From Nitrospirota bacterium (GTDB taxonomy: Bacteria; Nitrospirota; Leptospirillia; Leptospirillales; Leptospirillaceae), in assembly GCA_021806225.1 (NCBI GenBank), contig JAJZXW010000039.1, forward strand, positions 1 through 64,000: a stretch of 64,000 nt of DNA. Reading direction: 5' to 3'. The notes under the pieces are model-generated. The model made no database searches. It was not told where the DNA came from and saw only the letters and a list, made by a program, of their open reading frames with translations. This document shows, piece by piece, positions 1 through 64,000 of the stretch (positions are counted from its first letter, which is position 1; the number at the start of each line of letters is the position of its first letter). The position numbers and the translations under genes are program-made.

Positions 1-223
1 GAAAATAGCTCCAGCAAGCCCTCTCCGGCATCGGGGTCGGGCGCGACCAGGTTTGGACCGTCCGGAAAGGGATGTCAGCACATCATGGGTGTGTCGGGTC
101 GTCGTTTGTCGCTCCAGGTGCATCTGCAAGGTAATGATTCCCATGGAAGGTGTCTCGTTGTATACTTCGGGATGCAAAATGGGAAATTTCCTCGAACTGG
201 ATCGATCCTTGGTGGGGACCTTG

Positions 224-2638
224 ATGAACCGATCTTTTCCGGCCCGCATGGGCAGTCCTCTGCTCTGGACCGTTTTTTCCCTCCTCTTTTTTCTCTTCGC
301 CATCGGCGGTCTTGCCCGCCTGAACACCGATCACCGGACGGGAGTGCGGCTGGAGGCGGATCTGAGGATCCTGGCCACCGATCTGTTCGAAATCGAGTCC
401 CTCCAGACGGCTCTTCGGTCCATGGACGAGGCACGGACCTCCATGGGGAAAAACGATTCCCAGGGGCTGGCCGAGTACCATGGATGGCGACTCCAGGGGG
501 CCTCCGTCCTCTCCGATCTCTCCGGCCACGGGGACCGCCTGACTGCCGGCGAGAAAGGGATGCTGAAGGGAGTTTCCACTCTCTTCTCCTACCTGGAGCG
601 ACAGGAAGATTTCGTCCGGAAGGGGAGCCTTTCCCCGGAAGCCCTCCTTCCCCTTGGCGTGAACACCCAGATTTACTCCCTCCTGACGCGTCTGACCCGA
701 CGGATCCACGCCCACCAGACTCTGTTCTTCCTCAAGCGCGAGGCTCTTTCCCGGGACAGGCAGGTCTGGGTCTTCCTCCTGGTCCTGTTTCTTTTGACGG
801 GGCTTCTGTCCTTCGGATTTTCGAGTTTTCTGAGCTCCCGGACCCGCCGTGCGATCCGGTTCCAGATGGGCCTCCTCGACCAGTTCGTCCTGACCGGGAG
901 CGTGATCAAGGACTGGCGGGGACACCTCCGGCGACTTCTGTCCGGTCTGTCCGCTGCGGGTGGAATCCGCTGCCTGTTCGCCTTCTTTCCGGGGGAGGGG
1001 GATGGTCCGCTCTGCGAGCTCTTCTGGGCGGTGCCTCCGTCTGAGGGCGAGCGCCTTCGGGCGGAGTCCCTGATCCGGGAGAGCATCGGAGGGAGCGAGG
1101 GCCTTGCCGGATACGGTGAGATCCCTATCCGGCATGAATATTTACGGGGTGAAGGACATCTTTCGGGGGCGACCGGAGAGAGGCTCGAAATGCTGGCAAG
1201 AACTCTGTCTCTTCCGGACCCCCCGGTCATCGGCATGGCCGGGATCGGCGTCGAAGGGTCGCGTCTGCACGATCCTGTCCGCCGTCAGGTCTTTGAAGGC
1301 ATTCTCTCGAGCCTCCTGAATCTTCTTGGATCTGTCCGGGCCATTTCGAGCTATACGGAAAAGCTCGAGTACTACGCCGCCCGGGATCCTTTGACAAATC
1401 TTTACAATCAGCGGATTTTCTGGGACCTCCTCAACTACGAGGTGGGGCGAAGCGAACGGCACTCCCAGAGGTTTGTCCTCATGGTGATCGATCTCGACGA
1501 CTTCAAGCGCATAAACGATTCCTTCGGCCACAAGGCCGGGGATCTCTGCCTCGTCCGCGTTTCGGAGCTCTTCCGGCAGAGCGTCCGGAGGGAGGACATC
1601 CTCTTCCGGTACGGAGGGGACGAATTCTGCATCATTCTGCCCGAGACGGGAATCGAGCAGGGGTGGTCCACCGCCAACCGCATCCTCGAAGGAGTCTCCG
1701 GGATGTCCGTTCCCGTCGAGGGCGGAGTCGGCATCCCCCTTTTCGTCTCTATCGGAATTGCGGCCTGGCCCCGCCACGGCCGGGACGGGAGAGAGCTCTT
1801 TCTCATGGCCGACAACATGATGTACAAGGCCAAACGAGCCGGAAAGAACCAGTGCGCCCTTCCGGCCGACTCCGACCTGGCCGCCACCTTCCGGCACGAG
1901 GGGGACATCTACCTCATGTTGCGCAAGGCCGTCATTGAGGAGCGGTTCATTCCCTACTACCAGCCGATCAGGGATGTGGCTTCGGGGGGAATCTTTGCCC
2001 ACGAGGTGCTGGTCCGCCTTCCCCGGGCCGACCGTCCGGCGGAGATGATGCCGGCCTTCGAGTTCATTGAGGTCATGGAGCGGACCGGGCTCGTCGGGGC
2101 GATGGACGCGCTTGTGAGAAAAAAAGCCTTCGAAGCCCATGCCCTGGCCAATAGCTCCTTTCCCCTTTTCCTGAACCTTTCTCCGGGGAGCTTCCTGCGC
2201 CGCGAGGGGCTTGAGGAGCTCCGGTCCCTGGTCCGAAATGCGGGAATCGACCCGTCGATGATCGTCTTCGAAATCACGGAGCGGGAGGCGGTGGAAAATC
2301 TGGAAGAGCTGGTGCAGTTCATGAAAGAGATGCGCTCGATCGGAGTGCGGTTTGCCATCGACGACTTCGGAAGCGGATTCGCCTCCTTCGACTATCTTCG
2401 GGAGCTGCCGGTCTCCTTCGTCAAAATCGGCGGGGAAATCGTCCGGAACCTGGCACTCCACGACCACGTCGACCGGCTGATCGTCGAGAGTCTGGTTAAG
2501 ATTTCCCGGCGGCAGGGGATATACGTCATCGCGGAAACCATCGAGACGGAGGTTGTCATGGCCGAGGTCCGAAGGCTGGGTGTGTCGCTCGTCCAGGGGT
2601 ACTTCATCGGCCCTCCCGCATCCTCCCTCCTCGCATGA
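224..2638 (+). CDS. Membrane-anchored GGDEF-EAL protein (c-di-GMP turnover)
   Basis: Probable cyclic-di-GMP synthase/phosphodiesterase in the inner membrane. Two hydrophobic segments (about residues 9-30 and 180-202) flank a likely periplasmic sensor region; an unassigned stretch of some 200 residues follows. The GGDEF domain has RYGGDEF near residue 464, with RRED five residues before it, fitting the RxxD inhibitory site. The EAL domain has HEVLVRL (near 592), NLSP, EITERE, DDFGSG (near 712), AETIET and QGYF, so both domains look competent by motif. One oddity is KIGG where KID is usual. The frame is open upstream to a TTG at 53, but ATG 224 is preferred: GGTGGGG lies 6 nt before it and a short basic N-terminus precedes the first membrane segment. 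Direction of activity cannot be read from sequence. Confidence 0.9.
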   Translation: MNRSFPARMGSPLLWTVFSLLFFLFAIGGLARLNTDHRTGVRLEADLRILATDLFEIESLQTALRSMDEARTSMGKNDSQGLAEYHGWRLQGASVLSDLSGHGDRLTAGEKGMLKGVSTLFSYLERQEDFVRKGSLSPEALLPLGVNTQIYSLLTRLTRRIHAHQTLFFLKREALSRDRQVWVFLLVLFLLTGLLSFGFSSFLSSRTRRAIRFQMGLLDQFVLTGSVIKDWRGHLRRLLSGLSAAGGIRCLFAFFPGEGDGPLCELFWAVPPSEGERLRAESLIRESIGGSEGLAGYGEIPIRHEYLRGEGHLSGATGERLEMLARTLSLPDPPVIGMAGIGVEGSRLHDPVRRQVFEGILSSLLNLLGSVRAISSYTEKLEYYAARDPLTNLYNQRIFWDLLNYEVGRSERHSQRFVLMVIDLDDFKRINDSFGHKAGDLCLVRVSELFRQSVRREDILFRYGGDEFCIILPETGIEQGWSTANRILEGVSGMSVPVEGGVGIPLFVSIGIAAWPRHGRDGRELFLMADNMMYKAKRAGKNQCALPADSDLAATFRHEGDIYLMLRKAVIEERFIPYYQPIRDVASGGIFAHEVLVRLPRADRPAEMMPAFEFIEVMERTGLVGAMDALVRKKAFEAHALANSSFPLFLNLSPGSFLRREGLEELRSLVRNAGIDPSMIVFEITEREAVENLEELVQFMKEMRSIGVRFAIDDFGSGFASFDYLRELPVSFVKIGGEIVRNLALHDHVDRLIVESLVKISRRQGIYVIAETIETEVVMAEVRRLGVSLVQGYFIGPPASSLLA

Positions 2639-2675
2639 GCCTTTTCCCTGCGCGGTTTCTCCCGGTGTTGCATTC

Positions 2676-2684
2676 TGGTATGAT
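2676..2684 (+). promoter_or_regulatory. Possible extended -10 promoter for the YggX-like gene
   Basis: TGGTATGAT fits an extended -10 element (TGn plus TATGAT) in the 129-nt gap between the GGDEF-EAL gene and the YggX-like gene. No good -35 hexamer is visible 17 nt upstream, so the call rests on the extended -10 alone. Confidence 0.35.
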
Positions 2685-2767
2685 GATCTGGTGGCAACTC
2701 TCGCCTGTCGGGAGTAGCCGTCCCGTTTGAAGTTCGACATCCATGACAATGAAAGAGAGGTACTGGA

Positions 2768-3016
2768 ATGGCCATAGTGCATTGTTCCCGATGCGGAGCC
2801 GATGCGGAGGGACTCGCCGAGTCTCCCTTCCCGTCTCCCTTCGGAAAGGAAGTTCAGGACCATGTCTGCCAGGCCTGCTGGACGGCCTGGGAGGATATGC
2901 GGGTCAAAGTCATCAACGAATACCGCATCAACCTGGGACTTCCGGAGCATCGCGCGATGCTGGTCAACATAACCCGGGAGTTTCTGAATCTCCCGGCTCC
3001 TGAAAAGAAGGCCTAG
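2768..3016 (+). CDS. YggX-family (Fe(II)-trafficking-like) protein with two extra CxxC pairs
   Basis: An 82-residue protein matching the YggX / probable Fe(2+)-trafficking family along its length: a Cys near the N-terminus, AEGL, a pattern around PF-G, and VINEYRINL followed by EHR. YggX proteins are small cytosolic factors tied to iron handling and protection of Fe-S clusters from oxidation. The unusual point is a second cysteine at residue 9 (CSRC) and a CQAC at 34-37, giving two CxxC pairs that could bind zinc or iron; E. coli YggX has only the single N-terminal Cys. The ATG follows GAGAGG by 7 nt. Its 3' end overlaps the convergent ProDH-like gene by 4 nt. Confidence 0.75.
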   Translation: MAIVHCSRCGADAEGLAESPFPSPFGKEVQDHVCQACWTAWEDMRVKVINEYRINLGLPEHRAMLVNITREFLNLPAPEKKA

Positions 3017-3795
3017 CTTTTCGGAATCTTCCCTGAGGAGACCAGCCGGTCGACGTGCCGGCTGGCACCCTCCCCGAACGGAAGATAGAGTGTGGTGGGA
3101 TGGCCTCCTTCGTAGACAAGCCGCCTGGCTTCCCCGTCCGAAATCCCCATATACATCTGGAACTCGAACATCTTTGAGTGTTTTTCCATCAGGGATTTTG
3201 CCGCCGCAAGCAGGGCCGGGTCGTGGGTTGCGATGGCGAAGAAGTTGGATTCCTGGAAGAGGATTTCCATCAGCAGACGGAAGCGTTCGGCCACTTCACG
3301 CTCTTCGACGGGACTTCCCGCATCGAGCAGGGGCAGACCCTTGACGAGGCGGATACGTCCCCGGACCTGCCGGATGAGCTCGAGGTCGGACAGGGCCCGG
3401 GGCATACGGGCCGGAATCGTCACGGCCAGATGGGGGAATCGGGGCCTGAGCCCCAGATAGAGGTCGACTGTCGCTCCTGCCGCGTCGGGATCCTCCATGT
3501 CGAGCCAGACTCCGTATCCGTATTCCTCCGCCCGGGTGACGAGCGGCGCGAGACGTTCCATCGCAACCATCCATCCCTCGTCAATGCCGAAGTTCCGGGG
3601 ATCGATGGAAATCCCCCCGCGAATCATCCGGTGCCCCATGGTCGTCACGAGTTCCAGCGCCTCCTTCAGGGCCTCTTCGGGGACGGCCTCAAGCGGCCAG
3701 TGGGGCGCCAACAGGGTTCCGAGCCCCTCCTTGTTGTGGTGTCGCGCCTTTTCCAGGGATTCCTCCAGGGTATGTCCTGCCAAATATCCGCTCAT
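3013..3795 (-). CDS. Proline dehydrogenase-like FAD-linked barrel protein
   Basis: A 260-residue protein resembling monofunctional proline dehydrogenase, the FAD enzyme oxidising proline to pyrroline-5-carboxylate. Supporting patterns in family order are WLDMED (near residue 98), a barrel strand with RLVKG, FAIATHDPALL and EFQMYMGI (family EFQMLYG). It is shorter than the usual roughly 300 residues, and the C-terminus lacks the RRxxEN substrate-binding motif normally following the Y-x-P-x-G region, so the substrate may not be proline. No pyrroline-5-carboxylate dehydrogenase gene lies nearby. Confidence 0.7.
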   Translation of the reverse strand: MSGYLAGHTLEESLEKARHHNKEGLGTLLAPHWPLEAVPEEALKEALELVTTMGHRMIRGGISIDPRNFGIDEGWMVAMERLAPLVTRAEEYGYGVWLDMEDPDAAGATVDLYLGLRPRFPHLAVTIPARMPRALSDLELIRQVRGRIRLVKGLPLLDAGSPVEEREVAERFRLLMEILFQESNFFAIATHDPALLAAAKSLMEKHSKMFEFQMYMGISDGEARRLVYEGGHPTTLYLPFGEGASRHVDRLVSSGKIPKS

Positions 3796-3920
3796 TCTCT
3801 CCTCTGTCGATCGGGGACATAAAGATCCCCCCCATTCTGATGCGATTTTACTGGTTTCGATTCCCGGGCAGATTCATTCATTGTACACCTTCGGGAGACT
3901 CCCGTCTCCCGAGGATCCGG

Positions 3921-6900
3921 CTAGGGGGCCGACGCGGTGTCGTCGTCGAGAAGGGACTGCATCTCCTCGAGGGAGATGTGGGCAGACAGCGGGTCGTCTC
4001 CGGAGAACGCCCCTCCGAAGTCCATGACCCGCTCGAAGAGATCTTTTTTGGACTCCTTCAGGACCCTGACCCTTTCCTCGACGGTCTCCCGGACCAGGAA
4101 TCGGTAGACGAAGACAGACCTTTTCTGCCCGATTCTGTGAGATCGGTCGCTGGCCTGGGATTCTGCCTGTGGATTCCACCAGGGGTCGTAGTGGAAGACG
4201 TAGTCCGCCTGGGTCAGTGTGAGACCCACCCCGCCCGCCTTGAGGCTTGCCAGAAAGACCATAGGGCTGTCGTTCCCCTCCGACTGGAAGGCTTCCACCC
4301 GCCGCTTTCGTTCCTCGAGAGGGGTCGACCCGTCGAGACGGACAGAGGAAATCCCCATAGCGGGCAGGGTCGTTTCGAAGAGATCCAGGACCCGCGTGAA
4401 CTGGGTGAACAGCAGGATCCTGTGTCCTTCGGAGACGCCTTCCTCGATCTTGGCGCACACAAGGTCGAACTTGCTCGAGGTGGCGATCCCCCCTTGAAGC
4501 TCAGGCGGAAGAAGCGCCGGATGGCAGGCGAACTGGCGCAGCCTCAAAAGGAGCGTCAGGTAGGCCATGTGGCGGGAGCCCTCCGAGAGAAGAATCTCCT
4601 GGCGGCCGTGCTTCCTGAGATGGGAGTACTGCGCTTTTTCTTCCGGGGAAGGATCGATCCAGACATCCATTTCCACCTTGGGTGGAAGGTCGGTCAGGAC
4701 CATCTTCTTGGTCCGGCGAAGGACGAGTGGGGCCACCAGGCTTCTGAGAAGGTCGACTCTGCGTTCCTGCTCTCCTCCCGTGGCGCTTTCCCTGATAAAG
4801 CGCCGTTCGAACTGGAGCCTCGACCCGAGAAGTCCCGGTATCAGGAGGTTCATGATTCCCCAAAGATCGACCAGTCTGTTTTCGACAGGAGTGCCGGTGA
4901 TCGCGATCTTTTGTCGGGCGGGGAGGGAGAGAAGTGCCTGGTGGGTCAGGGATTCGGGGTTCTTGACGGTGTGGGCCTCGTCGAGAACCAGACAGGAAAA
5001 GGGAGAACCCTCGCAGAGGTGAGGATCGTTCCGGAGCGTCCCGTAGGTTGTCAGGATGATGTCGGCCTTGTCCATTTCGGGAAGTCGGGCCTGCCGGTTC
5101 ATGCCCGCATGGATGTGTAGTCGCAGGGTCGGGCAGAAGCGGCCGGCTTCATGGGCCCAATTGTAGAGAAGGGAGGCCGGGAGGGCGACAAGGGGAGGGC
5201 GATCCGCATCCGGGGAAGGGCCCTCTTCCTGTTTCATGTGGGACAGGAAGGCCAGAACGCTGATGGTCTTTCCCAGACCCATCTCGTCGGCGAGAATCCC
5301 GGAGAGCCCCTCCCGCCGGAGGGAGACAAGGGTGGAGACGGCGTCCCTCTGGTAGGGGCGAAGGGTGGCGGAAAACATGAGGGCCAGACGCTCGAACTCC
5401 CGGTCGGCCAGGGGAGTCGGCGAGAAGGGGGCAAGGCGGACCCCCGGAGCCGGATCCAGGGGGAGGTCGGGGCGAAGTCTCCTGATCATGGAGACATAGT
5501 ACCGGCTGGCCTGCCCCCGTCCTTCCCCGTCGAGGGTGAAGAGACGGCAGATTTCCCGGTCGTGGTCGCGGGTCGTCCCCTCGAGGTAGACGGAAGACCC
5601 CGAGGATAGGGGAAGGAGGGATGAGTTTTCCTCGGGAGGCCGTCCGGGGAGGGGGAAAACTCCGGCCCCTGTGGAGACGGATGCGGACAGAGCCACCTCC
5701 TGCGGGGAGAGGTCCCTGATCCCCAGTGAGATTCTGACGGGCCCGGGAAGGATCGATCCCTCGTGAAGAGCGCTCCGGTCGATCCTGAAGCCTTTGGATT
5801 CAAGCTCCGGAACCACCCGGTCGAGAATGTCCCCGGCCTGGTCGGGATCGACGGGAATCGTGGAGTCTGAGCTCGACAGCCGGGCCACTTTTTCGAAGTG
5901 GTTCCGCGCGATCAGCTCTTTTTCCCGATCCCGCCCGATCAGGAAAGGGACCGCCTCCGGAGAGGGGGCCGGCTCCTGGATGTGATCCCCGAGGCGGTGG
6001 CGTTCGGGACCGAAGAGCGGGATGGAGAGCCTGTCCGGATAGCAAAGCTCGGGGGTCAGGAGGAGTCCGCCTCCGGTCCGGCCGGCCAGTCGAAGGACCG
6101 CTGTCCACCGGGAGCGGGAGCCGAATCGGGGAGCAAGGACGGGCGGGTCGAAGGCGATCGGTCCGGGATTCCCTTCCGTTTTGCCGGGATCGAAAAGGGG
6201 GGCCCATTCGGAGGGGGGAAGGGGGCGGGGATCTCCCGCGCGCTCCAGGAGACGCCAGTTCAGCGCAGGCAGAGGCGATTCCCGCGCGAAGAAAAGAAGC
6301 GAGCCCCCTCCCGCGAGGATCGAGACCCCTTCGAAGCTCATCCAGAGGACATCTTTCAGGGAGCGCTCCGCCTGTGCGATTTCGATAGAGCCCTCGAGGA
6401 GCATCGCCTCTCCCGGGCGATCCTTCCAGCGGGCGACGATCCGGACGGAGGGGGCGGTGGCGGGACATACGATCCTGTAAGGGGTTTTTGTCCGGGCCGA
6501 CAGAATGCGAATGCCGGGGAGGGCCAGGTAACGGAACAGGGACTCCCGCCCTTCGGGTCGGGGGCGATATCCGGGAATGTTCCTCCCGTCATGGGTTTTG
6601 GCCAGGTGTGGCGCGAAGGCATTCGAAAAGAGTTCGGCCGGGGGGGAGAGATCCCTCCCGCCGCCTTTCCGGCTGGCCTCGAGTAGCTGGAACCGGGAGT
6701 GGTCCATGGGGGTCATTCGCCGGGTCAGGGCGATAAAGAAAGGCGCTTCGCGGGTGCCGGACAGGAGGAGCGTCGTGCAGGGGAAATCCCGAAGGGATTC
6801 CTCCGTCTTCCCGGGTCGGCGCAAGGGAAGGGGGGGAGGCTTTCGGGGCGCCCGCTCCTCCCGGGAGGAGGTCTTTTCGCGAAAGACGAGCAGAACCGCG

Positions 6901-7148
6901 ATGGCGTGGGTGCAGGGCAGGTCCCATTCCGTCCGGCAGAGGGAGCAGGAGGCGAGGATGCCGGACGTTTCGGAGCGAAGGGTCAGCGATGCGCCCGGCT
7001 CACCGGAATTTGGGCGGAGGAAAGCCGCAAGCTCCCCTGAGAGAGAGAGGGTTGCGGGATCGAGATCCACCGTCATCGCTTCGAGAAGCCTGCGGGCCGC
7101 GGACAGGCGAAGGGGAGGAAAGGAGTGGGTCAGCAGGGGGTCGGCCAT
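3921..7148 (-). CDS. SNF2-family DEAH helicase/ATPase with SWIM-like zinc motif
   Basis: A 1075-residue SNF2/Rad54-type ATPase. Near the N-terminus CSLC...CTH resembles a SWIM zinc motif (canonical CxC...CxH, here CxxC). The middle is a poorly conserved bacterial SNF2 accessory region. The motor has motif I DEMGLGKT (near residue 621), motif II DEAH (near 721), motif III with ITGTPVEN, and C-terminal motifs with GGVGLTLT and SHRIGQKR (near 1004), so it looks active. Such proteins remodel protein-DNA complexes and are often near RNA polymerase or repair functions. It is last in a minus-strand series, 25 nt after a small membrane protein gene. Confidence 0.9.
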   Translation of the reverse strand: MADPLLTHSFPPLRLSAARRLLEAMTVDLDPATLSLSGELAAFLRPNSGEPGASLTLRSETSGILASCSLCRTEWDLPCTHAIAVLLVFREKTSSREERAPRKPPPLPLRRPGKTEESLRDFPCTTLLLSGTREAPFFIALTRRMTPMDHSRFQLLEASRKGGGRDLSPPAELFSNAFAPHLAKTHDGRNIPGYRPRPEGRESLFRYLALPGIRILSARTKTPYRIVCPATAPSVRIVARWKDRPGEAMLLEGSIEIAQAERSLKDVLWMSFEGVSILAGGGSLLFFARESPLPALNWRLLERAGDPRPLPPSEWAPLFDPGKTEGNPGPIAFDPPVLAPRFGSRSRWTAVLRLAGRTGGGLLLTPELCYPDRLSIPLFGPERHRLGDHIQEPAPSPEAVPFLIGRDREKELIARNHFEKVARLSSSDSTIPVDPDQAGDILDRVVPELESKGFRIDRSALHEGSILPGPVRISLGIRDLSPQEVALSASVSTGAGVFPLPGRPPEENSSLLPLSSGSSVYLEGTTRDHDREICRLFTLDGEGRGQASRYYVSMIRRLRPDLPLDPAPGVRLAPFSPTPLADREFERLALMFSATLRPYQRDAVSTLVSLRREGLSGILADEMGLGKTISVLAFLSHMKQEEGPSPDADRPPLVALPASLLYNWAHEAGRFCPTLRLHIHAGMNRQARLPEMDKADIILTTYGTLRNDPHLCEGSPFSCLVLDEAHTVKNPESLTHQALLSLPARQKIAITGTPVENRLVDLWGIMNLLIPGLLGSRLQFERRFIRESATGGEQERRVDLLRSLVAPLVLRRTKKMVLTDLPPKVEMDVWIDPSPEEKAQYSHLRKHGRQEILLSEGSRHMAYLTLLLRLRQFACHPALLPPELQGGIATSSKFDLVCAKIEEGVSEGHRILLFTQFTRVLDLFETTLPAMGISSVRLDGSTPLEERKRRVEAFQSEGNDSPMVFLASLKAGGVGLTLTQADYVFHYDPWWNPQAESQASDRSHRIGQKRSVFVYRFLVRETVEERVRVLKESKKDLFERVMDFGGAFSGDDPLSAHISLEEMQSLLDDDTASAP

Positions 7149-7173
7149 CGGAGGGACTCTTCCGGGAAGGAGA

Positions 7174-7620
7174 TCACCGGACGGCGTTGATTTCCGAAAT
7201 CAGGAGGACGGCCGAAAAGAGGAGACCGAGGATGAAGGCGCCTCCGATCAGGGCAAGAGCCCTCCTGCGATCCTTGGCCCTGCTCTCGGGAGCCTCCACC
7301 GGGGCCTTTCGGCGGGAGCCGGGGATGAAGGTTCGCCCGAGAAGGCCATCGACGACACAGAAGGAGGCCATCGCCTGGATCAGGGAAAGGGCCGTTCCCG
7401 TCGCAAGAAGAACCATTCCGGCGGCATAAAGGGCCGGATGCGTGAAAACGGCCTTCCACTGCTCGTTGTAGATGACGACGAAGACGAAGCCCAGAAACGC
7501 GCCGCCTCCGCGGATCCATCGGCCTTTCCTGTCGATGTTGCAGACTCCGGGAAGGTAGGTGTCTCGACCCTCCCCCTCCTCCTGGTCCGTCGGGCTTCTT
7601 CGGGTTCCGGGCGAGTCCAT
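7174..7620 (-). CDS. Small membrane protein of unknown function
   Basis: A 148-residue protein with no family I recognise. It has three hydrophobic stretches: one near residues 36-50, a long one near 62-87 and one near the C-terminus (ALIGGAFILGLLFSAVLLI), separated by a basic, hydrophilic loop. The frame opens further upstream (7653), but ATG 7620 is chosen: it lies one base after the stop of the LexA-like gene and a GGAG-type ribosome site lies inside that gene's last codons. Translational coupling to the LexA-like gene is likely. Function unknown. Confidence 0.6.
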   Translation of the reverse strand: MDSPGTRRSPTDQEEGEGRDTYLPGVCNIDRKGRWIRGGGAFLGFVFVVIYNEQWKAVFTHPALYAAGMVLLATGTALSLIQAMASFCVVDGLLGRTFIPGSRRKAPVEAPESRAKDRRRALALIGGAFILGLLFSAVLLISEINAVR

Positions 7621-7621
7621 G

Positions 7622-8278
7622 TCAAGGCTCCGTCTTGTCAAACGATTTGTCAATGCCGCGCAAGATCCGGAACTGGGCGACCACCCGCCCCTGGATCAGG
7701 GAGGGAAGGTCCGTCTTTCGAAGGTCCTGCTCGGGAGATCCGGGTGAGGGGGAGCGAAGGAGAAATCGGTCCTTTCTGCGGACGAGCCGGCCGGGAAGAA
7801 GTTCCCCCGACCCCGGATCCCTGACCACGACGATCTCTTCACGGTCCCGGGACGTGATCTTCTGGGCGAAAAGAATGTCTCCTTCCCGGATCTCCGCCTC
7901 CGGGAGGGATCTCCCTGGTCCCACCTCAAGGGCAAAGTCGGGGGGACGGTCAAAAAGGGCGGAGGGAAGGGGGAGAAAGGACGGTTTCCCTTCGGCGGAT
8001 GGTCGGGCGGTGAAGTACGGAATTTCCCGCGCGCCTTCCGCGGATTCCTGGTAGAGGGCCAACGCCGTCCCTGTCAGTCTGATCGAGCGGGCCTGGCCCG
8101 GGCTTCTTTCCAGGAATCCTTTCCGGATGAGGGCCTCGAGATGGGTGAGGCCGGAACGGGTGTTCTCGGAGCCGATGTGCCGAGCGATCTCCTTGATGGT
8201 CGGGGGTTGTCGCCTGGTCCGGATTTCACCTTCGATAAAGTCGAGGACAGATTTCTGCTTGTCCGTGAGGGAGCGCAC
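7622..8278 (-). CDS. LexA-like repressor with degenerate S24 peptidase features
   Basis: A 218-residue protein whose first 70 residues match the LexA winged-helix domain: LTDKQKSVLDFI, PPTIKEIA, HLEALIRKGFL and ERSPGQARSI. The C-terminal half follows the S24 peptidase fold loosely. The catalytic serine may survive in GRSL (LexA GDSM), followed by IREGDILFA. The usual Ala-Gly cleavage bond reads as AEG, and the general-base lysine region (LexA TVKR) reads LPGR, without lysine. It is therefore a LexA-family DNA-binding protein that may not self-cleave with RecA. It starts at GTG 8278, 17 nt after the CheZ gene. It could be the SOS repressor or a local regulator; I cannot tell which. Confidence 0.75.
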   Translation of the reverse strand: MRSLTDKQKSVLDFIEGEIRTRRQPPTIKEIARHIGSENTRSGLTHLEALIRKGFLERSPGQARSIRLTGTALALYQESAEGAREIPYFTARPSAEGKPSFLPLPSALFDRPPDFALEVGPGRSLPEAEIREGDILFAQKITSRDREEIVVVRDPGSGELLPGRLVRRKDRFLLRSPSPGSPEQDLRKTDLPSLIQGRVVAQFRILRGIDKSFDKTEP

Positions 8279-8295
8279 CGGAAAAATCCTTCCTG

Positions 8296-9300
8296 CTAGA
8301 ACCCGAACTCCGAAAGGAGCTGGTCGACGGTGTTCTGGTCGATGTCTCCATGGGCTCCCACTCCCTTGAGGGTCTGGTTCGAAGGGGAAAACGCAGGGGA
8401 AGAAGAGGTCCCGCTCTCCTCTCCGCTCCGGTTCGCCTCGGGGGAGGTTTCGATGAGGATGCGCACCAGTCGGGTCTCGAGTTCCTTGAGATGGCTTCCG
8501 ATCAGCTTGATGTTCTGCCCGACGAGATCCTGAAAGGCCATGGCCTCGAAACCGTGCATGATCCTCTCGTCGGCTCCGTCGAGAATCCCGGCGATCTGGT
8601 CGAGGGAGGGGGCGGTCGCCGATTGGGCGAGCGTGCGGATCCGGTTGTGATCCTCCAGGAGGCTTTCCAGGATGTGCATGAGCTTGTGAGCCGCATCCTC
8701 CGTCATCTGACTGATGACGCCCAGGCCTTGCGAGGTCTCAGGGAGCTTTCCCTCCATGAATTTGAGTGAGTCGACCATGGATGACGAGAGGGACAGGACG
8801 CGTTGAATGTCCCGTGCGGTCTGGCCCATCTGCTGGAAAAGCCCCGAAGCGTCGTTGCTCTGGCTGTCCGGAGGAGAGACTGTCGGTCCCTCTCCGGAAA
8901 TATGTCTGCGGAGGAGGGGGATGTCGAGTACCCAGGACTCCGGCCCCTCGACGGTCTTGTGTTTCGAAAGGAAGGGGTGGTTCGCGTGGACGACCCCCCC
9001 GAGGCCCGGGTCGACGAGGCGGAGAATGCGGCCGATCCTTGGAACGGCGATCAGTGCCTCGCGGTACGAGGAGAGAAAGATCCCCTTGAGCCCCGAAAGC
9101 TTGTCGGGACGTGGGAGGTCGAACCAGTCGTGGGGAAAAAACAGTCGCGCCTCTCCCGGATCGCTGTTTTCCCTGAGAGTCTCGATTCGCCTGATCTCGG
9201 TCATCCGGATGCCGAGATCCACTTCCCGGGAGAGGGGAAAGGTCATGATCTGCATCGGAATCTTCTTTTCTGTCTTTGTCTGGCTGTTAATCCGTGACAT
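8296..9300 (-). CDS. cheZ: CheZ-like chemotaxis phosphatase
   Basis: Probable CheY-P phosphatase. The catalytic helix motif AMAFQDLVGQNI matches CheZ FQDLTGQ, including the Gln that positions the attacking water. The last residues, TVDQLLSEFGF, match the CheZ C-terminal helix that docks on CheY. The long helical region between (about residues 160-260) fits the CheZ hairpin. The first roughly 140 residues are extra relative to E. coli CheZ (214 aa) and unassigned. The start is uncertain: ATG 9300 is used, but TTG 9324 and ATG 9255 are possible. No cheA, cheY or flagellar gene is in the window; only a CZB-domain frame is adjacent upstream. Confidence 0.85.
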   Translation of the reverse strand: MSRINSQTKTEKKIPMQIMTFPLSREVDLGIRMTEIRRIETLRENSDPGEARLFFPHDWFDLPRPDKLSGLKGIFLSSYREALIAVPRIGRILRLVDPGLGGVVHANHPFLSKHKTVEGPESWVLDIPLLRRHISGEGPTVSPPDSQSNDASGLFQQMGQTARDIQRVLSLSSSMVDSLKFMEGKLPETSQGLGVISQMTEDAAHKLMHILESLLEDHNRIRTLAQSATAPSLDQIAGILDGADERIMHGFEAMAFQDLVGQNIKLIGSHLKELETRLVRILIETSPEANRSGEESGTSSSPAFSPSNQTLKGVGAHGDIDQNTVDQLLSEFGF

Positions 9301-9405
9301 CCTTGAATAGGTCCTGAGATGCAATGGGGCTAAGGTAACATAATTGAGGAAAAGGGGAAAGCCTCCCGGGGCGAGAGAGAGACCGGCCGGGTGAAGGGCC
9401 TGTTG

Positions 9406-9725
9406 TCACTCTCCGCCCAGCCGCTCAAGCTGCTCGAGAACCCCCTGGCTCGCCTTGTCCATGACCTTGAGCGCAGCGAGGGCTTCCTCGAAGCGGTTTT
9501 CGAAGAACCGCGCCACCGCCTCCTGGCCGAAGCGGTGAATCTCCGCATGCGGACGCTCGAGATCCCTGAAGGCCGTTCGCTCCGAGAGCTTGCACCACTC
9601 TCCATCGTAGTACCATTTTCCCAGACGACAGCTCCGGTGGTTCGAAAAGGACTCCGCCTTCTTGTCGAAAAGAGCGAATCTGCAAAATTCTCCTGTTGGT
9701 TGTGTTCCCTGGAGCAGGCGATCAT
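9406..9725 (-). pseudogene. CZB (chemoreceptor zinc-binding) domain gene, frame disrupted or unusual start
   Basis: Reading the minus strand to TGA 9408-9406 gives a clear CZB domain: NHRSCRLGKWYYDGEW, then RPHAEIH (HxxxH) and a final helix ending LERLGGE. CZB domains bind zinc through a first-helix His, the Cys of CxLGxW and the HxxxH pair. The frame is open back to a TGA at 9831-9829 but has no ATG, GTG or TTG. A start ATG at 9725 lies in a neighbouring frame and encodes REHNQQENFADSLF, which would join the CZB frame by a -1 shift in a TTTT run near 9665. So this is a one-base-deleted gene, a programmed frameshift, a CTG start, or a sequencing error. It lies directly upstream of cheZ. Confidence 0.6.
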
Positions 9726-9796
9726 GGTGGTCAGCCGTCCATGGCCCCGCCCTTACTTTTCGGAAAGAAAAGCGATCTCTTGAGCGTCGATCCTGA

Positions 9797-10198
9797 TCAG
9801 AGCCTCCGGATCTCTCCCGGCCGGCAGGTCAGAAAGGAAAGGGCGTGGACCACGAGCCGGTACCGGTTGATGCCCGGCGAGAGGGTGACCGTTCCCCTGA
9901 CGGGGCACATGGTCGTGGGTGCGGTGCGGAGCCGGTAGTCCCCAGGCGGAAGGGTCGCCTCGAATCGTCCGTCGATCCGGGTCATCAATTCGATTTCCCG
10001 TCGGGAAGGGCCGGACAGGGGGCGCAGAAAAAGGGCCGCCTTCCCGATCGGTTTCCCGTTCCAGAGCATGCGTCCCTGGAAACGGGCCTTCGACCCTTCG
10101 GAGGAAGGGATGCCGGCATCGGGGTGGTGGCAGGCGGCGAGGAAGAGGGGGAGAGCCAGAATGATCGGGGTAAGGAGGCGGGCACGGGGACGCATCAT
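9797..10198 (-). CDS. Small lipoprotein with carboxypeptidase-regulatory-like fold
   Basis: A 133-residue exported lipoprotein. The N-terminus is basic and hydrophobic with a lipobox ending LAAC (Cys 23). The mature part resembles a carboxypeptidase-regulatory / peptidase-associated beta-sandwich: GRMLWNGKPIGKAALFL followed by RIDGRFEATLPPGDYRLR, the pattern by which this fold is recognised. Two further cysteines lie near residues 96 and 122. The gene overlaps the preceding DUF692/MNIO-like gene by 4 nt, so it is co-translated with it. Periplasmic or outer-membrane location is inferred from the lipobox. Confidence 0.7.
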   Translation of the reverse strand: MMRPRARLLTPIILALPLFLAACHHPDAGIPSSEGSKARFQGRMLWNGKPIGKAALFLRPLSGPSRREIELMTRIDGRFEATLPPGDYRLRTAPTTMCPVRGTVTLSPGINRYRLVVHALSFLTCRPGEIRRL

Positions 10199-11583
10199 AG
10201 AGGATCTCCATTATACTGGGTTTGGGCGTCCATAAGAAGTCGGACCTCTTTTTCAGCGGCCGCCCGGACGGGGTCGAAGGAAGGGCCCCTCTCTCGGGCA
10301 AGGGTCTCGATCCATTCGGAGATGCGAAGAAGCTTAATTTCGAGGAAGTCCATCGGTCTCAGGAGGCTTCTCGGATGGAGGTTGAAATAGGAAACGAAGG
10401 ATGAACGGGGGTCCACTCCTCTCTGTTCGAGAAGGGAGAGTGTTTCGGGAAGGATGGCCGGCATGGCCCCTCCAAAAGACCAGATCTCTTCAGCATAGAG
10501 ACAGCGGGCGTAGGGGGAATCCGGGGATCCCGCCATGGAGCGTCCCAAGGCGCGGTACCCGCCTCTCAGGCGCGACTCGGCTTCGGGGGTGAGGGGGACC
10601 GGCGGAGCCGGAGGAGACGGCGGAAGAGGTCTCCCTCCCGGCCGGGCCGTCCGGACGACGATTTCGTGGAAGCGGGAGAACTCACGGGCAATCGTGCAAA
10701 GCGCCTTGTTGTCGACCTCCAGGGCGACTCCGGCCAAAGACGGCAGGGCCAGGTCCCGCAGGACCGACTCGAGGCACTCGAACAGAAGATCCGGAACGGC
10801 TTCCGTATGGTCGTCGATCAGCGCTTGAAAAGGGGCCTGTAGGGGGGGCTTAGGGGCGGGAAGTGTCCGTGCGGCCAGTCCCCCCACATGAATCTCGACG
10901 ACCCGGTCCAGGGGAAAGGAGTTCCGCAGCCATTCCACAAGGGAGGAGGGGGTGGCGGAGCATCCCGCCACCGAGAGATAGGTGAGGCAGTGGCCGAGAT
11001 CGAGGCCGATTCCGAGAGGGGTTTCGCGGGTCAGGAGGTGGAAGAACTCACCGAGATCCAGGGGGCCGGGAGGGTGGGGTGGAAAGGGGGGCGTCTCGAC
11101 GAGAAGAAGGCGTCCCCCAAGGTTCTCCAGGAGATGGAGAGCTCCCCGCCGCGCCGCCAGGGCCCCTTCCAAGGTGAGGAGGGGAGGCGCGTAAAGCCCG
11201 AATGCGTATCCTTCCATCGTCTTCTGGGCACATTCGTGGATCATCCAGGGGGACTCCAGGGCCTCCATGTGACCTCTGGCCCTTTGGATCTCCTCCCGGT
11301 ACGCCGGATCGGACGGAAATTCGGCCTGCGTGTACCAGAGGCAGTCTCCGTGGTAGGCGAGGGGGATCTCCGCAGGGATTCTCCGTCGCGCCTCCGACAG
11401 ATCGGAGGTTCTTCCCCGGAACAACTCGAGATACTCAGGGGCAGGCCCGTCCGACAGAACCTCGAGAAGATCCTCGAAAGGGGGGGAGTAGAGGTCGGTG
11501 GACAGGCCGACCCTTGGGCGGGGGAAGAGGGCGCATTCGGAAGGGATCTCTGCAAAGTGGGGGGGAGGAAAAATGGGTCTCAA
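10195..11583 (-). CDS. DUF692 / MNIO-like metal enzyme with C-terminal extension
   Basis: A 462-residue protein. Residues 1-300 follow the TIM-barrel pattern of DUF692 (multinuclear non-heme iron-dependent oxidases, MNIO): VGLSTDLYSP, EYLELF, AYHGDCLW, WMIHE, the spacing from APPLLTLEGAL to LLLVETPPF, GIGLDLGHC, VVEIHVGG and IDDHTEAVPD. The His, Glu and Asp at these sites are the expected metal ligands. Known MNIO enzymes modify cysteines or other side chains of ribosomal peptides together with a partner protein. Residues about 325-462 are an extra domain I cannot assign. The start is TTG 11583 with a weak ribosome site. A xylose-isomerase-like barrel is the main alternative. Confidence 0.6.
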   Translation of the reverse strand: MRPIFPPPHFAEIPSECALFPRPRVGLSTDLYSPPFEDLLEVLSDGPAPEYLELFRGRTSDLSEARRRIPAEIPLAYHGDCLWYTQAEFPSDPAYREEIQRARGHMEALESPWMIHECAQKTMEGYAFGLYAPPLLTLEGALAARRGALHLLENLGGRLLLVETPPFPPHPPGPLDLGEFFHLLTRETPLGIGLDLGHCLTYLSVAGCSATPSSLVEWLRNSFPLDRVVEIHVGGLAARTLPAPKPPLQAPFQALIDDHTEAVPDLLFECLESVLRDLALPSLAGVALEVDNKALCTIAREFSRFHEIVVRTARPGGRPLPPSPPAPPVPLTPEAESRLRGGYRALGRSMAGSPDSPYARCLYAEEIWSFGGAMPAILPETLSLLEQRGVDPRSSFVSYFNLHPRSLLRPMDFLEIKLLRISEWIETLARERGPSFDPVRAAAEKEVRLLMDAQTQYNGDPL

Positions 11584-11646
11584 TCGGTCGGTTCCCGGTG
11601 TGGATCTGTCCCTGTCCTGTGTAGGCCGCGCGCAGGGGCCTGATTC

Positions 11647-11655
11647 AGTATAGCA
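11647..11655 (-). promoter_or_regulatory. Possible extended -10 promoter for the MNIO-like cluster
   Basis: On the minus strand TGCTATACT fits an extended -10 element about 65 nt upstream of the MNIO-like start. The -35 region is poor. It is divergent from the TetR promoter, so repressor binding nearby could touch both, although the mapped palindrome is about 70 nt away. Confidence 0.4.
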
Positions 11656-11692
11656 AAGTCATCGATACTGAAGAAAACGGAGGCGGCTTCCC

Positions 11693-11721
11693 TTGACGAC
11701 AGAAGGTGGCCTTCGTATACT
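11693..11721 (+). promoter_or_regulatory. Sigma-70-type promoter of the tetR-efflux operon
   Basis: TTGACG at 11693-11698, a 17-nt spacer, then TATACT at 11716-11721: close to consensus at both hexamers. It lies 41 nt before the TTG start of the TetR gene. Confidence 0.8.
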
Positions 11722-11727
11722 TCCATT

Positions 11728-11745
11728 ATTGATTGGTTAATCAAT
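11728..11745 (+). promoter_or_regulatory. Palindromic operator, probable TetR binding site
   Basis: ATTGATT-GGTT-AATCAAT: perfect 7-bp arms around a 4-nt spacer. It starts six bases after the -10 hexamer, over the transcription start. Size and position suit autorepression by the TetR protein encoded just downstream. Confidence 0.7.
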
Positions 11746-11761
11746 TAAGCAGGAGGGTCGG

Positions 11762-12454
11762 TTGGCCAAGGAGACGGGGATTCACCCCTCCGGGATTCGG
11801 GAGCAGGATGAGACGACGGACCGGTGCGTCCAGAGGAAGCGGGAAATTCTCGACGCGGCCCTCTCCTGCTTTTCCGACGAGGGTTACTTCCAGACCACCA
11901 ACCGGAAGATCGCCCGCAAGGCCGGCATAACCGAAGGGCTGATCTATCATTATTTCCCCAGCAAAAAAGCCCTGCTCCAGGAAATCATCCTGGAAAAATT
12001 CAGCCGGGATTCTTCACCGGCCCAGCAGTGCTATGCGCGCTGGGAGCCTGTCTTTGCCAAGACCCCTCCGGACAGCGGGAGCTTTCGGGAGTTTCTCCGG
12101 GATCTCGGGCGGGCGACCTTCGAAGGGCTGGAACGGCACCGTGACGTCCTCAGGATTCTCCTGAGCGAGTACCGTCTTCTCGATGACGGCGCCGAGCCCT
12201 TGTTCCCCCGGCTGGTCATGGAGCTCTCGACAAACCGTTTTTCGCGGATCCTCGAGCGATACCTCGAGGCGGCCGGGGCGGCGGACCGGAATCCGGCCAT
12301 GAAGGACGCATTCTTCCTGGGGCCGATCGTCTCCGTCTTCCTTTTTCAGGACCTTCTGCAGGGCCATCGGGTGAGGTCCCTGGACAGGGATCTTTTCCTC
12401 GGGACCCTGGTCGACCATTTCATGGCTGGAATCATCGGAATGCATCGGATCTGA
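11762..12454 (+). CDS. TetR-family transcriptional repressor
   Basis: A 230-residue TetR regulator. The N-terminal helix-turn-helix (about residues 25-70) reads KREILDAALSCF, then TTNRKIARKAGITEGLIYHYF and SKKALLQEI, the family signature. The C-terminal ligand domain is divergent, as usual. The TTG start at 11762 is supported by AGGAGGG four nt upstream. It heads an operon with a cytochrome, EmrA, EmrB and a TolC-family channel, and a palindrome sits at its own promoter, so it most likely represses the operon until an efflux substrate binds. Confidence 0.9.
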   Translation: MAKETGIHPSGIREQDETTDRCVQRKREILDAALSCFSDEGYFQTTNRKIARKAGITEGLIYHYFPSKKALLQEIILEKFSRDSSPAQQCYARWEPVFAKTPPDSGSFREFLRDLGRATFEGLERHRDVLRILLSEYRLLDDGAEPLFPRLVMELSTNRFSRILERYLEAAGAADRNPAMKDAFFLGPIVSVFLFQDLLQGHRVRSLDRDLFLGTLVDHFMAGIIGMHRI

Positions 12455-12491
12455 ACGCTAACCCAGACTTTTCAAGGATTGGACGACCAGG

Positions 12492-13091
12492 ATGAAGAGA
12501 ATGAGACAGGCATTGGTGGCGGTGATTCTTCTGCTGGCGGGAGGAGCCGGAGCCCTTCTCGAATCCGTTCACGCCCAGGCCGATTCGATACTGCACCGGT
12601 ACGTCGGAGTTGAAACCTGCGAGATTTGCCATTCCTCCCAGCGGATCGGCCGTCAGTTCTTCGTCTGGGCATCGAGCCCCCACGCCCGCGCCTATCGGGT
12701 TCTTTCATCCCCCGAGGCCCATGCGATCGCGGAAAAGCTTCATGTCGCCGATCCGACGAAGGATGGCCGCTGCCTGTCCTGCCATGTGACCGGCTACGGA
12801 AAACCTCTGCCGGAAATTCTTTCCACCTTCCGGATGACCGACGGCGTCCAGTGCGAATCTTGCCATGGGCCGGGGGAGGATTACGCCCATTTTTCGGTGA
12901 TGATCAGCCCCCGGAAATCGACCTTGGCCGGCCTGAACCTTCACCCTGACGAAGCGACCTGCAAGACCTGCCACAATCCTTCTTCCCCGACCTTCCGCGG
13001 CTTCGATTACCACCGGGCCCTCTCCGAGATCGCCCATCCCGTCCCGCCTCCCTACAAGAAGGAGACACTTGAAACGGGAGGGGAGCAATGA
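12492..13091 (+). CDS. Periplasmic tetraheme cytochrome c (c554-like)
   Basis: A 199-residue exported cytochrome. The signal peptide (about 1-28) is basic then hydrophobic, ending near VHAQA. Four CxxCH heme sites follow: CEICH, CLSCH, CESCH and CKTCH. Their spacing and the GVQCESCHGPG pattern resemble the cytochrome c554 family of multiheme electron carriers. It lies between the TetR gene and emrA and overlaps emrA by 4 nt (ATGA), so it is co-translated with an efflux pump, an unusual setting. A role in electron transfer in the periplasm is inferred; the partner is unknown. Confidence 0.85.
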   Translation: MKRMRQALVAVILLLAGGAGALLESVHAQADSILHRYVGVETCEICHSSQRIGRQFFVWASSPHARAYRVLSSPEAHAIAEKLHVADPTKDGRCLSCHVTGYGKPLPEILSTFRMTDGVQCESCHGPGEDYAHFSVMISPRKSTLAGLNLHPDEATCKTCHNPSSPTFRGFDYHRALSEIAHPVPPPYKKETLETGGEQ

Positions 13092-14047
13092 GCGAAACCC
13101 CCTCGCCGGGTCCACCGGTGCCGCTCTCCCGTAAACGGAAGGGGTTCATCATCGGCGGGGTCGGCCTTTTCGTCACCCTCGCCGTGATCCTGGTCTACCT
13201 TCGATACAACGCCTATTACGTGGAGACAGAAGATGCGATGGTCGACGGCAATATCGTGATCGTCTCCGCCAATACCCGGGGACGGGTCATGACCCTCCCC
13301 CTCAACATCGGGGATCCCGTCCACAAGGGGGACCTTCTGGCCCGGATCGACACCACCGGATTCTCCGCCCTCCAGACGATCGGTCAGCGGAATGTCTCGG
13401 CCTTCGGGGATCTCGCCCGCACCCGGGCGGAGGAGGTTTCTCTTGAGGTCAGGCTGGCCAATGCGAAACGGGATCTCGATCGGGGGGAGGCTCTCAGAAA
13501 AGGCGGGTTCATCACCGTCTCCGATCTCGACCATCTCCGGAGCGCCTATGATGATCTCAGAGCCCAGCTCGCGGAAATGAAAAAGCTCGAGTTCGTGAAC
13601 CGGACGGCATTGGAAACCACCGAATCCCACCCTCTGAACTATACGATCCACTCCCCCCTGGACGGCCAGGTGGCTGAACGCATCGCACAAGTCGGCCAGG
13701 TCGTCTCCCGCGGGCAGGCCGTGGTCTCGCTGGTCGACACGAAGGACACCTGGGTGACGGCCAAGGTCAAGGAGACGCGCATGGGCCATGTCCGGACCGG
13801 ACAGAAGGTGGACATCACGATCGACGCCTACCCGGGCCGGAGCTTTCACGGCCATGTCTACCAGATCCTCCCGACATCGGCGGCGGCCATCTCCCTTCTC
13901 CCCCCCGAAAACGCTTCTGGAACCTTCGTGAAGGTCACCCAGCGCGTTCCGGTCCGCATCACGATCGATGACGGGAAGGATGTGGTCCTGAGGCCGGGTC
14001 TCTCCACCGAAATCCGGATCCATATCAAGGAAGGATCCCCATGGTGA
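13088..14047 (+). CDS. emrA: EmrA/HlyD-type membrane fusion protein
   Basis: The periplasmic adaptor that links an inner-membrane MFS pump to an outer-membrane channel. One N-terminal membrane anchor (about residues 19-38) is followed by the beta-barrel/lipoyl halves: VETEDAMVDGNIVIVSANTRGRV, a coiled-coil hairpin near 105-170, then INSPLDG-type sequence IHSPLDGQVAERI with GQVV, matching EmrA. At 319 residues it is shorter than E. coli EmrA (390), with a shorter hairpin. The gene overlaps emrB by 7 nt. Confidence 0.9.
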   Translation: MSETPSPGPPVPLSRKRKGFIIGGVGLFVTLAVILVYLRYNAYYVETEDAMVDGNIVIVSANTRGRVMTLPLNIGDPVHKGDLLARIDTTGFSALQTIGQRNVSAFGDLARTRAEEVSLEVRLANAKRDLDRGEALRKGGFITVSDLDHLRSAYDDLRAQLAEMKKLEFVNRTALETTESHPLNYTIHSPLDGQVAERIAQVGQVVSRGQAVVSLVDTKDTWVTAKVKETRMGHVRTGQKVDITIDAYPGRSFHGHVYQILPTSAAAISLLPPENASGTFVKVTQRVPVRITIDDGKDVVLRPGLSTEIRIHIKEGSPW

Positions 14048-15630
14048 AGGGGGACGACGGGAGCCTGTTCGGAGAGTCCCCCCATTACCGCTGGTGGGCT
14101 CTGACGGTGGTGATGCTCTCGCTCTTCCTCCCGGTCCTCGACACGACGATCGTCAATGTGGCGCTTCCCTACATGATGGGAAGCCTCGACACCAACCAGG
14201 ATGAGGTTCGCTGGGTCATCACCGCCTATTCCATGGCCTTCGCCGTCGCCACTCTCGCCAGCGCCTGGACGCGCACGGTCTTCGGGATCAAGAATCTCTA
14301 TCTGGGCTCGATCTTCCTCTTTGTCCTCTCCTCGTTCTTCGCCGGCATCTCCCCCAACCTGAACGTGATGATCCTCTTCCGGATCCTCCAGGCGGTGGGA
14401 GGAGGGATCATGATGCCCCTCGGCTTTACCATCATCACCGAGGCCTTTCCCCCCGCCGAGCGTCCCAAGGCCTTTGGTTTTTTCGGGATCGTCGTCGTCC
14501 TGGCCCCCACGATCGGGCCGATCCTGGGGGGATGGCTGGTCGACAACCTCAACTGGAGGGACGTCTTCTTCATCAACGTTCCCTTTGGAATTCTGAGCTT
14601 TTTCTTTACCGTACTCGTCCTGAAAAAGGATCGGGAGCATATCCTCGTTCCCTTCGACTACGCGGGATTCATTTCTCTGGGGACGGCCCTCTCCTTCCTT
14701 CTCGTGGGTCTGACCGAGGGGGAGCGCTGGGGGTGGACCGCCTTCTTCGTCTACGAATGCTGGACCGTCGCCGCCATCGCCTTCTGGATCTACATCATGA
14801 CCGCCTTCGCCGTCCGCCATCCCCTGATCGACCTCTCCATCTTTCGCGATCTCGATTTCAGCCTCATCATGATCGCCAATTTTTTTCGGGCGGTCGGTCT
14901 CTTCGGACGGATGTTCCTGCTGCCCCTTTTCGTCCAGACCTTCAACGCCTTCACGGCCACGGACGCCGGCCTTGTCCTTCTTCCCTCCTCCCTCATGGCC
15001 GGGGTGGCCATGCCGATTCTGGGAAGCCTGTCGGCGAAGGGATCGGACACCTTCAAGCGGATCCTTCTTGTAAGCGGCTTCCTGATGCTGGCTTTTTCCC
15101 AGTTTCTTTTCGCCTTTCTCACGAATGTCCCGATAATGAGCCAGATCATCGTCGCCCAGCTGGTTTTCGGTCTCTCGATGGGAATGCTGAACGCTCTTCT
15201 CTCCTCCATTCCCCAGACCCTTGTGGAGCCCCGCCTCATCGGTCTCGCCTCCAGCCTCCAGAGCAACATGCTCCAGATCGGAGGGGCACTGGGGGTGGCC
15301 GTCCTGGGAAATTTCCTTGACCATCAGGAGGCTGACTACTATGCGCGCTACCAGTCGGATGTGACGCACCACTCCTATTTTTACCAGCGCGTGGCGGACT
15401 TCTTCACCCAGTCCGCCATGCACGGAAATATCGCCGATGTACCGGCCCGCGTCGGAGCCATGGTCACGAATTCCGCCATGGCCCAGGCGGCCATCTCCGG
15501 ATACAACGAAACATTCATCGCCGCCGGTCTGATGGCCCTTCTGGGGATTCCCATGATTCTCCTGATGAAAAGGCTGTCCCACCGGGGGGGCAAAGCGCAA
15601 CCTGATGCGGTTCATGGAGGAATCGAGTGA
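14041..15630 (+). CDS. emrB: EmrB/QacA-type MFS drug efflux transporter (DHA2)
   Basis: A 529-residue inner-membrane proton-driven exporter of the 14-helix DHA2 family. It has LDTTIVNVALPYM in the first helix (DHA2 motif D1), a motif C region with APTIGPILGGWL in helix 5, and WRDVFFINVPFG after it, all typical of EmrB. It sits between its adaptor gene and a TolC-family gene, so the three should form a tripartite pump through both membranes. Substrate unknown; hydrophobic toxicants are typical for the family. The stop overlaps the next start (GTGA). Confidence 0.93.
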   Translation: MVKGDDGSLFGESPHYRWWALTVVMLSLFLPVLDTTIVNVALPYMMGSLDTNQDEVRWVITAYSMAFAVATLASAWTRTVFGIKNLYLGSIFLFVLSSFFAGISPNLNVMILFRILQAVGGGIMMPLGFTIITEAFPPAERPKAFGFFGIVVVLAPTIGPILGGWLVDNLNWRDVFFINVPFGILSFFFTVLVLKKDREHILVPFDYAGFISLGTALSFLLVGLTEGERWGWTAFFVYECWTVAAIAFWIYIMTAFAVRHPLIDLSIFRDLDFSLIMIANFFRAVGLFGRMFLLPLFVQTFNAFTATDAGLVLLPSSLMAGVAMPILGSLSAKGSDTFKRILLVSGFLMLAFSQFLFAFLTNVPIMSQIIVAQLVFGLSMGMLNALLSSIPQTLVEPRLIGLASSLQSNMLQIGGALGVAVLGNFLDHQEADYYARYQSDVTHHSYFYQRVADFFTQSAMHGNIADVPARVGAMVTNSAMAQAAISGYNETFIAAGLMALLGIPMILLMKRLSHRGGKAQPDAVHGGIE

Positions 15631-16994
15631 GAGATCGAGGGATCATGCTGGCAATGGGCACTCTCTGGGCGATGGTGGTTTTCGCTCAGCCGGTCCTTGC
15701 GGAGGATTCGGGAGGAGCACCTCCCGAATCCTCGTCCCCGGAGTTGTCCGGACAGACCATTTCCTTCAGGGAGGCCGTATCGGAGGCGCTCCAGAGACGT
15801 CCATCGCTCAAGGCCTTTTCAGAACAGGTCAAGGCCTCTCGGGAACGGATCGGTGAGTCCAAATCCGGCTACTTTCCCAACCTCTCCGCATCCTATTCGG
15901 ATACGCTCGGAAACAGCCTCTTCGGATTCTTTCTGATTCCGGGATACCAGTACGCCAACTACAATCTCCTGACAGTCGGACTCACCCAAACCGTGCTGGA
16001 CTTCGGACGGGTCCATTCCCAGGTCCGCCAAAGCCGCCATCAGCTCAAGTCAGTGCAGGCCGAGAAACTTCGGACGGTCCAGGGGGTCATCCGGGATGTC
16101 GAGGTGGCCTATTTCAATCTTCTGAAGGCCCAGCACCGCCTTCTGTCGGCCCGGCAGAGCCTCGTTGATGCCGGTTCCCATCTCGACGAAGCACGTGCGA
16201 GGGTGGCGGCGGGGGTTGGGCTTCGTCTCGACGTCACCCAGGCCAAGGTCAACTATGAATCGGCCCGGCTCGACCTCATCCATGAGATGACCGGTCTCAG
16301 AAAAGCCCAGGTGGATCTTGGCCGGGCGATCGGATTCCGCCACCGGAAACCCTTCGTGGCCTCCGATCCGGCGGGGGAATCCGTCTCGTCCCGCGTTGAC
16401 CCGGAAGCGGATATCTCCAAATACCTTCCGACCCACCCCGACCTTCTGGCCGATGCCGAAACGGTCCAAAGCCGGAAGGCCAGCCTCGACGCCTCGAAGG
16501 ATCAGAACTATCCGACCATCACTGGCTCTGCCCAGTATTATCTGGCCCAGATTTCGATTTCCTTCTTCGGACTTCCGACCTCGCCATTTTCCACATTCAA
16601 TGTGGGAGGATTGCTGAATGTTCCGATCTTCGAGGGGGGCCTCGCCACCCATCAGATCCATGAAGCGCGGGCCAATCTGAGACAGTCGATGCACCTGAAG
16701 GAAGACGACGAAGTCCGTCTCATGGCGGGGATCCGCGATGCCGCCGAAGATGTTCGGGAGGCCCGGGAACGATTGCGCGAAACCCGGACCGCCCTGGACA
16801 ATGCCGAAGAAAATGACCGCCTGATCGAGGCGGCCTATCGCGTGGGAACGGCGCATTCGGTTGATGTCGTCGATGCCGAGACCGCGCTCAGGCGGGCCCG
16901 TGTCAATGTCGATTCGGCACGCTTCGACCTTCTTTCGGCTCTGGTCGCCTACCATTACGCCCTCGGAACACTGTCTCCGTCCGACACGCCCTGA
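15627..16994 (+). CDS. TolC-family outer-membrane efflux channel
   Basis: A 455-residue outer-membrane efflux protein. A signal peptide (about 1-25, ending VLAED) is followed by two OEP repeats: [19 protein letters not shown] starts the first, and the long helices ([38 protein letters not shown]) are characteristic of TolC barrels with a periplasmic tunnel. The start is GTG 15627, overlapping the emrB stop; the stop overlaps the rnhA start as TGATG. It completes the efflux system of the operon. Confidence 0.92.
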
Positions 16995-17431
16995 TGGACG
17001 TGGTGGATCTCTATACGGACGGCGCCTGTTCCGGCAATCCTGGTCCCGGGGGATGGGGGGCCCTTCTCTCCTGCCGAGGGACGGAGCGCGAACTGTCGGG
17101 AGGAGAGCCCGCCACCACCAACAACCGCATGGAGCTGATGGCGGTCATTTCGGGGCTTTCTACCCTGAAGAAGCCTTGCCGGGTCACTGTCCATACCGAC
17201 AGCCAATATGTCCGGAACGGGATGACCACCTGGATCAAAGGCTGGAAGAAAAACGGCTTCCGCACCGCTTCCGGTGCCCCCGTCAAGAACGAGGATCTCT
17301 GGAGGGAACTCGACCGGCTGTCGCAGATCCATGAGGTTGTCTGGAAGTGGGTCCGCGGCCACGACGGCCATGTGGAGAACGAGCGGGTGGACGCACTGGC
17401 AAGAGGGGCGATTCCCGGGAGGGGACGGTAG
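16994..17431 (+). CDS. rnhA: Ribonuclease HI
   Basis: A 145-residue RNase HI that cuts the RNA strand of RNA-DNA hybrids in the cytosol. The four acidic catalytic residues are in place: [31 protein letters not shown] and ERVDALA, and a basic [10 protein letters not shown] substrate-handling loop is present. It is the last gene of the efflux operon by overlap (TGATG), most likely a housekeeping passenger. A strong terminator follows 58 nt later. Confidence 0.95.
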
Positions 17432-17489
17432 GTCCGTTGTTCGCGGGGGACGGATAAAAGAGAATGTGAAGAAAAAAGATGCAGAAATC

Positions 17490-17525
17490 AAAAAAGGCCG
17501 GAGTCTTTCGACTCCGGCCTTTTTT
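17490..17525. terminator. Bidirectional rho-independent terminator
   Basis: A 15-bp perfect stem (A-run, GGCCGGAGT / ACTCCGGCC, T-run) with a CTTTCG loop. Because the stem includes A and T tracts on both sides it should end both the plus-strand efflux-rnhA operon and the minus-strand His-rich gene whose stop lies one base beyond the T-run. Confidence 0.92.
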
Positions 17526-17849
17526 TTAGTTCGCCGCGTGGTGCTTCTTGTGGTGCTTCTTCATGTGGTGGCGCTTCTTCATGTGGTGCTTCTTCATGTG
17601 GTGCGGGTAGCAGCGGTGGTGCCGCTTGTAGTACTTGGTGTGGTGATTGCAGCGATGGTGTCTCCAGTGGCGCTTGTGGTGCATCTTCTTGTGCGCCTTG
17701 TGCTTGGCCGGAGCAGCAGGTGTCGCGGCCGGAGCGGTCGCGGCGGCTGGAGCGGTCGCATCGGCCGCAAAGGTCACCGGTGCGGCTACAAGAGAAAAGG
17801 AAAAGATGATTGCAGCAAGAGAACCGACAACGGATGCCAGTTTTTTCAT
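17526..17849 (-). CDS. His/Lys-rich small exported protein
   Basis: A 107-residue protein. A signal peptide (about 1-28, MKKLASVVGSLAAIIFSFSL... ending TFAA) leads to an Ala/Pro linker (about 29-48), and the last 55-60 residues are almost entirely His, Lys and Arg with repeated HHMKK units and two cysteines. No enzyme family is apparent. Location is periplasmic or extracellular. Binding of nickel, copper or other metals, or acid buffering, is suggested by composition only. ATG 17849 is chosen over an upstream in-frame start because AAGGAG lies 7 nt before it. Confidence 0.75.
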   Translation of the reverse strand: MKKLASVVGSLAAIIFSFSLVAAPVTFAADATAPAAATAPAATPAAPAKHKAHKKMHHKRHWRHHRCNHHTKYYKRHHRCYPHHMKKHHMKKRHHMKKHHKKHHAAN

Positions 17850-17897
17850 TGAAACTCCTTGATAGTGGTGGACAGAGTGACTCACACGGCTCTCACT

Positions 17898-17926
17898 AAG
17901 CTATCAGAGCCCGGCGGGATTCGCAA
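17898..17926 (-). promoter_or_regulatory. Promoter for the His-rich protein gene
   Basis: On the minus strand TTGCGA (17926-17921), a 17-nt spacer and TAGCTT (17903-17898). This places transcription start about 40 nt before the His-rich ATG. Confidence 0.55.
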
Positions 17927-18035
17927 GAGGCGTGGGTTCGACCGACGGTTACGATTGGTTCGTAAGGATTTCTTCTGTGGTTCATTAACTGTTTTATGGT
18001 GCGATGGAGGAACGTGGTGGGGCCTTTGAATCCGG

Positions 18036-18084
18036 CCCCGTCCTGCGGGGAGGAAAGGCCGGAGGGCCGGGATGGCCCCTCCGG
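18036..18084 (-). terminator. GC-rich double hairpin downstream of the beta-barrel gene
   Basis: Read on the minus strand, CCGGAGGG...CCCTCCGG (18084-18059, about 10 bp with one bulge) is followed by a CCCCG/CGGGG hairpin (18050-18036). There is no clear T-run, so termination is only probable. Confidence 0.35.
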
Positions 18085-18098
18085 GGCGGTCAGGACTC

Positions 18099-18752
18099 TC
18101 AGAAATTGAATCCGGCCGTGACCGGGATGTACCAGAGGGCGTTCTGGCTGGATTGGGCATGAGGGATGGAGTCGGGCAGATAGGCCAGCTTCACCTCGAC
18201 GAAGACCCAGTCGAAGTTGACCCCGAGACCGACGTCCCCATAGGCGGACCAGGCGTTGGTGGAGCCCTTCCCTGACAGAGTCGGGGAGGTGTTGTTGGGG
18301 AGGTCGAGCTGGTAGGCCGCCCCGGCGTCGACGGCGGCATAGAGGTAGTAGTCCGGTCCCCCGTAAAGCTTCGCCTCGAAGCCTCCGGTCAGGGGAGCCG
18401 ATTCCATCGATCCGGTTACGGGGCTCTTCAATTGATAGAAATTCCCCTGGGCCATCACCCGAAAGGCCAGGACGTCGTTGAACCAGTAGGCGGTCCCGAT
18501 TCCCGCTCCGTAGCCGTTCTGGAGCGTGTTCGCAAAGGTCAGGCTTGGCTGGCCAGCGCCTGAATAAACATTTCCCGTGTTGGGCGAGACGAGGTCGTAG
18601 TTTCCGAAGATCATGAGATCCCAGACGCCCGGGCCCGAGGTCACTGCGTAGCTCTTTGCAGGGGAGAGAAGTCCGGCCAGAAGGATGGCCAGCGCAAGGA
18701 GTCCCCCCTTCCATCCGGCTGGGCTCCGGTGAAGGTCAGATCGATTTTTCAT
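18099..18752 (-). CDS. Outer-membrane beta-barrel protein, function unknown
   Basis: A 217-residue exported protein. The signal peptide spans about residues 1-36 (LLALAILLAGLLSPAKSYA). The mature part is made of alternating polar/aromatic strands with Gly turns (GAGIGTAYWF, YYLYAAVDAGAAYQL, YGDVGLGVNFDWVFVEVKLAYL) and ends in phenylalanine (VTAGFNF), the usual signature recognised by the BAM complex. It is OmpW/OmpA-barrel-like in size but I do not recognise the family. AAGGAG precedes the ATG. It is apparently monocistronic. Confidence 0.75.
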   Translation of the reverse strand: MKNRSDLHRSPAGWKGGLLALAILLAGLLSPAKSYAVTSGPGVWDLMIFGNYDLVSPNTGNVYSGAGQPSLTFANTLQNGYGAGIGTAYWFNDVLAFRVMAQGNFYQLKSPVTGSMESAPLTGGFEAKLYGGPDYYLYAAVDAGAAYQLDLPNNTSPTLSGKGSTNAWSAYGDVGLGVNFDWVFVEVKLAYLPDSIPHAQSSQNALWYIPVTAGFNF

Positions 18753-18950
18753 GGCAATCTCCTTGGAAAATGTTTTAGGGACATAAAACAGCTCTTACAA
18801 TGTCACTCATCGGAAGGAATTCGGAAAAGTTTAGGCGGGAGGAGAAGAGGATTCAAACGATTGTGTCTGCCCGTAAAGTTATTCATCTCAGAAGGACCTC
18901 CCCATGGGGGGCCTGGCCTGTAAACGGAAAGGGACGGGTGCTTCTCCGGA

Positions 18951-19994
18951 TCATGCTCCTGGATTGTCGTGGCCATGGCGTTCGACGATGGAGCGGGCGA
19001 GACGGACCGCCTCGACAAGGCTTCCGGGCTGGGCCAGCCCCTTGCCGACAATGTTGTAGGCCGTTCCGTGGTCGACGGAGGTCCGGAGGATGGGGAGGCC
19101 GATCGTGACGTTCACCGCCTTTCCGAACCCCATAAGCTTGAGGGGAATCAGCCCCTGGTCGTGATATTGGGCCACCACGATGGCGTAGTCGCCCCGCGAG
19201 GCCTTGTGAAAGAGCGTATCCGCCGGCAGGGGGCCTTCGACGTCCAGCCCTTCGGAACGGGCCTCCATGACGGCCGGAAAGATGATCCGCTCCTCCTCGT
19301 CCCCGAAGAGGGAAGCTTCTCCGGCGTGGGGGTTGAGGGCCGCGACGGCGATCTTCGTCTCGGAGACCCCCAGAAGTCTCAGCGCTTCCCCTGCGAGGCG
19401 GATGGTCTCGACCTCCCGTTCGACGGAGAGGCGGGAGGGAACCTCCCTGAGGGCGATGTGGATCGTGACGAGAATCACGCGCAGCGGTCCTCCGACGAGC
19501 ATCATCCCGACCCGCGGCGTGTTTGTGAGCGCGGCGATGAGTTCGGTGTGGCCAGGGTAGTTGTATCCGGCCGACCGGAGTGCGACCTTCGTCAGCGGGG
19601 CGGTGGTCATGGCCGCGATCCGCCTTTCCATGGCGAGGTCGACCGCCGTCTTGACGCACGCGTACGACCATCGTCCGGAGGCCACCGACGGTTGACCCGG
19701 CTGGACCGGTTCGAGGCCGGAGGGATCGGAGGGAGGGAGAACGGAAAGAACCGAGGGGTCGTTGGGGGCTTCGGCCGGGTCCCGTATGGTCTGGACAAGG
19801 AGCTCGGGGGCGTAGCGCCGGGCCGTTTCCGTGATCAGCTCGCTGTCGCCGATCACGAGTTTCCTGATTCCGGAGATGTCCTTGTGCGTCCATCCCTTCA
19901 CGATGATCTCGGGGCCGATTCCGGCCGGGTCCCCCATGGTGATGGCAAAGGGGGCGCGGCGGTTGAAAGTGTCAACGGGAGACGGCGCTGTCAT
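18951..19994 (-). CDS. pdxA: 4-hydroxythreonine-4-phosphate dehydrogenase
   Basis: A 347-residue PdxA, the NAD-dependent enzyme of the DXP-dependent route to pyridoxal phosphate. It has the N-terminal ITMGDPAGIGPE signature and three metal-binding histidine motifs, YPGHTELI, ALNPHAGE and AQYHDQGLIPLK. Length is normal (E. coli 329). It overlaps the CDF transporter gene by 23 nt and is last in a long minus-strand gene series. The DXP-forming enzyme dxs lies elsewhere in this window. Confidence 0.95.
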   Translation of the reverse strand: MTAPSPVDTFNRRAPFAITMGDPAGIGPEIIVKGWTHKDISGIRKLVIGDSELITETARRYAPELLVQTIRDPAEAPNDPSVLSVLPPSDPSGLEPVQPGQPSVASGRWSYACVKTAVDLAMERRIAAMTTAPLTKVALRSAGYNYPGHTELIAALTNTPRVGMMLVGGPLRVILVTIHIALREVPSRLSVEREVETIRLAGEALRLLGVSETKIAVAALNPHAGEASLFGDEEERIIFPAVMEARSEGLDVEGPLPADTLFHKASRGDYAIVVAQYHDQGLIPLKLMGFGKAVNVTIGLPILRTSVDHGTAYNIVGKGLAQPGSLVEAVRLARSIVERHGHDNPGA

Positions 19995-20883
19995 GGGAAT
20001 CCTCCTGATCGGGTTCGATATGGACGACGACTTCGACCACCGCCGGGAAATGCTCCCGGATGCGCGACTCGATGCGGTGGGCGATTTCGTGGGCGGAAAG
20101 AACGGTCATGTTCTTCGGAACATGGACGTTCAGATCCATTGTAATACGATTTTGGGATCCGCGCGCCCGGATGTTGTGGCAGTCCACCACGCCGGGAGTT
20201 TCGCGGACGAGTGAGGCGATCTCCTCCGGAGGGAGGGGGGAATGGTCCGAGAGGACCTTCGCTCCCTCCCGCAGGAGATGGAATCCGGCCTGGCCGATCA
20301 GTCCGGCGATCAGAACCCCGATCACCGGATCGGCGGATTCGACGCCCAGGGACGAGAGGAAGAGGCCGAGCAGGACGGAGCCGGAGGCCATGAGGTCGGA
20401 GCGGATGTGCGTGGCGTCGGCAGCGACGATCGCGTCGCCCGTCTCCCGGGCTACCCTCTTTTCTCCATAATAGAGCAGTGTCTGGAGTGTGATCGATGCC
20501 CCCATCACCAGAACGGAAGAGAGGCCCACGACGGGGCTCGTGTGGGATTTGAACTGGGCGTAGCTGTGCGAGAGGACCTCGTATCCCGTAAAGAAGAGAA
20601 TTAGCCCCACCGCCGCCTGGGTCAGGGGTTCGTACTTCGAGTGGCCGTAAGGGTGGTCCGCATCTGGGGGCCGTTGGGCGGCGAAGGAGCCCAGGAGGCA
20701 GAGAAGGTCGGAGAGGGAGTCGAGAAGGGAGTGATAACCGTCCGCCAGCATTCCCACCGAGTGAATGCGATGGCCCCAGACGATCTTCAGGCCGGAGAGG
20801 GTCATGTTGACCGCCAGCGCGGCCGACAGAATCCGGACCGGCGTTCCCAGAAGAAACCCCGGAGCAGGGGCGGGGGGGCTCAC
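19972..20883 (-). CDS. Cation diffusion facilitator (CDF) metal transporter
   Basis: A 303-residue inner-membrane divalent-metal/proton antiporter of the CDF family (FieF/CzcD/MamB group). Family patterns are ADGYHSLLDSLSD in helix 2 and DATHIRSDLMAS in helix 5 (the metal site), the HPYGHSKYE loop, and a cytosolic C-terminal dimer domain (DCHNIRARG, MDLNVHV). The substrate is probably Fe, Mn or Zn; it cannot be set from sequence. GTG 20883 overlaps the uvrA stop (GTGA). Confidence 0.9.
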   Translation of the reverse strand: MSPPAPAPGFLLGTPVRILSAALAVNMTLSGLKIVWGHRIHSVGMLADGYHSLLDSLSDLLCLLGSFAAQRPPDADHPYGHSKYEPLTQAAVGLILFFTGYEVLSHSYAQFKSHTSPVVGLSSVLVMGASITLQTLLYYGEKRVARETGDAIVAADATHIRSDLMASGSVLLGLFLSSLGVESADPVIGVLIAGLIGQAGFHLLREGAKVLSDHSPLPPEEIASLVRETPGVVDCHNIRARGSQNRITMDLNVHVPKNMTVLSAHEIAHRIESRIREHFPAVVEVVVHIEPDQEDSHDSAVSR

Positions 20884-23750
20884 TTCTTCGCATCCCTTCG
20901 CGCCGCATGTTCCCGGAGCGCCTGGCCGGTGTAGGAGGCTTCATGACGCATGACCTCTTCGGGGGTCCCGGTGACGACGAGGCGCCCTCCGCGCTCCCCT
21001 CCCTCGGGACCGAGGTCGATCAGGTGGTCGGCATTGGCGATGACGTCGATGTTGTGCTCGATGACGACCACGGTGTTGCCCGCCGAGACGAGGGCGTCGA
21101 GGGTGTCGAGAAGCTTCTGGATGTCCGCGAAGTGAAGGCCGGTGGTCGGCTCGTCCAGAATGTAGAGGGTGTTGCCGGTCGCGCGTCGGGCGAGTTCCCG
21201 GGAGAGCTTGACCCGCTGGGCCTCACCTCCGGAGAGGGTCGTCGCCGACTGACCCAGGTGGATATACCCCAGTCCGACTTCCCGAAGGGTGTCGAGTTTT
21301 CCCGCGATGGAAGGGACGGCCGAGAAAAAGTCGTAGGCGTCGTCGACCGTCATCTCGAGAATGTCGGCGATCGATCGTCCGCGGTAGCGGATTTCGAGGG
21401 TTTCCCGGTTGTACCGTGCCCCTCGGCAGAGGTCGCACACCACATAGACATCGGGGAGGAAATGCATCTCGATCTTGATGACCCCGTCCCCCTGGCATGC
21501 CTCGCAGCGGCCCCCCTTCACGTTGAAGCTGAAACGACCGGGATCGTATCCCCGGGCCCGCGAATCCGGGACCTGGGAATAGAGCTCCCGGACCGGCGTG
21601 AAGAGGCCGGTGTAGGTGGCGGGGTTGGATCGGGGGGTCCGTCCGATGGGGGACTGATCGATGTGGACCACCTTGTCGATCCGGTCCACTCCCCGGATCT
21701 CGCGGCACTGGCCGGGCCGCTCACGGCTTCCGTAGAAAAGGCGGGCCAGCCGGTTGTAGAGGACATCCAGGACGAGGGTGCTTTTCCCCGATCCGGAGAC
21801 ACCGGTCACGACCGTGAGGAGTCCCAGGGGAAAGGAGACATCGATTCCCTTGAGGTTGTGCTCGGTCGCTCCGACCAGTGTGAGGACGCCCTTCCGGGTC
21901 CGGGGGGACGTTTTGCGGACGATCGACCGGGTTCCGGAGAGGTAGGCCCCCGTGATCGAACGGGGATTGGCCATGATCTCGGCCGGGGTGCCCTGGGCCA
22001 GGACCTCCCCCCCCAGACGCCCGGCGCCGGGCCCCATGTCGATGACATGGTCGGCCATGGAGATGGTCTCCTCGTCATGCTCGACCACCACGACGGAGTT
22101 CCCGAGATCCCGAAGGTGGAACAGCGTGTCCAGGAGTTTCTTGTTGTCCCGGGGATGGAGGCCGATCGAGGGTTCGTCGAGGATGTAGAGGACTCCCGTG
22201 AGCCCCGCACCGATCTGGGTTGCGAGCCGGATCCTCTGGGACTCCCCTCCCGACAGGGTCTGGGCCGACCGGGAGAGCGTCAGGTAGTCGACCCCCACCT
22301 CGGCCAGGAAGGACAGGCGACCGCGGATCTCCCGGAGGATCTTCCGGGCGATCTGCTCCTCCTTTTCGGAGAGGGTCAGCCGCTCGAAAAAGGCGAGGGC
22401 ATCGTGGACGGAGAGAGAGGAGAGGGCGTGGATGTTCATGCCGCCCACCGTCACGGCGAGGCTCTCACGCTTGAGACGGGCCCCCTGGCAGGAGGGGCAG
22501 GGTTTTTCGGAGAGCACCGACTCGAGCTCCCCCCTCGCCCAGGCGCCGATCTGGGTACTCTTGTGAAGGGCTCCCAGGATCGGAACCAGACCCTCGAAAC
22601 CTCCCCGTGCCGACGGCTTCCCGGACAGCTCCGAGCGGGGATGGGAGGCGGTTCCGTGAAGAAGCTCCTCCAGAAAGGCCGGATCCATCTTGGAGAAGGG
22701 GGTCACCGGCTTCATCTCCCGCTCCTCCATGAAGCGCAGGAGACGGGTCCGGACCGCGGTCAGGTTCCGGCTTTCGAGGATCCGGATCCCCCCTTCCGCG
22801 AGAGAAAGGTCGGGGTGGGGGATCAGGAGGGCTGGGTCGACCTCCATGAGAACCCCGATGCCCAGACATTCGGGACAGGCACCATAGGGGGAGTTGAAGC
22901 TGAAGAGCTTGGGGGCAAGCTCCGGAAGGCTGATGTTGCATACCGTGCAGGCCTCGGTTTCGGAGAGAATCTGGTCCTCGGAGACGCCGGGCTCCCCCGG
23001 CTTTTCGGGGAGATGGAGCACCACCCGCCCCTGCCCCTCGCGGAGGCCAGTGGCCAGACTGTCCGCCAGACGCTGGGCGTTGTCCGCCCGGACGGAGAGC
23101 CGGTCGACCACGATCTCGAGGCTGTGGGCCTTTTTCTTGTCGATTTCGGGGACCTCTTCCAAATCGTAGATTCGACCGTCGAGACGGACCCGGGTGTAGC
23201 CTTCCCGGGCGATCCGGGCGAGCTCCTTGCGGGCCTCCCCCTTTCGTCCGGAGACGGTCGGAGCCAGGATCATGAAGCGTGTCCCTTCGGGAAGGGACTG
23301 GATCTGGTCGACCATCTGGGAGATGGTCTGGGCCGTGACGGGCCGTCCGCAGACCGGACAGTGGGGATGCCCGGTCCGGGCGAAGAGGAGTCTCAGGTAG
23401 TCATGGATCTCGGTGACGGTGCCCACCGTGGAGCGGGGGTTCCGTGATGTGACCTTCTGGTCGATGGCGATCGCGGGCGAAAGCCCTTCGATGGAGTCGA
23501 CGTCGGGCTTGTCCATCATTTCCAGAAACTGGCGGACATAGGCGGACAGCGATTCGACGTAGCGGCGCTGGCCCTCGGCGTAGAGCGTGTCGAAGGCGAG
23601 CGAGCTCTTTCCCGAGCCGGAGAGTCCTGTGATGACCACCAGACGGTTTCTCGGAATCTCGAGATCGAAGTTCTTGAGGTTGTGCTGGCGGACTCCCTTG
23701 AGGGCGATGACCTCCAGGGACGACTGTGGGGAAGGGGCGGACAGTGACAT
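20880..23750 (-). CDS. uvrA: Excinuclease ABC subunit A
   Basis: A 956-residue UvrA, the damage-recognising ATPase of nucleotide excision repair. It has two ABC cassettes: Walker [10 protein letters not shown] near residue 43 and GVSGSGKST near 650; signatures [12 protein letters not shown] and [12 protein letters not shown]. Cysteine modules CPVCG, CTVCN...CPEC and CEAC...CDLC are present, the last being the DNA-binding zinc finger. Length and layout are normal. It overlaps lolA upstream and the CDF gene downstream by 3-4 nt. Confidence 0.98.
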
Positions 23751-24469
23751 CAGAATGCTCCCGGAACTTCGGCCGAGGTCGTCCCTTCGGGGACGGTGAC
23801 GGTCAGATCGCGCCCGGGAACGTGGGAGAGCACCCTGAACCTCCGGAGCCGGATCCCGAGGTGGGTTCCGTTCTGCTCCATGAAGAGAAGGTCGGTCAGG
23901 ACCCCTTCACCCTTCAGGAGGGTCAGCCGGGCCTGGGCCAGATGGGGATCGGGGTGGCGGGGGATGAGGACGATGGAAATCCTGTCCCCTTTTTTCTCGG
24001 ATCCGGTGCCTTCCGGACGGACGAAAAACCATTTCGATATCTCGGGGATGGAGGCAAGGAGAATGGCGGGAGTCTCGGGGATCCGGTGCTTCCGGATCGT
24101 CTTGAGGAGCACCTGCCGGTTCTGGGGAACGTAGAGGGCCATCCGGTTTCCGTCGAGCTTGAGCCACTGGCCGGGAGGGGTCGAATAGCGGAGGATCATC
24201 AGCCCCGGGGAGCGATAGACGAGGACTCCCTCGGAGCGGTTCCCGGAAGTTCCGGGGGCCCCCAGCGTCTGGACGAAATCGCTGGTGAATCCGGCTCCGG
24301 ACTTGACGTTCCTGATCAGTAGGCCGAGCTCGCCCTGTCCCGGCTGCTCCGAAGCGCCCCGTGCCCTGTCGACCGGCCCGAGGGAAATCAGAAACAGGAG
24401 GCCGGCAAGGAGAATCAGGCGGCCTCCGACCTTTCGGATGGTCCCAAAGAAAAATCCCGGATCAGTCAT
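23750..24469 (-). CDS. lolA: Outer-membrane lipoprotein carrier protein LolA
   Basis: A 239-residue periplasmic chaperone that carries lipoproteins from LolCDE to the outer membrane. An N-terminal signal segment (about 15-38) is followed by the LolA half-barrel with [23 protein letters not shown]-type strand pairs and [15 protein letters not shown]. Family sequence identity is always low, but this order is characteristic. The stop overlaps uvrA, and ftsK lies just upstream; ftsK-lolA adjacency is common in proteobacteria. Confidence 0.85.
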
Positions 24470-26645
24470 GGTGCTCGAATCCTTTCAGTAGGGGGCGTGG
24501 CCGGCTCGTGCCGTCGGAAGGTCCGATGACTCCCTCCGATTCCATCCGGTCGATCAGGCGCGCAGCCCTGTTGTATCCGATGCGAAGATGGCGCTGGATC
24601 AATGAGGTCGAGGCTTTTTTCTGCCGCACCACCACCGACAGGGCCTCCTGGTAGAGCCCCTCCTCCTCGGGATCGTTCTCTCCGGAGCCGAGAGGATCGC
24701 CTTCGGACTCCTTCCCGGAGCCTCCCGAAAGGATCTGTGTCTCCTCCGGAAGCGGTGCGGGCGGGGGCATCCGGCGCCAGAATTCGACGACCCGGTGGAC
24801 TTCGTCTTCGGAAATGTAGGATCCGTGAAGCCTCCGGACGACGTCCGAGCCGGGAGGCTTGATCAGCATGTCGCCGGCTCCCAGGAGAAACTCGGCTCCG
24901 CCGGTGTCGAGAATGACCCGGGAGTCGATCTGGCTCGAGACCTGGAAGGCGATCTTTGTGGGAATGTTGGTCTTGATGAGGCCGGTCACCACCTGGGCGG
25001 AGGGGCGCTGTGTGGCCAGGACAAGATGGATGCCTGCGGCCCGGGCCATCTGGGCCAGGCGGATGATCGGAGGCTCGACCTCCTTCTTTTGCGAAAGCAT
25101 CAGATCGGCCAGTTCGTCGATCACCACCACGATGTATGGGAAGGCCTTTTCGGGCGGGACCGCCTTCCTGAATTCCGTGATGTTCTTCACCCCCTCGTCC
25201 TTCATGAGGTCGTACCTCCGGAGCATCTCCCCCACGAGGGCCCGGAGGCGGACCACCGCGAGGCCCGGTTCGGTGACGACGGGGCCCAGGAGATGGGGGA
25301 TCCCCTCGTAGGGGGCCATCTCGAGGCGCTTGGGATCGATCATGAGAAGACGGACGTCCTCGGGGCCGTTCTTCATGAGAAGGCTTGCGATGATCCCGTT
25401 CAGACAGACCGACTTCCCTGTGCCCGTCGCTCCGGCGACCAGTAGGTGGGGCATCCGGGCAAGGTCGGAGGCGTAGGGCTCTCCGGCCACCGTTTTTCCG
25501 ATCGCCAGGGCCAGGGGGGAAGGAATGGCCCGAAAGGAAAGGCTCTCGTAGATCTCCCGGAAGGAAACCGGGGCGCGGCGTGGATTCGGAACCTCGATTC
25601 CGATGGTGGACTTGTCCGGAACGGGGACCTGGATGCGGACCTGCGGAACCTTGAGGGTCAGGGCGAGCTCGCTCGCCAGCCCCGTGACCCGGTTGACTTT
25701 GAGTCCCGGAGACGGCGCGAATTCGAAGAGGGTGATGACGGGACCCGTCTGGGAGCCGGCCATCCGGCCCGACACCTGGTAGATGCGGAAGAATTCGGCC
25801 AGCGTCTTCTGGGTCTCCTGGATGAAGGCGTCCGTATCCGGAGTCTCCGATCCCGGAGTATCGAGGAGGGAGGTCGGCGGGGTCCGGGCATCGGGGGGGA
25901 TTTCAAGAAGAACCGGAGATTTTCTGGGCGGCAGCGCGGGCGAAGGCCGGGGGAGGACGGCGGAGGGTTCGGAAAGCGGGTCCGGTCCGTCCGGGACGGC
26001 GGGGATTGGCCCGGGATCCGCTGCCGGTTTCGGGAGGTCAGGGGAAGGGGGCCCTGCCGGTCTTCTCCGGGAGAAAAGGTGTCGACCCGATTCCAGAAGA
26101 TCCCGAAGCTTCGGCAAACTCCTGACCGGGAGATGCGAGAGGAGGAGAAGGAATCCCCCCAGAGTCATCGTCCCGAAGAGGAGGATGACTCCGGCCCTGT
26201 TCAGAAGAGGGAGAAACTCCCGGAGAAGGACCGTCCCGAGGAGTCCCCCCGGGGGATAGGGGGCCGGAAGGGGGGCGCTCCGGAAGGAAGCCAGAAGCGG
26301 AGGGAGGCCGGCAAGCAGAAAGGAGGTTCCGGCCAGGGTCGCGAAGGAGGGCTTCCACCCCCGAAGTCGGGATGCCGCGTGCAGAAACAGGAGGAGGGGC
26401 AGGACGAGCGCCGGAAGGCCGATGAAGGAATAGAGGAGGTCGGCCGTCGTCGCACCGGCCAGCCCGAACAGGTTCGCCGCCCGGGGCCCGGTCGAACCCG
26501 TGAAAAGGGAGGGATCGTCCGGGTGAAGGGTCACAAGGGCGCCTCCGACGAAAAGGGCCAGCGCTCCTTCGAAAAGGGGAAGAGCCAGCCTCGCCGTCCC
26601 GCCTGAAGGACGGGGCTCCCGGGAGGGAGAGTCCGGAAGGTTCAC
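24462..26645 (-). CDS. ftsK: DNA translocase FtsK/SpoIIIE
   Basis: A 727-residue septal DNA pump. Four hydrophobic segments lie within the first 180 residues, followed by a Pro-rich linker (about 195-260), the RecA-like motor with Walker A GATGTGKSV (near 403) and Walker B VIDELADLM (near 508), and a C-terminal gamma winged helix (about 650-715, KASTSLIQRHLRIGYNRAARLID) that reads KOPS sites. It has a short linker compared with E. coli FtsK. GTG 26645 lies one base after the rnj stop. Confidence 0.96.
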   Translation of the reverse strand: MNLPDSPSREPRPSGGTARLALPLFEGALALFVGGALVTLHPDDPSLFTGSTGPRAANLFGLAGATTADLLYSFIGLPALVLPLLLFLHAASRLRGWKPSFATLAGTSFLLAGLPPLLASFRSAPLPAPYPPGGLLGTVLLREFLPLLNRAGVILLFGTMTLGGFLLLLSHLPVRSLPKLRDLLESGRHLFSRRRPAGPPSPDLPKPAADPGPIPAVPDGPDPLSEPSAVLPRPSPALPPRKSPVLLEIPPDARTPPTSLLDTPGSETPDTDAFIQETQKTLAEFFRIYQVSGRMAGSQTGPVITLFEFAPSPGLKVNRVTGLASELALTLKVPQVRIQVPVPDKSTIGIEVPNPRRAPVSFREIYESLSFRAIPSPLALAIGKTVAGEPYASDLARMPHLLVAGATGTGKSVCLNGIIASLLMKNGPEDVRLLMIDPKRLEMAPYEGIPHLLGPVVTEPGLAVVRLRALVGEMLRRYDLMKDEGVKNITEFRKAVPPEKAFPYIVVVIDELADLMLSQKKEVEPPIIRLAQMARAAGIHLVLATQRPSAQVVTGLIKTNIPTKIAFQVSSQIDSRVILDTGGAEFLLGAGDMLIKPPGSDVVRRLHGSYISEDEVHRVVEFWRRMPPPAPLPEETQILSGGSGKESEGDPLGSGENDPEEEGLYQEALSVVVRQKKASTSLIQRHLRIGYNRAARLIDRMESEGVIGPSDGTSRPRPLLKGFEHHD

Positions 26646-26646
26646 G

Positions 26647-28338
26647 TCAGGTCTCGAGTATGACAGGAAGAATCATCGGATCCCTGTCGAACTGTTTCTT
26701 GAAATACCTACGAAGGTGATTGTGGATGCGGGTTTTGAGGGCCGGCATCTCGCTGCGGATTTCGGGCTCGGCCCCGTCGAGGGCCACGAGAACCTGGGAG
26801 CGGATCAGTCCGTCCATCTCCTGGGAGCGCTCGGAAGGGGAGACGCCCCGGGAAAAGACCTCGGGACCGATCAGCACCTGCCCGTCCTGTCGGGACAGCC
26901 CCAGGATGACCATCACCATTCCGTCGGAGGCCAGGCGCTTCCGGTCGCGGATGACCCCTTCGCCGATGTCGCCCACGCTTTTGCCGTCGATCAGGGTCCG
27001 ACCGGTGCGGACCCGCTCGAGAAGACGGCCGGAAAGAGGGTCGAGCTCGAGGACATCCCCGTTTTCGATCACGTGGATGCGTTCGTCGGGGATCCCCATC
27101 TTGCGGGCCGTTCTGGCATGGGCGGAGAGATGTCGGAACTCTCCATGGATGGGCACGAAATGGCGCGGGCGGAGCATCCGGATCATGAGCTTCTGGTCCT
27201 CCGCGCTGGCATGGCCCGAGACGTGGATGTCCGAGATGGCGCGATAGTGGACGGTCGCGCCCTTCCGGAGGAGGAGGTTGATGATCCGGTCGATGGCCCG
27301 CTCGTTCCCCGGGATGACCCGCGACGAGAGGAGAACGGTGTCTCCGGGACCGATGGCGATATGCTTGTGGTCGTTCACCGCCATCCGGAACAGCCCGCTC
27401 ATCGCCTCGCCCTGGCTTCCTGTGGTCAGGATGGTGATCTTTTCCGGTGGATGGGAGGAGGCGGCTTCGACCTTGACGACCCGGTCGGCGGGGATGTGGA
27501 GGTGGCCCAGTTCAGTGGCCACCCGGTAGTTGTTCTCCATGGAGCGTCCCGTGAAGACGATGTTCCGGCCATGGCGCAGGGAGACGTCCGCAACCTGCTG
27601 CAGCCGGTGGATATTCGAGGAAAACGTGGAGACGATCACCCGGCCGGGCGCGTTCTGGACGAAGCGGTCGAGATTTTCCCCCACGAGCTTCTCGGAGAGG
27701 GAAAGACCCTCCTTTTCGGAATTCGTGCTGTCGGAGAGGAGGGCGAGGATGCCTTCTTCCCCGAGGGCGCAGAAGCGGTGGAGGTCGAAGTGGAGGTCGT
27801 CGATGGGAGTGAGGTCGATCTTGAAGTCGCCGGTATGAAGGACCGTGCCAGCAGGCGTCCGGATGGCGAAGGCGACGCCGTCGGCGATCGAGTGCGTGAT
27901 CCGGATAGGCTCCACGCTGAAGGGGCCCATCGTGTATTCCTGTCGCGGGGTCAGGGGAATCAGCTTCGGCATGTCGTCGGCCTTGCGGGTCTGCCTGAGC
28001 TTCGATTCGAGAAGGCCGAGCGTCAAAGGGGTTCCAAGGACGGGGACGTCAAACTCCCGGAGAAAATAGGGGACAGCCCCGATGTGGTCTTCATGGCCAT
28101 GGGTCAGAAAGAGGCCCAGGATCCTCTCCCGGTTCTCGGTCAGGTAGGCGAAGTCGGGAATGATCAGGTCAATTCCGAGAAGGTCGTCTTCGGGAAACAG
28201 AACGCCGCAGTCGACGACGATGATGCGACCTTCGGTCTCGTAGACGGTCATATTCATGCCGACCTCTCCGATTCCTCCGAGGGGGATGATGCGGAGAGAG
28301 GGGAGGGAAGAGGGCGGTGCGGCAGTGTGGTCGGTCAA
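26647..28338 (-). CDS. rnj: Ribonuclease J
   Basis: A 563-residue metallo-beta-lactamase/beta-CASP ribonuclease (5' exonuclease and endonuclease in RNA decay). Zinc motif THGHEDHIGAVPYF lies near residue 79, LHTGDFKID and LLSDSTN follow, the beta-CASP region has TTGSQGEAMS, and the C-terminal HVSGHASAEDQ and VPIHGEFRHL fit RNase J. A TTG start is supported by AGGAGGAT about 5 nt upstream. It is 22 nt downstream of rsmA. Confidence 0.96.
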   Translation of the reverse strand: MTDHTAAPPSSLPSLRIIPLGGIGEVGMNMTVYETEGRIIVVDCGVLFPEDDLLGIDLIIPDFAYLTENRERILGLFLTHGHEDHIGAVPYFLREFDVPVLGTPLTLGLLESKLRQTRKADDMPKLIPLTPRQEYTMGPFSVEPIRITHSIADGVAFAIRTPAGTVLHTGDFKIDLTPIDDLHFDLHRFCALGEEGILALLSDSTNSEKEGLSLSEKLVGENLDRFVQNAPGRVIVSTFSSNIHRLQQVADVSLRHGRNIVFTGRSMENNYRVATELGHLHIPADRVVKVEAASSHPPEKITILTTGSQGEAMSGLFRMAVNDHKHIAIGPGDTVLLSSRVIPGNERAIDRIINLLLRKGATVHYRAISDIHVSGHASAEDQKLMIRMLRPRHFVPIHGEFRHLSAHARTARKMGIPDERIHVIENGDVLELDPLSGRLLERVRTGRTLIDGKSVGDIGEGVIRDRKRLASDGMVMVILGLSRQDGQVLIGPEVFSRGVSPSERSQEMDGLIRSQVLVALDGAEPEIRSEMPALKTRIHNHLRRYFKKQFDRDPMILPVILET

Positions 28339-28360
28339 AAGATCCTCCTGTAAAAATCGT

Positions 28361-29215
28361 TCATTTGATTATCCTATCAAAAATTCCGGGGTTGTGCGCA
28401 CGAAAGGTCCGGGAGATCCCGAGCCAGCCTTCGGGGGGGATCGCCTCGGGCCTCAGGGCCGCCAGATCCGGATTCCCTGAAAAAAAGATCTCCACCACTT
28501 CATGAAAGTGGGGAGGCAGGGAGTTTCCGAAGGCGTTCCGGAGGGTTTTCCTCCGGTAGGCGAAGGCGCATCGCGCCAGGTGGATCGCTCCGGAGACGGC
28601 GGGGTCGAGACGTGACGGCCGGGGCCGGAAGGAGAGGACCATCGAATGGACCTTCGGGGGAGGAAAAAAGGATCCCGGCCGGATGTTGAAAAGGGGGTTG
28701 GCCTCCGAGAGAAGTGCGGTCGCGACAGAAAGGGATCCGTATGATTTCCCTCCCGGCCCCGCGACGATCCGTTCGCCGACCTCTTTCTGGAACATCAGGA
28801 CGGCCTGGCGCGGGGGCTCGGGGGCAGAGAGGATCTTCATGAAAAGAGGAAGCGAAATGTTGTAGGGAAGGTTCGAAACCAGGAGATAGGGAGCCTCCCA
28901 GAGGTCGAAAGGATCTTCCAGGGCATCGGCGAGACGGATTTCCAGTTCCGGGCCCAGGAAGGAGAGCTGCTCCCGGAGCGCCGGCAGAAGCCGGGCGTCC
29001 TTCTCGATCAGGACAAGGCGGCGGACCTTCTCCGCCAGAATCCGCGTCAGAATCATGCGGCCGGGGCCGATTTCGAGGACGGGAAGCTCTTCCAGAAGGG
29101 CAGGGTCCAGGGCTCCCACGATCCTTCGCGCGATTCCCGGGTCTGTCAGGAAATGCTGTCCGAGATGTTTGGCGGGTTGCGGAAGCCTCTCCCGATTTCC
29201 ATTATGAACGACCAT
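28361..29215 (-). CDS. rsmA: 16S rRNA dimethyladenosine transferase RsmA (KsgA)
   Basis: Methylates A1518/A1519 of 16S rRNA late in small-subunit assembly. KHLGQHFLTD opens the enzyme, VLEIGPG is the SAM-binding motif and VSNLPYNIS the NLPY catalytic motif; LMFQKEVGERI also matches. The frame extends to 29314, but ATG 29215 gives the usual short lead before the KxxGQxFL motif and avoids a 33-residue tail crossing the divergent tonB leader. First gene of the minus-strand series rsmA-rnj-ftsK-lolA-uvrA-CDF-pdxA. Confidence 0.93.
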   Translation of the reverse strand: MVVHNGNRERLPQPAKHLGQHFLTDPGIARRIVGALDPALLEELPVLEIGPGRMILTRILAEKVRRLVLIEKDARLLPALREQLSFLGPELEIRLADALEDPFDLWEAPYLLVSNLPYNISLPLFMKILSAPEPPRQAVLMFQKEVGERIVAGPGGKSYGSLSVATALLSEANPLFNIRPGSFFPPPKVHSMVLSFRPRPSRLDPAVSGAIHLARCAFAYRRKTLRNAFGNSLPPHFHEVVEIFFSGNPDLAALRPEAIPPEGWLGISRTFRAHNPGIFDRIIK

Positions 29216-29328
29216 AGGGTAAAATGAATCCTCGCCGATTGTTGACAGCGTCGTTAAAAGATGTCCGCCACTTGCCGGAGCTACCGCCAGGGGCCGGACG
29301 GTGAGCCGATTCATGGAGTGTTCCCGTT

Positions 29329-30393
29329 ATGGCCCTCACGCCATCCTATCAGGAAGGGTACGGATTGTCCGGAGAAAGCCGGGAAGGGGACCAGTGGGCT
29401 TTCCGCTGGTTCATCCTCGTCTCCTTCCTGGTCCATGCCGCGGTTCTGACAATATTCCTGAAGGATCCGGCCTTCCATCAGACCATCGAGAACCTCATCG
29501 CGGCCAAGCCGAAGTCCCTCACTCCCCTCGCCCAGAAGAGGCTGGCCCAGGAGAAGAAGCCGGTCTTCATCGATCTGGTCGATCCGTCCAAGGTTCCCCT
29601 CAGGCAGCAATCCTCGGCGCCCCTTCTTCCGAAAGGATTTTCCATTAACGGAAAGCCGAAGGGGGTCGAGCACAAGACCGTCCACAATCGTCCCGTGCCG
29701 AAATCGGCCCCCCGGACCCCCCTTCCTCCGGACCTTGTGGCGCGGACGGAGGCGCCGCGAGAGGCGCCAAAGGCCGACAACGCACCGGGGTTCCGACAGG
29801 TCCACAAATCCCTGCGCCACGAGAAGCCAAACAAGTCCAAGGCGGAAAAGGGCCGGGAAACCCCGAAGCCGGACATGAAGGAAGCGGCCCGCAAGGAGAT
29901 CAAGACCCCTTCCCGCAAGCCCGTCGTCCGCCAGCCCCTGACCAAGGAGCAGATCCAGAAGATCCTGGCCCAGGAGTCTCTCGGGAATCCCCTGACGCGT
30001 CACCTCGACCTGTCGAAGGAGGTCGCTCCGGCCTACAGCGACCAGCGGTCGGAGCTCGACCGGATTGCCGCCAATCTCGAGGACGAGACCTACTCGAGCT
30101 ATATCCGGAGGATCCAGGAGCGCTTCGAGACGATCGGGGAATATCCTCCCGACGCCGCGGCACGGGGAACGACCGGGCGGGCCCTGGTCACCTTCACCAT
30201 TAATGCCGATGGAACGCTGGCCCATATCGCCCTCACGCAAAGCTCGGGGAGCCGGGCCCTCGACGAGGAATCCCTCCGGATCGTCCGGGTCGCCGCGCCA
30301 TACATTCCGCTACCGGCCTCATTCCACAAGAAGAGTCTGACGTTGACCTGGGCCTTCATCTATTATAATGGCGGATTTCATGTCGTTCAGTAA
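29329..30393 (+). CDS. TonB-family energy-transducing protein
   Basis: A 354-residue protein with one N-terminal membrane segment (about 22-40, WFILVSFLVHAAVLTIF), a long Lys/Pro-rich periplasmic stretch (about 50-230) and a C-terminal TonB domain (about 245-354: YPPDAAARGTTGRALVTFTI, DGTLAHIAL, SSGSRALDEESLRIV). It couples the proton motive force to outer-membrane receptors. No exbB/exbD is in the window. GGAG lies 11 nt before the ATG. It overlaps the next gene. Confidence 0.88.
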   Translation: MALTPSYQEGYGLSGESREGDQWAFRWFILVSFLVHAAVLTIFLKDPAFHQTIENLIAAKPKSLTPLAQKRLAQEKKPVFIDLVDPSKVPLRQQSSAPLLPKGFSINGKPKGVEHKTVHNRPVPKSAPRTPLPPDLVARTEAPREAPKADNAPGFRQVHKSLRHEKPNKSKAEKGRETPKPDMKEAARKEIKTPSRKPVVRQPLTKEQIQKILAQESLGNPLTRHLDLSKEVAPAYSDQRSELDRIAANLEDETYSSYIRRIQERFETIGEYPPDAAARGTTGRALVTFTINADGTLAHIALTQSSGSRALDEESLRIVRVAAPYIPLPASFHKKSLTLTWAFIYYNGGFHVVQ

Positions 30394-32473
30394 AATTTTT
30401 TCATGCCGGACCACACTGCTTCTCATGCCCGTCCTCCTGAGCGCATTCTTTCCGGTTCTCTCGCGGGGGGCGGAGCCCCCTGCCAAAACATCCGTCCGCT
30501 CCCTCGACCATTATCGATCCACCCTGGTCCTTCTCCTTCGGGAGCCCCCTTTCCCCTCCCTCTGGGGATCCTCGGAGAAGGGATGGCGACGGAAAGCCTT
30601 CTGGGAAAAGCTGCGTCCGGAAGATCTCCCCGCCCCCTTCGACAGAAGGGCCGCCTTCCTGAAAGCCTGGTTCCGCTCTCCGGACGTTCCTCTTTCCGAA
30701 AAGGGGCTGACCCCGGCTATTTCGGCCTTTCCCGACCTCGGGCCCCTTCTCCTCTGGCACCTTGCCCATTCGGAGGGCGTGGGTCCTGAGGAGTACAAGA
30801 GGCTCGCCCACCTCGTCGCGGGACGGGAAAACGCCCTTTTTTCCCCGTCATCCCGGCCTGAAAGAGGGGATGGACGGGCCCGGGACCTCTTCCGTCAGGC
30901 CATGGAGGCTTCCGGAGAAGAGCGGACAGCCCTCCTCGAGCAACTGGTCTCTGACCATCCCCTGAGCCCCGAAAGCGCCCTCGCGCTTGGCGCCCTCGGC
31001 CCGGAGCGAGTGGGCGGGCCCCTGCTCCTTCCGCGGTGGGTTTATCTTCAGCGCATGGGGGCCAACGATCTGGTGCTTCGTGAAACGAAGGCCTATCTCC
31101 GGACCTCCCCGCCCTTCCCCTATCGCGACAGGGCGCTTTACCTGGAGGCTCGGGCTCTGGCTCTCCTCGGACATGCCCGAAAAGCCAAGGCCCTGATTGG
31201 ACAGGCGCTTTCCGGGGCCTCCCCTGTCCGTCTCCGCTCGGAGATCGCGATGCTCCGGTGCCGCATTCTTCTCTCGGCCGATCTCCCCCGCGGAGCCGCC
31301 TGCCTGGACGGCCTCTTCGCGGCATATCCCCTTGCCAGATTCCTCCCGTCCCTTGTCGTGCTCGCGCTGCGCCAGGATCTGGTGCGCCCCCTTCCCTCCC
31401 TTCCCGCCCTCTGGCGATTTCCGGAAGAACGATGGAGGAGCGGAAAAGTGCAAGAATCGGTCTGGTTGTGGGGGCTCGACCGGGCGCTGCGCGGAGAGAA
31501 CGCCCAGGCTCTCTCGACATGGGGGCGACTTTCGGACTGGCTCGGGGCTCATCCGGAGGAGTCTTCCGCCCTCTCGCCGCGCCTTCTTTACTTCATGGCC
31601 AGACTGGACGCGCGGACGGGCCACCCCGGGAAGGCCCGCGCTCTCTACCATCGCGTGATGCGCCAGGGATCCGGCTCACCCTATCCTCTCTGGAGCGCTA
31701 TCGCCTGCCGGGGGGATTGCGGTCCCTTTCATCTGAGGGCCCATCATCCGACCCGAGAACCTCGCCCTCCCCATGCCTTGCGGAAGGCGATGGAAGAGCT
31801 TTTTCAGATGGGCCTCTTCGGTCCGGCCCTGGTGCTCGAGCGGATGAGCCGGGATCCGGGACTGGACCGGGAGCAGCTCGAGCGCTACGGAAGCCTGGAC
31901 CTCTCCGTCTCTGCCCGGGAGCGCCTCCTTCTTGTCGACCGGATCTTCCCGGCCCATGGAACGGCGATGCGTCTTCCGACCGGAGAATGGATGTCTGCTG
32001 CGATCCTGAAGGGATTTCGGAAGTCCGGGGTTCCAACGCTTTGGGCGCTCTCCATCGCGAGGCAGGAGAGCCGCTTCCGGGAGCGCTCCCTGTCTGTGGA
32101 CGGGGCTCTGGGAGTCATGCAGCTCATGCCCCGGACTGCCCTGGCCGTCGCCGGGAAGAATGATGAATCCCTTCGTCGGAGTCTCGGACGAAATCTTGGC
32201 ATGGTGCGCCATCCCGACCTGAACAGCCTGATCGGAGGTCTTTATCTGAAGCGTCTGATCGACGCAGTCCCCGGACATCCCGAGCGCGCCATCGCCGGAT
32301 ACAATGCCGGCCTTCATGCGGTCATGTCCTGGAAGACCCTGACCGATGCCGATTGGGATTTCTTTACCGAGTCGATTCCCTACCAGGAGACACGACGGTA
32401 TGTCCGGGAGGTGCTCTGGAACTATGCCTACCTGGAAAAACATCTGGGAGGGCCAGGAGGGAGTCCCCGTTGA
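30380..32473 (+). CDS. Soluble lytic murein transglycosylase (SLT family)
   Basis: A periplasmic peptidoglycan-cleaving enzyme. Signal peptide about 1-30 (ending SRGAE); a long alpha-helical superhelical region; then the SLT catalytic domain with ARQESRF (the catalytic Glu near residue 562), DGALGVMQLMPRTA, NSLIGGLYLKRL and AIAGYNAG. About 697 residues, slightly longer than E. coli Slt70. ATG 30380 is chosen over 30368 because GGCGGA lies 5 nt upstream of it. It overlaps tonB and ends in a TTGA overlap with the next gene. Confidence 0.92.
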   Translation: MSFSKIFSCRTTLLLMPVLLSAFFPVLSRGAEPPAKTSVRSLDHYRSTLVLLLREPPFPSLWGSSEKGWRRKAFWEKLRPEDLPAPFDRRAAFLKAWFRSPDVPLSEKGLTPAISAFPDLGPLLLWHLAHSEGVGPEEYKRLAHLVAGRENALFSPSSRPERGDGRARDLFRQAMEASGEERTALLEQLVSDHPLSPESALALGALGPERVGGPLLLPRWVYLQRMGANDLVLRETKAYLRTSPPFPYRDRALYLEARALALLGHARKAKALIGQALSGASPVRLRSEIAMLRCRILLSADLPRGAACLDGLFAAYPLARFLPSLVVLALRQDLVRPLPSLPALWRFPEERWRSGKVQESVWLWGLDRALRGENAQALSTWGRLSDWLGAHPEESSALSPRLLYFMARLDARTGHPGKARALYHRVMRQGSGSPYPLWSAIACRGDCGPFHLRAHHPTREPRPPHALRKAMEELFQMGLFGPALVLERMSRDPGLDREQLERYGSLDLSVSARERLLLVDRIFPAHGTAMRLPTGEWMSAAILKGFRKSGVPTLWALSIARQESRFRERSLSVDGALGVMQLMPRTALAVAGKNDESLRRSLGRNLGMVRHPDLNSLIGGLYLKRLIDAVPGHPERAIAGYNAGLHAVMSWKTLTDADWDFFTESIPYQETRRYVREVLWNYAYLEKHLGGPGGSPR

Positions 32474-32769
32474 GCTCCAACAAAATCCCGGGGCTCTCGG
32501 TCGGGAATCCCTTCGATGCCCAGCTGCGGGATCGGGTCGACCGCAGGCTTGCCGAAATGTCAGAAGGGCTCCAGAATGAGCGGAGGGAGACGGAGTCCCT
32601 TCGACAGGAACTCCGGATGCTGAACCGGGAGATCCTCTCCGCGAAGCGCTCCCTGACCCTGCTGAACAAAGAGCGGGAGAAGCTTCGCGCCATCCTCCGG
32701 ACCCTCGAGTCGCGTCTACAGTCCATCTCGGGAAATGCCAGTGGCCCAGCCGCCCCAGAAAAAAAGTGA
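32470..32769 (+). CDS. Small coiled-coil protein, ZapB-like
   Basis: A 99-residue protein dominated by one long coiled coil (about residues 20-85: RRETESLRQELRMLNREIL, LTLLNKEREKLRAIL). Its TTG start overlaps the preceding stop as TTGA, with GGAGGG about 7 nt upstream. The next gene is ZapA-like, so a ZapB-type role at the division ring is a fair inference, but coiled coils alone do not define the family. Confidence 0.65.
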   Translation: MSSNKIPGLSVGNPFDAQLRDRVDRRLAEMSEGLQNERRETESLRQELRMLNREILSAKRSLTLLNKEREKLRAILRTLESRLQSISGNASGPAAPEKK

Positions 32770-33076
32770 GCACATTCAGGTCAAGGTCCTCAATTCGATT
32801 CTCGAAGTGCGCGGACATTTTGACCGGAAACGGATGGAGTCGGCGGCCCGTTCGCTCGACAGCGATCTGCGAAGCCGTCTCGCGGCACAGCCAGGGGCCC
32901 TCCCCGACCAGAACTTTCTTTCTCTGGTCCTGCTGGTGGCGATCGAGAAGGTCTATGCCATCGAACAGTCCCGGGAGGAGCGCCAGAGTCTCTACTCGGA
33001 GCTTGAAGACTGGAGGCGGTGGGCTTCCGAAATTTCCGGGCCCGCCCCCTTGCCAAAAGATTCTTCGAAGGAATAA
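32735..33076 (+). CDS. zapA: Cell division protein ZapA-like
   Basis: A 113-residue protein fitting ZapA, the small cytosolic protein that bundles FtsZ filaments. The N-terminal part (VKVLNSILEVRGHFDRKRMESAARSLDSDL) matches the globular ZapA head, LVLLVAIEKVYAIEQ the conserved helix, and the C-terminus the coiled coil. It overlaps the ZapB-like gene by 35 nt. A 6S RNA gene follows directly, as in many bacteria where zapA and ssrS are neighbours, which supports the call. Confidence 0.75.
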   Translation: MPVAQPPQKKSEHIQVKVLNSILEVRGHFDRKRMESAARSLDSDLRSRLAAQPGALPDQNFLSLVLLVAIEKVYAIEQSREERQSLYSELEDWRRWASEISGPAPLPKDSSKE

Positions 33077-33078
33077 TC
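33050..33078 (+). promoter_or_regulatory. Promoter of the 6S RNA
   Basis: TTGCCA (33050-33055), a 17-nt spacer and TAATCT (33073-33078), placed inside the 3' end of zapA. Start is expected near 33085, just before the first stem of the RNA. Confidence 0.7.
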
Positions 33079-33084
33079 TAAGTG

Positions 33085-33280
33085 GGAAAGGCGACCTGGG
33101 GTGTTCGAGGTCCGGTCAAGTTTGATACCTACAAACATTTGAGAAAAGGCGCAAGCAGGCTGGCAGTGTGCAGGCCGCCTTCCTCCGGAAGGCGGAAGCC
33201 TAAGCGGTCTCGAGCGCCCACAGTTGGTCACAGGGTATCTCAAATGGCGATCGGCACGGCACTTCGGGTCCCTCTCATTG
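33085..33280 (+). ncRNA. ssrS: 6S RNA (RNA polymerase-binding regulator)
   Basis: A structured non-coding stretch between zapA and rarA. The ends pair: 33093-33103 with 33260-33270, eleven contiguous pairs counting G-U. Further in, 33136-33144 pairs perfectly with 33238-33246 (CATTTGAGA/TCTCAAATG), and an apical hairpin CGCCTTCC-TCC-GGAAGGCG sits near 33175-33193. A long rod with an interrupted middle, about 190 nt, directly after zapA and with its own promoter, is the 6S pattern. 6S RNA mimics an open promoter and binds the housekeeping RNA polymerase. The 3' end is approximate; no T-run terminator is clear. Confidence 0.72.
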
Positions 33281-33344
33281 AGGATTCCCGTCTCTTCCAG
33301 TCCTCGTTCACCGCCATTCGTTCCGTCCCTCCGGAGATTCTTCC

Positions 33345-34682
33345 ATGAAAAGCTCCCGATCGCTCTTCGAAAAGGGCCGGGGAGGTGCGCCACTTCCCTA
33401 CCGGCTCCGTCCGACTTCCATTGATGACATGGTTGGCCAGGACGCGCTTTTCGGGAGGGGGGGCGTTCTGAGAGGCTTCCTGGATCGGGGAACGTGGCCC
33501 TCCATGATTCTTTTCGGACCCCCGGGGACGGGCAAGAGCGGTTTTGTCCGCCTGCTTCCCGCCATTCTCCCCGACCATTCCTTCTCCACGATCAACGCCA
33601 CGACGGCGGGTGTCGCGGAACTCAGGAAGGAGCTCTCCCGCGGGGAGGAGCGAAGGATCGCCGGAGGCCGTCACGTGGTGGTAGTCGATGAGATCCATAC
33701 CTGGTCCAAAAGTCAGCAGGAGGTGCTCCTCGATGGGGTCGAATCGGGGCAGATCATCCTTCTTGGACTCTCGAACGCCGCTCCCTACGCGGCGCTGATT
33801 CCCCCCCTCGCATCCCGCCTGCTCCTGTTTCCCTTTCAGCCCCTGGACGAATCCTCCCTCGAGATTCTTCTGGACCGGGGGGTCGAGCGGCTCTCCCGGG
33901 AAGGCAGCGTTTCGCTGGAGCTTGACAGGGAGGCCCGTTCGCTTCTCGTCCGCTTCGCAGGAGGAGATGGGCGTCGCCTCCTGTCGACCCTCGAGGGGGC
34001 TGCACTGGCCGCCGGTGAGGCGAAGGGCGGCGGCCCCGTCCGGATCGAATCCCGGGAAGTCCTGTCGATTCTCCAGAGCGCCGGTCAGTACTATGGAGAC
34101 AAGGACACCCACTACGACATCATCTCCGCCTTCATAAAAAGTGTCCGGAATTACGAACCTGATGCCGCCCTGCACTGGCTCGCGAGAATGATAGAGGGAG
34201 GGGAGGACCCGCTGTACATAGCTCGCCGCCTCGTCATCCTGGCTTCGGAGGACGTGGGCCTGGCCGATCCTCAGGCCCTGACGCAGGCGGTTTCCTGCTA
34301 CACCGCCGTCAGCCAGGTCGGACTGCCGGAAGGCCGGATTCCCCTGGCGCTCACGACCCTTTATCTGGCCCTTTCCCCCAAGAGCGTATCGGCCTACCGC
34401 GCCATAGATCGGGCCCTGGCCGATGTGAGGGCCGGCTTCTCCCCTCCCGTTCCCGTCCACCTGAGGGACCGGACCACGAAGCGGGGACTCTCCCGGACGA
34501 CCTCCGAGGAGGCATTGTCTTATCACTACCCGCCGGACATGCCCGACGGAATCTCTGCCCAGGACTACCTCCCGGGGGGAGAGCCCGGCCGCTACTATGT
34601 TCCGGAGGAGCGCGGCCGGGAGCGGGAGCTCCGTGAAAGGCTCGAGGCGGTGCGCAGGATCCGGAAGGAGAGGAGTCCATAA
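33345..34682 (+). CDS. rarA: Replication-associated AAA+ ATPase RarA (MgsA)
   Basis: A 445-residue AAA+ clamp-loader-like ATPase acting at stalled forks. N-terminal PLPYRLRPTSIDDMVGQ, Walker A GPPGTGKSG (near residue 65), Walker B VVVDEIH, then a C-terminal tetramer domain with YYGDKDTHYDIISAFIKSVR, ALHWLARMIEGGEDPLYIARR and ASEDVGLADP, all typical of RarA. Normal length. GGAG lies 9 nt upstream of the ATG. Confidence 0.96.
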   Translation: MKSSRSLFEKGRGGAPLPYRLRPTSIDDMVGQDALFGRGGVLRGFLDRGTWPSMILFGPPGTGKSGFVRLLPAILPDHSFSTINATTAGVAELRKELSRGEERRIAGGRHVVVVDEIHTWSKSQQEVLLDGVESGQIILLGLSNAAPYAALIPPLASRLLLFPFQPLDESSLEILLDRGVERLSREGSVSLELDREARSLLVRFAGGDGRRLLSTLEGAALAAGEAKGGGPVRIESREVLSILQSAGQYYGDKDTHYDIISAFIKSVRNYEPDAALHWLARMIEGGEDPLYIARRLVILASEDVGLADPQALTQAVSCYTAVSQVGLPEGRIPLALTTLYLALSPKSVSAYRAIDRALADVRAGFSPPVPVHLRDRTTKRGLSRTTSEEALSYHYPPDMPDGISAQDYLPGGEPGRYYVPEERGRERELRERLEAVRRIRKERSP

Positions 34683-34769
34683 GAATCTGTCCCGCCCCCC
34701 ACCCAGCGCCGCTCCCTTCGGCTATCCGATTCTCATCAAAGGATTCCGGGTTTTTTTTGCGGATTCGTG

Positions 34770-34775
34770 TATAAT
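34770..34775 (+). promoter_or_regulatory. -10 element of a probable promoter for rny
   Basis: A perfect TATAAT in the 189-nt gap between rarA and rny. The -35 region upstream is not convincing, so only the -10 is called; it would start transcription about 90 nt before rny. Confidence 0.4.
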
Positions 34776-34871
34776 ACCCTGATCAATATTTTCTGAATTG
34801 AAGCGTGGGGAGCGTCTCCTGCCGGTCATGCGATCGACGGGACTCTTCCAATTGAGACAAGGGGTGCGACG

Positions 34872-36434
34872 ATGGGATATGGACTTTTTGCATTGCTGGC
34901 CGTTCTCGCCGTATCAGGCGGGGCTCTGGTCGGGTATGTTGTAGCGACCAGAAAACGATCCGGTACCCTCTCTCTCGAAGAGGAACGTCTCAGGACGGAG
35001 CGGGCCCGCCTGGAGGAAGAGAAGAAAAGTGCCATCAAGGAGGCCGGAATCCAGGCGCGGGAGGAGGCCCTCCGGATCCGGATCGAAACGGAGGAGGATC
35101 TCTCCCGGAAAAAGGGCGCCCTCCAGGAGGCCGAGCAGTCCCTCAAGAGCCGGGAGGCCGAACTCGACCAGCTTCGGCGCCAGCTCTCCGAGAACCGCGA
35201 AAGGATCGAAAAGGACCGTAAAACGCTTGCGGCACGGGAACAGACCTTCGTCCAGAAGGAAAGCGAACTCCGCTCCATGATGGATTCGGAGCAGAGGCGT
35301 CTCGAGGAGATCGCCTCCCTGACCGTCGAAGAGGCCCGGGAGCGTCTGATGCAGAATGCCGAGGCCGCGATTCGCCCCGAGGTTTCCCGTCTCGCCCAGA
35401 AACTGGAGCAGGAGGTCCGTGACCAGGCGGTGAGGAAGGCCCGGGAGACGATGACCCTTGCTATTCAGCGCTACGCCAACGAGCATGTCGCCGAGATCAG
35501 CGTTTCGGTCGTCCCGATCCCCTCCGACGATGTCAAGGGACGGGTGATCGGCCGGGAAGGCCGGAACATCCGGGCCTTTCAGGCCGCCACGGGGGTCGAT
35601 CTCATCATCGACGACACTCCGGATGCCATCATTATCTCCGGATTCGATCCCCTGCGCCGGGAAGTGGCCCGTCTCGCCCTCGAACAGCTGCTTTCCGACG
35701 GACGGATCCATCCCGCCCGCATCGAGGAAATTGTGGAAAAGGTCAGGAAGGACCTCGATGTCTCCCTCAAGGAGGAGGCGGAGAAGCTGGCCTTCGAACT
35801 GGGAATCACCGATATCCACCCTGAAATTCTGAAGCTTCTGGGTCGCCTCAAGTACCGGACCAGCTATGGCCAGAACAATCTGGTCCATGCCCGGGAGGTG
35901 GCCTACCTCTGCCAGATGATGGCCCACGATCTGGGTCTCGACCCCCGGATCGCGAAGAGGGCGGGACTTCTTCACGACATCGGAAAGTCCCTCTCCCACG
36001 AGGGGGAAGGGTCCCATCCGTCCCTCGGAGGGGAGGCGGCAAAAAAATACGGGGAATCCTCCCAGGTGGTCAATGCCATCATGTCCCATCACGGAGACAT
36101 CGAGCCCAACTGTCTCGAGTCGGTTCTCGTCGCTGCCGCCGATGCCATCTCTGCCGCCCGGCCCGGTGCCCGCCGTGAAAGCATCGATGTCTACGTCAAG
36201 CGCCTCGAGAAGCTGGAGACCATCGCCAATTCATTCAAGGGCGTGGAGAAGTCCTACGCGATCCAGGCGGGGCGTGAAATCCGGATCATCGTGAATCAGG
36301 ATCAGGTCAGCGACGGGGATCTCATCGAGATAACCCGGGGGATCGCTCAGAAGATCGAAAACGAACTGACCTATCCGGGACAGATCAAGGTGACCGTGAT
36401 CCGAGAGAACCGGATCGTTGAGTATGCCCGCTGA
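34872..36434 (+). CDS. rny: Ribonuclease Y
   Basis: A 520-residue membrane-bound endoribonuclease that starts mRNA decay. One N-terminal membrane helix (about 3-24), a long coiled coil (about 30-205), a KH domain with [20 protein letters not shown] (near 215-240), then an HD domain with [12 protein letters not shown] (near 360). Layout and length match the family exactly. It overlaps the YmdB-type gene, its usual neighbour. Confidence 0.97.
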
Positions 36435-37263
36435 CCCCTGGGAACCGGGGCGTCCCGTCCGACTCCTGTTTGTCGGAGATGTCTTTGGAAGGCCCGGAAG
36501 GGAGGCGCTGGCCAGGGGAATCGCCCGGCTTGTCCGGGAGGCGCCCCTCGACGGGATTTTCATCAATGGGGAGAATCTTGCCGGCGGACGCGGGCTGACC
36601 CTCTCGAAGACGGAGGAGTGCTATCGTCTCGGCGTGACGGCCATGACCTCAGGGAACCATCTTTTCGACCAGAAGGAAGCGGAGGCTCTTCTTTCCTCCG
36701 ACCTCCGGCTGCTCCGTCCCGAGAATTTTTCCGCCGCCTGTCCGGGATCGGGCCACCGGATCTTCACGCTCCCGTCGGGGTACCGGGTGGGGCTCGCCAA
36801 TCTTATCGGCCGGACCTTCATGGCGCCTTCCGACTGCCCTTTCGCCGCCGCCGACCGGCTTCTTTCGGATTTTGAGACCAGTCCCAATCCTCCCGACTTC
36901 ATTGCCGTCGACATTCATGCCGAGGCGACCGGGGAGAAGCAGGCCCTCGCCTTTCATATGGACGGGCGTGCGGACCTTCTCTACGGAACCCACACCCATG
37001 TCCAGACCAATGACCTGACCCGCTACCCCCATGGGACATGGTTTCTGGGGGATGTGGGAATGACGGGGCCCCGATGGTCCATTGTGGGGGCGGATCCTGC
37101 CTCCGCCCTTTCGAAGTACCGGACCATGGTCCCGCGACCGTTCCGGGTCGCGGAGGGGGAGGCCCTGTTCTGCGCGCTTCTGGTGACGGCCGGACGTCCG
37201 GGAGACCGGAAGGGGGACGTCGACGTGCGGCTCATTCGCGAGACCGACGGAGGAGGGGCTTGA
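36424..37263 (+). CDS. YmdB-type metallophosphoesterase
   Basis: About 280 residues, matching the calcineurin-like YmdB family (2',3'-cyclic nucleotide phosphodiesterase in Bacillus). Metal motifs in order: [41 protein letters not shown] and [11 protein letters not shown]. It begins inside the end of rny (TTG 36418 is an alternative start) and ends in a TTGA overlap with xseA. rny-ymdB linkage is widespread, suggesting shared RNA-turnover roles. Confidence 0.93.
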
Positions 37264-38795
37264 CGGAAGAGGGGACCGGAGGAGGGCTTGCGAAGAGCGT
37301 GACCGTCTATACTGTCTCTGAGCTTGCGGGAACGATCAGGATGGGGATGGACCGGATCTTCCCCGGGCTTCTCGTGGTCGAGGGCGAGCTCTCGAATGTG
37401 AAGCGTTCCCAGCCGGCGGGCCATTACTACTTTACCCTCAAGGACTCGGCGGCCAGTCTTCGCGGCGTCATGTTCCGGAGCGCGTCCCGGTCGCTCCCAT
37501 TCGTTCCGGTGGACGGTCTGAAGGTGCTGCTTCGGGGGCGAATCTCCTATTACGAACCTCGCGGCGAGATCCAGATCGTGGCCGAGGCGATGGAGCCGGC
37601 CGGATTGGGTCTGTTTCATCTCGAGTTCCGGCGCGTCCGGGAGATCCTCTCCCGGGAAGGGCTCCTCAGCCCGGAACGAAAGCGGCCCCTTCCCCCCATG
37701 CCCCGGAAGGTGGCCCTGATCACCTCCCCCCAGGGGGCGGCGATCTGGGACTTCCTCCGCATCGGCGACCAGCAGAACCGTCTGATCCCCATCGTCGTGC
37801 TTCCCGCGCGCATGCAGGGGAGCGAGGCGGCCCCCGAGATCATCCGGGCCCTTTCCCTGGTGGGGACCTTGCCCGGGATCGACCTTGTCGTGATCGCACG
37901 GGGAGGAGGATCGGCGGAGGATCTCTGGAGCTATAACCGGGAAGATCTGGCCCGGGCCATCCTGGCCTCGCCCGTTCCGGTGGTGACGGCGATCGGACAC
38001 GAAGTGGACGTGACCGTGGCGGACCTCGTCGCCGACCTGCGCGTGGCGACACCGACGGAGGCGGCCAAGAAGGTCTTTTTCGACGCACAGTCCCTTCTCG
38101 GGATCGTCGCCCGATCGCGCAAAAGGCTCAGCGAGCTGATCGTCGGCCGTAAGGAGCGGGAGGCCGCGCGCCTCCTGGCATTCCGGATCGCGACAGGGAC
38201 ATTGTCCCGGCGCCTCTCCCAGGCCCATCTCGGAGTTGTCCGCGCCCAGGACCGGATGACCGCCGGGGTCAGGGAGGGCTTGACGAAAAGGGGTGGACAG
38301 ATCGCCTCCCGGAGATCGGCGATCATCCACCCCTACCGGAGGCTGGCCGGTCTTCTGGGAGCCGTGGCGGGTCAACGGGAGGCCCTGGTCCGGATTGTCC
38401 GGGACCTCTTGGGAAAGGCCCGCCTCGATCAGGCCCTTTGGACCCGGCCGCTTTACCGGGAGGATCTGATCGCTGCGGGAGCACGGCGTCTCGAGATCAG
38501 CCGGCGACGGTTCGGCATCGTCTCCGGTGTGCGCCACGCCCTTGGGGCCGCACGGGAGCGCCAGAGCCTGTTGGCCGTTCTATTGCGGGAATCGGATCCC
38601 GAGCGACCCCTCGACCGGGGCTTCTTCATCCTTGAAAGGGAGGGAGACCGGGGGCTGGCATCCGCGAGCAACCTCCCAGAACGGGGAGAAAGGCTTCGGG
38701 CGCGATCCCGGGGGCTTGCGATGGATCTTAAGGTGGACGCTGTGGTTCCGCTGAACGGGCGGATCGACGGGAATGAGGAGAGGGAGGTTCCCTGA
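37260..38795 (+). CDS. xseA: Exodeoxyribonuclease VII large subunit
   Basis: A 511-residue XseA. N-terminal OB fold (about 13-110: YTVSELAGTIRMGMDRIFPG, VEGELSNVK, GHYYFTLKD) and the nuclease core (TSPQGAAIWDFL, ARGGGSAEDLW, AIGHEVDVTVADLVADLRV, TPTEAA). It makes the ssDNA-degrading exonuclease with XseB. TTG 37260 is chosen: GGAGGAGG lies directly upstream and it overlaps the previous stop as TTGA, although the frame is open further upstream. Confidence 0.95.
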   Translation: MTEEGTGGGLAKSVTVYTVSELAGTIRMGMDRIFPGLLVVEGELSNVKRSQPAGHYYFTLKDSAASLRGVMFRSASRSLPFVPVDGLKVLLRGRISYYEPRGEIQIVAEAMEPAGLGLFHLEFRRVREILSREGLLSPERKRPLPPMPRKVALITSPQGAAIWDFLRIGDQQNRLIPIVVLPARMQGSEAAPEIIRALSLVGTLPGIDLVVIARGGGSAEDLWSYNREDLARAILASPVPVVTAIGHEVDVTVADLVADLRVATPTEAAKKVFFDAQSLLGIVARSRKRLSELIVGRKEREAARLLAFRIATGTLSRRLSQAHLGVVRAQDRMTAGVREGLTKRGGQIASRRSAIIHPYRRLAGLLGAVAGQREALVRIVRDLLGKARLDQALWTRPLYREDLIAAGARRLEISRRRFGIVSGVRHALGAARERQSLLAVLLRESDPERPLDRGFFILEREGDRGLASASNLPERGERLRARSRGLAMDLKVDAVVPLNGRIDGNEEREVP

Positions 38796-39070
38796 TGGTA
38801 AAGGCGGGCAAGGGACAGCCGGAAGCAGGAAAGGATCCTGTCCTTTCCTTTGAAGAGAAGATGAAGCGCCTGGAGGAGATCGTCCGGATGATGGAGCAGG
38901 GGGACCGCCCCCTGGAGGAATCCCTTCGCCTATTCGAGGAAGGCGTCCGGCTGTCGACGGAATGCCAGTCGATGCTTGAAGATGCGGAGCGCAAGGTCAC
39001 GACCCTCCTTTCATCGGGGCGGGAGGGTGAGGGGGAAGGCGTCCGGGAGATTCCCTTCCGGACGGACTAG
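38795..39070 (+). CDS. xseB: Exodeoxyribonuclease VII small subunit
   Basis: A 91-residue XseB. SFEEKMKRLEEIVRMMEQGDRPLEESLRLFEEGVRL is the family helix hairpin. Its start overlaps the xseA stop (TGATG), giving coupled synthesis of the two subunits; XseA-XseB pairs with ispA and dxs downstream are common. Confidence 0.95.
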   Translation: MVKAGKGQPEAGKDPVLSFEEKMKRLEEIVRMMEQGDRPLEESLRLFEEGVRLSTECQSMLEDAERKVTTLLSSGREGEGEGVREIPFRTD

Positions 39071-39112
39071 GACCGGAAAACGGGGCTGGGACATCAGGAG
39101 AAAGGACCACTT

Positions 39113-40006
39113 TTGGAGATCAAGAATTACCTGAACCATCAGAAGGAGCGTGTGGACAAGGCCCTCGACCTTCTCTTCCGGGAGGAGTCGGGGCGTGCCT
39201 ACGGCCGTCTCGCCGAGGGCATAAGGTACAGCCTTCTGGCGGGAGGGAAGCGCATTCGTCCCGTCCTTGCCCTGGCGACCATCGAGGCGCTCGGGGTTCC
39301 GTCGGACCCTCTTGTTCCGCTGGTCCTCCCCCTCGAACTGATCCACACCTACTCCCTGGTTCACGACGATCTTCCCGCCATGGACAACGACGATCTGAGA
39401 CGCGGCCGGCCGACGAACCATGTCGTTTATGGGGAAGCGGCCGCCATCCTTGCCGGGGATGCGCTCCTGACCCATGCATTTACCCTGCTTTCCGATCCTG
39501 TGTATGATAGTATCCTGCCCGTATCCCGGAGGCTTCCGGTGATCCAGGAACTGTCCGTGGCTTCGGGAATCTCCGGGATGGTCGGGGGACAGTTTCTGGA
39601 CATCGTCTCCGAAGGGAAGTCCCTGACCCTTCCCGAGCTCGAGAATCTTCACAGCCACAAGACGGGGGCCCTTTTGCGGGCCTCCGTCAGGATCGGCGCT
39701 CTCCTGTCCGGTGCCGGGGAGAAGGAGTTGCGGGACCTGACCCGCTACGGGGAGGCGATCGGCATCGCCTTTCAGATCGCCGACGACCTTCTCGATGTGG
39801 AAGCCACCGCGGAGGAGATGGGCAAGGCGACCGGAAAAGACGCCGGAAAACACAAAAATACCTATCCTGGCCTTGTCGGCGTCGAGAAAGCCAGGGCTCT
39901 GGCAGAGGAAAAATGCAGGGAAGCACACGAGTCGGTGGCCCTTCTTGGCGACAGGGGGGAGCCGCTTCGGGAGATCGCTTCCTATATCATAGAAAGAAGG
40001 AACTGA
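39113..40006 (+). CDS. ispA: Farnesyl/geranyl diphosphate synthase (polyprenyl synthetase)
   Basis: A 297-residue short-chain prenyl synthase. It has GGKRIRPVL, the first aspartate-rich motif LVHDDLPAMDNDDLRRG, GDALL and the second motif AFQIADDLLDV. It condenses IPP and DMAPP to farnesyl diphosphate for quinone, undecaprenyl and hopanoid synthesis. The TTG start 39113 follows AAAGGA by 8 nt. The stop overlaps the dxs start (TGATG). Confidence 0.94.
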   Translation: MEIKNYLNHQKERVDKALDLLFREESGRAYGRLAEGIRYSLLAGGKRIRPVLALATIEALGVPSDPLVPLVLPLELIHTYSLVHDDLPAMDNDDLRRGRPTNHVVYGEAAAILAGDALLTHAFTLLSDPVYDSILPVSRRLPVIQELSVASGISGMVGGQFLDIVSEGKSLTLPELENLHSHKTGALLRASVRIGALLSGAGEKELRDLTRYGEAIGIAFQIADDLLDVEATAEEMGKATGKDAGKHKNTYPGLVGVEKARALAEEKCREAHESVALLGDRGEPLREIASYIIERRN

Positions 40007-41898
40007 TGGGATCTTTGCTCGAAAACATCAAGGGACCAGAGGACGTCAAGGCGCTTCCCGAGGACAAGCTTCCCGTCCTGGCCCAGGAAATCAGGGACGA
40101 GATGGTTCGGGTCCTCTCCGGGATCGGGGGCCATTTCGGTGGCGGGATGGGCGTGGTCGAGTTGACCCTGGCCCTGCACAGGATCTTCGATACGTCCCGC
40201 GACCGGATTGTCTGGGATGTCGGTCATCAGGCCTATCCGCACAAGATGCTGACGGGGCGTCTCCCGTCGCTTCCGACCATCCGCCAGTGGAACGGTCTGT
40301 GCGGCTTCCCGAAGAGGGAGGAGAGCATCCACGACGCCTTCTCGGCGGGCCACGCGGGAACATCCGTTTCCGCAGCGCTCGGGATGGCTGAGGCGCGGGA
40401 CCTTCTGGGAGACTCCTACCACGTCATCGCCGTCGTCGGGGATGGATCCCTGACGGCGGGGATGGCGATGGAGGGTCTCAACCAGGCCGGCGCCCGCAAG
40501 AAAAAGCTTTTGGTCATCCTGAACGACAACAATCTGTCCATTTCGGAAAACGTGGGAGCCCTTTCGTCCTATCTGGCGCGTCTCTCCGTCGACCCCGCCA
40601 TCGACCAGATGCGCCGGAAAACGGGATCGCTGCTTAGGGACATCCCCGTCATCGGGGATTCGGTGGCCCGGTTTGCCAAGGCGGCCCATGGACAGGTCGT
40701 GGGCATGATTTCCCCTCCCGGGCTTTGGTTCGAGGAGATGGGGCTCTCCTACATCGGACCGATCGACGGCCACGACCTTCCTCTGCTGATCGACACGCTC
40801 GGAGCCCTGAAGAATCGGCCGGGGGCCGTCCTTCTTCACGTCCGCACCATCAAGGGGAAGGGGTATCCCCCCGCCGAAAAAAGTCCCATCGTCTTCCACG
40901 GTGTCCCTCCCTTCGATCCGGAGACGGGGGCCTTCCGGAAGAAGGCCGGAGGGAACCCCGCCTATACGAAGATTTTCGGCCAGGCGATGATCGAGATGGG
41001 CCGGGAGATCCCCGAGCTGTTCGCGATTACGGCGGCCATGCCGGAAGGAACGGGGCTCGTCGATTTTGGCAAGCTTTATCCGGAACGTTTTGTGGACGTG
41101 GGTATCGCGGAGCAGCACGCCGTGACGCTGGCCGGAGGAATGGCGGCCCAGGGGGCCCGTCCCGTCGTCGCCATCTATTCGACCTTCCTTCAGCGGGCCT
41201 ATGACCAGATCGTCCACGACATCTGTCTTCAGAATCTCCCGGTGGTCTTTGCGATGGATCGCGGAGGGCTCGTGGGGGAGGACGGCCCCACCCACCACGG
41301 CGTCTTCGACATCGCCTACCTCCGCCATATCCCGAACATGACGGTCATGGCCCCGAAGGACGAGAACGAGCTTCGCAAGATGCTCTGGACGGCGCTCCAT
41401 CATCCTGGCCCCGTGGCAATTCGGTACCCGAGGGGCGAAGCCCTGGGCGTTCCCCTGGACTCGGGTTTCGACGTTCTTCCGATCGGAAAGGCCGAGCTCC
41501 TCTCGGAGGGCCGGGACATCGTCTTCCTGGCCTACGGATCGATGGTCGCGGTCGCCCGGACGGCGGTGGAGATCCTCCGCCGGGAAGGAGTCGATGCCGG
41601 ACTCGTCAATATGCGTTTTGCCAAGCCGCTCGACAAGTCGCTCCTCCTTCAGCTGGCCAACTCGACCTCCCTCTTCGTCACGGTCGAGGAAGGGACGGTG
41701 CTCGGAGGGCTTGGGGCGGCCGTTCTTGAATTCCTGTCGGCGGAGGACCTGTTGGGGCGGGTCCGGGTCCGTCTCGCGGGAATCCCGGACCACTATGTGG
41801 AGCACGGGGCTCCCGGCATCCTCAGGGACTCCGTGGGGTTGTCCCCCGAGCACCTGGTGGAGATGGTGCGGAAGAACCTTCAGTCTCCCGTTTGCTGA
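40006..41898 (+). CDS. dxs: 1-deoxy-D-xylulose-5-phosphate synthase
   Basis: A 630-residue thiamine diphosphate enzyme joining pyruvate and glyceraldehyde-3-phosphate, first step of the MEP isoprenoid route and a precursor step for thiamine and pyridoxal phosphate. WDVGHQAYPHKMLTGR, GDGSLTAGMAMEGLNQAG (TPP site), NDNNLSIS, EDGPTHHGVFD and the transketolase C-domain are present. Length is normal. The start overlaps ispA. Confidence 0.97.
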   Translation: MGSLLENIKGPEDVKALPEDKLPVLAQEIRDEMVRVLSGIGGHFGGGMGVVELTLALHRIFDTSRDRIVWDVGHQAYPHKMLTGRLPSLPTIRQWNGLCGFPKREESIHDAFSAGHAGTSVSAALGMAEARDLLGDSYHVIAVVGDGSLTAGMAMEGLNQAGARKKKLLVILNDNNLSISENVGALSSYLARLSVDPAIDQMRRKTGSLLRDIPVIGDSVARFAKAAHGQVVGMISPPGLWFEEMGLSYIGPIDGHDLPLLIDTLGALKNRPGAVLLHVRTIKGKGYPPAEKSPIVFHGVPPFDPETGAFRKKAGGNPAYTKIFGQAMIEMGREIPELFAITAAMPEGTGLVDFGKLYPERFVDVGIAEQHAVTLAGGMAAQGARPVVAIYSTFLQRAYDQIVHDICLQNLPVVFAMDRGGLVGEDGPTHHGVFDIAYLRHIPNMTVMAPKDENELRKMLWTALHHPGPVAIRYPRGEALGVPLDSGFDVLPIGKAELLSEGRDIVFLAYGSMVAVARTAVEILRREGVDAGLVNMRFAKPLDKSLLLQLANSTSLFVTVEEGTVLGGLGAAVLEFLSAEDLLGRVRVRLAGIPDHYVEHGAPGILRDSVGLSPEHLVEMVRKNLQSPVC

Positions 41899-41917
41899 CG
41901 GGGGTCGGGAGAAAGGC

Positions 41918-42664
41918 TTGAAGGAACGGCTCGACGCCATCGTCCTTCGAAAAGGATGGGCCTCCTCCCGCGAAGAGGCGGTCCACATGATCGGTGAAGG
42001 AAGGGTTCGGGTGAATGCCCTCGTCCGGACCGATCCGACGATCCGGGCGGAGTACGACAGGGTTGAATGCGAACCGGTGGCGAAGGGGGGTCGCTTCGTC
42101 GGACGGGGGGGGCTCAAGCTTGAAGGGGCCCTGGACTTTTTTTCCCTCTCCCCGGCCGGACAAAAGATCGTCGATCTGGGCGCGGCCACGGGAGGTTTTA
42201 CCGACTGTCTTCTTCGGCGCGGGGCCCTCTCTGTCCACGCCGTCGATGTGGGGCGCGGTCTGATCGACGCCCGGCTCCGGGCCGACCCCCGCGTCGCTGT
42301 TGTCGAATCGGCCAATGTCCGATTCCAGGGTGCCTGGATGCCCGCCGATCCCGTCGACGGAGTCGTGGCGGATCTGTCTTTCATCTCCTTGCGTCAGATC
42401 CTGCCCCAGGTCGCCACGCTCCTGCGGGGCGGCGGGTGGTTCCTGGCGCTTGTGAAGCCCCAGTTCGAGGCCCCGCCCGAACAGGTGGAAAAAGGGGGGG
42501 TCGTCCGTGACCCGGAGGTCCGCAAGGGTCTCCTGCGACGGTTCGTGGCCGATCTGTCCAGTGAGGGAGGCGCTCCTCGCGGCCTCTGTCCTTCCGGAGT
42601 CCGGGGACGGAAGAAGGGAAATCAGGAATACTTTTGTCTTGCGTGGTGGAAGGGGCTAGCTTGA
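41918..42664 (+). CDS. tlyA: TlyA-family rRNA 2'-O-methyltransferase (S4 + FtsJ-like)
   Basis: About 248 residues. An N-terminal S4 RNA-binding domain (RLDAIVLRKGWASSREEAVHMIGEGRVRVN) is followed by an FtsJ-like SAM methyltransferase with VDLGAATGGFTDCLLRRGA, VDVGRGLID, VVADLSFISL and ALVKPQFE. TlyA acts on 16S/23S rRNA riboses; homologues sometimes act as hemolysin-annotated proteins. The TTG start 41918 follows GGGAGAAAGG. It ends in a TTGA overlap with the next gene. Confidence 0.92.
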   Translation: MKERLDAIVLRKGWASSREEAVHMIGEGRVRVNALVRTDPTIRAEYDRVECEPVAKGGRFVGRGGLKLEGALDFFSLSPAGQKIVDLGAATGGFTDCLLRRGALSVHAVDVGRGLIDARLRADPRVAVVESANVRFQGAWMPADPVDGVVADLSFISLRQILPQVATLLRGGGWFLALVKPQFEAPPEQVEKGGVVRDPEVRKGLLRRFVADLSSEGGAPRGLCPSGVRGRKKGNQEYFCLAWWKGLA

Positions 42665-43602
42665 AGATCGTTATAGGCGGGGGAGCAGGCTTCATCGGAG
42701 CCCCCCTGGGCCGGGCGCTGGCCGCGATGGGCCACAAGGTGACGGCGGCAGACAATCTGTCCACGGGATTCCGGAGCTCGCGCGACAAGGATGTCGAACT
42801 CGCGAAGGGTGATCTCGATCAACCCCGCTTCCTGGCCCGGATCTTTGAAAAGGTGCGACCGGACCTCTATGTCCATCTCGCCGGCCAAAAGGATGTCGCG
42901 ACCTCCTGGGAAGATCCGGCTGCCGATTCGGCCAAGACCGCCGGAAGCTTTCTCGGGGCTCTCGGCGCCTGTCGGACCACGACCGTTCCCCGGGTCCTCC
43001 TCGTCTCGACCGGAGAGGTCCTGACCCCTCCGGAAGGGGCCGAAGAAAGCCCCCTCGATCCGCTCATGCCGGTCCGCCCCCTTTCTCCCTACGGGGCCTC
43101 CCACGCGCTTTGCGAGTTCTACCTCGAAAGCTTTTCCCGCCTTCTCCCCATGAAGATCGCGATCGTGCGCCTGGCTCCGGTTTTCGGTCCCGGGCAGACC
43201 ACCGTGGGAGAAGGGGGGCTGATCGGGCTCGCCATCCGGCAGACTCTCCTGAAAAACTCCCAGAATCCTCCCGCCATTCCCGGGACGGGCCGGAGGATGA
43301 GGGATTACATCTTCATCGATGACGCCGTGGAGGCTCTCCTCCATCTGATCATCAAGGAGAGGGAGGGTCTCTTCCATGTCGGCTCGGGGATCCTCCAGAG
43401 CGACCGGGAGGTCTTCCTGTCTGTGGGGAAGGTGCTTGGAACGTCCTATCCCGTCCACTACCAGCCGAATCCGTTTCCGGAGACCGAGGTCAGGGTTCTG
43501 GGCCATGAGCGTCTGGCCATTGAAACGGATTGGACGATGGAGGTTCCTTTTCAGGAGGGGATCGCACGAACGGTTGACTTTTTCAGGAAGGCCATCCAGT
43601 GA
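42661..43602 (+). CDS. NAD-dependent epimerase/dehydratase family (extended SDR)
   Basis: A 313-residue Rossmann protein of the extended SDR (GalE/dTDP-glucose dehydratase) family. It has GGGAGFIGAPLGRALA, the acidic residue after beta-2 (ADNLSTGF), HLAGQKDV, the STGEVL catalytic-Ser region and YGASHALCE at the YxxxK position. In that motif the usual catalytic lysine is histidine, so normal SDR chemistry is doubtful. The TTG start overlaps the tlyA stop. No sugar-biosynthesis neighbours are present. Confidence 0.8.
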   Translation: MKIVIGGGAGFIGAPLGRALAAMGHKVTAADNLSTGFRSSRDKDVELAKGDLDQPRFLARIFEKVRPDLYVHLAGQKDVATSWEDPAADSAKTAGSFLGALGACRTTTVPRVLLVSTGEVLTPPEGAEESPLDPLMPVRPLSPYGASHALCEFYLESFSRLLPMKIAIVRLAPVFGPGQTTVGEGGLIGLAIRQTLLKNSQNPPAIPGTGRRMRDYIFIDDAVEALLHLIIKEREGLFHVGSGILQSDREVFLSVGKVLGTSYPVHYQPNPFPETEVRVLGHERLAIETDWTMEVPFQEGIARTVDFFRKAIQ

Positions 43603-43931
43603 TGATCGATCTGGTCATTGTCACCCATCCGGACCCCGTGGGGGCGAGAACTCTTGTGGACCGTCTCGTCCGGGAGCACTGGATAGCCTGCGGCCATATA
43701 GTCCCTTTGGGTACATCGGTCTTTTTCTGGGAGGGAGAGGTGCGGACGACGGAAGAGGTGACCCTCATCCTGAAGTCTGTGGCGGAAAATCGCGCTGCGC
43801 TGGAGCGGGAAATCCGGAGGGAGCATCCTTATTCGGTTCCGGAAATCCTTTTTGTTTCGGTCGATCAGGGAAACGCGGACTATCTTGCCTGGGTCAGGGA
43901 GACCTGCTCGGGCCGTCCGGGAAAGGATTAA
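43599..43931 (+). CDS. cutA: CutA-family divalent-ion tolerance protein
   Basis: A 110-residue trimeric CutA. VIVTHPD, ACGHIVPLGTSVFFWEGEVRTTEEVTLILKS and HPYSVPEILFVSVDQGNADYLAWV match the family strands. Its biochemical role is still vague (linked to copper tolerance and protein anchoring). GTG 43599 and ATG 43602 are equally possible starts, both overlapping the preceding stop. Confidence 0.92.
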   Translation: MMIDLVIVTHPDPVGARTLVDRLVREHWIACGHIVPLGTSVFFWEGEVRTTEEVTLILKSVAENRAALEREIRREHPYSVPEILFVSVDQGNADYLAWVRETCSGRPGKD

Positions 43932-43932
43932 G

Positions 43933-44793
43933 GTGTCCCGTCTCAAGAAAACGGTCACGATCACGGTTCTCCCTGGAGTGACCGAAAAATCCCGTCAATG
44001 GACCGTCCCCCGGTGGTCGATCTATCTCTTTCTGGGGGGGATCTTTCTTCTTTTCACGGGGGTCCTCCTCCTGATCATCTTCTACAGTTACGAGACGAAG
44101 AAGTTCATGGCGCTTCAGAGCATCCAGGAAGAGACGCGTGTCCAGAAGGAGCATCTCGAGCATTACCGGAAGGAGCTCGACTCCATCGAAGCCCAGCTCT
44201 CGGAGGTAAACAATCTCAACGTCCAGATCATGAACATGGTGGCCAAGGGGGCCCCGGACGTCCATCCTCCCTCCGCAGAGCCCCCCCCCGAAAAGAACAA
44301 GCCTTCTCCCTACGGAAAGAAAGAGTCGATGGATGGGGGCAAGCCACGTCCCGAGCCACTTCCATGGAGTTACGACGCTGGGGACAGGGTCCTTGGAACC
44401 CCCGTCGAGGGATGGATTGTCTCCGCCTTCGGCAAGAGAGCCGGCCCGATCGGAAACGGAGAGGAGTTCCATCCCGGTCTCGACATCGCCCAGGAAGAAG
44501 GGGTCACGGTCCATCCGCCTGCGCGGGGGGTTGTCATCCTGACAGACCGGACGCCCGATTACGGCAACTATGTCGTCATTTACCACGGTCTGGGGCTGTC
44601 CTCCCTCTTCGCCCACCTCGACCAGATCGATGTGGTCCTCGGCGAGTCGGTAGACAGGCACTCCCAGATCGGAACGATCGGCCTTACGGGCCTGACGACG
44701 GCGCCCCATCTCCATTACGAGCTCCGCGAGTTCGGGCATCCTGTTGATCCACGCCAGTATTTTGATGAGAGCCGCCTGAGCGGCGGCCGGTAG
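43933..44793 (+). CDS. M23-family peptidoglycan endopeptidase/activator
   Basis: A 286-residue membrane-anchored LytM protein. One N-terminal membrane helix (about 30-52), a coiled coil (about 60-100), then the M23 zinc domain: FHPGLDIA, YGNYVVIYHG, SSLFAHLD, GLTTAPHLHYELRE. The zinc ligands (HxxxD and HxH) are intact, so it may be an active endopeptidase acting in the periplasm. The GTG start follows GGAAAGGA. It lies upstream of secA. Confidence 0.9.
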   Translation: MSRLKKTVTITVLPGVTEKSRQWTVPRWSIYLFLGGIFLLFTGVLLLIIFYSYETKKFMALQSIQEETRVQKEHLEHYRKELDSIEAQLSEVNNLNVQIMNMVAKGAPDVHPPSAEPPPEKNKPSPYGKKESMDGGKPRPEPLPWSYDAGDRVLGTPVEGWIVSAFGKRAGPIGNGEEFHPGLDIAQEEGVTVHPPARGVVILTDRTPDYGNYVVIYHGLGLSSLFAHLDQIDVVLGESVDRHSQIGTIGLTGLTTAPHLHYELREFGHPVDPRQYFDESRLSGGR

Positions 44794-44877
44794 GCTTCTC
44801 CCTCCATGGGGGGCCATGTCGCTTCGTCCTGTTCGCACGTTTTTGATCCATAGGTTTTTCTGAGAGGAGATCGTCGC

Positions 44878-47580
44878 ATGTTCAAGTCCCTTGTCCGCTC
44901 CTTCTTTTCCAGTCGAAATGACAGGGAGATCCAGAGGGTTTCCAGGATCGTCGAGGCGGTCAACGCGCTCGAGGAGTCCATTTCCCGCCTTTCCGATGAG
45001 GAGCTTTCCTCCCGGACCACCCAGTTCCGAGCCCGTCTGGCCGAAGGGGCGTCTCTCGAGGAGATCCTCCCCGAAGCGTTTGCCGTGGTCAGGGAGGCCG
45101 GCCGGCGCGTTCTCGGAATGCGCCATTTCGATGTCCAGATCATGGGCGGAGCCATCCTTCACGAGGGCCGGATCGCAGAGATGAAGACCGGCGAGGGGAA
45201 AACGCTTGTCGGAACCCTGCCGGTCTATCTGAACGCCCTTGAGGGCAAGGGCGTTCACGTTGTGACGGTGAACGACTATCTCGCCAAACGGGATTCGGCC
45301 TGGATGGGAGAGCTGTACCAATTCCTGGGGATGTCCGTCGGACTCATCCAGCACGACATGCCGGACGATCTGAGGCAGAAGGCCTATGGCTGTGACATCA
45401 CCTACGGAACGAACAACGAGTTCGGATTCGACTACCTTCGCGACAACATGAAGTACGAGATAGACCAGTTCGTCCAGCGGGAACTCAACTTCGCGATCGT
45501 CGACGAGGTGGACAGCATCCTGATCGACGAGGCGAGAACGCCCCTGATCATTTCAGGGCCCTCGGAGGAGTCGACGGATCTTTACGAAAAGGTCAATCGG
45601 ATCGTTCCCGAGCTCCGTAAGCAGGATCATTTTACTGTGGACGAGAAGCACAAGACCGTCTCCATGACGGAGGAGGGGTCGGATCTGGTCGAATCCCTTC
45701 TCGGAGTGGGCAATCTCTACGAGCTTCGCAATATTTCCTATGTCCACCATTTGATGCAGGCGATCAAGGCGCATCATCTGTATAAGCGCGATGTGGACTA
45801 TGTGGTGAAGAACGGAGAGGTCATCATCGTCGACGAGTTCACCGGGCGCCTGATGACCGGCCGGCGTTGGGGCGAAGGGCTCCATCAGGCGGTGGAGGCG
45901 AAGGAGCGGGTCAAGATCCAGATGGAAAATCAGACCCTGGCCACCGTCACCTTCCAGAACTACTTCCGCATGTACAGGAAACTGTCGGGCATGACCGGGA
46001 CGGCGGATACGGAAGCGACTGAGTTCCACAAGATCTACAACCTCGAGGTCATCGTCGTCCCCCCACACAGAAAGATGGTCCGCACCGATCTTCCGGACCA
46101 GATTTATCGCTCCCAGAAGGAGAAATACGATGCCGTCGTTCTCGACATCGCCGAGCGCCACACGGTGGGGCAGCCGGTTCTGGTCGGGACCGTTTCGATT
46201 GAAAAATCGGAATACATCTCCCGGCTTCTCAAGGAAAAAAACATTCCCCATGAAGTCCTGAATGCGAAGTTCCATGAAAAGGAGGCGGAAATCGTGGCCC
46301 AGGCCGGGCGCCTCGGAAAAGTGACGATCGCCACGAACATGGCCGGCCGAGGGACGGACATTCTCCTCGGCGGAAACGCGGAATATCTTTGCAACGCCCA
46401 GATCCGGAGCCGTGGGGAGGAGATCTCGGAGGAGGAGCGGGAAAAGGTTCTGTCCGAGCTCGAAGAGGCCTTTCGCAAGGAACGGGAAGAGGTCATGCGC
46501 CAGGGGGGCCTCCATATCATCGGAACGGAGCGCCATGAAAGCCGGCGCGTCGACAATCAGCTTCGGGGCCGGGCAGGCCGGCAGGGAGATCCAGGTTCCT
46601 CGCGCTTCTATCTGTCCCTGGAGGATGACCTCATGCGGATCTTCGGGGCGGACAAGATCAAGGGGCTGATGGAAAGGATGGGGGTCGAGGAGGGGGTTCC
46701 GATTGAGCATGCCTTCGTGACGAAGGCCATCCAGAATGCCCAGAAGAAGGTCGAGGCCTATCACTTCGATATCCGGAAGCAGCTTCTGGAGTACGACGAT
46801 GTGATGAACCAGCAGCGCCTGATCTTCTACGAGCTCAGAAAACGCGTATTGAGGGCGGAGGCTCTTCGGGAGCTGATGATCGAATGGGGCAGCCGTGTCG
46901 TGGAAGAACAGGTCATGGCGGTCATCCCCGAGAATGCCTACCCGGAAAGCTTCGACCTCGCGGGGGTTGTCTCCCTCGTGGCGGAAAAGACCGGACTCGC
47001 TCTTGAAGCCGACGAGCTGAAGGATCTCGGAATCGATGCCCTGATGGACCATGTCATCGCCCGCTATGAAGAGTATCTGGCCGGCCGGGAAAAGGAATTC
47101 GGTGCCGAACCCTTCGAGGCCATCATCCGTTATGTGACCCTGCAGACTCTGGACAACCAGTGGAAGGATCACCTTCTCAAGATCGACCGTCTCAAGGAGG
47201 GGATCGGGCTCCGGGGATACGGCCAGAAAGATCCTCTTGTGGAGTACAAGAGGGAAGGGTTTGATCTTTTTGAATCCTTTGTGGGCGAGGTTCGGGAAAA
47301 CGTGATTCAGGTTCTCGGTACGATCAGGGAAGCGGCGGAGTCGGAGTTGATCGAGGCGCCTCCCCTCGAAGCTCTCGACTACTCCTATCCCGATGAGACG
47401 GGAGTTCCCGTCTGGGAAAACGACTCATCCGCCCCTTCTCTCTGGGGAGGGCTCCCGGTGGGAGACGGGACATTCCGGGAAGAGATGGCGCCGGTGCGAA
47501 AGGAACAAAAAATTGGCCGGAATGATCCTTGCCCCTGCGGGAGCGGGAAAAAGTATAAAAAATGTCATGGAACCGAATAG
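44878..47580 (+). CDS. secA: Preprotein translocase ATPase SecA
   Basis: A 900-residue SecA, the motor driving proteins through SecYEG. Walker A KTGEGKTLVG (near residue 105), VDEVDSILIDEARTPLI, the crosslinking domain, NMAGRGTDI, and a C-terminal zinc motif CPCGSGKKYKKCHG that binds SecB and lipids. Length and order are normal. GAGGAG lies 8 nt before the ATG. Confidence 0.98.
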   Translation: MFKSLVRSFFSSRNDREIQRVSRIVEAVNALEESISRLSDEELSSRTTQFRARLAEGASLEEILPEAFAVVREAGRRVLGMRHFDVQIMGGAILHEGRIAEMKTGEGKTLVGTLPVYLNALEGKGVHVVTVNDYLAKRDSAWMGELYQFLGMSVGLIQHDMPDDLRQKAYGCDITYGTNNEFGFDYLRDNMKYEIDQFVQRELNFAIVDEVDSILIDEARTPLIISGPSEESTDLYEKVNRIVPELRKQDHFTVDEKHKTVSMTEEGSDLVESLLGVGNLYELRNISYVHHLMQAIKAHHLYKRDVDYVVKNGEVIIVDEFTGRLMTGRRWGEGLHQAVEAKERVKIQMENQTLATVTFQNYFRMYRKLSGMTGTADTEATEFHKIYNLEVIVVPPHRKMVRTDLPDQIYRSQKEKYDAVVLDIAERHTVGQPVLVGTVSIEKSEYISRLLKEKNIPHEVLNAKFHEKEAEIVAQAGRLGKVTIATNMAGRGTDILLGGNAEYLCNAQIRSRGEEISEEEREKVLSELEEAFRKEREEVMRQGGLHIIGTERHESRRVDNQLRGRAGRQGDPGSSRFYLSLEDDLMRIFGADKIKGLMERMGVEEGVPIEHAFVTKAIQNAQKKVEAYHFDIRKQLLEYDDVMNQQRLIFYELRKRVLRAEALRELMIEWGSRVVEEQVMAVIPENAYPESFDLAGVVSLVAEKTGLALEADELKDLGIDALMDHVIARYEEYLAGREKEFGAEPFEAIIRYVTLQTLDNQWKDHLLKIDRLKEGIGLRGYGQKDPLVEYKREGFDLFESFVGEVRENVIQVLGTIREAAESELIEAPPLEALDYSYPDETGVPVWENDSSAPSLWGGLPVGDGTFREEMAPVRKEQKIGRNDPCPCGSGKKYKKCHGTE

Positions 47581-47603
47581 GAGTCGCCCTGATTCCGGAA
47601 TGA

Positions 47604-47975
47604 GGGAACTCAAAATGCCCGGAACGCGTTTCCTGGAGTGCCGTTCTCCCGGTTCGTTGGAGCCTGTGGCGCGAGCCCTTTCTTAAGGCTCCCGCTGGTA
47701 TTGGGGAGGGACTCTCTCCTTTCCGGGGCCCCCTTCAGGAGTTCCTTGAACGGGCGCTCCGGCCCCATCCCATCCCCCCCCTTTCCCGGGCCGATGAAGA
47801 TTCCCTTTTCCTGGCCCCCCCCACCGTCCGCCCCAGCCTCCCCGGTGATCTCCCGAACCGGGAAACCCGTGATTTCCTCCAGATCGGGCCGTTTGACCCG
47901 CTTCAGAAAAACTGTGGGCAGGATCGCTCTGGTCCCCCAGAGGCTTTGCCGGAAGCGGTGGAGATTTCCCTCTGA
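47604..47975 (+). other. Start-less open frame in the secA-nuoA gap, possible gene remnant
   Basis: The gap from 47581 to 48288 holds no gene I can assign. In one plus frame 123 codons are open with no ATG, GTG or TTG in the first hundred; the codons look rich in G/C at third positions and encode stretches such as PLQEFLERAL and RETRDFLQIGPFDPLQ. It could be a decayed gene or chance in GC-rich DNA; open frames also cover it in other frames. The last 110 nt hold the nuo promoter and leader. Confidence 0.25.
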
Positions 47976-48180
47976 TGTGATTCCCCAGTCCATCGGACGA
48001 GAGAAGGCGCCACACTGAAAGTCAAAATTCCAGGACGGCTCTGCCGTCCGCGCCATTCCTCCCCGCCATGAGTGTCAAGGTGTACCGCGCGGCTGGCTCA
48101 TCGGAGAACCCGGGTTGCAGAAAGACGGGAGAAACAGGAAGGTTTTGTTCGCTTCGAAAGGATTTTCCTGTAATTTTCAG

Positions 48181-48209
48181 TTGACAAAATGGACACTCAA
48201 AAATAGAAT
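48181..48209 (+). promoter_or_regulatory. Strong sigma-70-type promoter of the nuo operon
   Basis: Perfect TTGACA (48181-48186), a 17-nt spacer and TAGAAT (48204-48209), giving a leader of about 73 nt before nuoA. The surrounding DNA becomes noticeably AT-richer than the coding regions, as expected for a promoter here. Confidence 0.85.
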
Positions 48210-48288
48210 GGTAGGACAAATCGATCCAGACAAAGTATAAATCTCTAGGATTTTCAGGGCTCCGAAAAAGCATAGCCGGAGGGTACTC

Positions 48289-48660
48289 ATGTTTTCTCTT
48301 TCCCATCCCGACCATTATATTCCGATCCTGATCTTCCTGTTGATCGCGATCGGATTCGGGGCCGTCTCGCTCCTGGTGGGACGTCTGATTCGTCCCAACA
48401 ATCCCTATCGTGACAAGGACGCTCCTTACGAGTGCGGGGTGCCTCCCATCAACGATGCCCGGGAAAGAATCTCGATCAGGTATTACGTCATTGCCATGCT
48501 CTTCCTCGTCTTCGACGTGGAGGTGGTTTTTCTCTATCCGTGGGCGGTCGACTTCCGGCGCCTGGGCCTTTTCGGACTTGTCGAAATGCTCATTTTTCTC
48601 GTGATCCTGATCATTGGATACGTCTATGCCTGGAAAAAGGAGGCGCTCGAATGGGAGTGA
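48289..48660 (+). CDS. nuoA: NADH-quinone oxidoreductase subunit A
   Basis: A 123-residue inner-membrane subunit of complex I with three helices (about 9-31, 66-88, 95-115). YECGVPP in the loop and [23 protein letters not shown] are diagnostic. It forms part of the Q-chamber entrance with NuoH. GGAGGG precedes the ATG. First of fourteen nuo genes; it overlaps nuoB by 10 nt. Confidence 0.97.
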
Positions 48661-49148
48661 TGCACCACAAGGACGGCGAGCTCTCCGTTGTCACCATGAA
48701 GCTGCAGGATGCCGTCAACGATATCGTCAACTGGTCAAGAAAGTCGGCGCTCTGGCCGATGACCTTCGGGCTTGCCTGCTGTGCCATCGAAATGATGGGG
48801 GCGGTGGCATCGCGATTTGATATCGACCGTTTCGGAGCCGGAGTCTTCCGTGCCTCTCCCCGCCAGTCCGACCTGATGATCGTGGCGGGTACCCTGACCC
48901 GAAAGATGGCCCCTGTCGTCCGGAAGATCTACGACCAGATGCCGGAGCCCCGTTATGTGATTGCGATGGGATCCTGCGCCACGAGCGGAAACATCTATGA
49001 CAGCTACAGCGTCGTTCAGGGGGTGGATCGGTTGATTCCTGTCGATGTCTATGTTCCCGGTTGTCCGCCCCGCCCTGAAGCCCTTTTGGACGGCCTCATC
49101 AAGCTTCAGGAAAAAATCATGCAGGACAAACCGGTCTTCCGGAATTAG
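48651..49148 (+). CDS. nuoB: NADH-quinone oxidoreductase subunit B (cluster N2)
   Basis: A 165-residue subunit carrying the terminal [4Fe-4S] cluster N2 next to quinone. Ligands are seen in [18 protein letters not shown] and [11 protein letters not shown]. Start ATG 48651 has GGAGG 7 nt upstream; it lies inside the last codons of nuoA. Length is normal for bacteria. Confidence 0.97.
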
Positions 49149-49164
49149 GCAAGGAGAGAACTTC

Positions 49165-49692
49165 ATGCATCCAGTGGCAGAATCCCTCCGCCGAAGGTTC
49201 CCCGATGCCGTGACCGGTTCGCGGGAGGCTTTGGGCGATGTGACGATTTACCTTCGGGAGACGGGGGCCCTCGATGTCTTTCGGGCCCTGCACGACGAGG
49301 AGGAATTTCGTTACGACTATATCGTCGATGTGACTTCGGTCGACTATCCGATGGATGCCGAACGCTTCGAGGTTGTCTACATTTTGTATTCCATCCCAAG
49401 ACGGCACCGGATCATGGTGAAGATTCGCGTTTCCGAGACCCACCCCGTCGTCGATTCCATTGTCTCCATCTGGCGGGGGGCGGAGTTCATGGAGCGGGAA
49501 GTGTACGACATGATGGGGATCCAGTTCAGGGGCCATCCGGATCTGCGGAGAATCCTCATGCCGGATGACTATGACGAAGGATATCCCCTTCGAAAGGACT
49601 TTCCTCTTGTCGGAAAGGGCTGGAGGGATGACTTTTCCTTCGTGCCGAAGTATTTCGAAAATCTCCCACCCCTCCCCGAGGGGCGAAAATAA
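49165..49692 (+). CDS. nuoC: NADH-quinone oxidoreductase subunit C
   Basis: A 175-residue 30-kDa-type subunit of the peripheral arm. FEVVYILYSI and the signature EREVYDMMGIQFRGHPDLRRILMPDDY followed by GYPLRKDFPL are clear. NuoC and NuoD are separate here, not fused as in E. coli. AAGGAGAG precedes ATG 49165. Confidence 0.97.
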   Translation: MHPVAESLRRRFPDAVTGSREALGDVTIYLRETGALDVFRALHDEEEFRYDYIVDVTSVDYPMDAERFEVVYILYSIPRRHRIMVKIRVSETHPVVDSIVSIWRGAEFMEREVYDMMGIQFRGHPDLRRILMPDDYDEGYPLRKDFPLVGKGWRDDFSFVPKYFENLPPLPEGRK

Positions 49693-49749
49693 CGCTGGAT
49701 CATCTGGGTCGCGTCTGGGTCTGGACAGGGTATAGGAAAGGGGGCGCTC

Positions 49750-51036
49750 TTGGAGTCGATGGAAAAGGATGGGGTGAGAACCAGTCAGGGAGCGCAGGAG
49801 CTTGAGCGGCGGGAAATAACCTTGTCCACTCTGAGGCAGGCGGTCTTGAACGGTCTCGACTCCTCCATCAAAACCGACCAGTTCCTCCTGAACATGGGCC
49901 CGCAGCATCCCAGCACCCACGGGGTGTTGCGCGTTCTTCTCGACCTTGACGGGGAGAGGATCAAGAAGGCGGTTCCCGATCTGGGATATCTCCACCGCGG
50001 TACGGAGAAAATCGCCGAATACAGGACATACAACCAGATCATTCCTCTCACGGACCGGCTGGACTATGTCTCCGCGATGGCGAACAACTACGCCTTCGTC
50101 AGGGCCGTCGAAAAACTGCTTCAGCTCAAGGTCCCCGAAAGGGCCGAATTCATCCGGACGATCGTGGCGGAAGTCCAGCGGATCGTCAACCACCTGTTCT
50201 GGCTCGGGACCCAGGCCCTGGACATCGGGGCCATGAGCGTCTTTTTCTATACCTTCCGGGAGCGGGAGGTTTTGCTCGACCTCTTCGAAAAGATTTGCGG
50301 GGCGCGGTTAACCACCAATTATTACCGCGTCGGCGGGGTCGAAGGCGATCTTCAACAGGATGTCATCGACGCTCTTTACACATTCGTCGACACATTTGAG
50401 CCGCACATTCTCGAATACAACACACTCCTCGAGCATAACCGGATCTGGCTGGCCCGGACAAAGCACATCGCCGTCATCACGGGAGAGGACGCCATCAATT
50501 TCGGCCTCTCGGGACCGACCCTCCGCGGATCGGGCGTGGATTATGATCTGCGCAAATACGAACCCTATGGGGCCTACGACCTTGTGGACTGGACCGTCCC
50601 GGTGGGGCAGAATGGGGACATCTACGACCGGTACTGGATCCGGATCGAGGAAATGCGTCAGAGCGCAAGCATCATCCGGCAATGCCTGGACAAGCTTCCT
50701 CAGGGTCCGTTCATGACCGATGACCACAAGGTCTCCTTCCCTCCGAAGGGACGGGTCATGCACAACATGGAGACCCTGATCCATCACTTCCTCCTGGTCG
50801 TGGAAGGCTTCAAGACGCCTCCGGGGGATACCTATTGCGGCACGGAGACCCCAAAGGGGGAGCTCGGTTTCTATATCGTCAGTGACGGATCCGGCAAGCC
50901 CTACCGGATGAAAATTCGTGCCCCGTCATTCGTGAGCATGGGGGCTTTCGACTTTATGGCAAGGGGATACATGATCGCGGATATCGTGACGATTTTCGGG
51001 ACCTACGATATCGTCATGGGTGAGTGCGACCGATAG
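49750..51036 (+). CDS. nuoD: NADH-quinone oxidoreductase subunit D
   Basis: A 428-residue 49-kDa-type subunit that forms the quinone site with NuoB. NMGPQHPSTHGVLR, DLGYLHRGTEK, NNYAFVRAVEKL and the C-terminal DPVMGECDR-like end (YDIVMGECDR) are diagnostic. TTG 49750 is taken as the start because AGGAAAGGGGG lies just upstream; this gives a lead of about 35 residues before the conserved part. ATG 49759 is possible. Confidence 0.95.
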   Translation: MESMEKDGVRTSQGAQELERREITLSTLRQAVLNGLDSSIKTDQFLLNMGPQHPSTHGVLRVLLDLDGERIKKAVPDLGYLHRGTEKIAEYRTYNQIIPLTDRLDYVSAMANNYAFVRAVEKLLQLKVPERAEFIRTIVAEVQRIVNHLFWLGTQALDIGAMSVFFYTFREREVLLDLFEKICGARLTTNYYRVGGVEGDLQQDVIDALYTFVDTFEPHILEYNTLLEHNRIWLARTKHIAVITGEDAINFGLSGPTLRGSGVDYDLRKYEPYGAYDLVDWTVPVGQNGDIYDRYWIRIEEMRQSASIIRQCLDKLPQGPFMTDDHKVSFPPKGRVMHNMETLIHHFLLVVEGFKTPPGDTYCGTETPKGELGFYIVSDGSGKPYRMKIRAPSFVSMGAFDFMARGYMIADIVTIFGTYDIVMGECDR

Positions 51037-51075
51037 ACGGTTTGCTGAGCGCAAGTGACCTGATGGTTGCCGGCA

Positions 51076-51123
51076 TCGCCGGTTGCATGATGAGTCCCCG
51101 TCCGCGACTATCCGGGACCGGGG
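51076..51123 (+). other. Two hairpins in the nuoD-nuoE spacer
   Basis: The 129-nt spacer holds CCGGC-ATC-GCCGG (about 51080-51092) and CCCCGTCC...GGACCGGGG (51096-51123, one bulged base). No T-run follows, so they are more likely mRNA processing or stability elements than terminators. Confidence 0.4.
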
Positions 51124-51165
51124 TCATAATCTTCCAAATTAGGGTTCGTCCGGGGAGAAGGCAAG

Positions 51166-51693
51166 ATGGCTAATACGGAACACGGCGTATCCATTGAGAT
51201 CAACGAAGAAGAAATCGACCAGATATGCGAAGAGTTCGGAAACCGCGAAGGGGCGGTCGTCCAGATTCTTCAGACGATTCAGGAAAAGTATGGGTATGTC
51301 CCCGCCGAAGTCCTCGAACGGGTGGGGGAGGATCTCGGCATCCCTCACAGCAAGATGTTCGGGGTCCTGACCTTCTATTCCCAGTTTTACCAGGAGCCGC
51401 GGGGCAAATTCATCCTCAAGGTCTGCGTGGGAACCGCCTGCCATGTTCGTGGAGCCGGTCTGCTGGTCGACAAGATCAAGGAAAACCTTCATATCGAGGC
51501 CGGTGAGAATACGGAAGACATGCTGTTCACTCTTGAGCCGGTCGCCTGTCTCGGTTCCTGCGCCCTGGCCCCGATGGCCATGGTGAACGGCAACACCTAC
51601 GGAAAGCTCTCCGCCGACAAGATGGTCGAGCTGATCAACCAGTTCCAGGAAGAAGGCTCCGGAAGCGACGAGGAGCCCGTTCCGGCGTCATGA
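51166..51693 (+). CDS. nuoE: NADH-quinone oxidoreductase subunit E
   Basis: A 175-residue thioredoxin-like subunit with [2Fe-2S] cluster N1a. Ligands in CVGTACHVRGA and VACLGSCALAP; SKMFGVLTFYSQFYQEPRGKF is the family core. It pairs with NuoF in the NADH module. It has a short acidic C-terminal tail. It is flanked on both sides by unusually long structured spacers (129 and 134 nt). Confidence 0.96.
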   Translation: MANTEHGVSIEINEEEIDQICEEFGNREGAVVQILQTIQEKYGYVPAEVLERVGEDLGIPHSKMFGVLTFYSQFYQEPRGKFILKVCVGTACHVRGAGLLVDKIKENLHIEAGENTEDMLFTLEPVACLGSCALAPMAMVNGNTYGKLSADKMVELINQFQEEGSGSDEEPVPAS

Positions 51694-51770
51694 CAAGGGG
51701 GATCACTGACCCTGTCATGCGCTGTTTTTGATTTGCGATGCGCTGATGGTTTGACCCATATAAGCTGTCA

Positions 51771-51806
51771 GGGGGATAAGGGAGTGAAATTCCTTTGTTG
51801 TCCCCC
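51771..51806 (+). other. Hairpin in the nuoE-nuoF leader
   Basis: GGGGGA (51771-51776) pairs with TCCCCC (51801-51806), and AAGG (51778-51781) with CCTT (51792-51795) inside it. It ends about 22 nt before the nuoF ATG, close to the ribosome site. A processing or translation-control element is possible. Confidence 0.4.
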
Positions 51807-51827
51807 GGACGCCAAGGAGAATATGCG

Positions 51828-53681
51828 ATGTTGACTGAAACAGTAGAAGAAATGGCTGCGGGGCTATTTCGTGACGTAACCATTCCGACGATTCATATCG
51901 GAATGGCGACCTGTGGTCTGGCGGCCGGAGCCCGCTCCATTCTGGAACTTGTTGAGAAAGAGCTTCAGAAGCGGGGACTCGAAGCCCGGATCGTACCGAC
52001 CGGATGCATCGGGATGTGCCACAACGAACCCCTTGTCGACATCACCATGCCCGGAAAATACAGGGTATCCTATCGGAACGTAAAGGCCCTCATCATCCCC
52101 CAGATATTTGATGCTCACTTCGTCAAGGGCGATTTTGCGAAGAAGTATGCCGTCTGCCAGATTCCCGTTGGAGGCCATACCCCTTACGAAGGTCTCCCGC
52201 TCATGCACGAGACGAACTTTTTCAAGGGTCAGGTGAAGATCGTATCAAGCCGCTGCGGTCTGATCGACCCCTCCAGCATCGAAGATTACATCGCCACGAA
52301 CGGGTACAAGGCCCTTCGCAAGATGCTGACGTCGATGACTCCCGAAATGGTCATCGAGGAGATGACGAAGTCAGGGATCCGGGGCCGGGGAGGGGGAGGA
52401 TTTCCGACCGGGCTCAAGTGGAAACTGACCCGTCAATCCCCCGGCGATGAAAAGTATGTGGTCTGCAATGCAGACGAGGGGGATCCGGGCGCCTTCATGG
52501 ACCGCTCGATTCTGGAGGGAGACCCTCACAGCGTGCTCGAGGGAATGCTCGCCGCCGCCTATTCGATCGGGAATTCCAAAAAGGGATACATATATTGTCG
52601 CGCGGAGTACCCTCTGGCGATCAAGCGCCTGCGCAAGGCCATCGACGATGCCAAGGAGCGCAACTTCCTCGGGGATAATATCCTGGGAACAGATTTCTCT
52701 TTCGATATTACGATCAAGGAGGGGGCGGGAGCCTATGTGTGCGGAGAGGAAACCGCTCTGCTGGCCTCTCTCATGGGGGAGCGGGGCATGCCCTGGCCAA
52801 AGCCGCCCTTTCCCGCCCAGAAAGGTGTCTGGGGAAAGCCCACCGTCATCAACAATGTCGAGACGCTCGGCAATGTGGGGCATATCCTGCTGGGGGGGGG
52901 CGACTGGTATGCCTCCTACGGCTCCGAAAAGACGAAAGGGACAAAGACCTTCGCCCTCACAGGCTCCATCAAGAACTCGGGCCTGATCGAAGTCCCGGCC
53001 GGAACCCCCCTCCGCTCCATCGTTTTCGATATCGGCGGAGGAATGCTGGAGAAAAAGATTCCGTTCAAGGCCGCCCAGCTCGGGGGACCTTCCGGGGGAT
53101 GCATTCCCACTTCAGGGCTTGATACACCCGTAGACTTTGAAAATGTCGTGGCGGCAGGTGCGATCATGGGGTCTGGCGGAATCGTCATCATGGACGAAGC
53201 CTCCTGCATCGTGGACACGGCAAAATTCTTCCTGAAGTTCACCCAGGATGAATCCTGCGGGGAATGCACTCCCTGCCGTGTCGGCTCGAAAATCATGCTC
53301 GACATTCTGACGCGGATCACCGAGGGTCAGGGCCAGGAAGGGGACCTCGACGAACTGATCAGGCTTTCCATGTACGTCAAGTCGAACTCCTTGTGTGGTC
53401 TGGGAGCCGCGGCCCCCAATCCGGTGCTCTCGACCATCCGGTATTTTCGGGAGGAGTTCGAGGCTCATATCCGGGACAAGCATTGTCCGGGAACGGTGTG
53501 CGCCAACCTCATCAAATATGTGGTGATCGAGGAGGACTGTACGACCTGCGGGCTCTGCGAGCCGGTCTGTCCGACGGGTTCGGTCACATGGGACAAGGGC
53601 GAGGTCGCCCACATCAATCTGGAAACCTGTATTCGCTGCAAGGCCTGTGTCGATGCCTGCAAGTTCCGAGCGATCATTTAG
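51828..53681 (+). CDS. nuoF: NADH-quinone oxidoreductase subunit F with added Fe-S domains
   Basis: A 617-residue NADH-binding flavoprotein, much longer than E. coli NuoF (445). Residues 1-115 are a thioredoxin-like [2Fe-2S] domain (ATCGLAAGARS, PTGCIGMCHNEP). The NuoF core follows: FMN loop GRGGGGFPTGLKW, CNADEGDPGAFMDR, NADH loop GAGAYVCGEETALL, then SLBB and the N3 cluster CGECTPCRVG. The C-terminus adds a two-cluster ferredoxin domain (CTTCGLCEPVCPTG, CIRCKACVDACKF). This layout is that of HndC/HydB-type subunits in NAD(P)-linked or bifurcating hydrogenases and dehydrogenases, yet it sits in a full nuoA-N operon. ATG 51828 has AAGGAG upstream. Confidence 0.95.
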   Translation: MLTETVEEMAAGLFRDVTIPTIHIGMATCGLAAGARSILELVEKELQKRGLEARIVPTGCIGMCHNEPLVDITMPGKYRVSYRNVKALIIPQIFDAHFVKGDFAKKYAVCQIPVGGHTPYEGLPLMHETNFFKGQVKIVSSRCGLIDPSSIEDYIATNGYKALRKMLTSMTPEMVIEEMTKSGIRGRGGGGFPTGLKWKLTRQSPGDEKYVVCNADEGDPGAFMDRSILEGDPHSVLEGMLAAAYSIGNSKKGYIYCRAEYPLAIKRLRKAIDDAKERNFLGDNILGTDFSFDITIKEGAGAYVCGEETALLASLMGERGMPWPKPPFPAQKGVWGKPTVINNVETLGNVGHILLGGGDWYASYGSEKTKGTKTFALTGSIKNSGLIEVPAGTPLRSIVFDIGGGMLEKKIPFKAAQLGGPSGGCIPTSGLDTPVDFENVVAAGAIMGSGGIVIMDEASCIVDTAKFFLKFTQDESCGECTPCRVGSKIMLDILTRITEGQGQEGDLDELIRLSMYVKSNSLCGLGAAAPNPVLSTIRYFREEFEAHIRDKHCPGTVCANLIKYVVIEEDCTTCGLCEPVCPTGSVTWDKGEVAHINLETCIRCKACVDACKFRAII

Positions 53682-53698
53682 TGGGTGAGGTTTCTTCT

Positions 53699-56326
53699 AT
53701 GGTAAAAGTCACGATCAATGGCAAGGAAGTGGAGGTCGAAAGCGGAACGACCATCCTGCACGCGGCTGAAAAGGCCGGATTTCCGATCCCGACCTTTTGC
53801 TACAATCCGCGAATGGATCCCGCCGGATCTTGCCGCATTTGCGCGGTGGAACTCGAGGACTCGAAGAGGACCGTGATGGGATGCATCACCGCAGTGTCCG
53901 ACGGAATGAAGGTTCTGACGGAGTCCGCCAAGGTTCACGATGCCCGGAAGACCAATCTCGAACTCCTTCTCCTGCATCACCCGATGGATTGTCCCGTCTG
54001 CGATTGCGGGGGAGAGTGTCCCCTCCAGAATATGTCTTTTTCCTACGGGGCCTCCGACTCCCGCTTCGAGTCCCACCGGAACGACGAACCGGAAGACATG
54101 AAGAGCGATGTCCTCGTCTTCAATTCGAACCGGTGCATCCTCTGCGGCAAGTGCGTCCGCATCTGCGACGAGATTCAGGACGTGCATGCGATCGGTTTCA
54201 TCAACAGAGGTTTCGACACGATCATCGGTCCGCCGCTCGGGAAAAAGCTGGATTGCGAATTTTGCGGCGACTGCCTCGAGGTGTGTCCGACGGGGGCGAT
54301 CACTGACCGGTTCGTCCGCTACCAGTTCCGTCCCTGGCAGATGGAGAAGACGGAGACGACCTGCACGGCCTGCGGCTCAGGATGTCGAATGCTCGTGGAC
54401 ACCGAGAGCGAGGCCATCGTCCGGATTTCCTCGAAGGAGGGGTTAGGCCCGAACGAGGGGTCGATCTGCGTCGTCGGTCGTTTCGGCTTCAACTATGTTC
54501 AGAACAAGGAGCGGCTGGACAAGGTCTATTTCAAGAAAGCGCAGCGACTTGTGCCCGGGAAATGGCCGGAGATCATGCCTAAGATTGCCGACCGCCTGAA
54601 GGGGATCGTCGCGGGTGGGAGCGGTCGGGTCGCCGGTCTTCTTTCGTCCCGGGTGCCACTCGAAGACGCCTTCCTGTTCCAGCGGTTTATTCGCCAAACC
54701 CTTCGCTCGAACTTTATCGATTCCGGGGCGAGAAGGGGACTGATGAACATGGCGCTTCCATTGGCCCAGGCCACAGGAACCCTCAGACCTCTCGTCGACC
54801 ACAAGGATATTGAAGCGGCAAACGTGATCGTCGTCCTTGGAGGAGATCCCGCCGCCGAATCCAACATAACCGGTCTGGCCATCAAGAAGGCGGTCCGGAA
54901 GAACAAGGCGGATCTTTACCTTGTCCATGGCCACGATGTCAGTATTTCGACGCGCTCCAAAGAGGTGATCCGGGCGCTTCCCGGGGCAGAAGCAGACTTT
55001 GTTCGCATCCTGAGAAAGGCCCTCGCTTCGGGGGGAACTCTCGATATCGCCGCCAAGGATGGGCTTGTGAGGATGGGAGCCTCTCCCGAAGGGGTCGAGC
55101 GTCTGATTTCCGACCTTAAAGCGGCAAAGAGGGTCGTCTTTGTGACGGGCCGGAGGTTTCATGACTCCGAAACAGGCCTTGAAGCCTCAGAGGAGCTGGT
55201 CCGGCTGCTCGTCGACCAAGGATGGATTTCATCCGAGGGATGCGGTCTTTTCCCGCTCACCGAACTGGGAAATGACATGGGCGTTCTGATGATGGGAGGG
55301 ACCAGCGAATGGCTTCCCGGCCTCCTCGATGTCTCGAATGCGGAGAACCGGAAGGTATGGGAGACGCATTGGGGCACCTCTCTGGAAGTCTCCGGGGGCG
55401 GAATCCGGGAGATTCTGTCGGGAATTGAGAGTGGGAAGATCAAGGCCCTGATCACACTGGGTGAGAATCCCTTTGAATACATACCGGATGCCGGCCATCT
55501 CCGGGAGACCCTTTCAAAGCTCGAGCTGCTGGTCGTCATTGACCACCGCCAAAGCGAAATTGCCGACATCGCGCATTTTCTCCTGCCCTCCGCCACCGCT
55601 TTCGAGCGAGGGGGACACGTCGTGAGCGCGGAAGGGTTCGTTCAGCCCATCGTTCCCTCCATGGCCTATTGGGGAGAGTCTCTCCCCGAGGCGGAGATCA
55701 TTCTTCAGCTTTCCCGGCAAATGGGATCCTCCTTGCCATTCGAGGACTTTTCAGCGATTACCGCGGAAATTTTCAGGATATTTCCGGACCTCTCTCCCTC
55801 CACGCGCAATGCCAGCCATTTCCAGGGCGGGACCGGTGAGATCGTCCTGGCGCTCACAAAGGCCCAGCCGCCGCACAAGGCGCATCGGGAAAGTGTCGTC
55901 GCCAGGGTCGGGGAATGGATGAAATCATCCCCGTCCGCCTCGACGGACCCGGCTGCGATCCTTCCCATTCCGGAAGAGGGCTTCGTATTGCAGCTTTCGA
56001 AGTCGATCAACCATTCCGGGACCTTCACGATCCATGACGCAAGTCTGATGACGATCGAGGGTGAAGGCCTTCTCCGGGTTCCTCGGCAATGGGCCCGGAA
56101 AAGGAAGCTCAAGAAGGGATCCTGTGTAAGAGTCCGGAGCGCACATGGAGATGTTTCTCTCCCGATCGATCCGGTCGCGGGTCTTTCGGACAGGGAAGTT
56201 CATTTTCCGGTCCATTTCGCCGACGAACGCATCCAGGCCCTGTTCGGGAAGGGGTTCTCCTGGAACTCACGTTCGGGTGTTCCATCCAGTCAGTCCATCA
56301 CTGTAACACTGGAGCCGGTTCTCTAG
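53699..56326 (+). CDS. nuoG: NADH-quinone oxidoreductase subunit G
   Basis: An 875-residue peripheral-arm subunit carrying a chain of Fe-S clusters. N-terminal [2Fe-2S] (FCYNPRMDPAGSCRIC), a His-Cys3 cluster region (HHPMDCPVCDCGGECPLQ), a two-[4Fe-4S] module (CILCGKCVRICDE, CEFCGDCLEVCPTG), then CTACGSGCRM opening a molybdopterin-oxidoreductase-like domain to the end. The start ATG 53699 follows GGTGAGG and lies 17 nt after nuoF. The molybdopterin-like part is divergent, as usual for NuoG. Confidence 0.96.
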   Translation: MVKVTINGKEVEVESGTTILHAAEKAGFPIPTFCYNPRMDPAGSCRICAVELEDSKRTVMGCITAVSDGMKVLTESAKVHDARKTNLELLLLHHPMDCPVCDCGGECPLQNMSFSYGASDSRFESHRNDEPEDMKSDVLVFNSNRCILCGKCVRICDEIQDVHAIGFINRGFDTIIGPPLGKKLDCEFCGDCLEVCPTGAITDRFVRYQFRPWQMEKTETTCTACGSGCRMLVDTESEAIVRISSKEGLGPNEGSICVVGRFGFNYVQNKERLDKVYFKKAQRLVPGKWPEIMPKIADRLKGIVAGGSGRVAGLLSSRVPLEDAFLFQRFIRQTLRSNFIDSGARRGLMNMALPLAQATGTLRPLVDHKDIEAANVIVVLGGDPAAESNITGLAIKKAVRKNKADLYLVHGHDVSISTRSKEVIRALPGAEADFVRILRKALASGGTLDIAAKDGLVRMGASPEGVERLISDLKAAKRVVFVTGRRFHDSETGLEASEELVRLLVDQGWISSEGCGLFPLTELGNDMGVLMMGGTSEWLPGLLDVSNAENRKVWETHWGTSLEVSGGGIREILSGIESGKIKALITLGENPFEYIPDAGHLRETLSKLELLVVIDHRQSEIADIAHFLLPSATAFERGGHVVSAEGFVQPIVPSMAYWGESLPEAEIILQLSRQMGSSLPFEDFSAITAEIFRIFPDLSPSTRNASHFQGGTGEIVLALTKAQPPHKAHRESVVARVGEWMKSSPSASTDPAAILPIPEEGFVLQLSKSINHSGTFTIHDASLMTIEGEGLLRVPRQWARKRKLKKGSCVRVRSAHGDVSLPIDPVAGLSDREVHFPVHFADERIQALFGKGFSWNSRSGVPSSQSITVTLEPVL

Positions 56327-56456
56327 GGGAAATCCCGCAGGATTCCGATTTCCCGCCCGGCAGTAAAGGCAGACCCGGATTTTGGTGATCCGGAAGGGGG
56401 CATTCTGTGCTGAAGGAATCGTCGATAATGCGGATGTCAACGAGAAAGGGTGGGTT

Positions 56457-57470
56457 TTGATAAACGACCTGATCGGGGCCCTGGTCGTCATGCTGGGAGT
56501 CCTTTTTGTAGTTCTGACCATGATCGCCTATCTGACTTACCTTGAACGGAAGGTTCTTGGATTCATGCAGGACCGCCTTGGACCGATGGAGGTCGGGCCA
56601 TGGGGGCTCCTTCAGCCCCTGGCCGATGGAATCAAGCTCCTTTCGAAGGAAGACATCATTCCGAGCGAAGCGAATCGCGCCATTTTCAGAATTGCTCCGG
56701 TCATCTCGCTCGTTCCGGCCATTCTCGCCTTCTCCGTCATCCCGTTCGGCCACGATTCCTTCGGCTTCCAGGGAGTGACCCTTCATCCTTACATTGCGGA
56801 TGTAAACGTGGGGATTCTGGTCATTCTGGCACTTTCCTCTATCGGGGCCTACGGAATATTGCTCGGAGGATGGGCATCGAACAGCAAGTACTCCATCCTC
56901 GGGGCCCTCAGGTCGGCCGCACAGGTGATCAGTTATGAACTGACCGCCGGAATGTCGGTGATCGGGGTCCTGATCCTCTCGGGGTCGATGTCGCTCGTCA
57001 AGATAGAGGATGCCCAGGCCGGTGGATTCTGGCACTGGTACATTTTTCCCCAGATCGTGGCCTTCGTCATATATCTCATATCAGGGATTGCCGAGACGAA
57101 CCGGACCCCTTTCGACCTTCCGGAGGCCGAATCGGAACTTGTGGCGGGATTTTTCACGGAATACTCGGGCATGCGGTTTTCGCTGTACTACCTTGCCGAA
57201 TACGCCAACATGATCATTGTCTCGTCCGTTGCAACGATTCTGTTCCTCGGGGGCTGGAATCCCCCTCTCCCGTCTCTCGGATTCATTCCTCCCGTCATAT
57301 GGTTTCTTCTGAAGGTGTATTTCTTCCTGTTCTTCTTTTTCTGGATTCGTGCAACATTGCCGAGACTGCGCTATGATCAGCTGATGCGTTTTGGCTGGAA
57401 AATCATGTTGCCTGTTTCCTTTGCGAACATCATCGTGACGGGAATCGCCGCCTATTTTCTTGAGCGATAG
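56457..57470 (+). CDS. nuoH: NADH-quinone oxidoreductase subunit H
   Basis: About 337 residues, eight or so membrane helices; links the peripheral and membrane arms and shapes the quinone channel. TYLERKVLGFMQDRLGPMEVGPWGLLQPLADGIKLL, ISYELTAGM, ETNRTPFDLPEAESELVAGF and EYSGMRFSLYYLAEYANM are diagnostic. A TTG at 56457 with GAGAAAGGG upstream gives the usual N-terminus; the frame is open to 56382. Confidence 0.95.
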   Translation: MINDLIGALVVMLGVLFVVLTMIAYLTYLERKVLGFMQDRLGPMEVGPWGLLQPLADGIKLLSKEDIIPSEANRAIFRIAPVISLVPAILAFSVIPFGHDSFGFQGVTLHPYIADVNVGILVILALSSIGAYGILLGGWASNSKYSILGALRSAAQVISYELTAGMSVIGVLILSGSMSLVKIEDAQAGGFWHWYIFPQIVAFVIYLISGIAETNRTPFDLPEAESELVAGFFTEYSGMRFSLYYLAEYANMIIVSSVATILFLGGWNPPLPSLGFIPPVIWFLLKVYFFLFFFFWIRATLPRLRYDQLMRFGWKIMLPVSFANIIVTGIAAYFLER

Positions 57471-57530
57471 GCTGGCTTCGAATGGTTCGGAGGAATGTCT
57501 GAACGTGAAGAGTGAACGCAGGAGTCGGAT

Positions 57531-58079
57531 ATGTTGAAAAAATTTTTGAACACGATTCTCTTCAGTGAGATCGGGCAAGGTCTCAAGCTTACCTTTCGGC
57601 ACATGTTTCTTCGAAAGATAACGGTCCAGTATCCCAAGGAGAAGCTTGTCCTTGCGGACGGCTACCGGGGCTTCATCGTCCATCGCCGGTATGACAATGG
57701 AGTGGAGCGGTGTGTCGGATGCGATCTTTGCGAGGCCATCTGTCCCGCCAAGGCGATCAGGGTCGTCAGCGACATCCATCCCGAGGTGCCGGACAGGCGG
57801 TACGCGAAAGAATACACCCTGGACTTCACCCGATGCGTCTTTTGCGGATATTGTGTGGTGGCCTGTCCCGTCAACGCCCTGTCCATGACGAAGGAATTTG
57901 CCCATTCCTCCTTTACGAGAGACGGGTTGATCTACTCCAAGGAACAGATGCTGGCGCTGGGAGACAGATCAGAAAATGACTCGGATGCCTATCTCAAGGT
58001 ACGGAACATGTGGGATGCGGAAGATTCGGGCAAGGATGAAGGACGATATCATTTTCCCCCGATTACATTGGGAGGTTGA
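57531..58079 (+). CDS. nuoI: NADH-quinone oxidoreductase subunit I
   Basis: A 182-residue ferredoxin-like subunit with clusters N6a and N6b: CVGCDLCEAICPAKAI and CVFCGYCVVACPVNAL. It passes electrons from NuoG to NuoB. Normal length. It is followed directly by nuoJ with a GGGAGG ribosome site at its end. Confidence 0.96.
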   Translation: MLKKFLNTILFSEIGQGLKLTFRHMFLRKITVQYPKEKLVLADGYRGFIVHRRYDNGVERCVGCDLCEAICPAKAIRVVSDIHPEVPDRRYAKEYTLDFTRCVFCGYCVVACPVNALSMTKEFAHSSFTRDGLIYSKEQMLALGDRSENDSDAYLKVRNMWDAEDSGKDEGRYHFPPITLGG

Positions 58080-58082
58080 ACG

Positions 58083-58601
58083 TTGATTCAGCAACTACCG
58101 TTTATTTATTTTGGCGGCATGGCCCTTGTTTGCGCCATTCTTGTGGTCATTTCGCGGGTCGCCATCTATTCCGCGATGGCTCTCCTTGGAATGTTTGTCC
58201 ATGTGGCGGGCCTTTTCATCCTTCTGGACGCCCCCTTTCTCGCCGGTGTTCAGCTCCTTGTGTATGCGGGTGCCATTCTGGTTCTCTACCTGTTTGTCGT
58301 GATGCTCCTGAATGTCCATGGCCGAGGTCCCATGCTCCAGCGTCAGACCCCCTGGGCGATCATCCTGACACTTCTCGCTGCCGGAGAAATGGGATATCTC
58401 GTGCTGAAAAGCCATTTCTATCCCAAGCTCCCCGCCATTCCCCATCCCAGTGTTCCGACCCTCGGAAATACTGAAACGATCGGAATGGTTCTCTATACCC
58501 AGTATCTCTTTCCCTTCGAAGTGGCCTCCGTCGTGTTGCTGATCGCGCTTGTCGGCGCAATCGTCATGGCTCGCGGAAGAGGGGGCGTCAGTCAGGGATA
58601 A
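58083..58601 (+). CDS. nuoJ: NADH-quinone oxidoreductase subunit J
   Basis: A 172-residue membrane subunit, five helices. VISRVAIYSAMALLGMFVHVAGLF and VYAGAILVLYLFVVMLLN are typical, including the pi-bulge helix. The TTG start 58083 follows GGGAGG. It belongs to the proton-pumping membrane arm. Confidence 0.93.
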   Translation: MIQQLPFIYFGGMALVCAILVVISRVAIYSAMALLGMFVHVAGLFILLDAPFLAGVQLLVYAGAILVLYLFVVMLLNVHGRGPMLQRQTPWAIILTLLAAGEMGYLVLKSHFYPKLPAIPHPSVPTLGNTETIGMVLYTQYLFPFEVASVVLLIALVGAIVMARGRGGVSQG

Positions 58602-58633
58602 CGCAGGTCGAAATCGTTTAGCAGGGAGAATCA

Positions 58634-58936
58634 ATGGTTCCTTTGTCGTGGTATGTCACCCTCAGCGCCCTGATGTTTGTGACCGGGCTGGTGGGAGTTC
58701 TCATCCGAAGAAACATCGTCGTGGTTCTCCTGTGCATCGAGATCATGCTGAATGCCGTCAACATCAACTTCGTCGCCTTCAGCGACTATCTGCACCTCAT
58801 AGACGGGCAAATCTTTGTCTTCTTCGTGATCACCGTGGCCGCGGCGGAAGTGGCCATTGGACTGGGAATCATCATATCCCTTTTCCGTCTGAAGGAATCC
58901 GTGAACATGGACGATTATAACCTGCTGAAACTCTGA
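58634..58936 (+). CDS. nuoK: NADH-quinone oxidoreductase subunit K
   Basis: A 100-residue three-helix subunit. GVLIRRNIVVVLLCIEIMLNAVNINFVAF contains the conserved membrane glutamate, and FVITVAAAEVAIGLGIII the second. Length is exactly that of the family. Confidence 0.96.
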   Translation: MVPLSWYVTLSALMFVTGLVGVLIRRNIVVVLLCIEIMLNAVNINFVAFSDYLHLIDGQIFVFFVITVAAAEVAIGLGIIISLFRLKESVNMDDYNLLKL

Positions 58937-58958
58937 TCTGCCGAGGGGGCTTTATTAC

Positions 58959-60893
58959 ATGATGCCGATTCTGCTTATACCTCTTCTTCCGCTGGTCGGA
59001 TTTCTGATCGTCGGAATCTTCTGGCCGTACTTCAAGGGAAAGGGCCATTACATCGCCCTCCCTCTTGTGATCGGATCATGGGCCATCGCCACAATGGAGT
59101 TTTTCAAAAGCTTCACAGACCCGCCCCAGATCACTTTCGTCTATGACTGGATCCGCTCGGGCCATCTTGATATCGGAATATCCCTCCAATATGACCACCT
59201 GGCCGCCATCATGCTTTTCATGGTGACCACCGTTGCCATGCTCGTCCACCTTTACACGGTCGGATACATGCACGGGGATTCGGGCTATGACCGCTTCTTC
59301 TCCTATATCTCCCTGTTCACCTTTTCGATGATCATGCTCGTCCTCTCGGACAACCTCGTCGAGATGTTCATTTTCTGGGAAGCGGTCGGACTCTGCTCCT
59401 ACCTCCTGATCGTCCACTGGTACGAACGCCGTCCTTCCTGGCTTGCGGCGAACAAAGCCTTTATCATGAACCGGGTCGGCGACTTCGGTTTTCTTCTCGG
59501 CATCTTTCTGACCTACACCATTTTTGGGTCGGTCCGATTTGCCGATATTTTTCCTGCCGTTTCCGCCCACCTCCATCAGACGGTCAACATCGCTTCGGCC
59601 TTCAATGGATCCGTCAATGTTCCCGTCCTGGATCTCATCGCACTCCTGCTCTTCCTCGGGGCTGTCGGCAAGTCAGCGCAGATTCCCCTTCACCCATGGC
59701 TTCCGGACGCCATGGAGGGTCCTACGCCCATTTCGGCCCTCATCCATGCGGCAACGATGGTGACGGCAGGGGTCTTCATGATCGCCCGGATGAATCCTCT
59801 CTACAACGCCGCTCCAATGGCCCTCCATGTCGTGGCCTGGACAGGGGCCATCACCGCCATCGTCGCCGCCACGATCGCCCTGACTCAGCCGGACATCAAG
59901 AAGATCATCGCCTATTCGACGATGAGCCAGCTCGGCTACATGGTCATGGTCTGCGGCCTGGGGGGATATGGGGCCGGCATCTTCCATCTCCTGACCCACG
60001 GAGCCTTCAAGGCGCTCCTCTTTCTTGGCGCAGGATCGGTGATCCACTCCCTCTCGGGAGAGCAGGATGTCTTCCGGATGGGCGGGCTCAGGAAGTATGT
60101 GGGGCTGACTTTCGTGACGATGCTGATCGGATCTCTCGCGCTTTCGGGCATTCCTCCCTTCGCGGGCTACTACAGCAAGGATCTCATCCTCGTGACGGCC
60201 TATCAGCAAGGTCCGCTGGGCCAGATGCTCTGGCTGATCGGTGTGTTGACGGCTGTCCTAACGGCTTTTTACAGCTTTCGCCTTCTTTTCCTGGTTTTCT
60301 GGGGGAAAGAGCGCTTCCATTCCGAAGGGCACGGCGGCCATGCGGTCCATCCTCATGAAAGCCCCCTGACGATGACGATTCCTCTTGTTCTTCTCTCCAT
60401 TGCGGCTATCGCGGCCGGGTGGGCCGGAGAGCATTACGGCGTCCTCGAATATCTGGCACAGGAGCTTCCGCTTCCCAAGGAGAGTCTTGCCCCAGGTTCC
60501 CTTTCGGAATCGGCCCTCAAGGGGCTTTCCATTGCTGTGGGGGTCTTCGGAATTTTCGTCGCCTGGGCCTTTTATGGTCGGACTTCGTCCATTCCGGCAA
60601 GCCTAGCGAAAGGCCTCCCGTTTTTCTACAAGGTCTCTCTTTACAAGTGGTACTTCGATGAACTCTACGATCTTGTCTTCGTCAGGTCGTCCTTTCTTGT
60701 CGGGCGCCTGTTCTGGCAAGAGCTGGACAAGGGTGTCATCGATGGAATCGTGAACGGGGTCGCGGCTTTTTTCAGAAATGCGGGGCTCGGACTTCGGCGG
60801 TATCAGACAGGCCAGCTGCAGAATTATGCCATGGTCATGGCCATCGGAGTCTTCGGCCTGGTTGCCTTTTATCTTGTCTTCAACAGGTTGTGA
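58959..60893 (+). CDS. nuoL: NADH-quinone oxidoreductase subunit L
   Basis: A 644-residue antiporter-like subunit with about 16 helices. FFSYISLFTFSMIMLVLSDNLVEMFIFWEAVGLCSYLLI holds the conserved Glu, PLHPWLPDAMEGPTPISALIHAATMVTAGVFMI the key Lys/His helix; the C-terminal lateral helix and anchor lie after about residue 520. It pumps protons at the far end of the membrane arm. Confidence 0.97.
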   Translation: MMPILLIPLLPLVGFLIVGIFWPYFKGKGHYIALPLVIGSWAIATMEFFKSFTDPPQITFVYDWIRSGHLDIGISLQYDHLAAIMLFMVTTVAMLVHLYTVGYMHGDSGYDRFFSYISLFTFSMIMLVLSDNLVEMFIFWEAVGLCSYLLIVHWYERRPSWLAANKAFIMNRVGDFGFLLGIFLTYTIFGSVRFADIFPAVSAHLHQTVNIASAFNGSVNVPVLDLIALLLFLGAVGKSAQIPLHPWLPDAMEGPTPISALIHAATMVTAGVFMIARMNPLYNAAPMALHVVAWTGAITAIVAATIALTQPDIKKIIAYSTMSQLGYMVMVCGLGGYGAGIFHLLTHGAFKALLFLGAGSVIHSLSGEQDVFRMGGLRKYVGLTFVTMLIGSLALSGIPPFAGYYSKDLILVTAYQQGPLGQMLWLIGVLTAVLTAFYSFRLLFLVFWGKERFHSEGHGGHAVHPHESPLTMTIPLVLLSIAAIAAGWAGEHYGVLEYLAQELPLPKESLAPGSLSESALKGLSIAVGVFGIFVAWAFYGRTSSIPASLAKGLPFFYKVSLYKWYFDELYDLVFVRSSFLVGRLFWQELDKGVIDGIVNGVAAFFRNAGLGLRRYQTGQLQNYAMVMAIGVFGLVAFYLVFNRL

Positions 60894-60936
60894 CGCCCCT
60901 AAATTGAAGGAGCGGTTCCAGACCTTTTTTATCGAT

Positions 60937-60965
60937 GATGCCGGAGTGCCTCCCCCTCCGCCATC
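60937..60965 (+). other. Hairpin in the nuoL-nuoM spacer
   Basis: GATGcCGGAG pairs with CTCCGcCATC (nine pairs, one C-C mismatch) in the 108-nt spacer. There is no T-run. It is similar in kind to the hairpins around nuoE. Confidence 0.35.
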
Positions 60966-61001
60966 CGGAAGAATTCATTTTTACCAAGAGGGCAAAAAAG
61001 A

Positions 61002-62501
61002 ATGACCTTTTTATCGGTTCCTATCCTGACCTTCCTGATATTTTTTCCGGTGGTGGCCTCCCTGCTCATCCTTCCTTTTTACCGCCGACCCGATTCCGAC
61101 GGAACCGTGAAATGGGCCGCCCTTGGAATCACCGTAGTCGAGTTTGTCGTTTCTCTGTCGCTTCTGATCGGCCATAATCCCCACCTCTACCAGATGCAGT
61201 TTACCGAAAATCACCTCTGGATTCCCTTCGCCAATATTCATTATGCGCTTGGGATCGATGGCATCAGCCTCGTCCTCATCCTGATGACGACCCTGCTGAT
61301 GCCGATGACGGTTCTCACCTCCTGGGCCGGAATATCGAAGCAGGTTCCTCTCTTCATGATCAACCTCCTTGTTCTGGAGGGGGCGATGATCGGCGTTTTC
61401 TGCGCGACCGACTTCGTTCTCTTCTATGTCTTCTGGGAGGCGATGCTGATCCCGATGTATCTGATCATCGGCGTCTGGGGCGGGCCGAACCGGATTTACG
61501 CAGCGATCAAGTTCTTTCTTTACACCCTGGCCGGCTCCCTGCTGCTGCTGGTCACGATCATCGCCCTTTATTTCGTGGGCGGACATACCTTCGACATCAC
61601 CCGGCTGACAGGTCAGCACTATGGCATGACCTTCCAGATCCTGGCCTTCGCCGCGATGTTTGCCGCCTTCGCCGTCAAGATCCCGATGTTTCCCTTCCAC
61701 ACATGGTTGCCGGATGCCCACGTCGAGGCTCCTACTGCCGGGTCGGTCATACTTGCCTCGATCATGCTCAAGATGGGGGCTTACGGGTTCCTCAGGTTTT
61801 CGCTTCCCATGTTTCCCGATGCCTCCCATTTCTTTACCCCCTTCATGTTGATCCTTTCCGTGATCGCCATTGTCTGGGGTGCTTTCATGGCCTTGGCCCA
61901 GGAAGACATGAAAAAGCTGATCGCCTACTCATCTGTCAGCCACATGGGAGTCGTGACGCTCGGCATCTTTGTCTTCAATACGCAGGGGATCGAAGGGGCC
62001 CTCATGCAGATGCTGAACCACGGGATTACGACAGGGGCCCTTTTCCTTTGCATCGGTGTCCTGTATGACCGCTCCCATTCACGGCTTCTCTCCGAATATG
62101 GCGGAATCGCAAAGCAGATGCCGGTCTTCTCCACTTTGCTGGTGATCTTCGCCCTTTCCTCTCTGGCTCTCCCGGGAACGAACTCCTTCGTGGGGGAATT
62201 CCTCGTTCTGATCGGATCCTTCCGAAATCACGCGGTCGTCTCCTCTCTGGCAACAACCGGCGTGATCCTGTCCGCCATGTACCTCCTCTATATGCTTTCA
62301 AGGGTTGTCTGGGGCGTCTATACACCGAAAAGCTATGGTATGCCCGACCTGAAGCCCTATGAATGGGGCGCGCTCCTCCCCCTTGTCGTTCTTGTGATCG
62401 TGATCGGTCTGATTCCCAATCCCGTTCTATCTGTCTTCCACCAGAGCGTGGCCCATCTGGTCAGCCAGGTACAGCCCTCTCCGGTGGCCCTGTTGCACTA
62501 G
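61002..62501 (+). CDS. nuoM: NADH-quinone oxidoreductase subunit M
   Basis: A 499-residue antiporter-like subunit with about 14 helices. DFVLFYVFWEAMLIPMYLIIG, KIPMFPFHTWLPDAHVEAPTAGSVILA and MKKLIAYSSVSHMGVV are diagnostic and carry the conserved Glu and Lys residues of the proton channel. Confidence 0.97.
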   Translation: MTFLSVPILTFLIFFPVVASLLILPFYRRPDSDGTVKWAALGITVVEFVVSLSLLIGHNPHLYQMQFTENHLWIPFANIHYALGIDGISLVLILMTTLLMPMTVLTSWAGISKQVPLFMINLLVLEGAMIGVFCATDFVLFYVFWEAMLIPMYLIIGVWGGPNRIYAAIKFFLYTLAGSLLLLVTIIALYFVGGHTFDITRLTGQHYGMTFQILAFAAMFAAFAVKIPMFPFHTWLPDAHVEAPTAGSVILASIMLKMGAYGFLRFSLPMFPDASHFFTPFMLILSVIAIVWGAFMALAQEDMKKLIAYSSVSHMGVVTLGIFVFNTQGIEGALMQMLNHGITTGALFLCIGVLYDRSHSRLLSEYGGIAKQMPVFSTLLVIFALSSLALPGTNSFVGEFLVLIGSFRNHAVVSSLATTGVILSAMYLLYMLSRVVWGVYTPKSYGMPDLKPYEWGALLPLVVLVIVIGLIPNPVLSVFHQSVAHLVSQVQPSPVALLH

Positions 62502-62567
62502 CATCCGACAGGTCGAGGCCGTGCCGGATCGAATTTTGGAGTCCAAGTTGATGAAGGAGCTTTGTTG

Positions 62568-64000
62568 ATGAATTTTTCTCCGGTAAACATTATGGGAACC
62601 ATGCCAGAGATATACCTGACTGTTCTCGGAAGCCTTCTTCTGTTGATGGAGCCTTTCGTCCCGAGGGAAAAGCGCTCCTGGCTCGGGCTTTTCGCGATCG
62701 CATCGCTGTTTTTCGCGATGATCGCCACGATCGGACTCAATGGAAAAGGTCTCCCCCTTTACCAGGGACTCTACATCGTCGACCCCTTCTCCAACTTCTT
62801 CAAGATCGCGATCTATGTCGGGACGATCATCACCATCCTCTTTTCCCTTCCCTATCTCGAAAAGGAGGAGATTCACGTCGGGGAGTACTACGGCTTTCTT
62901 CTCTTTGCGGCCGTCGGAATGATGATCATGGTCTCTGCGGGCGACCTGATCACCCTGTTCCTCGGCATCGAGCTCATGTCCCTCTGTCTTTATGTCCTTG
63001 TGGGGCTCAAGAGGACGATTCACCGTTCGGTCGAAGCCTCCTTCAAGTACTTTCTCCTGGGAGCCTTTGCCTCAGCCATCTTTCTGTACGGAATTTCCCT
63101 CCTGTACGGGGCCTCGGGAACCGAGACGATCAGCGGGCTCGCCGCCTTCGTCCAGAATCCGGGTGCGCTCAAGCCGATGGTGATCGGAGGGATGATCCTC
63201 ACGATGGTCGGCTTTGCCTTCAAGGTCTCGGCGGCTCCGTTCCATATGTGGACGCCCGACGTTTACGAAGGGGCGCCCACCGTCGTGACCGGGTTCATGG
63301 CCTCGGTCGGAAAGATCGCGGCCTTCGGCGTCTTCCTCAGGGTTTTCTGGGTGGCTTTTTCTGCCAACAAGGACCACTGGACCTGGCTCATCATCACGAT
63401 CGCCATCCTTTCGATGCTCATCGGAAACATCGTGGCCCTCGTCCAGAAAAACATCAAGCGGATGCTCGCCTACTCTTCGATCGGCCATGCCGGATATGCC
63501 GTGATCGGACTCCTCAATCCGAGCCGGGAAAGCCTCTTTGCCCTGATGTTCTATCTCTTTGTCTACCTCTTTATGACGCTGGGCGCCTTCGGAATCGTTC
63601 TCATCCTGAGGCGCAAGGGAGTCGAGGGAGAGGAGATCCAGGACTTCGTCGGCCTGAACAAGAAGAATCCGATGGCCGCCTTCCTCATGCTCATTTTCAT
63701 GTTTTCCCTTGCCGGAATTCCGCCGTTCGGAGGATTCCTGGCGAAGTTCTACATCTTCATGGCCGCCGTCCATGCCGGATTCACCTGGCTCGCGGTCGTC
63801 GGTGTTCTCTTGAGCGCTGTCGGAGCCTACTACTACATCCGGGTCGTCATGGCCATGTACATGAAAGATCCCGAGGAAACGGTCGAGTTTCTTCCCAACA
63901 GGATGGAAAAGATCGCTCTTTTCCTGACCGCCTCGATGACGGTCATCATGGGAATATTCCCCCTTCCTTTCGTCCACTACATCGAGACCTCTCTCGCGAT
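62568..64000 (+). CDS. nuoN: NADH-quinone oxidoreductase subunit N, 3' end outside the window
   Basis: At least 477 residues, open at the window end. MPEIYLTVLGSLLLLMEPFV opens the first helices; LITLFLGIELMSLCLYVLVG, FKVSAAPFHMWTPDVYEGAPT and IKRMLAYSSIGHAGYAVIG are NuoN signatures, and SLAGIPPFGGFLAKF the later helix. AAGGAG lies 9 nt before ATG 62568. Completes nuoA-N in standard order; family length is about 480-500, so only the last codons should be missing. Confidence 0.96.
   Translation, partial: MNFSPVNIMGTMPEIYLTVLGSLLLLMEPFVPREKRSWLGLFAIASLFFAMIATIGLNGKGLPLYQGLYIVDPFSNFFKIAIYVGTIITILFSLPYLEKEEIHVGEYYGFLLFAAVGMMIMVSAGDLITLFLGIELMSLCLYVLVGLKRTIHRSVEASFKYFLLGAFASAIFLYGISLLYGASGTETISGLAAFVQNPGALKPMVIGGMILTMVGFAFKVSAAPFHMWTPDVYEGAPTVVTGFMASVGKIAAFGVFLRVFWVAFSANKDHWTWLIITIAILSMLIGNIVALVQKNIKRMLAYSSIGHAGYAVIGLLNPSRESLFALMFYLFVYLFMTLGAFGIVLILRRKGVEGEEIQDFVGLNKKNPMAAFLMLIFMFSLAGIPPFGGFLAKFYIFMAAVHAGFTWLAVVGVLLSAVGAYYYIRVVMAMYMKDPEETVEFLPNRMEKIALFLTASMTVIMGIFPLPFVHYIETSLA

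Follow-up and report, generated by a model that had tools for sequence, protein, structure and literature searches.

The MNIOs characterised so far are known from gene clusters for peptide natural products. In VcMbnB the iron ligands are His55, His91, Glu135, Asp165, Asn168, His194, Asp209 and Glu238, and activity also requires Asp240 (PMC8888699), while equivalent ligands, His231 among them, were described in TglH (PMC10880893). ENDOR on MbnB identified the iron of the two-His site 1 as the one to which the substrate thiolate binds, and mutations of site-3 residues abolished the activity of HvfB (PMC13419390). MNIOs of the ChrH subfamily have a helical bundle fused at the C-terminal end; DybH needs no partner protein for its activity, MelH depends on MelHc, which is the same domain as a separate polypeptide, and some precursors of the subfamily are lipoproteins (PMC12636315). 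ChrH itself has been reported with canonical iron ligands (PMC10214503). A survey of the MNIO landscape reported nitroreductase fusions and partners that lack an RRE, and its main text contains no word starting with 'Nitrospir' (PMC12452194). Among the papers searched, none joined DUF692 with Nitrospira, and a set of 18 contained no mention of Nitrospirota.

We analysed a window of 64,000 nucleotides (contig JAJZXW010000039.1, assembly GCA_021806225.1) from a member of the Leptospirillaceae in the phylum Nitrospirota, whose draft genome comprises 1.43 Mb and is 66.65% complete. The gene of interest (10195-11583, minus strand) starts with TTG and encodes an MNIO-like enzyme of 462 aa with a fused C-terminal helical domain, an assignment based on the ORF, a PF05114 match, AlphaFold2 and single-copy orthologues. 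The barrel domain of MNIO/PF05114 fold (residues ~22-315; 10639-11520, minus strand) was delimited by profile, AlphaFold2 and PDB fold comparison. The initial annotation had noticed about 135 extra residues past the barrel, and these correspond to residues ~325-462 (10198-10611, minus strand), which are predicted to form a helical domain of their own, without known family or PDB fold match. The enzyme gene is followed by a gene for a CarboxypepD_reg-like lipoprotein of 133 aa (9797-10198, minus strand). The 4-nt overlap claimed for the two genes was confirmed as ATGA (10195-10198, minus strand), formed by the stop codon of the enzyme (10195-10197) and the start of the lipoprotein (10198), and the two cysteines counted besides the lipobox Cys23 are Cys98 and Cys125, all three being invariant across nine aligned homologues. 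Purifying selection acts on the barrel (dN/dS 0.12-0.17) and on the C-terminal domain (0.18-0.26; four comparisons), as it does on the lipoprotein (0.20-0.34 in three comparisons), which argues that neither ORF arose by chance.

The surroundings of the pair hold some features of their own. The segment between the lipoprotein and CheZ genes (9330-9783) contains a pair of ORFs that overlap in antiparallel orientation and match nothing in Pfam, and stretches homologous to it are present in several relatives. On the other side, the genes for a TetR regulator, a Cytochrome_C554-type cytochrome, HlyD, MFS and OEP form a tight divergent unit (11762-16994); within the window's genus this conserved block adjoins the enzyme at most loci, and the multihaem-like cytochrome within an efflux operon is odd.

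The window enzyme matched PF05114 (MbnB_TglH_ChrH) over residues 69-293 with an E-value of 6e-5 and 22.8 bits, just under the cut-off of 25, and the same family was matched at E <= 0.1 by all 15 diverse relatives compared, window protein included, the best of them reaching 67 bits. As the scores with the MNIO models of NCBIfam fall well short of the thresholds (56.5 bits against 310 for BufB, at most 46.4 against 400 for ApyH, 31.2 against 360 for HvfB and 20.7 against 600 for ChrH), the group is an unnamed subfamily. A profile built from 22 relatives retrieved PDB entry 3bww, TglH and MbnB, and BLASTP aligned a relative of the enzyme with a plasmid DUF692 enzyme of a bufferin-like cluster at 26% identity over 264 aa. 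A midpoint-rooted barrel tree divided the sequences into two groups, the 38 members of the family and the 22 further MNIOs (support 0.77). The AlphaFold2 model of the full enzyme was of high quality (pLDDT 90.4, pTM 0.90), and comparison with PDB folds placed seven MNIO entries first at Z 21.3-23.4, led by TglH (Z 23.4, rmsd 3.1, 264 aligned residues) and MbnB (Z 23.3, rmsd 2.5, 258 aligned residues). Foldseek likewise returned MNIO structures as the nearest folds to the model. The initial annotation had considered that a xylose-isomerase-like barrel might prove the best structural match, and this is not the case, the first barrel outside the MNIOs scoring Z 17.7. Judged by predicted fold and by profile, the enzyme is a divergent member of the MNIO superfamily, and we infer that it binds iron and oxidises a peptidic substrate.

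The metal-ligand positions were compared by aligning 38 full-length relatives with hmmalign to a profile built from 22 MNIOs outside the family, 22 of 22 of which have the canonical residues. His78, Glu163, Asp195, His232, Asp257, His259, Glu289 and Asp291 are invariant in all 38 relatives. Of these, His78 (11350-11352, minus strand) aligns with His55 of VcMbnB, the first His of the canonical iron ligands. Two other positions appear to be swapped in the alignments. The site-3 Asn (Asn168 of VcMbnB) would be replaced by His198 of the motif LDxGH (10990-10992, minus strand), a His in 38/38 relatives and found in the Asn168 column in 37/38. The second His of site 1 (His91) would be replaced by Glu117 of the motif HECAxK (11233-11235, minus strand), with a register uncertain by one residue. 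This Glu is also conserved in 38/38, and the His91 column holds it in 28, a gap in nine and His in one. The columns are to be read with care, as hmmalign is imperfect here: the Glu135 column contains Glu in only 9/38, the others being shifted by one residue, and the Glu238 column contains Glu in 23/38 and a gap in 15/38. BLASTP against the DUF692 enzyme of the bufferin cluster, hhalign and hmmalign all set the canonical His on Glu117, which ends its predicted strand in the AlphaFold2 model as do His78, Glu163, Asp195, Asp257 and Glu289. One residue away, position 116 is His in 34/38 (Gln in three, Leu in one) and Cys118 is present in 38/38; a register anchored on Glu163 alone would favour Cys118, not Glu117, at the canonical His. 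The claim of a barrel with metal-ligand positions therefore holds for the DUF692/MNIO-type barrel but not for the full canonical set of nine (His55, His91, Glu135, Asp165, Asn168, His194, Asp209, His211 and Glu238), of which seven are kept, and by its aligned ligand set the enzyme is not a canonical MNIO. Because site 1 binds the substrate thiolate and site 3 is essential in HvfB, both changes fall on sites that matter; they might point to other metals or to a chemistry that is not oxidative, and any functional meaning is inferred.

The latter possibility deserves consideration. The enzyme may have ceased to be an oxidative peptide modifier and may act as a metal-dependent hydrolase, isomerase or lyase of the xylose-isomerase/endonuclease IV barrel superfamily. 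A DxxH motif also occurs in endonuclease IV. Such a pattern results from the site-3 change from Asn to His, barrels of the same superfamily match the model at Z ~16-17.7, and the gene is a core gene that lacks a peptide-precursor context. We nevertheless regard this explanation as unlikely, since every MNIO structure outranks every other barrel, AP_endonuc_2 (PF01261) was matched by only 2/15 relatives and weakly (best E 0.0025), much below PF05114 with 15/15, and the NCBIfam matches were almost all to MNIO models apart from one weak match to CbiR.

Structure prediction of residues 325-462 alone, as had been proposed in the initial annotation, yielded a compact domain of seven helices (pLDDT 89, pTM 0.75; 39 sequences). 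Pfam and NCBIfam scans of the 39 members of this domain gave scattered matches with no family in more than three members, and the hmmsearch matches were dismissed as noise. In the PDB, Foldseek with the domain alone found nothing at E <= 0.001 and the best fold comparison with VIA-align reached only Z 4.9; no known fold was recognised for the predicted structure, which does not prove that the fold is new. The domain is tied closely to the enzyme. It was detected in 43 of 118 genomes, once in each and always (43/43) within the enzyme ORF, with no occurrence in the other 75, and patristic distances of barrel and C-terminal domain are correlated (r 0.905; 703 pairs from 38 sequences). In one genome, G271 (locus L100, 5976-7360), the barrel and the C-terminal domain are encoded separately, by overlapping ORFs of which the second has an ATG of its own; as the enzyme gene occurs in just one of the three genomes of that family, a natural split and a sequencing frameshift are indistinguishable.

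The suggestion that the extension replaces a separate partner protein fared well, and it could be so: the domain is exclusive to the enzyme and co-inherited with it, a separate DUF2063 (PF09836) gene was found in none of the 21 Leptospirillaceae genomes, and close precedents for such an arrangement are the fused bundle of ChrH-type enzymes and DybH, which works without a partner (PMC12636315). The domain might itself be a helical partner domain of the DUF2063 type that lacks an RRE and has diverged strongly, and the comparison with DUF2063 partners gave a divided answer. In hhalign the two profiles scored 20.2 over 98 colinear columns, above all 200 of 200 column shuffles (maximum 19.1), and partner proteins lacking an RRE have been described (PMC12452194), yet three of 102 unrelated control windows scored equally high, PF09836 was matched by none of the 39 members in Pfam, and MNIO partner proteins were not among the Foldseek matches. 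We consider a DUF2063 origin of the domain quite improbable. A role of the domain as partner is what its placement and inheritance would suggest.

The shared architecture, in which a helical bundle is fused C-terminally to the barrel and a partner gene is absent, raises the question whether the enzyme belongs to the ChrH subfamily and acts on a precursor with a CPxCGxG tail, the more so as the domain of MelH is a separate protein (PMC12636315), to which the two-ORF form in G271 may be compared. However, the ChrH model NF050165 reached at most 20.7 bits and matched the barrel only, and none of its best stretches ran past position 277 of the 363 in the profile. A search for a ChrH-type precursor in 11 genomes, covering the one motif variant CPxCGMG followed by a stop, found no such tail (0/11). 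Nothing here places the enzyme in the ChrH subfamily, from which it is set apart by the NF050165 model and by the canonical ligands reported for ChrH (PMC10214503), and we give this reading hardly any credence.

The enzyme is a single-copy core gene of iron- and nitrite-oxidising Nitrospirota, namely of Leptospirillaceae and Nitrospiraceae. Among 61 relatives the fused gene was present in 26, comprising 21/21 genomes of the window's own family (f1, Leptospirillaceae), 5/5 of family f10, which from its breadth and the GTDB taxonomy we take to be Nitrospiraceae, and 0/35 of the others. Across the phylum 107 of 295 genomes were matched, 100 of them with one ORF spanning the profile, and the other seven were contig ends, split or broken copies (G124 has a broken copy of the gene), or one ordinary MNIO. 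In the class that holds the Nitrospiraceae (that of G053) 174 of 246 genomes had the gene, mainly in families f10, f18 and f39, a few of these matches being weak or partial. The second matches that we inspected were ordinary MNIOs or contig-end pieces. Some Nitrospirota also have ordinary BufB-type MNIO clusters with DUF2063 partners, so the fused enzyme and an ordinary MNIO coexist. Two such bufferin-type clusters (L118, 5995-8612, and L119, 4687-7193) are in Nitrospiraceae that also have the fused enzyme, and they contain genes for an exported Cys-containing protein, an MNIO, a DUF2063 protein and, by position, a DoxX-like protein. A contig scan limited to exact peptide patterns returned only 14 loci, all in Nitrospirota, and so says little about the distribution beyond the phylum. 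Plasmids searched with the window protein gave nothing, and with a Nitrospirota relative only ordinary DUF692 enzymes, matched over no more than the barrel; a phage search also gave nothing, and a scan of IMG/VR nothing that was confirmed.

The genomic neighbourhoods of the enzyme differ among families. In the Leptospirillaceae the CheZ gene is found downstream of it, at some loci together with the lipoprotein gene and at others without; in family f10 it usually precedes what we take to be tRNA-dihydrouridine-synthase-like and Maf-like genes, and in f18 it presumably follows two glutamate-synthase-like genes. Across the loci compared between families, no neighbour was common to all and no small Cys-rich precursor was seen, which indicates that the enzyme does not travel as a biosynthetic cluster; nor was a precursor together with a partner gene, as in MNIO clusters, found beside it. 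A conserved neighbour was rejected as substrate because the neighbours vary by family, and the neighbourhoods compared yielded no substrate, precursor or shared operon partner. An exported protein with cysteines in PCGAS and QLCGDDEY is encoded downstream of the enzyme in Nitrospiraceae (L050, 12836-13483, and equivalents). It was rejected as a candidate substrate, as it occurs in f10 and f18 and weakly in f39 but in none of the five Leptospirillaceae tested.

The initial annotation had also proposed that the co-encoded lipoprotein is the substrate of the enzyme or its periplasmic receiver, in which case Cys98 or Cys125 would be modified before export. The genes overlap in the window and are linked at 16 of the 19 Leptospirillaceae loci with a readable neighbour, both cysteines are invariant in the nine homologues, and lipoprotein precursors are modified by other MNIOs (PMC12636315). 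Conservation of the pair thus stood within the family but failed beyond it: the lipoprotein was absent from all 13 tested genomes outside the Leptospirillaceae that carry the enzyme, and in the three genomes of genus g3 (G015, G019 and G020) its homologue lies at another locus. One further genome, G014, had no lipoprotein match, but its contig stops right after the enzyme. The CarboxypepD_reg match (E 0.001 for the window lipoprotein; 38.5 bits against 32.3 for a long homologue) bears on the cysteines, as a similar pair occurs again in the second domain of long two-domain CarboxypepD_reg-like homologues, and this recurrence in a duplicated domain suggests that Cys98 and Cys125 form a structural disulfide. 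The lipoprotein sequence also lacks a CPxCGxG tail. As it is missing from 13/13 other enzyme-bearing genomes and unlinked in g3, it is not a general substrate, and its distribution rules it out as a universal partner. The lipoprotein is probably not a target of the enzyme, the proposal as a whole being very unlikely, and is most likely an ordinary periplasmic lipoprotein sharing a transcript with it in part of one family.

The explanation that we favour, with a probability of roughly 60%, is that of a divergent, lineage-specific core enzyme of MNIO type that has a built-in partner in its C-terminal domain, an altered iron site and a substrate protein encoded elsewhere. The helical domain would position the substrate, and as it would itself serve as the partner no separate partner protein would be needed. 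The iron site of the enzyme would be modified, with Glu replacing the second His of site 1 and His replacing the Asn of site 3, and the target of its oxidative modification would be a protein or peptide whose gene lies elsewhere and which both Leptospirillaceae and Nitrospiraceae conserve. It is likely that the enzyme works like a partner-fused MNIO. A bolder version, which we put forward only tentatively, is that one clade of MNIO-like enzymes departed from the biosynthesis of peptide natural products and turned into a core enzyme, present in single copy, of bacteria of the Nitrospira and Leptospirillum type. In this version the helical domain would be a partner domain of a kind not described before, the iron centre would be rewired, Glu replacing His at the iron to which the substrate binds and His replacing Asn at site 3, and the enzyme would carry out a new oxidation of a conserved cellular protein whose gene lies elsewhere. 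A vertically kept, cluster-free MNIO in nearly all of the Leptospirillaceae and most of the Nitrospiraceae-class genomes sampled would signify that reactions of this type have a general role in the cells of nitrite and iron oxidisers, and the altered ligand set would offer a ready natural test of the roles of the second His and of the third iron site.

Compared with the known systems, the enzyme is closest in predicted fold to MbnBC and TglHI (PMC8888699, PMC10880893), the nearest solved structures at Z 22-23. It shares with them the positions of His55, Glu135, Asp165, His194, Asp209, His211, Glu238 and Asp240, and differs in the probable Glu117 at the His91 position and His198 at the Asn168 position. 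Their partner is the product of a separate gene, whereas here a domain is fused to the barrel. With BufB it shares the Pfam family (PF05114) but not the score, which at best falls far short of the cut-off of that model (56.5 against 310 bits), and while BufB-type enzymes sit with genes for an exported Cys-containing protein, a DUF2063-type protein and DoxX, the fused enzyme is free of a cluster. Like ChrH and DybH (PMC12636315) it consists of a barrel and a fused C-terminal helical domain and has no partner gene, but unlike ChrH, for which canonical ligands were reported (PMC10214503), it appears to carry two ligand substitutions. In contrast to ChrH, DybH and MelH, which belong to biosynthetic clusters, the enzyme described here is a core single-copy gene.
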